A DNA stretch of 29,699 nt from a virus. The notes below the pieces were generated by a model that had not been told where the DNA came from, did no database searches, and worked only from the letters and a program-made list of their open reading frames with translations. Positions 1 to 29,699 of the stretch are shown one piece after another. Position 1 is the stretch's first letter, and each line of letters starts with the position of its first letter. A program made the translations under genes and the position numbers. The stretch is taken from IMG/VR virus record IMGVR_UViG_3300007640_005663, positions 1 to 29,699 of that record; one strand, written 5' to 3'.

Positions 1-33
1 GATGATGACAACGCTCTTATGGAGGACTTCTAA
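1..33 (+). CDS. C-terminal end of an upstream gene (partial)
   Basis: Frame 1 reads an acidic tail, DDDNALMEDF, and then TAA at 31-33. The next gene starts at 35 with its ribosome site (GGAGG) inside these last codons, so this looks like the end of a real upstream gene in the same operon. The function cannot be judged from ten residues. Confidence 0.6.
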   Translation, partial: DDDNALMEDF

Positions 34-34
34 T

Positions 35-283
35 ATGAAAAACACAACGATGAAAGCAGCAACACTTGCAGACATGGTCGGCTTGTTGAACCAGTTGGAA
101 TGCAAGTTGGCAACACTGGATGCTTTGGACCGCGACTTTACACAAGACGGCAGCTTTGACCTTACAGATCAAGTTAGCACAATGACACGCAGCTTGAGCC
201 GTTTGACTGATGCTGTAGTCCGTGCCAACCGTGTTAATGGTGTAGACGCAGAGTATGATCATCTTTTTGGGGGGACAGCATAA
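35..283 (+). CDS. Small hypothetical protein, 82 aa
   Basis: I do not recognise this protein. The ATG at 35 is preferred over the in-frame ATG at 2 because GGAGG at 20-24 sits correctly before it and the ATG at 2 lies within the end of the upstream gene. The N-terminal half is rich in spaced Leu, Met and Ala (LADMVGLLNQLECKLATL) and looks helical. The protein is short and soluble, with no signal peptide or cysteine cluster. Its TAA overlaps the ATG of the next gene (TAATG), so the two are probably translationally coupled. It belongs to a run of tiny early-type phage genes whose promoter lies left of the window. Confidence 0.75.
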   Translation: MKNTTMKAATLADMVGLLNQLECKLATLDALDRDFTQDGSFDLTDQVSTMTRSLSRLTDAVVRANRVNGVDAEYDHLFGGTA

Positions 284-426
284 TGTATGAAGTCCGCGAT
301 TATCTAACTGATGAACTCGTAGCCATGTGCAGCCGCAAACAGGATGCGGTAGCACTGATCCGCACAGGATTGGACAGCCAAAAATTAATTGTAAAAAAAG
401 TCGAAAAAGATCAAAAAAGAGGTTGA
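283..426 (+). CDS. Very small basic protein, 47 aa
   Basis: This ORF is too short for most gene callers. It starts inside the stop codon of the previous gene (TAATG, 281-285) and runs MYEVRDYLTDEL onward to a strongly basic tail (KKVEKDQKRG). The coupling and the absence of a gap on either side argue that it is translated. Its TGA at 424-426 lies inside the TTGACA -35 box of the next promoter, which packs gene end and promoter together. The function is unknown. The basic tail would suit nucleic-acid or protein binding, but that is only a guess. Confidence 0.6.
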   Translation: MYEVRDYLTDELVAMCSRKQDAVALIRTGLDSQKLIVKKVEKDQKRG

Positions 427-451
427 CATTCTGAGAACGAATGACTATATT
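423..451 (+). promoter_or_regulatory. Sigma70-type promoter (early)
   Basis: TTGACA (423-428), a 17-bp spacer and TATATT (446-451). This is close to consensus, with a predicted start near 458. It serves the genes at 487 and 696. The same -35/-10/leader geometry recurs at 878-934. Confidence 0.8.
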
Positions 452-458
452 ATATGTA

Positions 459-479
459 TAGGGCAAACAAGCAAAGAGG
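459..479 (+). repeat. Promoter leader repeat, copy 1
   Basis: The 5' leader after the predicted start carries AGGGCAA, CAAG and CAAAGAGG in that order. It matches 914-934 almost base for base apart from single-base insertions. It ends in the ribosome site of the gene at 487. The distances from the -35 and -10 boxes are the same in both copies. Confidence 0.75.
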
Positions 480-486
480 GTACAAA

Positions 487-699
487 ATGCTTACAGCACA
501 CCAAACACAGCAAATCATGTTCAAACTTCGTTGCGCCGCAGAGCGTGACCCTAACGATGTGATTGCCAATGCTTGCAGCCAACTTGCATTTGAACTAGAA
601 CTGCCACGCCGTGCAACTGAACTAACAGACATGGACCGCCAGCTTATTGCTTACGCATTTAAGAAAGACTATGCACCATTGAAAGGAGTTGCAGCATGA
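487..699 (+). CDS. Small hypothetical protein, 70 aa
   Basis: No family is recognised. The ATG at 487 is chosen over the in-frame ATG at 454 because it follows GAGGG (476-480), and because 454 would lie upstream of the predicted transcription start near 458. The product (MLTAHQTQQIMFKLRCAAER onward) looks wholly helical and soluble, with a C-terminal LIAYAFKKDYAPLKG segment. It overlaps the next gene by an ATGA junction at 696-699, and AAGGAG at 683-688 serves that next start. It is probably an early host-interaction or accessory protein, judged by its position behind a strong host-type promoter only. Confidence 0.75.
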   Translation: MLTAHQTQQIMFKLRCAAERDPNDVIANACSQLAFELELPRRATELTDMDRQLIAYAFKKDYAPLKGVAA

Positions 700-872
700 A
701 GACCGTAGATCAAACGCTGGAGCAGTTGGACAACCTGTTGGATGATGTGGACGAACTGATCAATGAGCTGCCACTGAGCAACGAGCGCAAGCATCAACTC
801 ACCAGTATGCTATACAACCTGTGGATGGAAGTAGAACACGACATAGAACTGCGTCCCACAGACTTTGCATAA
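696..872 (+). CDS. Small acidic helical protein, 58 aa
   Basis: The ATG at 696 overlaps the preceding TGA (ATGA), with AAGGAG at 683-688. The sequence is strongly acidic and Leu-spaced (LEQLDNLLDDVDELINELPL), as expected for a short coiled coil, and ends in ELRPTDFA. No family is recognised. An acidic coiled-coil peptide of this size could bind a protein partner or mimic nucleic acid; that is inference from composition. The stop is followed after only 5 nt by the next TTGACA promoter. Confidence 0.7.
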   Translation: MKTVDQTLEQLDNLLDDVDELINELPLSNERKHQLTSMLYNLWMEVEHDIELRPTDFA

Positions 873-877
873 ACTGG

Positions 878-906
878 TTGACAACAAACACTGCATGTCG
901 TAAAGT
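878..906 (+). promoter_or_regulatory. Sigma70-type promoter, second copy
   Basis: TTGACA (878-883), a 17-bp spacer and TAAAGT (901-906). The -10 box is weaker than at 446-451, but every spacing to the shared leader is identical (37 nt from the first base of the -35 box to the AGGG leader). It drives the gene at 943. Confidence 0.7.
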
Positions 907-913
907 ATACACA

Positions 914-934
914 TAGGGCAACAAGACAAAGAGG
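914..934 (+). repeat. Promoter leader repeat, copy 2
   Basis: Near-identical to 459-479 (AGGGCAA, CAAG, CAAAGAGG). It begins at the predicted transcription start and ends in the GAGGAG ribosome site of the gene at 943. Confidence 0.75.
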
Positions 935-942
935 AGCAACAC

Positions 943-1299
943 ATGTCTTACACCGTAACAGAACTCAAGAACATCGTAGCTGAAGCACAAGCAGAAGCAG
1001 CCGCTGCCGCAGAACAATATGAAAACAAACACTTTCCCAATAGTGGCTGGGGAGCATGTGGCTTTGCTTGGGTAAACATCTACTCACACAATGATACAAA
1101 GCTGAAAGGCAACAGCAAGCTGGGCCGTGCGCTAAAGGCAGCAGGTGTTACACAGGACTGGACTCGTACCTTTAGCATTTGGAATCCTAGCAAGTATCCT
1201 ACACAGAACGTGGACACGCTAGAAGCAGGTGCACGAGCAGCAGCAGCAGTGTTCAAACGCTATGGCTTCACAGCATATGCAGGTTCAAGATTAGATTAA
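943..1299 (+). CDS. Conserved phage hypothetical protein, 118 aa
   Basis: The protein has three visible parts: an Ala/Glu-rich N-terminal helix (about residues 7-26, EAQAEAAAAAEQ), a central GACGFAWVNIY segment (37-47), and a C-terminal KRYGFTAYAGSRLD end. I believe proteins with this central segment and the GSRLD ending occur in marine T4-like phages, but only as unnamed proteins; this is from memory. The start is supported by GAGGAG at 931-936. It is the only gene between its own promoter (878-906) and the terminator at 1325-1352, so it is probably a strongly expressed single-gene early transcript. No catalytic motif is seen. Confidence 0.8.
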   Translation: MSYTVTELKNIVAEAQAEAAAAAEQYENKHFPNSGWGACGFAWVNIYSHNDTKLKGNSKLGRALKAAGVTQDWTRTFSIWNPSKYPTQNVDTLEAGARAAAAVFKRYGFTAYAGSRLD

Positions 1300-1324
1300 T
1301 TTGTGTTGGCGTTGGTCAAGAACT

Positions 1325-1352
1325 ATGGTCGCTCGGGCGGCCATTTTTTTTT
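1325..1352 (+). terminator. Rho-independent terminator
   Basis: Stem ATGGTCGC (1325-1332), loop TCGG, and GCGGCCAT (1337-1344): eight pairs including one G-T, followed at once by a T-run to 1352. It closes the early + strand gene cluster. Confidence 0.88.
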
Positions 1353-1556
1353 GGCAGGTCGGTAGAGAAAAAATAAAAAAACGATCGAGGCCGGCCGGCG
1401 TAATAAATGTAATAAAAACAATGACTTAGCAGTAGCTTAATGGGGTGTAGAATTCACCACCCTGAAACTATAAGTACTTCCCTATAATTTTTTGCGCAGC
1501 AAATTTTTTTACCCTGTAGGACCCTTTTCGAAGGAAAGCGGCTCTCAGACCCATTT

Positions 1557-1580
1557 GGGGACAAAAGTCTTTTTGTCCTC
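1557..1580 (+). repeat. 10-bp hairpin
   Basis: GGGGACAAAA (1557-1566) pairs with TTTTGTCCTC (1571-1580) across a GTCT loop, with one G-T pair. It carries no T-run beyond the stem, so it is not a typical terminator on the + strand. Confidence 0.7.
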
Positions 1581-1586
1581 TATCAG

Positions 1587-1604
1587 AAGAGTGATATCAC
1601 TCTT
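1587..1604. repeat. 18-bp perfect palindrome
   Basis: AAGAGTGATATCACTCTT reads the same on both strands, centred on GATATC. It is longer than expected by chance in so short a region. It may be a dimeric protein-binding operator or a hairpin arm, and is followed 6 bases after the preceding hairpin. Confidence 0.75.
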
Positions 1605-1683
1605 GTATTAACGTACTCGATCCGATCTACTGCGAGTTCACGGAGTGCTCGAGCTGTACAGCGTATGCTGGACATTCAACGTG

Positions 1684-1691
1684 TATAAATA
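1684..1691 (+). promoter_or_regulatory. T4-type late promoter octamer
   Basis: Exact TATAAATA, 5 nt before the ATG at 1697. In T4 the late start site lies about 6 nt after the octamer, which would be the A of this ATG. Confidence 0.6.
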
Positions 1692-1696
1692 TTTGT

Positions 1697-1936
1697 ATGA
1701 ATCAATACTTTGTTCAAGTACACAGAGCATCGCTAGATCCATTCAATTACCCACATTTGGGTAAAGTTCAGTATTTCAAAGTAGAATTAATCTATCATGG
1801 ATTTCGATTGATAGAGCATCCAGACTTTCCAGGACCATATAGAGCAAGATTCATAGCATTACATAGTAAACGGTCAATGATAAGTTATGTAGCATTAAAG
1901 TATACGGATGTTGATTTTTCTTATAAATACCTTTAG
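1697..1936 (+). CDS. Hypothetical protein, 79 aa
   Basis: The product (MNQYFVQVHRASLDPFNYPH onward) is rich in aromatics and basic residues, with no signal peptide or membrane segment. No family is recognised. No ribosome site precedes the ATG; instead TATAAATA ends 5 nt upstream, the same arrangement as at 2262. The last codons contain the next late octamer (1922-1929), and the stop overlaps the first base of the inverted-repeat element. The ORF is isolated within a non-coding region, so it could be fortuitous. The promoter placement and normal-looking composition favour a real late gene. Confidence 0.5.
   Translation: MNQYFVQVHRASLDPFNYPHLGKVQYFKVELIYHGFRLIEHPDFPGPYRARFIALHSKRSMISYVALKYTDVDFSYKYL
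1922..1929 (+). promoter_or_regulatory. T4-type late promoter octamer before the inverted-repeat element
   Basis: Exact TATAAATA. Six bases (1930-1935) separate it from G1936, the first base of the 12-bp arm of the element at 1936-2035, so the predicted transcript begins at or within a base of that arm. No ORF starts here. Confidence 0.55.
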
Positions 1937-2035
1937 GTATACAGCGTTATAGACCCAATGGACGGTATAGTCTTTTTGCGTAGGATATAGTCGCTATGTT
2001 ATTATAAAAGCATTGTGAGATCTACGCTGTATACC
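1936..2035 (+). ncRNA. Candidate structured small RNA closed by a 12-bp inverted repeat
   Basis: GGTATACAGCGT (1936-1947) and ACGCTGTATACC (2024-2035) are perfect reverse complements around 76 nt. Inside, further pairing is possible: CAATG (about 1956-1960) with CATTG (2011-2015), GGAC with GTCT around GGTATA, and ATATAG-TCG-CTATGT (1985-1999). A late-promoter octamer ends just before the element. There is no ORF. The size and closed fold would suit a stable phage RNA. A recombination or inversion site with inverted arms is the main alternative. No known RNA family is recognised. Confidence 0.45.
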
Positions 2036-2248
2036 AGTAAAACACTTCACCGCTTCGTTAGATACCATATGACGTGTCGTTAGGCACCGTATGACACGGT
2101 AAGGGATTTTTTTATTTTATATATCCAAATAGTAGTGTGGGTGCTAAAACCGCAAGCAGCTACGCTGCTGTTAGGAAAATGCGTTTACCGCAAGCGGCTT
2201 TTTGGCGGCGCAGACCTTTCAGGCTTTTGGGCTGTTTCACTCGTGTAT
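2036..2248 (+). other. Non-coding stretch with repeated motifs and stem-loops
   Basis: No credible gene. Two near-direct repeats of the form ACC-A/G-TATGAC lie at about 2063-2072 and 2086-2095. The second forms ACCGT-ATGAC-ACGGT (2086-2100), followed 6 nt later by seven T residues, a weak terminator candidate. CCGCAAGCAGC (2150-2160) recurs as CCGCAAGCGGC (2188-2198). AGCAGC-TAC-GCTGCT (about 2155-2169) is a clean stem, and the second CCGCAAGC copy is followed by a T-run. These may end the transcripts of the upstream elements. Confidence 0.45.
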
Positions 2249-2256
2249 TATAAATA
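2249..2256 (+). promoter_or_regulatory. T4-type late promoter octamer
   Basis: Exact TATAAATA, 5 nt before the ATG at 2262. The following bases (TATAAATAT, then ATGAA after a short gap) resemble those at 1684-1701, so the two promoter/start units look related. Confidence 0.65.
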
Positions 2257-2261
2257 TCGTG

Positions 2262-2780
2262 ATGAACGTATTACCCGCTTGGATGGCCACAGGTTTGCTG
2301 CCATGTGATTATTCACCAGATCATTGTATAGTTATAGATCAATACACTGCTGAACAAGGTTACAATAGACTTTGCAGTGAAGTAGGTCATGTGGAACGCA
2401 CATGGGATATACCAGATCCTGTGTACATAGACTTCAAGTGTGGGCATTTTTGGCAATGGGATTTGTTGCGACAACATTTGAGACCAGGAGATGCACAGGT
2501 ATTACATGCAGTTAACGATCTGTTCAAACCACCTGATACACATCATAGTTGGTGGGAAGGCATTGATGAATTGTGTGCTTTGCCCAATCAACACAGCATA
2601 CACTTGGATCTAGTCAATAGATGCGTCACTGATGATCATGCAGGTTTACAAGCTGTGTTGTTGAATACCAATTTCTTTACTATACAATACACTGCTGTAG
2701 GCACGGATAATTGGGGCACAACTTGGCAGTTGCGACATCCTCTTGTGGGGCAAACATTTACCAGGATATACGACGACTAA
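2262..2780 (+). CDS. Hypothetical late protein, 172 aa
   Basis: The ATG at 2262 is chosen over the in-frame ATG at 2202 because a late octamer lies just 5 nt upstream; the earlier start lies in a T-rich hairpin and upstream of the promoter. The protein is rich in Trp, His and Cys (PCDYSPDHC near residues 14-22; CGHFWQWDLL near 60-69; HHSWWEGIDELC near 95-106), with no obvious signal peptide. No family is recognised. Its TAA lies within the CTAAATA element before the probable lysis gene, so the pair may be expressed together late. Spaced Cys/His pairs could bind metal, but no classical finger spacing is seen. Confidence 0.65.
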   Translation: MNVLPAWMATGLLPCDYSPDHCIVIDQYTAEQGYNRLCSEVGHVERTWDIPDPVYIDFKCGHFWQWDLLRQHLRPGDAQVLHAVNDLFKPPDTHHSWWEGIDELCALPNQHSIHLDLVNRCVTDDHAGLQAVLLNTNFFTIQYTAVGTDNWGTTWQLRHPLVGQTFTRIYDD

Positions 2781-2783
2781 ATA
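2777..2783 (+). promoter_or_regulatory. Late-promoter-like CTAAATA
   Basis: CTAAATA lies 4 nt before the ATG at 2788 and overlaps the stop of the upstream gene. It lacks the first TA of the exact octamer, so it is weaker evidence than at 1684 or 2249. Variants ending in TAAATA recur before several starts in this window. Confidence 0.4.
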
Positions 2784-2787
2784 TTAC

Positions 2788-3291
2788 ATGAGGGGTTCGA
2801 TTGCAATATTCGTGTTCTTGGGTGCCTGTGGGACCATTGACACAAAAGACTCGGTTGTAACAGCGCAACCATATATAGGATTAGAAGAACGTGCAGATAG
2901 ATCAGAGATACGTGCATTTACGGGCGTTGATCCTGTGCGTACAGAATGGTGTGCAGCCTTTGCCAATGCTGTACTAGAACTAGACGGTATTCCCAGTTTA
3001 AATGATCAAACACGTTATCCACCGTTGATGGCACGTAGTTTTCTGTATTGGGGAACTCGTGTAGAACGTGTTGATATACAGCGTGGAGATGTAGTTGTTT
3101 TTCCTCGAGGAAATCAAGGTTGGCAAGGACATGTTGGATTTTATGTCAAAACACAAACACACAACGATCGAGAATACTGGGTAATACTAGGAGGCAATCA
3201 AGAAAACCGTGTGCGTTATGATTTGTTTGATCCTCACAGAGCAATTGGTATTAGACGTCATATGTCTCCTGTCGCCATTGCGCAAAAGTAA
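2788..3291 (+). CDS. Lipobox-bearing CHAP/NlpC-type cysteine hydrolase, probable lysis protein
   Basis: Predicted peptidoglycan amidase/endopeptidase, 167 aa. An N-terminal MRGSIAIFVFLGAC segment has a short basic start, a hydrophobic stretch and a lipobox LGAC with Cys14 as the acylated residue. The catalytic part follows: Cys55 in EWCAAFANAV, GDVVVF near 101-106, His115 in GHVGFY, and Asn137 in GGNQ, a plausible Cys-His-Asn triad as in CHAP-like enzymes of the TIGR02594 kind (family name from memory). The start at 2788 rather than 2743 puts the signal at the N-terminus and follows CTAAATA. The 3' end overlaps the convergent polymerase gene by 41 nt. It is probably a membrane-anchored endolysin or tail hydrolase; a secreted lipoprotein form is unusual for a phage endolysin. 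Confidence 0.72.
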   Translation: MRGSIAIFVFLGACGTIDTKDSVVTAQPYIGLEERADRSEIRAFTGVDPVRTEWCAAFANAVLELDGIPSLNDQTRYPPLMARSFLYWGTRVERVDIQRGDVVVFPRGNQGWQGHVGFYVKTQTHNDREYWVILGGNQENRVRYDLFDPHRAIGIRRHMSPVAIAQK

Positions 3292-4897
3292 ACAATCTTG
3301 CATCTGTACAATTGATGTAATCTGAGTTGTTTTGGTGTCTAACAACTCCGCTACCACTGACTATGTCGCCGTCTCTATACTGAAACGGCTTTTGTATGGT
3401 TACATCTACGTATTCACCATAGTTGGTGCCCAGTGTGAGGAATGTAACATAGCGTCCGTTGCGGCCACGGAATGTTCTACCGTTGGCAATAACACCAGCA
3501 AAGTTTACACGTTCTAAGAAACGCTGTTGTACACCTAGTCCACGTGGAAATCCTCTGTGCCACCAACCAGGTTCAGTTAGTATGTTTCGTCTGTGTGCTT
3601 CTGTTTGATACACCCAGCTTCTATAGCTTCCTTGGCAGTGACGGAGGTTGGCTCTCCAGAAGGCTTCTGGGTTGTGTGCTTTTTGGTATGCCAGTGCCCA
3701 GATGAGTCTTCCGAGATTAACAGCATGAGCGCGGCATAGTCCGAAACCGGATAACTCCTGTAGTGCAGCCATGGCCTGTGCTCGTTGAGGGTTGTTTCCC
3801 AAGCGTTCCACAAACTCCAAAATCTTTTCATCATTCTTTTTGGCAAACGCCCTACGGTATGAATCAGCTTCATATGCATCTACTCCTATAATGCTACTTA
3901 TAATTTCTATAGCATCGTCTTCAAATACAATGCTGTCTTGTGTTGCTTCTTGCGACCAGTCTTGGAACACTGCTGCTTTTTGTCTTCCGCTCATAGCAAC
4001 AGGTCGTACAAGGGCTGTAGCAAACACACAATCCTGTACACAGGTAGGTTGTATTGCACGGAATAGTCTACGCATAGCAGGGCTTTCCCCTTGTGTAACA
4101 CCTAGTACATCGCCTCTAGCAAGCAATGCTGCTGTTGCTGCATCCTCTTCAGGATAGTCTTCTAATGCTGTATGCGGGTCTATTTCCAGTAGTTGACTCA
4201 AGCCTCTATTGGCCAGTATGTCAACTTTGAGGTGTTCAAGATCCTCAACTTCGTGTTTGTCTAATAATATTTGGTTGTCTTCTGAGATAAGTGATTTAGG
4301 TAGTTTTCTAGTGAACATAACGATGCCTCCACAATGTTTTGATATTGCTCTTTTTTTGCCTAGTAATTTACGCTCTATGCGTTTTGCTTCTGTAGGATCT
4401 ACACCTACTGATTCATATGTAAAGTTTCTAGGAAGTCTACCTGTGGCGCCCAATCGTTTGGCTGCCTCACGTTTGGCACTTTTTGGTTTGTACGTGACAT
4501 AGTTGCTCAACCTTGCCGTCATGCCGGGCCACTTTTTGAATATGCGATTCATAACTTCACCTTGTCGCCAATGTTCAAAATCGATATCAACATCCGGTAG
4601 GTCATCACGCAGTGGGTTCATAAACCGTGCCACAGGTATCTTCCACTTGATGGGATCCACGTCTGTAATCCCAAGCAAGTAACACACTAGACTACTGCCC
4701 GCTGATCCACGTGTCATGTGTTTGATATCAGTGGTAAGATCTATAATGTCACAAATTTGTAGGAAGTATTCTGTGAAGCGTAGGTCTAGTATTAACTCAA
4801 ACTCTTCAACTAGTCTCTCTTGATATTCTGTACCTTCAGGTACTGGCCTTTTAAATCTGTCATAAAGCCTTTGTATATTTTCTAAATCTGTTTTCAT
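3251..4897 (-). CDS. dnaE: DnaE-like (family C) DNA polymerase core, no PHP domain
   Basis: 548 aa, resembling bacterial DNA polymerase III alpha (about 1,160 aa in E. coli) but missing the whole N-terminal PHP region. Visible in order: RGSAGSSLVCYLLGITDVD (63-81); the palm motif PDVDIDF with Asp104 and Asp106; KHCGGIVM (187-194); LKVDIL with the third acidic residue Asp226; GVTQGESPAMRRLF (about 266-279); a helical segment ending in LAYQKAHNPEAFWRANL (401-417); and a C-terminal OB-like part from about 464. All three expected catalytic Asp are present. AGAGG precedes the ATG, and only 90 nt separate it from the helicase gene upstream, so a lost PHP exon-like piece cannot be hidden there. It may be a repair/translesion or replicative polymerase. 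It overlaps the + strand hydrolase gene at its end. Confidence 0.88.
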   Translation of the reverse strand: MKTDLENIQRLYDRFKRPVPEGTEYQERLVEEFELILDLRFTEYFLQICDIIDLTTDIKHMTRGSAGSSLVCYLLGITDVDPIKWKIPVARFMNPLRDDLPDVDIDFEHWRQGEVMNRIFKKWPGMTARLSNYVTYKPKSAKREAAKRLGATGRLPRNFTYESVGVDPTEAKRIERKLLGKKRAISKHCGGIVMFTRKLPKSLISEDNQILLDKHEVEDLEHLKVDILANRGLSQLLEIDPHTALEDYPEEDAATAALLARGDVLGVTQGESPAMRRLFRAIQPTCVQDCVFATALVRPVAMSGRQKAAVFQDWSQEATQDSIVFEDDAIEIISSIIGVDAYEADSYRRAFAKKNDEKILEFVERLGNNPQRAQAMAALQELSGFGLCRAHAVNLGRLIWALAYQKAHNPEAFWRANLRHCQGSYRSWVYQTEAHRRNILTEPGWWHRGFPRGLGVQQRFLERVNFAGVIANGRTFRGRNGRYVTFLTLGTNYGEYVDVTIQKPFQYRDGDIVSGSGVVRHQNNSDYINCTDARLFTFAQWRQETYDV

Positions 4898-4948
4898 GTT
4901 AGCCTCTTGTAGTCTAAATATTTTGCCTAGCGTTTTTTAAACGCAAGT

Positions 4949-4955
4949 TATTTAG
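4949..4955 (-). promoter_or_regulatory. Late-promoter-like CTAAATA plus 5' hairpin
   Basis: On the minus strand CTAAATA (4955 to 4949) is followed by a GCGTTT/AAACGC stem with a 3-nt loop (4930-4944). The hairpin would lie at the very 5' end of a transcript for the DnaE-like gene. The hairpin could instead be a partial terminator for the helicase transcript, though it lacks a T-run after the stem. Confidence 0.35.
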
Positions 4956-4987
4956 TCTCAAGATTCGTTGGCAAAAATAATTTTTGA

Positions 4988-6403
4988 TTAAGATCCTAAA
5001 TTACTCAAAAAGTTTCTTAATTGTGTGCTGTCTGCTTCTGCACGAATTTTGCCTACCGTGTCGCCTTCGCTGGGATCTTCTTTTTCAACTGCGGGTGTAT
5101 TATTGCGCTTGATTTGATCAAATACGGTTGACTTGCGTTTCTCAAATTCTTTGTATTCTTCATCCTCGCCTAAATCACGTATACGTAAACTATCTACATC
5201 AAATTCTAAATCAATCTTTTGTCCAACACCACTACTACTACGTGTTTTCATAAGTTGTATTTGATAGCGTCCACGCTCACGCATTGCTCTACTTGTAAAG
5301 ATACCAATCAAATTATCTGCTGTATTGATCTTTGAAATACCACCAGATATGTGACTATGGTCAAATTCAATTTCTTCAACTGAACTTCTGTTCAACTGCG
5401 ATGCTGTAACAAACACCGTATTAAGTTCCATAGCCAAGTTACGCAGTTCTTCTGATACATACTTGTCCTTAACAAACAAGTTCTCTGCTGAAATCTTAAC
5501 AGCATTTGGATGCATCAAATCCAAATAGTCTACTAGCACAACATCAAGTTTGCGTCCAGTCTTAATCTCATACTCTTTGATGTATGCTCTTAAATCGTTT
5601 GCGTTCTTACCTGTGGGCATATACTTGACTTGGAATGCACCTGCTTTCTTGCCAATCATCTTGACTTTCATTTCAACATCGTCAATGCTTTTAAAAATGT
5701 CACGACTTGCAATATCAGTTGTCATTGAATCTACACGCATACTAACCAATGCTTCACTAAGTTCAAATGTTAGATACAACACGTTCATACCTAGCAAGCA
5801 CCAGTTCACACCCAAATTAGCCAAGAACAAACTCTTACCTGAACCCGAACCACCTGCAAAAATGTTTAGTTCGCCTCTGTTAAATCCACCAAACAATTTC
5901 TTATCTAGTGCTGGCCAGCCTGTGCTAACTTGTCCGTTTTTGTCTTTAATACCTTCTAGTCTAGCCCTTGGATCTGCAAAGTAATCTGTGCCCAAGTCTT
6001 TTTGCAACCCAATTTGTACAGCCTGTTTAACCAAGTCCTCACACGCACCATACTGCCCTTTTTCCAACAAGTCTGCACTTTTAAGAATAGCTGCTTCTAA
6101 TGCTTTATGTTTGCTAAATGTTTCAAAGTCTTGCAACAACCAATCATAATGATTCTCTTGCAGTTGCCCTGGATCTTTTAAGTCGCTGTTAGTAGCAGCA
6201 TTAACCATATCAAATGTTGGAAGTGCATTGTGTTCTTCCACATAATCCTTTACAAATTTTGCTGGATCTTGTAAGCGTCTATCAAATGTTTGCGGATCAA
6301 ACACACCTTGACAGCGCACAAAACTTTCTGCGTCTGTCATAAACATTTCTAAATATACTTTTTGTATATCATATCCATAATCTGTATTTTGTCTAGTTGC
6401 CAT
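4988..6403 (-). CDS. 41: Replicative DNA helicase, T4 gp41/DnaB type
   Basis: 471-aa RecA-fold hexameric helicase that would unwind DNA ahead of the fork and partner the primase encoded at 9509-10501. The N-terminal helical domain covers about residues 1-150. The ATPase core shows Walker A GGSGSGKS (184-191), the FELSE Glu region (213-217), Walker B VVLVDYLDLM (288-297) and motif H3-like TASQLNRSS (333-341); RMRERGR-like basic residues follow near 375. The C-terminal tail (about 420-471) is acidic and low-complexity, as is common for loader or primase contact regions. The length is close to T4 gp41. The start follows GGAAG. It has its own consensus sigma70 promoter (6463-6490) and is followed by the DnaE-like gene. 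Confidence 0.94.
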   Translation of the reverse strand: MATRQNTDYGYDIQKVYLEMFMTDAESFVRCQGVFDPQTFDRRLQDPAKFVKDYVEEHNALPTFDMVNAATNSDLKDPGQLQENHYDWLLQDFETFSKHKALEAAILKSADLLEKGQYGACEDLVKQAVQIGLQKDLGTDYFADPRARLEGIKDKNGQVSTGWPALDKKLFGGFNRGELNIFAGGSGSGKSLFLANLGVNWCLLGMNVLYLTFELSEALVSMRVDSMTTDIASRDIFKSIDDVEMKVKMIGKKAGAFQVKYMPTGKNANDLRAYIKEYEIKTGRKLDVVLVDYLDLMHPNAVKISAENLFVKDKYVSEELRNLAMELNTVFVTASQLNRSSVEEIEFDHSHISGGISKINTADNLIGIFTSRAMRERGRYQIQLMKTRSSSGVGQKIDLEFDVDSLRIRDLGEDEEYKEFEKRKSTVFDQIKRNNTPAVEKEDPSEGDTVGKIRAEADSTQLRNFLSNLGS

Positions 6404-6462
6404 TCTTTACTTCCGTGATATGAGATTGTGCTTTTACTTGTCCGCATGTCTTGCAATATCTA

Positions 6463-6490
6463 ATTATAACACAAAACTTGTGGTTGTCAA
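6463..6490 (-). promoter_or_regulatory. Consensus sigma70 promoter for the helicase gene
   Basis: Minus strand TTGACA (6490-6485), a 16-bp spacer and TATAAT (6468-6463): both hexamers are perfect. The predicted start near 6456 gives a leader of about 50 nt. This would let host RNA polymerase transcribe helicase and DnaE-like genes early, independently of the primase operon. Confidence 0.88.
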
Positions 6491-6520
6491 TTTCAATTAT
6501 TTCTTTATGTTGCTCTTGTA

Positions 6521-8029
6521 TTACGTTTTTGCAGCAGCCGTACATACTCTAACTCCATATTGTTTTTCAAATTCTTGTGCGTCTTCAACGGTATTTACAA
6601 TAGGTTTGCCTTTGATGTTTAGGCTAGTGTTTAGCAGTATAGGACAACCTGTTTCTTCGTACCAACGTTCTAGCAATTTTCTAAAGCCCACGCTTTGATC
6701 TGCAGAAACTGCCTGTACCCTAGAGGTGCCGTCCCCGTGGACGATTGCAGGTAGTCCAGGATCTGTGCAAGTAGAAGTGTATTGCATAAAGGGTCCTGTT
6801 GGTCCGTCAAAGTAATCTCGGGCATGTTCGGCAAGGACCGCTGGAGCAAAAGGTCTGAAAAGCTGTCTCTTTTTGATGTTGTTGACTCGGTCTTTGATGT
6901 CGGGTCCTCTAGGGTCTGCAAGGAGGGAACGGTGTCCAAGTGCTCTGGGGCCGAATTCAGCAGCCCCATTGGCAACACCAACAATACCAGTAGTAAGTAG
7001 TTCCTGTAATGCTTCTTCAACTGGATAGTCTCCTTGAATAGTATGTCCTAAATATGGACCCGGCCACGAAATGTGTTGACGCCAATGAGCAAGAGGAGCA
7101 CCTATAGCACTGCCTGCATCACCCGGGTTGGGCATAATCCAAACATCATTCCAATCTTTGTAGATTGTACTATTAGCTGCACAATTTAAAGCACACCCAC
7201 CCATTAACACAAGGTTACCCGATGGCGATTTCCACCTAGCCCAGTTACTTATCACTTTCAATAAGTACGCATATATTGCTTGTACAGCAGCCGCTATGTC
7301 CATAAGATCCTGGGGGCTATTAAGTTCTGGTCGCCACCACATGCAGCCCCTATGTAAGTTATGTTTAAATTTTATACGTGGGCTGTTATCCTGATCAACA
7401 ACGTGAATAAATTCTTTCATTATTTCGTCAAAAAAACGTAGGGGGTCACCATACGCTGCCATACCCATAAGTATGTATTCATCCTCCTGTGGCTTTAGGC
7501 CTATTCTTTGCGTAAACGCCGAGTACCAGAGTCCGATTGAATGGGGATACCGTTGACAAAATACACGCTTAAGGCCTTTTTCTTCTGACGCATTCCAGAT
7601 AGTGAGTGTATCAAATTCTCCAATGCTGTCGATAACAACAACGCTGGCGTCAGTAAAAGGCGAAGTATAATAACCGGCAGCAGCATGGGCAAGGTGATGA
7701 TCAGTATAGCGAATAGGAGCAGATATACCATAAGATCGAAGATACCGACTAATGTTGTTTTTACCCAAGTATTTGAATCCTTGCCCTGCTCTAAGTTGTC
7801 TAAGAGTTTTGACAAAGGGTCTTTCATACCAAATAATTTCATCTGGCTCTCCATATTTTTTTGCTTCACTTATTAATTTATCATTTAAATGTGCATCGTT
7901 TTTTACACCACTATAGCGTTCGCTATGACTGGCAAATAGTAGCTCTATACTACCATTAGCCCACGGTCTATGATAAAATACAGCTAACGCTGCATCGTGG
8001 CTGTTAGCACTTATACCCCATGTAATCAT
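6521..8029 (-). CDS. Carbamoyltransferase, NodU/CmcH/TobZ family
   Basis: 502 aa. Enzymes of this family make carbamoyl-adenylate from carbamoyl phosphate and ATP and transfer the carbamoyl group to a sugar or antibiotic hydroxyl. The N-terminal Kae1-like domain has the metal-site HHLAHAAAGYY (His111, His112, His115), acidic DSIGEFDT (134-141) and GGCALNC (277-283). The C-terminal domain shows GPRALGHRSLLADPR (360-374) and NTSLNIKGKPIV (467-478), both typical. The length is near the family norm. It overlaps the upstream glycosyltransferase by ATGA, so it belongs to the primase operon. The likely acceptor is a sugar made or transferred by neighbouring gene products; a nucleoside acceptor cannot be excluded. 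Confidence 0.92.
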   Translation of the reverse strand: MITWGISANSHDAALAVFYHRPWANGSIELLFASHSERYSGVKNDAHLNDKLISEAKKYGEPDEIIWYERPFVKTLRQLRAGQGFKYLGKNNISRYLRSYGISAPIRYTDHHLAHAAAGYYTSPFTDASVVVIDSIGEFDTLTIWNASEEKGLKRVFCQRYPHSIGLWYSAFTQRIGLKPQEDEYILMGMAAYGDPLRFFDEIMKEFIHVVDQDNSPRIKFKHNLHRGCMWWRPELNSPQDLMDIAAAVQAIYAYLLKVISNWARWKSPSGNLVLMGGCALNCAANSTIYKDWNDVWIMPNPGDAGSAIGAPLAHWRQHISWPGPYLGHTIQGDYPVEEALQELLTTGIVGVANGAAEFGPRALGHRSLLADPRGPDIKDRVNNIKKRQLFRPFAPAVLAEHARDYFDGPTGPFMQYTSTCTDPGLPAIVHGDGTSRVQAVSADQSVGFRKLLERWYEETGCPILLNTSLNIKGKPIVNTVEDAQEFEKQYGVRVCTAAAKT

Positions 8030-9153
8030 GTTGTATATCCTATACTACTTAAAAATATTTTATCTTCTTTGAATGTTTTTTCCATAAAGAATCTTTGTTG
8101 ATTATACACAATTATGTCTTTTACGTTGTTGTACAGCTCGTGTATTTCGTCTAAAGATAATGCACTTATTCTTTCTATTTCATTATTAATAAATTGTATA
8201 CGTGCATTTTTATCTTCTATCTTATCATATGCTTCATTGAATAACCCATGATAGGTTTTATATCCCCAATTATGCAAAGTATCAAGTGTTTTTGGATTGC
8301 CAATAATAATAAAAGGATGACCATTTATAATTGGTTTAAATGTTTTTTCTGATATAAAAGTAGTGTCATTTGCTACACTTGTTTCAGTTACAACACTAAA
8401 ATATGCTTGTTTGTATAAGTGATATAGGTTAGGGTTAGTTGATGTAAATAAATTAAAATCTGGTATATCTAAAACTTTAGGCAAAGGATGTTTACGTAAC
8501 ACTCCGATGTCTTTTGTTAATTCATTATTAAACGCATTCTTTGTAGACTCAAAAATAAATTTTAAACCTTTTGGATGATTATCTAAACTCCATAGGAATT
8601 TATCTGCTAGATTGTTATTAAGTAAATGACTTACATGCACAACACGATGAGGACGAGGAATACGATTTAAACTAAGCCATGTATACTGCCTTTTTAAATC
8701 AAACGGAACATTTAAAGTTTGTATTGCTTCGTTCTTAGATTTTTTTTCAAACCAAGGAATATATATCACAGGTATCGAAGTTTTGTAGTAATCAATGTGT
8801 CTACAATTACCAGTAAGTAAAATCACTTTGTGATGAGATATATTTTTGTCATTACAAAATTTCTCTAATAGATTTATGTCAGTGTTGTAACCCTCGGTTG
8901 CAGCACCTAGTATCAAATAAAAGTTTTTGTTTTCAACAAGTTGTTGAATAACATTATTTGGAATAGTTGGCAAAACTTTAGAATGATACTTTTTAATATT
9001 TCCATTACAACTTATTTCATATAAAACAAGATTATTTTTTATATCTTCGAATGATATTAATTCGTACTTAATCTTTTGCATACCTAAATAACTAGACAGC
9101 CAAAATTCATTAGTACCTTCTAAATTACTTGGGTGTTGAATTATTGATATCAT
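8026..9153 (-). CDS. Putative glycosyltransferase, fucosyltransferase-like C-terminal motif
   Basis: 375 aa, AT-rich. The strongest signal is FISEKTFKPIINGHPFIIIG (266-285), which resembles the donor-binding signature of GT10-type transferases (SEK/TEK followed by a Pro-rich turn and a hydrophobic strand). WLSLNRIPRPHRV (159-171) and HPLPKVLDIPDF earlier in the protein fit a GT-B two-domain layout. No membrane segment. It overlaps the 33-aa gene before it and the carbamoyltransferase after it by ATGA junctions, so sugar transfer and carbamoylation are probably linked steps. Donor and acceptor are unknown, and the family assignment rests on one motif. Confidence 0.65.
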   Translation of the reverse strand: MISIIQHPSNLEGTNEFWLSSYLGMQKIKYELISFEDIKNNLVLYEISCNGNIKKYHSKVLPTIPNNVIQQLVENKNFYLILGAATEGYNTDINLLEKFCNDKNISHHKVILLTGNCRHIDYYKTSIPVIYIPWFEKKSKNEAIQTLNVPFDLKRQYTWLSLNRIPRPHRVVHVSHLLNNNLADKFLWSLDNHPKGLKFIFESTKNAFNNELTKDIGVLRKHPLPKVLDIPDFNLFTSTNPNLYHLYKQAYFSVVTETSVANDTTFISEKTFKPIINGHPFIIIGNPKTLDTLHNWGYKTYHGLFNEAYDKIEDKNARIQFINNEIERISALSLDEIHELYNNVKDIIVYNQQRFFMEKTFKEDKIFLSSIGYTT

Positions 9154-9251
9154 GCTGCGTCAATGGCCGCCTGCATTAGTTTTTCTGGTAAACTGCATAA
9201 CCAAATATACGGTACCCAAAATAGAATGTTATAGATTATTAGTTCTATCAT
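9150..9251 (-). CDS. 33-aa hydrophobic micro-protein
   Basis: This reads MIELIIYNILFWVPYIWL and then CSLPEKLMQAAIDAA. The first 20 residues form one membrane-type segment. GGGAG lies about 10 nt upstream within the preceding gene. It starts inside the 57-aa gene in another frame and ends in an ATGA overlap with the glycosyltransferase start. The tight coupling on both sides is the main reason to accept so short a gene. The function is unknown; a small inner-membrane peptide is likely. Confidence 0.55.
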   Translation of the reverse strand: MIELIIYNILFWVPYIWLCSLPEKLMQAAIDAA

Positions 9252-9402
9252 TGTGAACTTTCTCCCAATACTCATCATTTGTCATTAGTGGACGCTTTGC
9301 TAGTTCTGCTTCTCGTGCTATTCTACGTTTACGTGCTTGACGAATACCCCACCAAAAGTATAGTCGCCAAAACAACTTTGTACCCATTAACCATTTCTTC
9401 AT
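9229..9402 (-). CDS. 57-aa aromatic/basic small protein
   Basis: The N-terminus is MKKWLMGTKLFWRLYFWWGI, an amphipathic to membrane-seeking stretch rich in Trp and Phe. It is followed by a strongly basic helix (RQARKRRIARE) and an acidic-polar tail (TNDEYWEKVHNDRTNN). The start overlaps the stop of the 40-aa gene (ATGA). This profile would suit a peripheral membrane or nucleic-acid-associated peptide. No family is recognised. Confidence 0.6.
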   Translation of the reverse strand: MKKWLMGTKLFWRLYFWWGIRQARKRRIAREAELAKRPLMTNDEYWEKVHNDRTNNL

Positions 9403-9521
9403 TTGTAGATAAACGGGTCCTGTTCTCTAAGTTTTTTTATACGCTTTTTGAATTCACGTTCTTCTTTGATATATCTATACGGATATAAAATCCAACTCCA
9501 TAGTCTTTTTAACCAAACCAT
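9399..9521 (-). CDS. 40-aa conserved small basic protein
   Basis: This reads MVWLKRLWSWILYPYRYI and then KEEREFKKRIKKLREQDPFIYK: an aromatic N-terminal part followed by a charged helix. I recall very similar short proteins ending in DPFIY next to the primase in marine T4-like phages, always unnamed; that is memory, not a search. The ATG lies inside the last codons of the primase gene (13-nt overlap, other frame), so its translation probably depends on primase translation. It may assist the primase-helicase complex, inferred from position only. Confidence 0.65.
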   Translation of the reverse strand: MVWLKRLWSWILYPYRYIKEEREFKKRIKKLREQDPFIYK

Positions 9522-10501
9522 TTTTTCGCCTTTAATCTTATTTTTAATGGGCTGCTTTCAGCAGCACTTGCAATACTATACAATGTATATAGCCTTCCAT
9601 ATTTTGCTACTGCATCACCGATGTCATTTACTTCTGTATCCCAGTCTGGTAAACTAACATGCCAACCTCTATCGATAGCCTGCTCCACCAACTTGCTTCC
9701 GGCTTTATCTCTGTCTGGAACAACATATATATCTTTGTTAAGCCTGTTAAGTAATAGTGCTTGTGCGTCATTAATATCGCTTCCTGTAAGTGCGCAACCT
9801 TCTACGTGCAGTGCATCAATAGGACCTTCGCATACTATACAAAACACTTTATTAGGACCTTGTGCGTCTAAGTTAAACACATACCCAGGTTGCGAGTCAG
9901 TTAGATACTTAACCTTGTTATCCTTAATTGTACGGGCTGTATATCCAACTATACGACCCTCGTAGTAGAAAGGTATAATAAGTCTGTCACGATAAGCAAG
10001 TGTTGGCGACCAGTGATAATCTATGTCCTCGATACTTAAATCACGTTCTAACATATATTGAAAGCAACGTGTGATTCTTTCGTCTAAATGACCAGCCTCT
10101 GCCCACATGTGTTTGGACAATGGCTCTGCACCTTCTGGTAATTGTGTAGTTGCAAACTCTGGCAGTTCAACAGAATATTTTTGAACTTCGACGCCTTCGT
10201 TTTCACGCATTACATCCAGTGCAAGTTTTGTAATATCTTGATCAGGAACGTTTAACCATTCCAAAAGTTTTTTGAGTTTGTAACTAAGATTACGTCCTGG
10301 TTGCCAACTTGCTTTGAAGCCGCAGTTAAAACAATGATATGAAATAACTTCGCCTTCATATATGATACCGCCTCTGCCTCTTGTATCTGCATTTTCATTA
10401 TTGTGAACACAACAAGGCGCATTGAAACTGGTCCACCCACTAGGAGTAGTTTTGCGCTTTGCAGGCAGATATAGTGTCAAGGTGTCAGATACGATGCTCA
10501 T
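9509..10501 (-). CDS. 61: DNA primase, T4 gp61 type
   Basis: 330 aa. Makes RNA primers for lagging-strand synthesis in concert with the helicase. The N-terminal zinc-binding domain has Cys30/Cys31 and His33, then Cys57 and Cys60 (HCFNCG). The TOPRIM catalytic core has Glu225 in CEGPIDA and Asp263/Asp265 in PDRDKAG. The linker region (about 75-175) and the RDRLIIPFYYEGRIVGYTAR strands (171-190) match phage primases. The length is close to T4 gp61 (342 aa). No ribosome site precedes the ATG; a -10-like TAATAT lies 6 nt upstream, so a leaderless message is possible. It heads an overlapping chain of three micro-genes, a glycosyltransferase and a carbamoyltransferase. Confidence 0.93.
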   Translation of the reverse strand: MSIVSDTLTLYLPAKRKTTPSGWTSFNAPCCVHNNENADTRGRGGIIYEGEVISYHCFNCGFKASWQPGRNLSYKLKKLLEWLNVPDQDITKLALDVMRENEGVEVQKYSVELPEFATTQLPEGAEPLSKHMWAEAGHLDERITRCFQYMLERDLSIEDIDYHWSPTLAYRDRLIIPFYYEGRIVGYTARTIKDNKVKYLTDSQPGYVFNLDAQGPNKVFCIVCEGPIDALHVEGCALTGSDINDAQALLLNRLNKDIYVVPDRDKAGSKLVEQAIDRGWHVSLPDWDTEVNDIGDAVAKYGRLYTLYSIASAAESSPLKIRLKAKKWFG

Positions 10502-10507
10502 ACATAT

Positions 10508-10536
10508 ATATTAGCATCGTATTATAGTATTGTCAA
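10508..10536 (-). promoter_or_regulatory. Sigma70-type promoter, -10 box touching the primase start
   Basis: Minus strand TTGACA (10536-10531), a 17-bp spacer and TAATAT (10513-10508). The -35 box contains the TGA of the upstream gene. The predicted start falls at about the ATG at 10501. The -10 match is only 4 of 6, so this is moderate evidence. Confidence 0.55.
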
Positions 10537-10892
10537 TGGTTTAATTGTATACGTGTTATGTCGCCATCAGTCCAGTTTGTAACTTTAGCTCTTACCCAAA
10601 CATAGTTACCTGTGAAGTTGTATATAAAACTTCCTGTTGCATAACTACTAGAATCATCTGCACTTGTTAGATTTGTGTTTAAAGTAAACCAATCATCAGC
10701 AGTAGGTTCTACTGCAAGTGTTGCTTCCATGTCAATTGATCCTATAAAGCCATTTACTGAATATTGCACCGTGTGAAATCCATCGCTACGTCCATAATAG
10801 CCGTCGCCTTTGTACTTGTCACCTGTTACGGTTTCTGTTGTACTATCACCTGGATGAGTTTGATTTGATAATATTGTTTCACTAAATGCCAT
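10533..10892 (-). CDS. Small virion-type beta protein, 119 aa
   Basis: The product is rich in Thr, Ser, Asp and aromatics, without Cys and with alternating hydrophobic strands, as in phage fibre or baseplate accessory proteins. Its C-terminal 70 residues (GSIDMEATL, then YVWVRAKV and ITRIQLNH) line up with the C-terminal 70 of the neighbouring 326-aa protein (GDIVVEGTL, FTFLRFKT, ISKILIRN). The two therefore appear to share a beta-sandwich domain by duplication. The start at 10892 has a TAAATA element 4 nt upstream. It is probably a decoration or adsorption-related structural component made late. Confidence 0.65.
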   Translation of the reverse strand: MAFSETILSNQTHPGDSTTETVTGDKYKGDGYYGRSDGFHTVQYSVNGFIGSIDMEATLAVEPTADDWFTLNTNLTSADDSSSYATGSFIYNFTGNYVWVRAKVTNWTDGDITRIQLNH

Positions 10893-10896
10893 AACG

Positions 10897-10903
10897 TATT
10901 TAC
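10897..10903 (-). promoter_or_regulatory. Late-promoter-like GTAAATA
   Basis: Minus strand GTAAATA (10903-10897) ends 4 nt before the ATG at 10892. An AAGG just before it could act instead as a distant ribosome site for a message read through from the upstream gene. Confidence 0.35.
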
Positions 10904-10904
10904 C

Positions 10905-11885
10905 TTAATTTCTAATTAATATTTTTGATATTTTGTCCGTAGGATCAGTTGCAGTTTTAAATCTTAAAAAAGTAAATACGCCGTTAAAATTTAAAGGAGT
11001 TGGCTCTGATTCAGATCCTGTAAGTGTAAGAGTAGCAACTTCTGCCCAGTTTGTATCCAATGTAACTAAATTTTCTAATGTACCTTCAACAACTATATCA
11101 CCAGAAAAAGTATCTGTATAAAATGCTGCTGTGTGTAATGCACTATTTCCGTTTATTCCTGGTTGAGCATCAATTGATTCAGTATACCAAACATCGTTGT
11201 CTGCTGTAAACGATTGTAAATTATAACTTGCTAAAGGTCCAGGAAATGTCATTCCATCTAAGTACATAGTTCCTTTTGCTTCAAAATGGTCACTGCTGTA
11301 TGTTAAAACTTTTTCTCCAGTGCTGTTAACTAGATAAATTGCATATTTTAAATATTGTTGTTTTAGATCTAACAATTCATTTTCTGTTAATGTAATTGTA
11401 AACACGCCTTTTTTACTTTTTGTTTGGAAAGTAATTTCAGTTCCAGTAGGAACAGCGTCAGTAGCAGATTTATTCATAGTCACGGTGTTGTCAGTTACAT
11501 CAGTTACCAGTGTGTTATTTTTGATGTAGGTTCCACTTACAAACATACCTGCTGTAATATTACTTGTACTTGAAAATGTTAATGTTTTATCGGGTGCAGT
11601 TTCTACTGCACTAGTTGTTCTTGTAATTGCATCGTCTAAAACGTTGCCTTCTTTTTCTAATACAAGAACATTGTTTTCAGTAAACACCATAATCTTTGGT
11701 GTATACCCACTTAAATTTATAGGCTTTTGATCATGATTACGTACTTCAAAATGTACTACATTATCAATGCCTCTATATACTTGTAAATTTTTTTGATACA
11801 CTGGTCTATACTCCGTCACGTAACCTGCCAAATTGGCTAGAACAACAACTTTGTTATTTGCTAAATATCTATACATTTTTTGCAT
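10905..11885 (-). CDS. Virion structural protein with baseplate-type N-terminal domain, 326 aa
   Basis: The N-terminal part (about 30-85: FEVRNHDQKPINLSGYTPKI) resembles the BppU-like domain of baseplate upper proteins, where a short beta-sandwich attaches the protein to the virion. A middle insert (about 105-155: ITAGMFVSGTYI, TVTMNKSATDAVPTGTEITF) has the repeat-like look common in phage structural proteins. The C-terminal 70 residues form the domain shared with the 119-aa neighbour. No signal peptide and no Cys. AAAAAGG precedes the ATG and a late octamer variant lies at 11909-11916. It is probably part of baseplate, neck or fibre; the exact position is unknown. Confidence 0.7.
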   Translation of the reverse strand: MQKMYRYLANNKVVVLANLAGYVTEYRPVYQKNLQVYRGIDNVVHFEVRNHDQKPINLSGYTPKIMVFTENNVLVLEKEGNVLDDAITRTTSAVETAPDKTLTFSSTSNITAGMFVSGTYIKNNTLVTDVTDNTVTMNKSATDAVPTGTEITFQTKSKKGVFTITLTENELLDLKQQYLKYAIYLVNSTGEKVLTYSSDHFEAKGTMYLDGMTFPGPLASYNLQSFTADNDVWYTESIDAQPGINGNSALHTAAFYTDTFSGDIVVEGTLENLVTLDTNWAEVATLTLTGSESEPTPLNFNGVFTFLRFKTATDPTDKISKILIRN

Positions 11886-11908
11886 TGGCTGGAACCTTTT
11901 TATATAAG

Positions 11909-11916
11909 TATTTATG
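11909..11916 (-). promoter_or_regulatory. Late promoter CATAAATA
   Basis: Minus strand CATAAATA (11916-11909), one base from the T4 octamer. It leaves a leader of about 17-20 nt that carries AAAAAGG before the ATG at 11885. Unlike most other late elements in this window, it gives a normal leader. On the + strand TATAAGTA (11903-11910) overlaps it and might serve the divergent gene at 11922. Confidence 0.6.
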
Positions 11917-11921
11917 GTAAT

Positions 11922-12296
11922 ATGTTATTAAAAGATATTGAAACAAAATTTCCTTATTTGAGCGTAGTCGCCTATGGCGGCAACGAATACGTGGGTATTA
12001 TTGTAAATCAAGATAGTATTGTAACAACTATGTATGTTTACACCAAATTACGTACCGAAGAACACAAATGTTTATTATTAGAACTAGGTGAAATTTGGTG
12101 GTGGGAATCTAATAGAATGATTCCTATAAACATTTTTCTACGTAGTGAGATTCATGAATTAAGTTATAGTATGATGACTATGAATTCTAAAGATGTTAAA
12201 GTAGTAATGGGTCATTGTGTTAATTTAAATAACTTGACAATAAAAAGAGTAAAACGTAAAAGTGTGCAAGTTATGAGACGGTCTGCTGTTCGTTAA
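11922..12296 (+). CDS. Conserved phage hypothetical protein, 124 aa
   Basis: The only + strand gene in a long minus-strand block. The start MLLKDIETKFPYLSVVAYGG is chosen over the ATG at 11880 because the longer form would read through the divergent gene's start and promoter. The body has LLLELGEIWWWESNRMIPIN, and the end is very basic (IKRVKRKSVQVMRR). I recall related unnamed proteins in marine T4-like phages with the same EIWWWESNR segment; this is from memory. No catalytic motif is seen. Its last 26 nt overlap the convergent mini DnaE-like gene. The basic tail fits nucleic-acid binding, as an inference. Confidence 0.75.
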   Translation: MLLKDIETKFPYLSVVAYGGNEYVGIIVNQDSIVTTMYVYTKLRTEEHKCLLLELGEIWWWESNRMIPINIFLRSEIHELSYSMMTMNSKDVKVVMGHCVNLNNLTIKRVKRKSVQVMRRSAVR

Positions 12297-12846
12297 GTTG
12301 TTCACAAATTAAATTCATATGAACTACAACACTAACAGCATATGCAATAGCATGTGCTTTCTTAAAATAGTAACCACCGTCAGTGGGAGCGACCCACACT
12401 TTTTCTAATATCGTTGGCCAAGTTTCGTTAACAAGATGGCGTTTGGCCGGCCGTATCATCGCTAGTACTGCTGCTAATTGTTCTACGTTTGTCGGCTTTG
12501 TTTTGCGTAATATTTCTCCGTGTCCGGAGATATGAAAGATAAGATCGGTGAAATCGTCGTGTTGTAAAAGACTCCATTCTGGTTCCTTGTTCATTAAACG
12601 TTGTAAATGTTCTTCGTCCTTAACATCATTGTAAATGCTAACATTAAGAAAGTCTAGTTTGAAGTAGCCTCTATCTTCTGCTGTCTTGTAATCAATAGTA
12701 GCCAAGTTGTCAACAGGGTTGTGCGGACACTCGGTTACATACACACCAGTATTGTGTTTTTTACCTGTATCTAATTTTGCTACACGGTGTTGTATCTTGT
12801 CTAATATAACACTGCGATCAGCAAAGTCGATGTCAATATCAGGCAT
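12271..12846 (-). CDS. Mini DnaE-like palm protein, 191 aa
   Basis: This tiny protein carries the catalytic signature set of family C polymerases. It opens with MPDIDIDFADR (Asp5 and Asp7), then has HNTGVYVT (31-38) where DnaE has its KH.GG motif, YFKLDFLN with Asp65 as third acidic residue, ILRKTKPTNVEQLAAVLAMIRPAKRHL near 112-138, and YYFKKAHAIAYA near 159-170, like the Y.F.KSH..AYA motif of DnaE. The PHP, thumb, OB and tau-binding parts are absent. The ATG at 12846 is chosen because GGAG lies 7 nt upstream and the motif starts there; it overlaps the 72-aa gene by 8 nt. It is the last gene of the uvsW operon. It may be a minimal polymerase, a nucleotidyltransferase or a degenerate relic; I recall similar unnamed proteins in cyanophages. 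Confidence 0.75.
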   Translation of the reverse strand: MPDIDIDFADRSVILDKIQHRVAKLDTGKKHNTGVYVTECPHNPVDNLATIDYKTAEDRGYFKLDFLNVSIYNDVKDEEHLQRLMNKEPEWSLLQHDDFTDLIFHISGHGEILRKTKPTNVEQLAAVLAMIRPAKRHLVNETWPTILEKVWVAPTDGGYYFKKAHAIAYAVSVVVHMNLICEQLNEQQTVS

Positions 12847-13057
12847 CTTCACGCTCCATTGCATATCTCCACATTTCACTATCAGGTACACGATTCCAAT
12901 GCTTTTCGCCTTCTTTAGGCGTAGCACCAATATACTGCTCTCCTGTCTCTCTGTCAATCAATAACCACTTTGCTGGTGCTTTGGTTTTAACAATCAGTTC
13001 AACAGGTTCATCAAGTTCGTAAACTTGTACATCATCTTGCAATTTTCTAAAATTCAT
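12839..13057 (-). CDS. Small conserved hypothetical protein, 72 aa
   Basis: The product opens MNFRKLQDDVQVYELDEPVE and continues with a compact beta-like part (LIVKTKAPAKWLLIDRETGEQYIG) and a charged tail ending MEREDA. No family name is known to me. The segment VKTKAP.KW..ID.ETG looks familiar from small T4-like marine phage proteins, from memory. It overlaps the zinc-finger gene (ATGA at 13054-13057) and contains the ribosome site of the mini DnaE-like gene, to which it is probably coupled. Confidence 0.7.
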   Translation of the reverse strand: MNFRKLQDDVQVYELDEPVELIVKTKAPAKWLLIDRETGEQYIGATPKEGEKHWNRVPDSEMWRYAMEREDA

Positions 13058-13734
13058 ATATTTGCTTTCTCGACTATTGTTTTAACTAATTCAACATCTT
13101 TCGGTTGTCTTTTAAAACGTAATGCCCAATGACTTGGATCTAAAACAGCATTCAACATGCTTAATTGTTCGTCATTAAAATTACTTAATGCAGTTTTTCC
13201 ACTTGTACAATTCAATACTAACCAAGGCGAAATTTTTCCATCTTTAATATCCCATGTAATTCTATTTGGTGAAGCATACAAGAAATAATGATTATACATA
13301 CTATTCTTTTCTTTAGCCCATTCGGTCATTGTATTTATTGAACGCTCTAATGCAGTTTCTACACCTTCTTTGCGAATAAGTTCAATGGCGTATTTTTCAT
13401 ACATTTCTTCTCTACACCAGTGATCTAGTTTTACGTTGCTAGTAACTACGTAATCAATATACTTGTCAGGATAGAGAGGCCGTACATTGTTAACAAAACT
13501 ACCAAACTTAACAAACGCATTGTAGAAGGATGACTTAACAAATTCTTCATATGTCTTATCTTTCTTGTGTCCTGCACTCAGCTTGTAAAATCTTTGAAAT
13601 GCATAAAAGCCAACCTGTACACGTTTTTCATCTTTTTGTAGCCAACGTCTCTTTGGCTCGCACATATGCGCTAACAATGTACTTTCTTTCATATAACTTT
13701 TTGAACAATATTCACAAGTGTATTTAGATGTCAA
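13054..13734 (-). CDS. Zinc-finger-bearing conserved phage protein, 226 aa
   Basis: The N-terminus has a CCHC finger: Cys7 and Cys10 (CEYC), then His23 and Cys25 (LLAHMC), followed by EPKRRWLQKDE. The rest is helical, with VGFYAFQRFYKLS and a long middle region, and a later SPWLVLNC segment. I recall the finger-plus-EPKRRW arrangement in unnamed T4-like marine phage proteins. The start is uncertain: a TTG at 13734 puts the finger at the extreme N-terminus and gives an 11-nt overlap with the gene before it, in line with the rest of this operon. An in-frame TTG at 13797 would add 21 basic residues and a 74-nt overlap. Probably a nucleic-acid or replisome partner. Confidence 0.75.
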   Translation of the reverse strand: MTSKYTCEYCSKSYMKESTLLAHMCEPKRRWLQKDEKRVQVGFYAFQRFYKLSAGHKKDKTYEEFVKSSFYNAFVKFGSFVNNVRPLYPDKYIDYVVTSNVKLDHWCREEMYEKYAIELIRKEGVETALERSINTMTEWAKEKNSMYNHYFLYASPNRITWDIKDGKISPWLVLNCTSGKTALSNFNDEQLSMLNAVLDPSHWALRFKRQPKDVELVKTIVEKANI

Positions 13735-14194
13735 CTTTTTCGTAACCGTGTTCTCGGGCGAGTTCTTTAATTTCTTTTTTTGTAGATATTCTAGCAAGTG
13801 TTTCTACCTCGTCCATTTTCATATCTGGATATATTTGTGATAACAAATTTACTGCTTTGCTGCTATCGTCTTTTTTCTTTTTTAGTCCAATCCACGGATG
13901 GAATTGTGTTTTACCTGTTTTGCCAGCAACACATAATAATTGCCATTGCAGTTTTACATGATTAGTGCCGCCTAGCACATTCCAGTTCTTGTTGTAGTAT
14001 TCATTAACCTTGAACACTGCTAGTGCAGTTTTTTCATAGTTGCCTTTTACACTACTAATATAACGGTTCAAGTTCCATAAGTCAAGTTTTATATCCTTCT
14101 TGCCATCATCTCCAGCAGCGTCATACAACTCTTTGATGCCCATATCGATAGCAGGGATAAGTTCTTTAAACAAGTCTAGTTCTTTATTTGGCAT
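13724..14194 (-). CDS. Replication-associated protein, possibly gp62-like clamp-loader subunit
   Basis: 156 aa from the ATG at 14194; an in-frame GTG at 14263 would overlap the 51-aa gene far more. Visible segments: LDLFKELIPAIDMGIKELYD, LNRYISSVKG, LQWQLLCVAGKTGKTQFHPW, and a C-terminal KKEIKELAREHGYEK helix-turn-helix-like end. I recall the LQW.L...G....FHPW pattern in marine T4-like proteins called gp62 (small clamp-loader subunit), but the match is from memory and T4 gp62 itself is not obviously similar. AGKTGKT is not a full Walker A. Its place in the uvsW operon supports a replication role. Confidence 0.65.
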   Translation of the reverse strand: MPNKELDLFKELIPAIDMGIKELYDAAGDDGKKDIKLDLWNLNRYISSVKGNYEKTALAVFKVNEYYNKNWNVLGGTNHVKLQWQLLCVAGKTGKTQFHPWIGLKKKKDDSSKAVNLLSQIYPDMKMDEVETLARISTKKEIKELAREHGYEKVDI

Positions 14195-14339
14195 TTGTTG
14201 TTTTTTTCTTTTTCTTTGAACCAAATGTATATACAATATCTTCGGTGATAGCACCTGCTTCACAAATTGTAATTTTATTATTTTTTAACCATTGTTCGAT
14301 TAACTTTTTATCTTTATTGTCTATTAGTTCTCTAGCCAT
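14184..14339 (-). CDS. 51-aa conserved small protein
   Basis: The product begins MARELIDNKDKKLIEQWLKN and ends in a lysine-rich tail (GSKKKKKTTNAK). ATG and the kdsB stop overlap within ATGGCTAG (8 nt), and the end overlaps the next gene by 11 nt in another frame. The MAREL start and Lys tail resemble unnamed short marine T4-like phage proteins, from memory. The basic tail suits binding of DNA or RNA, or of the clamp-loader-like neighbour. Confidence 0.65.
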   Translation of the reverse strand: MARELIDNKDKKLIEQWLKNNKITICEAGAITEDIVYTFGSKKKKKTTNAK

Positions 14340-15000
14340 TATTTTTTTCCCACTTTTCTAAATCCTCTGGCGTGTTAATTTCAATACCGTCAAACTCAAC
14401 TTCTACTACACCAATTTTATGTCCGTTTTGTATCCAACGCAGTTGTTCTAGTTGTTCGATATCTTCCTCTGTGTATTTAATGCTTGTGGTATAAACAATC
14501 TTTGCTTCTCTGTTGTAGCCATACACACCTAAGTGGTGATCACCGTATGTAAGACTTGCACGTAAAAACCAATGTGCTCTACCTCTACTATGGATCATTT
14601 TAACACTATTTGGATCATTTCGCAAGTTAAAATCCATGGGCGTATATGCGGTTGCAATATCACTACGTTGTAGTTCGCCTTCTACTGCACGTATGATATC
14701 TTCAGTGATATCAGGCATGTCACCTTGTACGTTAATATATCTATCATATTGTAGTACTTTGTCAATAACCTGCATACAACGTTCTGTGCCATTTTCTGCT
14801 TCACCTGTCATAAGACATCTATTAGCACCCATATAGTTGTAAATGTCTTGATGATCTGTAAGTACATATGTATCTAGTCCTGTAGCAGCACACTTGTTAT
14901 AAACGTGTTCTACTAGTGGCACGCCATTTAATTTGGCCATCATTTTACCAGGAAATCTACTACTGGCATATCGTGCAGGTATTAGTATTGCTGTTGTCAT
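14332..15000 (-). CDS. kdsB: CMP-Kdo synthetase (3-deoxy-manno-octulosonate cytidylyltransferase)
   Basis: 222 aa (E. coli KdsB 248). Activates Kdo with CTP to CMP-Kdo, the donor for Kdo transferases. The nucleotide-binding loop IPARYASSRFPGK (7-19) is near-perfect; NGTERCMQV (70-78) and NVQGDMP (90-96) supply the CTP and metal contacts, with Asp94 in the QGD. A later EVEFDGIEINTPEDLE (about 201-216) matches the C-terminal GIEINTPEDL region of the family. It is coupled to kdsA by ATGA. The shorter length comes from trimmed loops, with no visible loss of an active-site motif. A relative acting on another acidic sugar is possible, but the kdsA neighbour favours Kdo. Confidence 0.93.
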   Translation of the reverse strand: MTTAILIPARYASSRFPGKMMAKLNGVPLVEHVYNKCAATGLDTYVLTDHQDIYNYMGANRCLMTGEAENGTERCMQVIDKVLQYDRYINVQGDMPDITEDIIRAVEGELQRSDIATAYTPMDFNLRNDPNSVKMIHSRGRAHWFLRASLTYGDHHLGVYGYNREAKIVYTTSIKYTEEDIEQLEQLRWIQNGHKIGVVEVEFDGIEINTPEDLEKWEKNNG

Positions 15001-15782
15001 TCGAATCCTTTTACGGTTTTATTGATATGATATAATTGTCGTACGGTTTCGACAAAGTCTTCTAAGCGTAACATATTAGGTCCATCACTTGGAGCGTTAT
15101 CTGGATCAACATGTACTTCTAAGAAAAAGTTATCAACGCCCATGCCAGCAGCAGCACGAGCAAGAGCTGGAACATAATCCCTATTCCCACCACTGCTGTC
15201 ACCTTGGCCTCCTGGCTTCTGGACTGAGTGTGTGACGTCAAATACCACAGGAACAGAAAAATTGTCACGCATATACTGGATGCCAGTAAAATCAGTGACC
15301 AAAGTATTATACCCAAAACTAGTACCCCTTTCGGTTATCCAAACTTCTCTAGCACCTTCAGTTTTACTTAGTATACCTTTAACATCCCAAGGTGCCAAGA
15401 ATTGCCCTTTTTTGATATTTACAATTTTATTTGTTTTACATGCTGCTTGAATTAAATCTGTTTGTCTACACAAAAATGCAGGAATCTGTAACACGTCGAT
15501 TGCATAATTGAATTGATTACATATTGCTTTTATCTGCATAACATCATGTACGTCTGTTAATGTTTTAACATTTATTTTTTCTTTAATATCAATAAAGTCT
15601 TGCATAGTTGCAGGCATTCCTACTCCACGTTTGCCTGCTATGCTTGTTCTATTTGCTTTGTCAAAACTTGCTTTAAAAATATATTCAATGTCAAACAAGT
15701 CACATACACGTTTGCACTCCGATGCAATCTCTAAACTTTGTTCTAGTGTTTCGTGTTGACACGGTCCTGCAATAATACGCAT
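14997..15782 (-). CDS. kdsA: Kdo-8-phosphate synthase
   Basis: 261 aa. Condenses arabinose-5-phosphate with PEP to Kdo-8-phosphate. Diagnostic motifs: FKASFDKANRTS (36-47), TDVH (75-78), QIPAFLCRQTDL (99-110), NIKKGQFLAPWD (122-133), ERGTSFGYNTLVTDF (151-165), FDVTHSVQKPGG and a C-terminal PSDGPNML. Cys8 in AGPC stands where metal-dependent Kdo8P synthases have their metal-ligand Cys; metal-independent enzymes such as E. coli KdsA have Asn there. The metal-dependent type is therefore expected. The start at 15782 overlaps the metK stop (TAATG); upstream ATGs at 15839 would lie deep in metK. No Kdo-8-P phosphatase (KdsC) is seen in the window, so the host would have to provide it. Confidence 0.95.
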   Translation of the reverse strand: MRIIAGPCQHETLEQSLEIASECKRVCDLFDIEYIFKASFDKANRTSIAGKRGVGMPATMQDFIDIKEKINVKTLTDVHDVMQIKAICNQFNYAIDVLQIPAFLCRQTDLIQAACKTNKIVNIKKGQFLAPWDVKGILSKTEGAREVWITERGTSFGYNTLVTDFTGIQYMRDNFSVPVVFDVTHSVQKPGGQGDSSGGNRDYVPALARAAAGMGVDNFFLEVHVDPDNAPSDGPNMLRLEDFVETVRQLYHINKTVKGFE

Positions 15783-16858
15783 TACCAACCAATCCTTTCC
15801 CAAGGTACATCTTTGTTGCCAAAGTGTCCGTATGTACAATTACTACTATACTGGTGAAAGTTAAACAAGTCAAATCTATCAATAATGCCTTTTGGTGTTA
15901 GATCAATGTTTTCACGAATAAAACGTTGTATACTACGATTGTGTCCATTTGAATCAACATAGATACTAGTAGGTTCTTTTACACCGATAGCATACGATAA
16001 CTGAATTTGACACCAGTCTGCCATATCATCTGCTACAACATTCTTTGCTAACCAACGAGCCATATAGGCTGCACTTCTATCTACTTTGGTGGGATCTTTG
16101 CCACTAAAAGCACCGCCACCGTGAGGAGCAAAACCGCCATAAGTATCAACGATAATCTTACGTCCAGTAACACCAGCGTCACCATCAGGCCCACCAATAA
16201 CAAAGTTGCCAGTAGGATTAAGATGCCATATAGTATCTTTATCAACTAATTCTCCTAGTACTTCTTTTGCCACATGTCTTGCACAATTTTTTGCTTGTGT
16301 GTTTTTATCTAGTTCGTGCTGTGTACTTATCACAACTTGATCAATGCGCTTAACTTTGCCACCTTCGTATTCGACACTAACTTGAGATTTTGCATCTGGA
16401 CGCAAGCAAGGAGAAAAGTTTTTAAGTTTTTTTAGTATTTCGTGAGCGTAGTAAATAGGTGCAGGCAGATATGCTTCATTATCATTACAAGCATAGCCAA
16501 ACATAATGCCTTGGTCGCCTGCACCGAAGTCATCAGTTCCTAGTGCAATGTCAGCACTTTGGCTGTGGATCTCATTGTAAATATTTAATTTGTCCCAATG
16601 AAAACCTCTCTGCTCATAACCAATCTCTTTAACTTTATTGCGCACAATTTCTTTGACTTCTTCTTTGCTCACATTAAAGTTTTTTACTTCGCCCGCCAAT
16701 GTTACATGATTGGTAGTTACAAGTGTTTCAACAGCAACACGAGTTGTCTCGTCTCCTGCTTTCAACCCAGCATCAACTAGTGCATCTGAGATTTGGTCTG
16801 CAACCTTATCTGGGTGACCATCACTAACACTTTCGCTAGTAAAAATGTAATTGTTCAT
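15782..16858 (-). CDS. metK: S-adenosylmethionine synthetase
   Basis: 358 aa, nearly full length (E. coli 384). Forms SAM from methionine and ATP. Seen: SESVSDGHPDK (8-18) with His15; GAGDQGIMFGYA (112-123) at the ATP/methionine site; NPTGNFVIGGPDGDAGVTGR (214-233); and GGGAFSGKDPTKVDRSAAY (247-265) with the catalytic Lys and Asp. All active-site motifs are intact, so the enzyme should be functional. It overlaps the 90-aa gene (ATGA) and kdsA (TAATG). MetK in a phage is uncommon. SAM demand by the two FkbM methyltransferases at 27318-28597, or by DNA methylation, is a reasonable but unproven reason. Confidence 0.95.
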   Translation of the reverse strand: MNNYIFTSESVSDGHPDKVADQISDALVDAGLKAGDETTRVAVETLVTTNHVTLAGEVKNFNVSKEEVKEIVRNKVKEIGYEQRGFHWDKLNIYNEIHSQSADIALGTDDFGAGDQGIMFGYACNDNEAYLPAPIYYAHEILKKLKNFSPCLRPDAKSQVSVEYEGGKVKRIDQVVISTQHELDKNTQAKNCARHVAKEVLGELVDKDTIWHLNPTGNFVIGGPDGDAGVTGRKIIVDTYGGFAPHGGGAFSGKDPTKVDRSAAYMARWLAKNVVADDMADWCQIQLSYAIGVKEPTSIYVDSNGHNRSIQRFIRENIDLTPKGIIDRFDLFNFHQYSSNCTYGHFGNKDVPWERIGW

Positions 16859-17127
16859 TTATTTTCCTTTACCATATAATATGTTGTTACTAGTTTCTGC
16901 ATTTGTTTTTTTAATGTTGGATATTCTTTTGCTAGTTCCATCATTTCTTGCCAATCTGCATAACTAAATAGGTTACCTGTTGCTCTACTTACAGCATCTG
17001 CATCTCCGCCGATTATCCATCTGTCATATAGCTCATTGTATGGAGGATCTCGATACCTAGCGTAAACTACGCCATCAGCACGTTCATATATTAGTGGCTG
17101 GCCGGGTATCAGATCTGGTGCTCTCAT
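16855..17127 (-). CDS. Hypothetical protein, 90 aa
   Basis: The N-terminal part, MRAPDLIPGQPLIYERADG then VVYARYRDPPY, looks like a short beta domain; the rest is helical (YADWQEMMELAKEYPTLKKQ). No family is recognised and no catalytic motif is visible. It is coupled by ATGA to the cupin gene upstream and to metK downstream. Similar short proteins opening with PG..LIYER.DGV.YAR may exist in marine phages, from memory. Confidence 0.7.
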   Translation of the reverse strand: MRAPDLIPGQPLIYERADGVVYARYRDPPYNELYDRWIIGGDADAVSRATGNLFSYADWQEMMELAKEYPTLKKQMQKLVTTYYMVKENK

Positions 17128-17468
17128 GTTGCAGATCCAACGGTCCTTCTCACTATATCATTATGGTTAAACTCTGCCCAGTATAGTTCAAATGCTACAC
17201 CGTCTTCAAGTCCTTCAAACTGATGAATAACACCTGGCTTTACTTGTGTAAAATCGCCTGGGCCTAAAATAGTTTCATCAACTAGATTATAATCCTTTTG
17301 CCATACACGCACTAGCATTTTGCCTGATTCAACAAAGAAACCATTCCACTTGAATCTGTGTTCGTGTTCGCTACACTTGTAGCCACCTTTGAATTCAATA
17401 CGGTGAAACTCTAACACACCGTTAGCGTGGATAAGTTCAGTTTGTCCCCAAATCTTTCCTGCTTTCAT
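17124..17468 (-). CDS. Cupin-domain protein, 114 aa
   Basis: A single small beta-barrel. The first cupin motif has His35 and His37 (SEHEHRFKWNGFFVESG), and the second has KPGVIHQF with His82. Together these form a probable metal site. The opening KAGKIWGQTELI and overall form resemble sugar-phosphate isomerase-like cupins. A second cupin forms the C-terminal part of the fusion at 24928-25695. AGGAG precedes the ATG. It lies in the uvsW operon between an unknown 168-aa gene and the 90-aa gene. It may be a sugar isomerase/epimerase-like enzyme or a binding protein; the substrate is unknown. Confidence 0.8.
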   Translation of the reverse strand: MKAGKIWGQTELIHANGVLEFHRIEFKGGYKCSEHEHRFKWNGFFVESGKMLVRVWQKDYNLVDETILGPGDFTQVKPGVIHQFEGLEDGVAFELYWAEFNHNDIVRRTVGSAT

Positions 17469-17477
17469 TTTGTTCTC

Positions 17478-17984
17478 CTATAATAATTTACCAAAGTCAA
17501 CAATTTCGCATTGTCTACTAATATCTTTAACAAAGTATGCACAGAAAGGATTTTCACCTTCTGTAATTGGCACACTTAACAATTGCCCGTTTTTCATTTT
17601 TGGAAAATACCATTTAACATCATTATAAAAATTAACTATTTCAATTGTACCAAATTTTGGTTGATAACCTGTAAGTGGATTAAAAAGGAATGCTTCAAAA
17701 CCTCTTTCATTTAAACTTGTTAAAGGTAGTACTTCTAAGTCACTTCCTGCATGACTACAACCAACTGCAATACACCAATCTAAAGGCATTACAATTTCAT
17801 TACCGTTGATTTCAATTACTGCTGCTGGTGAGTTAAAACTTTCTAAAAATATTAATGGATTAAAAAAGAAATCAGGATCTTGAGGATTGCTATTATCTAG
17901 TACACTAAACCTCATTGTATCGTCAACTTCGTCCGGTAATTGATTTAAATTAAAACTTTTGTTTTCTAGTGTAAGTATATTCAT
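17478..17984 (-). CDS. Conserved phage hypothetical protein, 168 aa
   Basis: Directly follows the uvsW stop (the TAA of the neighbouring frame abuts the ATG). Key segments: FNPLIFLESFNSPAAVIEI, MPLDWCIAVG, DLEVLPLTSLNERGFEAFLF, and PFCAYFVKDISRQCEIVDFG. It has no membrane segment and no recognised fold. I recall the NPLIFLESFN and DLEVLPLTS.N.RGF.AF segments in unnamed T4-like cyanophage proteins near uvsW; no function is known to me. Position suggests a replication/recombination or regulatory accessory. Confidence 0.8.
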   Translation of the reverse strand: MNILTLENKSFNLNQLPDEVDDTMRFSVLDNSNPQDPDFFFNPLIFLESFNSPAAVIEINGNEIVMPLDWCIAVGCSHAGSDLEVLPLTSLNERGFEAFLFNPLTGYQPKFGTIEIVNFYNDVKWYFPKMKNGQLLSVPITEGENPFCAYFVKDISRQCEIVDFGKLL

Positions 17985-19448
17985 TTAATTCCAATCTACT
18001 TTTTCTATTGTAAATGGATACTGCGCCTCTTTGTAAAACTTTTTACGTTGAGTAAGGTGCCGCTTCGCAAACTTACAAGTGCTTGTAAGATCCCATATTT
18101 GTACGAAGTCTTTGTCCTTTGCCTTTCTTACGCCTCTGCCTATACTTTGAATAACTCTAACAAAAGATTTTCCGGGTTCAATAAGAACCAAATTAAAGAT
18201 GCGAGGGATATTAATACCAACAGCAGCAACACCATAAGTGGCAATAACCACTTGATTATCTGCCGTGTTAATTTCGTCATATGCATCTTTTCTATCCTTT
18301 AGTTTAACATCACCTTTAACAAAAGTAGATCCTGGAATAAGTTCTTGTAGGATCTCGCCTGCTGAAATCCTATCAACAAGTATTAGAGTATTGCCTGATT
18401 GTTTTACCGTGTTTAATAATTTGCCTATATATTCAATTCTTGCTTTATTTGTTGTTAAGTATTTTAATTCTTCTTGATAATTATTATGTGCTACCGTATC
18501 AATAAGTTGTACAATATTAACATGACATTGCGATAGTACACCTTTGTCTTGTAATTCTTTTGCTGTAATTTCTCCAATAACTGGACCTAAACTTGCATGT
18601 ATTGATTCAAATTCAAACTTCTCTTTAGGTATGGTGCCAGTTAATCCCCAACGTATTGGAGCATTACGCAAGTTGCGTGTTAGTAAGTTTTTTAATACTT
18701 CTGCTTTTGCTTGGTGTACCTCGTCTACAATTACCGTGCTAACACCTTCTAAAAACTCTGCTAGTGATAATACTGCTTCGCCATCTTTGTGTCGTTTGTC
18801 AAGTATGTTTAAACTTTGCCATGTACAAATAGTATGTGTTTTGTTTAACATCTTTCTATCACCAAAGTATACACCTACATCTAAGCCGCAGTTAATATAG
18901 TCTTCTTCAGTTTGCTCAACTAGCGACTTATTGGGGACAATAACCAAACTGCGTCCATACTTTTCACTCATATGTGATAGTGTAGCAGTAGTAATAGTCT
19001 TGCCTGCACCTGTAGCAATCTGTTGTAGACTCTGTGGATTGTTTGCAAAGTTATTGATTGCTTCTACTTGATAGTCACGCAGAATGATTTCTTCGCCTTC
19101 GGCTGGATGTCCTTTAGGCCAACATACACCTTGATCTGCCCAATAGCGTTCAGTTACTTGTGGAAAGTCAAGTTGAATAGGATGACGATTGTCTTCAATG
19201 TCTACAATGCTTACTCTGTTTTTTTCAAGTACATCCACAATGACGTCGAGATGATTAACATAGCCTGTACCCCCAATACCAAAAAAAGCAACTTTGCCGT
19301 CCCAACGTCCAAGTTTATACTGCGGCATATATCGTGCGTATGGCACATCGAACTTGAGAGCATTTGATAACTTTCTCCGTACATCTACATCTAATCCTTC
19401 TAGTTTGATGTTTACTTCATCCTCGATAATAAGTTTACAGGTTGTCAC
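17985..19448 (-). CDS. uvsW: UvsW-type RNA-DNA/recombination helicase
   Basis: 487 aa, superfamily 2. In T4, UvsW unwinds R-loops and branch-migrates, ending origin-dependent replication and aiding recombination-dependent replication. An N-terminal substrate-binding part (KLGRWDGKVAFF near 45-56) precedes the ATPase: Walker A ATGAGKT (145-151), DEVH (242-245), LTGTIPK (269-275) and the arginine-finger motif QSIGRGVRK near 437. The GTG at 19448 follows GGAAG by 5 nt and gives a 14-nt overlap with the upstream gene, as elsewhere in this operon. Upstream ATGs at 19472, 19487 and 19505 lack a ribosome site. The C-terminal end matches UvsW (RKKFYKEAQYPFTI). Confidence 0.93.
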   Translation of the reverse strand: MTTCKLIIEDEVNIKLEGLDVDVRRKLSNALKFDVPYARYMPQYKLGRWDGKVAFFGIGGTGYVNHLDVIVDVLEKNRVSIVDIEDNRHPIQLDFPQVTERYWADQGVCWPKGHPAEGEEIILRDYQVEAINNFANNPQSLQQIATGAGKTITTATLSHMSEKYGRSLVIVPNKSLVEQTEEDYINCGLDVGVYFGDRKMLNKTHTICTWQSLNILDKRHKDGEAVLSLAEFLEGVSTVIVDEVHQAKAEVLKNLLTRNLRNAPIRWGLTGTIPKEKFEFESIHASLGPVIGEITAKELQDKGVLSQCHVNIVQLIDTVAHNNYQEELKYLTTNKARIEYIGKLLNTVKQSGNTLILVDRISAGEILQELIPGSTFVKGDVKLKDRKDAYDEINTADNQVVIATYGVAAVGINIPRIFNLVLIEPGKSFVRVIQSIGRGVRKAKDKDFVQIWDLTSTCKFAKRHLTQRKKFYKEAQYPFTIEKVDWN

Positions 19449-20619
19449 TAAATCTTCCTTTGTAAAATCCATAATCGATTGTTTCATGTACAATAACACA
19501 ATCACAATTATGATCTACATACGCACCTAAATTACCACCCCATCTTGTAGCAGTTTTACTAACAGCACAAATTGGTTTAAAACTATCGATTAGTAATTTA
19601 GGTAATTTGTTCTTTTTAATATACACTACTTTTGTGTTTTCGTCAACCCAATTGTTTAGTTGTTTATCTTTTACAAAATCATTTAATGAATTATTTTCAA
19701 TATCTTTTGTTTCTACTCTAAACAAAACACTTTGTTGTTTAACTTCAACAAAATTAGAAAAAGCAGTGTGCCATTCTACTATTTGTTCATACATACTAGA
19801 ATTTGGTAAATCAGTATCAATTAATACAAGCAAAGGAAATCTTTGCAAAGTATTTATTGCTTTTGCAATATCATACAGGCTGTTTTCATTTGGATCAACA
19901 GGAACAATACGATTATTTCTATATGCAATTTTTTCTATAAGATAGCGTGGTTTAATTCTTTGTATTTCATAACCGTATCTTATATGTTGATCAACTTTTT
20001 GTATGTAAGTTAAATTTTTTGTTAGATTAGTAATGTTATCATGTACATTGATTATTGTATTTCCACTAAGCATAGGAACATGATTGTCTCTGTTTTCTAA
20101 TACTTTTTTTGTTTCATCTGCATATAATAAAATATCATCTGCAATATCAAATTCTGTATTTTTAAAATATTTACAAACATGAAATGCATTAATGTAAGAC
20201 AATTTAAAATAGTGTTCGTGAGAACCTTTACTATGATAGTATTCACTTATGCCAACATCATATTTTAATTTTTCAATTTTACAAATATCTTTTTTACTAA
20301 AAGGAAACCGTACTTTAATCCATGTCCATTTAGATTTGTAACTTTCATAAACATTATCGTGTCCATAGACATCTGATGTATCAACTAACTTTATATACTT
20401 GCTTCTATCAATTTTGCGCATAGGTATTTTTGTTTGTACATCTACGCTAATGTCAAAATATTCACTTATTTTTTTGTGTATAAGATTGTATTGCCTATCT
20501 GTCAATCCAATTCCTTTAGTAACTTGTTTGTAAATACTAAAGTAAATTGAATCAACCCTGTTAAAGCTATCTAGCTTTTTTTCACAAATATGTTGTAGAT
20601 AATCTTCTATAAATTCCAT
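19435..20619 (-). CDS. Conserved phage hypothetical protein ahead of uvsW, 394 aa
   Basis: The N-terminal part has a small helical segment (EDYLQHICEKKLDSFNRVDS) and GIGLTDRQYNLIHKKI (36-51). The middle has IPMRKIDRSKYIKLVD and WIKVRFPFSKKDI. The C-terminal half has RFPLLVLIDTD and a later TKVVYIKKNKLPKLL, resembling nucleotide-binding or helicase-like strands but without a Walker A. I recall related unnamed proteins next to uvsW in marine T4-like phages. It is first in the long operon, with a good promoter whose -10 box ends 6 nt before the ATG and no ribosome site. A replication or recombination accessory is likely by position. Confidence 0.78.
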   Translation of the reverse strand: MEFIEDYLQHICEKKLDSFNRVDSIYFSIYKQVTKGIGLTDRQYNLIHKKISEYFDISVDVQTKIPMRKIDRSKYIKLVDTSDVYGHDNVYESYKSKWTWIKVRFPFSKKDICKIEKLKYDVGISEYYHSKGSHEHYFKLSYINAFHVCKYFKNTEFDIADDILLYADETKKVLENRDNHVPMLSGNTIINVHDNITNLTKNLTYIQKVDQHIRYGYEIQRIKPRYLIEKIAYRNNRIVPVDPNENSLYDIAKAINTLQRFPLLVLIDTDLPNSSMYEQIVEWHTAFSNFVEVKQQSVLFRVETKDIENNSLNDFVKDKQLNNWVDENTKVVYIKKNKLPKLLIDSFKPICAVSKTATRWGGNLGAYVDHNCDCVIVHETIDYGFYKGRFSDNL

Positions 20620-20625
20620 ACGTTA

Positions 20626-20654
20626 AGTATAACAAATTATAAGCGAGAAGTCAA
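20626..20654 (-). promoter_or_regulatory. Sigma70-type promoter of the uvsW operon, -10 touching the ATG
   Basis: Minus strand TTGACT (20654-20649), a 17-bp spacer and TATACT (20631-20626), both 5 of 6 to consensus with ideal spacing. The predicted start falls at or within a base or two of the ATG at 20619, so the first message of the operon would be leaderless. Confidence 0.72.
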
Positions 20655-21482
20655 TCTTTTCAAAGGGATACCGTTGGCTATTTCTTCTATAGTAAATTCA
20701 GTCCAAGCGTAATCGTTAAGCCATTGTTTTCTATTTGGTTTTAATGGATATTTTATTGTACTAATATCTTTGTTACCTACATCATATGCTAAACTACTTG
20801 GACCACAAAAAACTGGAACACCTGCTAATATAGCTTGCGGTCCTGGATTACTACTCCAACTTATTACAGCATGACAATCTTTAAAACTTAAATTATAGTC
20901 GTCGTATGTATTATCAAGTTTTATAGGATCGTCTCTATAAACATTTTTGTATTGTCTTTCAATGTGATCTAATCTACATCTTGGATGTGGTCTAAAAACA
21001 ATTGGTTTATCACAATACCTTTGTACTTCATCTATTATATTCATTATCCAATGACTCATACGTGGCATATTCTGCCATTGTAGACTTTTATCATGTTGGC
21101 CGCATATTAATATATACTCGCCTTCGTCTTTCCATTGTTTAAGATTTATTTCGAGCGCAGTAGCACGATCACCGCTGGCACCAGTATTGCCAAAATAACC
21201 ATCACGATTAATACCATTAAGTCCTACCTTCCATGTTGTTCCTCTTTTGATTCCGCCAACTTCTAATACAATAACTTTTTTACCTGTCTTTGTATAGTAA
21301 TCCCAAATAGGTTTATTTGCAGCCATTCTGCCGTGAAATAACACGCTCCATATAACAGCTACATCGGCGTGCATACTATCGTATTCTACCATATGGCCAG
21401 CTTTGCGTAAGCTGTGTTCAAATGCTTCAAAGACAGGTTTGCTGTTCATTGCACCAAATTGCGGAAATAAACTAAATCTCAT
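20637..21482 (-). CDS. GT-B-type capsule/Kdo-like transferase
   Basis: 281 aa. The C-terminal half has VFRPHPR (about 172-178), then DCHAVISWSSNPGPQAILAG and VPVFCGPSS, a layout like capsule polysaccharide or CDP-glycerol/Kdo transferases (R.HP followed by the S.SS..A...G.P turn). The N-terminal region holds MHADVAVIWSVLFHGRM. Two more proteins in the window share this pattern (22333-23262 and the second half of 23249-24928), so they form a small paralogous set. The ribosome site GGAG is visible. It diverges from the glycosyltransferase at 21521. With kdsA/kdsB in the window a Kdo-type donor is attractive, but donor specificity cannot be read here. Confidence 0.65.
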   Translation of the reverse strand: MRFSLFPQFGAMNSKPVFEAFEHSLRKAGHMVEYDSMHADVAVIWSVLFHGRMAANKPIWDYYTKTGKKVIVLEVGGIKRGTTWKVGLNGINRDGYFGNTGASGDRATALEINLKQWKDEGEYILICGQHDKSLQWQNMPRMSHWIMNIIDEVQRYCDKPIVFRPHPRCRLDHIERQYKNVYRDDPIKLDNTYDDYNLSFKDCHAVISWSSNPGPQAILAGVPVFCGPSSLAYDVGNKDISTIKYPLKPNRKQWLNDYAWTEFTIEEIANGIPLKRLTSRL

Positions 21483-21484
21483 TT

Positions 21485-21506
21485 GTAAATACTCCAGTAT
21501 TATTTA
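21485..21506. promoter_or_regulatory. Divergent late-promoter-like pair
   Basis: On the + strand GTAAATA (21485-21491) faces the gene at 21521. On the - strand TTAAATAA (21506-21499) faces the gene at 21482. Neither is the exact octamer. They share 22 bp between two divergent genes, each with a good ribosome site (AAGGA and GGAG). Confidence 0.45.
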
Positions 21507-21520
21507 ACAAGGACTTTATT

Positions 21521-22345
21521 GTGCAAACTATTTCATTTGTTTCAACTTTTCATAAACCTGTACTTGACTTGTACGGGCAACGATTTATCGATAGTTTTAG
21601 TAAAAACATTGATAAACAATTTACATTGTACTTATATGCAGAAGATTGCGTACCGCAAACAAATGATAGTCGTATTATAATTTTAGATCAAAAAGCAGAA
21701 CTTCCAAAACTTGTTGCGTTTAAGGAACGATGGAAAAATGTACCAAAAGCAAATGGTAAATGTCCACCTGAGATAAAAGCACGTAGACCAAGAGACTGGC
21801 ATAAAGAATTTAAATGGCATGCCATACGTTTTGCTAACAAAGTGTATGCTGTGTTTGATGCTGCACAACGTTGTAATACAGATTGGTTAATTTGGTTAGA
21901 TGCAGATACATATGTACATTCACCTGCAACATACAACGACATTGCAAGATTTTGTCCAGAACAAGCATGGATGAGCTATTTGGGTAGAGGTAAGAAATGG
22001 CCAGAGTGCGGCTTCTACGGTATTAATTTGAAAACTAAAATTGGGCAAAACTTTTTAAAAGAATTTGAACGTGTTTACGAAGATGCAGAAAACGGAATTT
22101 TCAAAATGGAAGAATGGCACGATAGTTATGTATTTGAAGAAGTTAGAAAAACAATACAAAGTAAAAGTCCTCAAAGCAAGTATTACAATATAAGTGGTAA
22201 CTTGATTAACGGTGAAGGACATCCTATGATTAATAGCGATTTAGGAAAATATTTTGATCACCTAAAAGGTGACAGAAAAGAAGTAGGTAAAAGTAACAAA
22301 CCTAAAGATTTAATTGTGCAACGCAATGAATCTTATTGGCAATAA
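21521..22345 (+). CDS. GT-A-type glycosyltransferase
   Basis: 274 aa, starting at a GTG (21521) seven nt after AAGGA. The DXD-type metal/nucleotide-sugar motif is WLDADTYVH (125-133, Asp127 and Asp129). The preceding RDWHKEFKWHAIRFANK segment and the later ECGFYGINL fit the GT-A fold. No membrane segment, so it acts in the cytoplasm, or on the membrane face with a partner. It is the only + strand gene in the sugar island and ends with a 13-nt overlap with the convergent GT-B gene. The acceptor is unknown. Confidence 0.82.
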   Translation: MQTISFVSTFHKPVLDLYGQRFIDSFSKNIDKQFTLYLYAEDCVPQTNDSRIIILDQKAELPKLVAFKERWKNVPKANGKCPPEIKARRPRDWHKEFKWHAIRFANKVYAVFDAAQRCNTDWLIWLDADTYVHSPATYNDIARFCPEQAWMSYLGRGKKWPECGFYGINLKTKIGQNFLKEFERVYEDAENGIFKMEEWHDSYVFEEVRKTIQSKSPQSKYYNISGNLINGEGHPMINSDLGKYFDHLKGDRKEVGKSNKPKDLIVQRNESYWQ

Positions 22346-23262
22346 TTTTTCATATGTGACCAGCATTCACCAGATGATAATTCTGCAAAGTTCCAAGTAA
22401 ACATACTTATTCGTTGAGCCCATTTTTCTCTATCAAATTCTAAAGGATTCTCGATATACTGCAATTCGGTATTTGCAGCGTCTCTACATTGACTTGCTCC
22501 TGCATCTGTAATAAATGTATGATAGCCTTGTATCATAGGACCAACTACTGCACTACTATTATGATTTACAACTGCCCAACATTTAGTTAAATCTTCTTCT
22601 AAACTTCTGCCAATTGGAGATATTTTTACTCCTGGTAAATTTTTTAGTCTAGTGCGTCTTTCATTTAGATAATGCTGTGCTTTTTGGTCGCCAGGATGTG
22701 CTCTTATTAGAATAGGTCTATCTGTGTATTTGCGTATTCTTTTTATAGTTTTTAATGCCCAATCTTGTACATCTTCTCCTTGCATACTCCAACCTCCGTT
22801 TCGTTGGAGCATAAGTATAATCCATTTACCTTTTCTTTTTGTTGGTTCTATCTTTATCTTATAATTTGCAGAAATTTTATTCCATCGTTGAACATCTATG
22901 TTATTATCACAATATATTCCAGTATGAGGGAAAACTCCATTAAAACTATACCGTAGATATCCTAATGGATTTTGTTTGTTTGCATAATTTAATAAATTTG
23001 CATCAGCAGCACACGTATACCTGTCTCGCAATTTTTGATATTCTATAACATCATTACGTAACTTTAAATGTACAGGTGCTTTATTTTCATACACCCATCC
23101 TTGAATTACTGCTACATCTGCAGGGATAAGTTGATAGCCTGTGTGTAGTATACCAGTGTCACCATTTTTTTGAACGCCTTCTACATACCTTCTTAGTAAT
23201 TCTGTTTTTTGTTGATTGCTGTTTTTAGTAGGAACAACACTTAGATAACTAACTACTTTCAT
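22333..23262 (-). CDS. GT-B-type transferase, second paralogue
   Basis: 309 aa. Shares the C-terminal layout with 20637-21482: KYTDRPILIRAHPGDQK, then KCWAVVNHNSSAVVGPMIQG, a short YHTFITDAG stretch and a terminal NFAELSSGECW helix like the EI..G end of the family. The N-terminal region has PADVAVIQGW, matching ADVAVIW in the first paralogue. No signal peptide or membrane segment. The ribosome site for its start lies in the end of the fused gene (14-nt overlap). Likely a polysaccharide or Kdo-type sugar transferase; the donor is unproven. Confidence 0.65.
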   Translation of the reverse strand: MKVVSYLSVVPTKNSNQQKTELLRRYVEGVQKNGDTGILHTGYQLIPADVAVIQGWVYENKAPVHLKLRNDVIEYQKLRDRYTCAADANLLNYANKQNPLGYLRYSFNGVFPHTGIYCDNNIDVQRWNKISANYKIKIEPTKRKGKWIILMLQRNGGWSMQGEDVQDWALKTIKRIRKYTDRPILIRAHPGDQKAQHYLNERRTRLKNLPGVKISPIGRSLEEDLTKCWAVVNHNSSAVVGPMIQGYHTFITDAGASQCRDAANTELQYIENPLEFDREKWAQRISMFTWNFAELSSGECWSHMKNYCQ

Positions 23263-24928
23263 AATTTTCTGTGAGAATTCTCCATGCTGTTCCGTCTTTC
23301 ATTTCTGCTTGTGTAAATTGATTATAACTTAAAAAATTTGCAAGTTCTACTTGTGTTGATCTATGAGGTATACGTAAATTGTTTTCAATGTCTGCAATAC
23401 TAGTATTGCAAAATGCACTAGCAGCATTTGGTGCTAGTGCAATAGCAGGCAATCCAAATAAGAATGCTTCTGATGCAGCAATACTATTAAATGTTACTAG
23501 GCAATACACATCATTAGCCATAGCATCCCAAATTGTGTTTTTTGTAACTCTTTCTGATCTTCCTGGTTTTAATCTAACTTCAATAGGACGATCAGTATGT
23601 TTTTTGATGTTTTCAATTGTTAATTTCATCCAAGCATCAAGATCTTGATCGTAAAATTTCATAACTTTTTCGCTCGGAGGAACAACTAAAATTTTACTTC
23701 CAGTTTTTGGTTTGCCAGGTTTCCAATTTAATTTTGCTAAACGATCGCTTGCCATAGGTTTAAAATTTAATGCTTGTAAACTATTTTTTGTAATACGATG
23801 GTATTCTTTTTTTGTTCCTGGTTGGATATAACCAGTATCAATTGCGTAGAAATCTCTTTTATTTTCTAAACAATATTTTATTGCTTTTTGTCCACCGCCG
23901 CCTAAGCCTCTAATAACAAGAGTGTTATCTGTATCTTGTTCTCTATCAAAGTCGCTAATAAAACCGCCGCTGCCATTTATAAATGCTTTCAGATAAGGAT
24001 CGTATTCTAATCCCTTTTTTTCTAAATTAAATTCTTCTTTTTGCACAGCAATTGCAGCAGTTTTTATTCCCATATCATCATCATTCTCTATTGTTTCATT
24101 TTTAAAATAAACTTGGGTAGGATCAATTAAGTTATTTAAAAATTGCTTAATTAATTTTTTTTTTGACTCCGTATAGGATAAATCGTCGACATCTATTTCT
24201 TTGTTACGTTCCCTATATAACTTATATTGATAACTTTGCTCCATTTTTTTAGCATATTGAATATGAGCTCTATACCATTCTATATTATATTCACAGGTAG
24301 CATAATCATCAAACCAAGGTCCGCCTTCTGTGTAATGTAGTGCTTTTGGCTTTCCATCAACCGGTTCTTCATACCAACCTACTAGCCAATTCCATTCATG
24401 ACTAAGCTCACCTACTTCTTCGTCTTTTAACCAGCTAAATCTATGAAAGTATGCACCAGTTCTTGCCATGTCATTTACTACATCTAAAGTTAATTTAGCA
24501 TTACCAGGATGACCACAATTTATTAGCATCATACTCGACCAATTTTTTCTTGGATAAGCGTGTTGTACTTGTCCATCCATTTTAGTTGACCCAGGTTTAG
24601 GTGTATAATCATGATGAGCACACATTACAGCTTTGCTTTCGTCACGTTGATCCCAAAGCAGTTTAATATCTTCTAGAAAAACAAAATCGCAGTCAATAAA
24701 CAATGCCCAACCTTCATAGTTACACAAATGCGGAATTAAAAATCTTGTAAATGTAAATTCTGTGCTTGCGAGTTGATCTATTTCACGAGTGTATACACCG
24801 TCACCTCTCAGTGACTTTTGTTTCAATGGAATAATTTCTACAGGTACACTACTTGTTTCTTCAATACTACTTTTACAAACTTGATAAGCAATATCTTCTC
24901 TGCTATCCCATCCTACAAATACTTTCAT
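23249..24928 (-). CDS. Two-domain glycosyltransferase (GT-A plus GT-B)
   Basis: 559 aa. The first 240 residues form a GT8-like GT-A domain with FIDCDFVF (Asp79/Asp81), VFVGWDSRED at the start and LSHEWNWLVGWY near 184-195. A charged linker follows (about 245-330). The remainder repeats the GT-B pattern of the two neighbouring genes: KILVVPPSEK, KKHTDRPIEVRLKPGRS, VTFNSIAASEAFLFGLPAIAL and a DGTAWRIL end. It appears to be a fusion of two transferases that could add two sugars in sequence. It overlaps its neighbours at both ends (TAATG at 24928; 14 nt at 23262). Confidence 0.8.
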   Translation of the reverse strand: MKVFVGWDSREDIAYQVCKSSIEETSSVPVEIIPLKQKSLRGDGVYTREIDQLASTEFTFTRFLIPHLCNYEGWALFIDCDFVFLEDIKLLWDQRDESKAVMCAHHDYTPKPGSTKMDGQVQHAYPRKNWSSMMLINCGHPGNAKLTLDVVNDMARTGAYFHRFSWLKDEEVGELSHEWNWLVGWYEEPVDGKPKALHYTEGGPWFDDYATCEYNIEWYRAHIQYAKKMEQSYQYKLYRERNKEIDVDDLSYTESKKKLIKQFLNNLIDPTQVYFKNETIENDDDMGIKTAAIAVQKEEFNLEKKGLEYDPYLKAFINGSGGFISDFDREQDTDNTLVIRGLGGGGQKAIKYCLENKRDFYAIDTGYIQPGTKKEYHRITKNSLQALNFKPMASDRLAKLNWKPGKPKTGSKILVVPPSEKVMKFYDQDLDAWMKLTIENIKKHTDRPIEVRLKPGRSERVTKNTIWDAMANDVYCLVTFNSIAASEAFLFGLPAIALAPNAASAFCNTSIADIENNLRIPHRSTQVELANFLSYNQFTQAEMKDGTAWRILTENYESS

Positions 24929-25695
24929 TAATCTCTTCTTTCTATATCTTCTTCACTTAATTCTTTACCCATCCAGACTTCTATAACTTTTGCTGCTTTG
25001 TTATCTAAATTTACAGCCTTATGCCAATAGCCTATTGGAATGTCAATACTATCACCTGGCGTTAATAGTGTGCTAGTTCTTCTTCCTATTTTATCTTCAA
25101 GGAACATATTGATAACGCCATTAACAACGTGCCAGTGTTCGCTGCGTTTAAAGTGTCGTTGATCACTAAGTGCTTTACCTGCTGCAAACTCAAGTTGTTT
25201 AACTTGCCAACCTTCACCTTTATCTAATATAGTGTATTTGCCCCAAGCACGTTCTGTTGTAGGTTGACTCCAATCTTTGAGTATCCAACTGCTTGAGTTT
25301 TTCTTATCTTTACCGCCAACACCCCAGGCAAATTCAACATCAGGATGATTGCCCCAAGTTTCAAATTCTGGTGTTGTTTTATTTGTTCTATCACCGCCAT
25401 TAGCAAAGATAAGTTTCCAACTACTTGCCTTTGTAGATAAAACTTGCCCTATAGCAAGACATGCTGTGTTGTCGTTATCGTCAAATGCTATAACTTCATC
25501 TACACATTCTAGTTCTTTAACAATGGCAGCCCGTTCATCAATTGACATAAACGGACGACCCTTTTTGCGTGTAAGCCAAGCATCAGAATTAAGACCAACT
25601 ACTAAGTGATCTCCAAGTTCTCGTGCTGCTTTAAAATAGGCAATGTGCCCGGAATGTAGAGGATCAAATCCACCTGTAACTAGTACTACTTTCAT
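24928..25695 (-). CDS. Cytidylyltransferase-cupin fusion
   Basis: 255 aa. Residues 1 to about 145 form an RfaE2/HldE-type nucleotidyltransferase: TGGFDPLHSGHIAYFKAARE (7-26) with the HSGH (14-17) active-site box, GLNSDAWL, and SSSWIL (about 134-139) near the ATP/CTP-binding end. Residues from about 150 form a cupin like the isomerase part of ManC: HFKRSEHWHVVNG with His181, Glu186, His187 and His189, then PGDSIDIPIGYWHKA. It may couple sugar-phosphate isomerisation with nucleotide activation. A late octamer lies 4 nt before the ATG with no ribosome site, and it overlaps the two-domain glycosyltransferase gene by one base (TAATG). Confidence 0.87.
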   Translation of the reverse strand: MKVVLVTGGFDPLHSGHIAYFKAARELGDHLVVGLNSDAWLTRKKGRPFMSIDERAAIVKELECVDEVIAFDDNDNTACLAIGQVLSTKASSWKLIFANGGDRTNKTTPEFETWGNHPDVEFAWGVGGKDKKNSSSWILKDWSQPTTERAWGKYTILDKGEGWQVKQLEFAAGKALSDQRHFKRSEHWHVVNGVINMFLEDKIGRRTSTLLTPGDSIDIPIGYWHKAVNLDNKAAKVIEVWMGKELSEEDIERRD

Positions 25696-25699
25696 GTAG

Positions 25700-25707
25700 T
25701 ATTTATA
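25700..25707 (-). promoter_or_regulatory. T4-type late promoter octamer
   Basis: Minus strand exact TATAAATA (25707-25700), 4 nt before the ATG at 25695. It starts a sub-operon of the cytidylyltransferase-cupin and the glycosyltransferases below it. Confidence 0.65.
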
Positions 25708-25718
25708 TGCGTACTTTA

Positions 25719-26462
25719 CTAAGTTTTATTTTTTGGTAATTTTAAATTATCGTTATGAATCGATTGTACAAGTGTGTAATCTAATTTAAGATCATTAATT
25801 AATTTAGAAAGAGCTAAAGTGTCTTTAGGTAAACAGGCACCGCTATAACCACGTAAATTTTTATTTACATCTAAATAATTTCCACTTGTTTTATTTGTTT
25901 TTTTATACGCATTTTTTATAACACTATAATCTGCATCATATTTGTTGGCAATATCGTACATAATATTAGCAAACACAACTCTAAGTGCTGCATAAGAGTT
26001 ATTATATAATTTCAATATTTCTGCTTCTGCTGGCATCATATAATCTACATTTTTAGGTAACTTACCAAAAGCGTTTCTTACTTTACGTCCTATTTTTAAA
26101 TTATTTGTACCAATAGCTAATAAATCACATTGTTCAAAATCTTTGTCAGCATAATTTTGTCTAAGAAATTCAGGTACAAAACAAATATCTATGTTATGTT
26201 TTTTTATTAGTTCATCTGTAGTACCCGGAGTAGTTGTGCTTCGAATTGCTACTACTCCTTTATAATCATACAGGCTAATATCTTTTACAACATTATTAAC
26301 TTGGTCTTCAGGAGTGCAAATAAAAATAATTTCTGCAGTCAACACATCTCTTAAAGCTGTATTATATTTGACATCGTGCTCAAGTACGGTGTGTCCTAAC
26401 CTTTTAAAGCCGTTAACATTTGCTTTTCCAACAACACCTATACCTACTACACCTATAATCAT
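25719..26462 (-). CDS. UDP-glucose/GDP-mannose dehydrogenase-like protein, short form
   Basis: 247 aa, against about 390-450 for the full family. The N-terminal Rossmann fold has GIGVVGKANVNGF (7-19). The central helical domain has LKLYNNSYAALRVVFANI (about 150-167) and the catalytic-loop motif GYSGACLPKDT with Cys210, Lys213 and Asp214. The C-terminal UDP-sugar-binding domain is mostly absent. The active-site Cys and nearby Lys/Asp are present, so oxidation of a sugar nucleotide to a uronic acid is possible only if the missing domain is not essential or is supplied elsewhere. It overlaps the epimerase by ATGA. Confidence 0.85.
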   Translation of the reverse strand: MIIGVVGIGVVGKANVNGFKRLGHTVLEHDVKYNTALRDVLTAEIIFICTPEDQVNNVVKDISLYDYKGVVAIRSTTTPGTTDELIKKHNIDICFVPEFLRQNYADKDFEQCDLLAIGTNNLKIGRKVRNAFGKLPKNVDYMMPAEAEILKLYNNSYAALRVVFANIMYDIANKYDADYSVIKNAYKKTNKTSGNYLDVNKNLRGYSGACLPKDTLALSKLINDLKLDYTLVQSIHNDNLKLPKNKT

Positions 26463-27328
26463 AATAAACTTTCTATTGTTTTTTTAAGTCCAACGTCTAA
26501 AGGAGTATAATTAGTAAATCCTGTTAGCATTTGTACTAGTGTTGTATCAGGACATCTACGTTTTGCACTGCCTTCTGGACCTGGTAGTATTTGTAACTTG
26601 TCAGGATTTATACCCATAAAGCCCATAATAAGTTTTGCTACTACGCTTATCTTTACTTCGTTGTCATTTCCAACATGCACTATGTTACTACAAGATTTTT
26701 TGATAAGAATGTCAGTCATTTGCACTGCATCATCTATATAACAAAAACTTCTAGTATCATCGCCTTTAATATAATACTCGCCACGTTTACAGCGTTCTAC
26801 AAATTCGTTGACGAAATGATCTACTTGTCCTGGACCATAAACATTAAAATATCTAATAATTAAATAATCTAATCCGCTGTTTGCTACTAGGTTTTCACCT
26901 AGAGCTTTCGGAATGCTATAACTCCATCTTGGATTCGTAATGTCGTTAAACACAACCGGTACTTGCTCATCAGTTGGCACATGGTAATAACCTGCATCAA
27001 TTGCTCCATTAAATATTTCACAAGTACTAGCAAAAACAAATTTAGTATTGGTATTTTTATAACGTTCAATTAAATTTATTGTTGGTAGTGTATTATTTAT
27101 TAGTACATCAGTTGGCTGTTCATAAAATAATTTAGTGCCATTAGTTGCAGCAAGGTGTACTACAATATCATAGTCAGGTAATAATTGTGTAGTATTTTTA
27201 TCTGATAAATCTTCACCGCGGATTTTTTTATCGTAAGGTACTACATATGCATTTTGTTTTTGTAAATGTTTGTAGTAATGACTGCCAATAAATCCGTGTG
27301 AACCAGTTAATAAAATTTTACCATCCAA
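26459..27328 (-). CDS. NAD-dependent sugar-nucleotide epimerase/dehydratase
   Basis: 289 aa, extended SDR family. Visible: the NAD-binding TGSHGFIGSH (8-17), FASTCEIF (99-106) with catalytic Ser/Thr, the YSIPK (137-141) Tyr-Lys pair, and YFNVYGPGQ in the substrate region. All catalytic features are present. Substrate cannot be read; UDP- or GDP-linked sugars are usual. It overlaps the FkbM gene upstream (11 nt) and the dehydrogenase downstream (ATGA), so these three enzymes are probably made together. Acts in the cytoplasm on nucleotide sugars feeding the glycosyltransferases. Confidence 0.9.
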   Translation of the reverse strand: MDGKILLTGSHGFIGSHYYKHLQKQNAYVVPYDKKIRGEDLSDKNTTQLLPDYDIVVHLAATNGTKLFYEQPTDVLINNTLPTINLIERYKNTNTKFVFASTCEIFNGAIDAGYYHVPTDEQVPVVFNDITNPRWSYSIPKALGENLVANSGLDYLIIRYFNVYGPGQVDHFVNEFVERCKRGEYYIKGDDTRSFCYIDDAVQMTDILIKKSCSNIVHVGNDNEVKISVVAKLIMGFMGINPDKLQILPGPEGSAKRRCPDTTLVQMLTGFTNYTPLDVGLKKTIESLL

Positions 27329-27938
27329 AGATATAGTCTTTCCTTACGTTTGTTATTTCTCTGGCGCCAAAAGATTTCAAATACATACCTGCACATTGAT
27401 CTGTGTCAGCTTGCTGTTCACATACTATAATTGGTTTGTATCTAAGGATAGTATCCATTGCGCCTTTTAACACTTCTAATTCATGTCTTTCACAATCAAT
27501 TTTTAATAATCCAAACTTTGGTAAATTTAAATCATCTAATCTTTTAATTTGAATACTACCGGTGCCAACTTCACTAACAAAACTGCCGCCTGTGTTTTCT
27601 TCGTCAAATACCATTTCAACTACATCATTAACACTGCCTAATGCGTGTTTATGAATTTGTACAGGCAGTCCACTTACATTTCTTTCTAAGCACGAATATA
27701 CTTGCTCAAGAGGTTCGTAAGCTATTACTTGGTTAAACTTTTCTGTAAGAGGTTTAGACCACAGACCAACATTAGCACCTATGTCAACTGCAATGTTAAA
27801 GTCACTTACATACTTGTATGCTTCATCTCTTACATCATCTTGATACTGCGGCGGGCCACCATTTTTAACTCTTTTTGCAATTAATCTTTCAAAGTGTTCA
27901 TCTGTATCTGGCATCCAGTATTCAAATACTTTTTTCAT
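27318..27938 (-). CDS. FkbM-type SAM-dependent methyltransferase
   Basis: 206 aa. The SAM-binding glycine-rich motif is AVDIGANVGLWSKPL. EPLEQVYSCLERNV is motif II, with IDCERHELEVLKGA near 148-161 forming the FkbM acidic/hydrophobic core. No membrane segment. FkbM enzymes O-methylate sugars or polyketides. Beside sugar-nucleotide and glycosyltransferase genes, a sugar hydroxyl is the likely target. It is paired with a second FkbM gene upstream with an ATGA overlap. SAM could come from the phage metK. Confidence 0.92.
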   Translation of the reverse strand: MKKVFEYWMPDTDEHFERLIAKRVKNGGPPQYQDDVRDEAYKYVSDFNIAVDIGANVGLWSKPLTEKFNQVIAYEPLEQVYSCLERNVSGLPVQIHKHALGSVNDVVEMVFDEENTGGSFVSEVGTGSIQIKRLDDLNLPKFGLLKIDCERHELEVLKGAMDTILRYKPIIVCEQQADTDQCAGMYLKSFGAREITNVRKDYIFGW

Positions 27939-28597
27939 TTCACACCTATCAAAGCATTTTTGCTTCCTATATTAGCTAACTCTGTATATCCATGGCGAGA
28001 TAAAATATCTAGTACTGAATTTTTTTGAAATCCATATCTTTTTTCATGTCCTTTTCTTTCATAAAGAATTACAGGTTTATATTTTAAAATTGTTTTTAAA
28101 CCACCTTTGATAATAAAAGGTTCAAACCCTTCTGCATCAATTTTAATAAAATCTACATTTGTAAAATTAAATGAATCTAATGTAGAAATTTTTACCTTGG
28201 TAGTATTTTCTTGATTTGTACTAATATGAGTTGAAAAGGTACTTTTAGGATTAAAATTTATAGAAACTTTTTCTTTTTTGTCGCCTAATCCGCAGTCATA
28301 TATTTCTACATTTTGTAAATTAAATTTTTTTGCATTCATTTTAAAGCAAGCATTAATTTCAGGAACTATTTCAAATGCAGAAACTTTTTTAAATATATTA
28401 GACATATTAGCCGACATTAGTCCATAATTGGCTCCAATGTCAATAGTATGTCTAAAGTTTTTACAAAAAGATATTGCTGTATCTAATTGATCTTTTTGAT
28501 AATCTAAAATATTTGAAATTTTAGATTTATTAAAAGCTCTCTCTAGAGTACTATCACCTTGTAATACATGCCAACCATAAAGGAGATCAGTATCCAT
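27935..28597 (-). CDS. FkbM-type SAM-dependent methyltransferase, second copy
   Basis: 220 aa. Motif I is TIDIGANYGLMSANM, followed by AFEIVPEINACFKMN and IKIDAEGFEPFIIKGG, the FkbM signature. It is more AT-rich and more lysine-rich than the 206-aa neighbour, so the two are not a recent tandem copy. AAGGTG stands before the ATG. The pair suggests two methylation steps, or two positions, on a glycan. Confidence 0.92.
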   Translation of the reverse strand: MDTDLLYGWHVLQGDSTLERAFNKSKISNILDYQKDQLDTAISFCKNFRHTIDIGANYGLMSANMSNIFKKVSAFEIVPEINACFKMNAKKFNLQNVEIYDCGLGDKKEKVSINFNPKSTFSTHISTNQENTTKVKISTLDSFNFTNVDFIKIDAEGFEPFIIKGGLKTILKYKPVILYERKGHEKRYGFQKNSVLDILSRHGYTELANIGSKNALIGVK

Positions 28598-28607
28598 TTC
28601 TTACACC

Positions 28608-29549
28608 TTATATAAAAAACTTTTTAGCAAAATTACTAATAATGTTTGATACAGCAGTCTCTGCTACATGTCTACTATCAGTAATTTTCTTTCCTTTTTT
28701 GCCACCAAATGTTACAATTGGCATATGGCTAGGAATCCATTTAACATATTCAAAACTAGGCCAGTAATATACATTTTTATCATTAATGTTTCTTAATGCT
28801 TCGTCTATTGAAACACGTAATATACTTTTGCTTACACAATCACTAACTACACATGGTCTTTCTTGAAATGTAGCATTAAGTGGTACAGGACTTAGTGTAA
28901 TAATAATAGGTTTATTGCCGCAGTATTTTCTTAACAACTCAACAATTGTTTTTATATTTGCAATATTTTCTTCTACGGTACTAACAACAGATTCGTGTTT
29001 GTTGGGATCAAACATATCATTAGGCACACCTCTCCAAAATACGCCTCCGGTTTCTTTGTCTTTCCAAACTTCTGCTAAACCAAAAGTAATAACAAATCCG
29101 TTGTGATTGATAAAATGTTTTTTTATTTGTTCTTGCTCTTCAGGAGATTCCCATTTACCTACACCGTCTGCTAATTCATCATACCAATAAGCATCGTGAC
29201 TACGATTACCTGTTAATGCCCATTCTATAAATTGTCTTACTGCAAAACTATTGTTTAATCCTTCTGGAATAAAAAGTGCTTCTGTGCCTCTTCCGTTCTT
29301 TTCCATCCATTCTCTAATGCGTAATGCAAAGCAACTTCCCATAGTCAAAACTTTATCTTGTGGTCTAAAAATAGGTTTTGGAGGTCCGTATGCAGAAAAC
29401 AATTCATTTAACACTCCGTTAACATTATTTTCAGCCATCATATCTTTTGGCCAATAGTCAACTCTATCACCTTTGTGCCATTTAGTAATGTTACTTGCTT
29501 TAATACTTTCTGTTGGATTAAGTACCCCAGAAACACGATATTTTCCCAT
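28608..29549 (-). CDS. GSCFA-domain protein (SGNH-like)
   Basis: 313 aa. The family-defining MGSCFA (70-75) is followed by LRIREWMEKNGRG. FGLAEVW and later conserved blocks fit a GSCFA/SGNH-hydrolase fold, where the Ser of the GSCF-type motif may be the nucleophile. The family is found beside glycan genes and is thought to act as an esterase or acetyltransferase on carbohydrates; direct proof is limited. GGAG is 12 nt before the ATG, which is long. The first gene of the sugar island operon, behind an exact late octamer at 29572-29579. Confidence 0.88.
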   Translation of the reverse strand: MGKYRVSGVLNPTESIKASNITKWHKGDRVDYWPKDMMAENNVNGVLNELFSAYGPPKPIFRPQDKVLTMGSCFALRIREWMEKNGRGTEALFIPEGLNNSFAVRQFIEWALTGNRSHDAYWYDELADGVGKWESPEEQEQIKKHFINHNGFVITFGLAEVWKDKETGGVFWRGVPNDMFDPNKHESVVSTVEENIANIKTIVELLRKYCGNKPIIITLSPVPLNATFQERPCVVSDCVSKSILRVSIDEALRNINDKNVYYWPSFEYVKWIPSHMPIVTFGGKKGKKITDSRHVAETAVSNIISNFAKKFFI

Positions 29550-29571
29550 ATATATTTTATACTCCGTAAGT

Positions 29572-29579
29572 TATTTATA
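29572..29579 (-). promoter_or_regulatory. T4-type late promoter octamer
   Basis: Minus strand exact TATAAATA (29579-29572). It overlaps the stop codon of the upstream gene and leads the sugar island with a short leader that carries GGAG. Confidence 0.68.
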
Positions 29580-29699
29580 AACTTGCATCTTCCATACCTG
29601 CTACTCTTAGTTTTACAATATTAGTTATCTGCCATTGTTTCTGATCTAGTGCTTTTAACACACCTAACCATTTGTTACGCATAAGTGCAAATTCGTTTA
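29575..29699 (-). CDS. C-terminal end of an upstream gene (partial)
   Basis: The last 40 codons are open to a TAA at 29577-29575: NEFALMRNKWLGVLKALDQK, then QWQITNIVKLRVAGMEDASL. I recall similar C-termini in unnamed marine T4-like phage proteins. No function can be assigned. The stop lies inside the late octamer of the next gene. Confidence 0.6.
   Translation of the reverse strand, partial: NEFALMRNKWLGVLKALDQKQWQITNIVKLRVAGMEDASL

What the first reader, a model, noticed from the sequence alone, without database searches (positions are those of the whole stretch)
1936..2035. 100-nt inverted-repeat element behind a late promoter
A 12-bp perfect inverted repeat closes a 76-nt interior that can form at least three more helices, and a TATAAATA octamer ends 6 nt before its first base. 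No ORF is present. This is what a phage-encoded stable late RNA would look like. The alternative, a small invertible or recombination element, would not need a promoter placed so exactly.
Basis: partly seen in the sequence, partly recalled or inferred. Interest (0 to 1): 0.65.

Follow-up and report, generated by a model that had tools for sequence, protein, structure and literature searches.

The report
Late-promoter structured RNA of marine phages
The 100-base palindromic stretch is a divergent member of a previously uncatalogued family of small folded RNAs that uncultured T4-like marine phages appear to make late in infection; its shape is conserved while its letters change, so it is very probably functional, but what it does is unknown.

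Summary
In detail: perfect 12-bp arms (1936-1947/2024-2035), a TATAAATA octamer ending exactly 6 nt upstream, no ORF. The inverted repeat alone is weak evidence (8 of 100 shuffled windows hold one as strong). The comparative evidence is strong. Diverged homologues lie at the same place in two contigs (L085, L089) and, as a related form, in a third (L088); about ten more distinct ones lie mostly just upstream of a small ORF. In an 11-sequence alignment without the window, 98.6% of pair cells pair and 16 of 19 pairs show compensatory double changes. A covariance model from those 11 ranks the window element first in the window (E 0.0084). Fourteen of 16 members have a NNTAA(A/G)TA box 3-7 nt before the closing stem, T4 late-promoter spacing, so the transcript would start at the stem. 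No Rfam or tRNA match. Some close relatives lack promoter and RNA together. Best reading: a late-transcribed, self-contained structured RNA family. In the window it stands alone; in about ten relatives it lies 11-22 nt upstream of ORF72, so a cis-leader role is the main rival. Transcription and function are inferred, not shown.

The parts
1922..1929 (+). TATAAATA, T4-type late promoter octamer (-13 to -6)
   Evidence: Sequence; same spacing to the stem in 14 of 16 members; spacing as published for T4 (PMC1524935)
1935..1935 (+). predicted transcription start (+1), one base before the stem
   Evidence: Inferred from T4 geometry and from ATGs 4-5 nt after the same octamers in related loci
1936..2035 (+). 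structured RNA, 100 nt
   Evidence: Homologues L085, L089, L088 at the same site; best R3 match in the window, E 0.0084
1936..1947 (+). P1 5' strand
   Evidence: Pairs with 2024-2035; compensated changes in L085 and L089
1951..1953 (+). P1b 5' strand AGA, pairs with UCU 2021-2023
   Evidence: UCA/UGA, ACA/UGU or GAG/CUC in relatives
1956..1960 (+). P2 5' strand CAAUG, pairs with CAUUG 2011-2015
   Evidence: CGAUG/CAUCG in L085; AGUUUG/CAAACU, UGAUUG/CAGUCA and others in the main group
1961..1972 (+). P3 hairpin GAC-GGUAUA-GUC, begins with the conserved RACA-like motif
   Evidence: Kept in L085 and L089; RACA follows P2 in the main group
1978..1999 (+). P4 hairpin GCGUAG...CUAUGU
   Evidence: Compensated U-A to C-G in L089; a hairpin at about this place in most members
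2009..2010 (+). conserved AG just before the P2 3' strand
   Evidence: Nearly universal in the family
2011..2015 (+). P2 3' strand
   Evidence: See P2
2021..2023 (+). P1b 3' strand
   Evidence: See P1b
2024..2035 (+). P1 3' strand
   Evidence: See P1
2041..2112 (+). conserved block B after the RNA (tandem TCGTTAGNYACCRTATGAC, then a T-rich run); possible 3' boundary of the unit
   Evidence: Shared with RNA-bearing L085, L089, L088 and RNA-less L005, L012; no canonical terminator found, fold z only -0.7
1697..1936 (+). ORF79, upstream protein; its last codons YKYL-stop contain the promoter
   Evidence: Conserved ORF; YKYL-stop only in RNA-bearing relatives

Best explanation
Window 1922-2035 is a late-promoter plus structured-RNA module of a T4-like marine phage. 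Shown by sequence comparison: an RNA of about 90-105 nt closed by a 9-15 bp terminal stem (P1), with a 3-bp P1b, a 5-6 bp P2 flanked by conserved RACA and AG, and small hairpins P3 and P4 inside P2, and a late-type octamer 3-7 nt upstream. Inferred: the late RNA polymerase starts at 1935, so the transcript's 5' end is the stem itself; exonucleases stop at P1 from the 3' side, leaving a stable RNA of about 100 nt. In the window it is followed by no ORF that lacks its own late-type box, so it probably acts as a stand-alone RNA, most likely by binding a phage or host protein or RNA late in infection.
For: Homologues at the same site, L085 and L089, with compensated P1, P2 and P4 changes. L088 carries the other form at the same site behind the same promoter. 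Eleven-sequence alignment without the window: 98.6% paired, 16 of 19 pairs with double changes, 0 of 500 shuffles as high, far above slid controls; RNAalifold finds the same helices. Model R3 built without the window or its closest kin ranks it first in 29.7 kb, E 0.0084, + strand 20.6 versus - strand 15.5 bits. Octamer 3-7 nt before P1 in 14 of 16 members, background 0.4%. The same octamers sit 4-5 nt before ORF ATGs in 10 of 40 sites versus 43 of 3356 control sites, which calibrates the start point. RNA-less relatives at this site also lack the TATAAATACCTTTA. T4-type capsid gene in three relatives, late sigma gp55 in one relative with 89% polymerase identity. The next gene in the window has its own TATAAATA at 2249-2256.
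Against: No expression data. Nothing tests stability or function. The window form scores only modestly with R3, and L089 falls to 11.7 bits, so the link between the two forms leans partly on shared position. The A11 alignment was fitted by a model made from 4 of its rows. L033 and L035 lack the octamer. gp23 and gp55 were found in relatives, not in RNA-bearing records. In most relatives the RNA precedes ORF72, which fits a leader as well.
Confidence: 0.75

Rival explanations
1. It is a cis-acting 5' leader: a late mRNA leader that controls translation or stability of ORF72, and the window copy is a leftover after loss of ORF72.
For: In L024, L026/L028, L027/L029, L015, L137/L138, L140, L143, L144, L150 and L151 the RNA ends 11-22 nt before the ORF72 ATG; ORF72 without the RNA has a late-type octamer close to its ATG (L014, L016, L149); in L088 the RNA overlaps an ORF72-like frame.
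Against: Window, L085, L089 and L030 have no ORF72 behind the RNA, yet window, L085 and L089 keep compensated helices; no start-codon or ribosome-site sequestration is common to the family.
Confidence: 0.3
2. The hairpin is a terminator or 3' stabiliser of the ORF79 mRNA.
For: It starts at the ORF79 stop codon.
Against: No U-run after the stem and no terminator-like site found; 76-nt structured interior; conserved promoter directly before it; in most members it is not behind ORF79.
Confidence: 0.06
3. A DNA element: invertible segment, recombination site or miniature transposon with 12-bp terminal repeats.
For: Absent from collinear relatives L005, L006 and L012, whose sites are about 100 nt shorter.
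Against: No target duplication seen; arms differ between phages but stay paired; inner nested helices covary; wobble pairs favour one strand; one copy per record; gained or lost with its promoter.
Confidence: 0.03
4. Chance palindrome in an intergenic region.
For: Window-wide shuffles give an inverted repeat as strong in 8 of 100 cases.
Against: Diverged homologues with compensation and constant promoter spacing.
Confidence: 0.02

Closest known systems
T4 late promoters (gp55/gp33/gp45-dependent)
   Same: TATAAATA with the start site 6 nt after the octamer; variants NATAAATA (cyanophages, PMC2984593) and CTAAATA (Aeh1, PMC1524935) also occur in the family
   Different: Here the box is attached to a structured RNA at near-constant spacing; many family members use NATAAGTA
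T4 small stable RNAs (species 1 and 2, RNA C and D; from memory)
   Same: Small phage-encoded structured RNAs of unknown function
   Different: Those lie in the tRNA gene cluster; no tRNA gene in the window and no tRNA fold in the elements; no sequence comparison was made
Cyanophage noncoding RNAs CfrI, PhotoRC-II, wcaG, glutamine riboswitch (PMC9602691)
   Same: Noncoding RNAs of T4-like marine phages
   Different: Fourteen members including the window have no Rfam match at E up to 1, apart from a weak cyano-S1 hit far below threshold that overlaps the window element's start; CfrI is antisense to psbA
phi29 packaging RNA (pRNA; from memory)
   Same: About 100-120 nt, paired ends, branched interior
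   Different: No Rfam match; T4-type packaging motors are not known to use RNA; resemblance of shape only

Membership tests
T4-type late promoter | TATAAATA or close variant at -13 to -6 | tested here: met
   1922-1929 in the window; 14 of 16 members have a variant at about the right distance
T4-type late promoter | phage encodes gp55 late sigma | tested here: inconclusive
   Found in relative G004 and in G033; not in the 29.7-kb window fragment nor in RNA-bearing records tested
T4-type late promoter | transcription at late times | not testable with these tools
   No expression data
Structured RNA family (new) | compensatory changes in helices | tested here: met
   16 of 19 pairs in 11 sequences; window group separately
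Structured RNA family (new) | window element recognised by a model built without it | tested here: met
   Best match in the window, E 0.0084; modest score
Any Rfam 15 family | match at or above gathering score | tested here: not met
   other members
tRNA or tmRNA | cloverleaf or tmRNA detected by ARAGORN | tested here: not met
Intrinsic terminator | GC stem followed at once by a U-run | tested here: not met
   sequence after 2035 is AGTAAAACAC
phi29-type pRNA | interlocking loops and role in DNA packaging | not testable with these tools
   Needs biochemistry

The most novel reading that the evidence does not exclude
The RNA is a dedicated late-infection machine part of T4-like marine phages, for example an assembly or packaging RNA or a decoy for a host RNA-binding factor, whose 5' end is set by placing the late promoter directly on the closing stem.
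Probability: 0.12. Interest if true: 0.9.

Novelty: new variant of a known kind. Interest (0 to 1): 0.68.

Why it matters
Few structured RNAs of lytic phages are known outside tRNAs. This one has strong covariation, a fixed link to a late promoter, a conserved core motif, and both a stand-alone and a leader-like setting, so its function can be approached directly. The same promoters often sit 4-5 nt before start codons, which suggests leaderless late mRNAs in these phages and gives a built-in calibration of the start point.

Tried and rejected
Rfam and tRNA searches: nothing. Exact-arm search in IMG/VR found only the near-identical L001. BLAST and tblastn of the element, a relative's RNA, ORF79 and ORF72 against phage isolates found nothing. 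A motif scan gave 17 contigs, of which only L001, L085 and L103 (same contig as L089) are real. A generic inverted-repeat census is at chance level. Inverted repeats in L003, L013, L042, L060 and L068 were rejected for lack of family features or overlap with ORFs. L152 has an 11-bp stem behind TATAAATA at the same spacing, but its interior does not match the models: left open. L033 and L035 match weakly and lack the octamer: probable members. Conserved block A shows no consensus RNA structure. Block B is not a canonical terminator. ORF79 and ORF72 are not detectably related. One bacterial-genome scan for the core motif found nothing.

Full report
Observation. GGTATACAGCGT at 1936-1947 pairs perfectly with ACGCTGTATACC at 2024-2035; TATAAATA lies at 1922-1929. 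The 100 nt fold at -30.9 kcal/mol, z -3.1. As a lone palindrome it is not remarkable: 8 of 100 shuffled windows contain a repeat as strong, and strong spaced repeats are at about chance level in 624 kb of related contigs. TATAAATA is not over-represented in the window. The octamer and the element's first base lie inside ORF79 (1697-1936), a conserved protein.

Relatives. The DnaE-like polymerase next to the element retrieved 80 related virus contigs. L001 is 98% identical and carries the same element without a change. L005, L006 and L012 are collinear but about 100 nt shorter at this point: the element is absent. A search with ORF79 found L085, L089 and L088, which have a structured segment directly after ORF79 behind an identical TATAAATACCTTT. 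L085 and L089 are diverged homologues of the window element: P1 changes from U-A to C-G at two positions, P2 from A-U to G-C, P4 from U-A to C-G, all compensated. Relatives without the element have another ORF79 C-terminus and thus no octamer there, so at this site promoter and RNA come and go together.

A second form of the same RNA. L088 matches segments in L028, L030 and L024. These share P1, P1b and P2, with 11 of 20 pairs showing double changes in only four sequences. Model R1 from them found L027/L029 and, weakly, L085, L033 and L035 at or within 3 nt of their ends. A protein scan with ORF72, the small ORF behind these RNAs, gave more contigs, in which R1 found L140, L137/L138, L150, L151, L143 and L144-L146 with 38.7 to 76.3 bits. 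In the 11-sequence alignment A11, 98.6% of cells pair, 16 of 19 pairs have compensatory changes, no shuffle in 500 reaches the main values, and sliding the partners destroys the signal. RNAalifold predicts the same helices on that alignment. Eight wobble cells fit an RNA of the + strand against one for the - strand. A11 was aligned with R1, made from four of its rows, so the counts lean somewhat towards the structure.

Is the window element a member? Model R3, built from A11 without the window, L085 or L089, puts window 1937-2034 + first in the whole window, 20.6 bits, E 0.0084; the antisense of the same place scores 15.5 and nothing else exceeds 11.4. L085 scores 24.7, but L089 only 11.7. All forms share 5'-P2-RACA/G ... 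AG-P2'-3', and L088 links the two forms by position. I take the window element as a divergent member.

Promoter. In 14 of 16 members a box NNTAA(A/G)TA ends 3-7 nt before the stem (L152, whose interior does not match, would make it 15 of 17); at random this holds for 0.4% of positions (members are related, so a formal probability is not meaningful). T4 late promoters are TATAAATA from -13 to -6, and Aeh1 uses CTAAATA from -12 (PMC1524935); cyanophages use NATAAATA (PMC2984593). This puts +1 at 1935, one base before the stem. In the related contigs the octamer stands 4-5 nt before an ORF's ATG in 10 of 40 places against 43 of 3356 for permuted octamers, which fits a start site 5-6 nt downstream and suggests leaderless late messages. 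gp23 was found in three long relatives and gp55 in one of them, G004. RNA-bearing records gave no gp23, and G052, G012 and G058 gave no phrog_12791 hit; most are fragments, but the 236-kb G052 is not small, so for it the machinery remains unshown.

Function. In the window no ORF lacking its own late-type octamer follows the RNA: the next gene (ATG 2262) has TATAAATA at 2249-2256. L085, L089 and L030 likewise have no ORF72 behind the RNA. In about ten others the RNA ends 11-22 nt before ORF72, and ORF72 copies without the RNA have the promoter close to their ATG (L014, L016, L149). So the RNA sits at the start site of a late transcript, sometimes as its whole content, sometimes as a leader. I favour a stable self-contained RNA, because the stand-alone copies keep compensated helices, and put the cis-leader reading at 0.3. 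Target and partner are unknown.

Known families. No Rfam 15 match for the window or 13 other members beyond one weak sub-threshold hit, no tRNA, none in sequenced phage isolates, none in one bacterial-genome scan. Paper searches found no description.

Noticed in passing
window 1684-1691, 2249-2256, 25700-25707 (-); L005, L031, L067, L089, L092: TATAAATA, NATAAATA and TATAAGTA boxes often lie 4-5 nt before an ATG that opens an ORF (10 of 40 versus 43 of 3356 controls), suggesting leaderless late mRNAs in this phage group.
   Followed up: partly
window 1430-1535: Block A: a conserved noncoding stretch in about 30 related contigs with invariant palindromic AAGTACTT, upstream AATCACCACC and downstream ACCC-TTTCG; no consensus RNA structure. 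Perhaps a late promoter or origin-type DNA site.
   Followed up: partly
window 2041-2112: Block B: tandem TCGTTAGNYACCRTATGAC hairpin-like repeats followed by a T-rich run, shared by contigs with and without the RNA.
   Followed up: partly
window 1556-1581: L001, otherwise 98% identical, lacks about 26 nt here that form the hairpin GGACAAAAGTCTTTTTGTCC.
   Followed up: no
window 3251-4897 (-) and 12271-12957 (-): A 548-aa DnaE-type polymerase piece (Pfam NTPase and finger domains) and a second reading frame that looks DnaE-like by eye; possibly a split polymerase in a T4-like phage.
   Followed up: no
L152, about 655-760: TATAAATAACACTA followed by an 11-bp stem GTATACACACA/TGTGTGTATAC, before a distant ORF72 relative; interior unlike the models. 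Possibly a third form of the RNA.
   Followed up: partly
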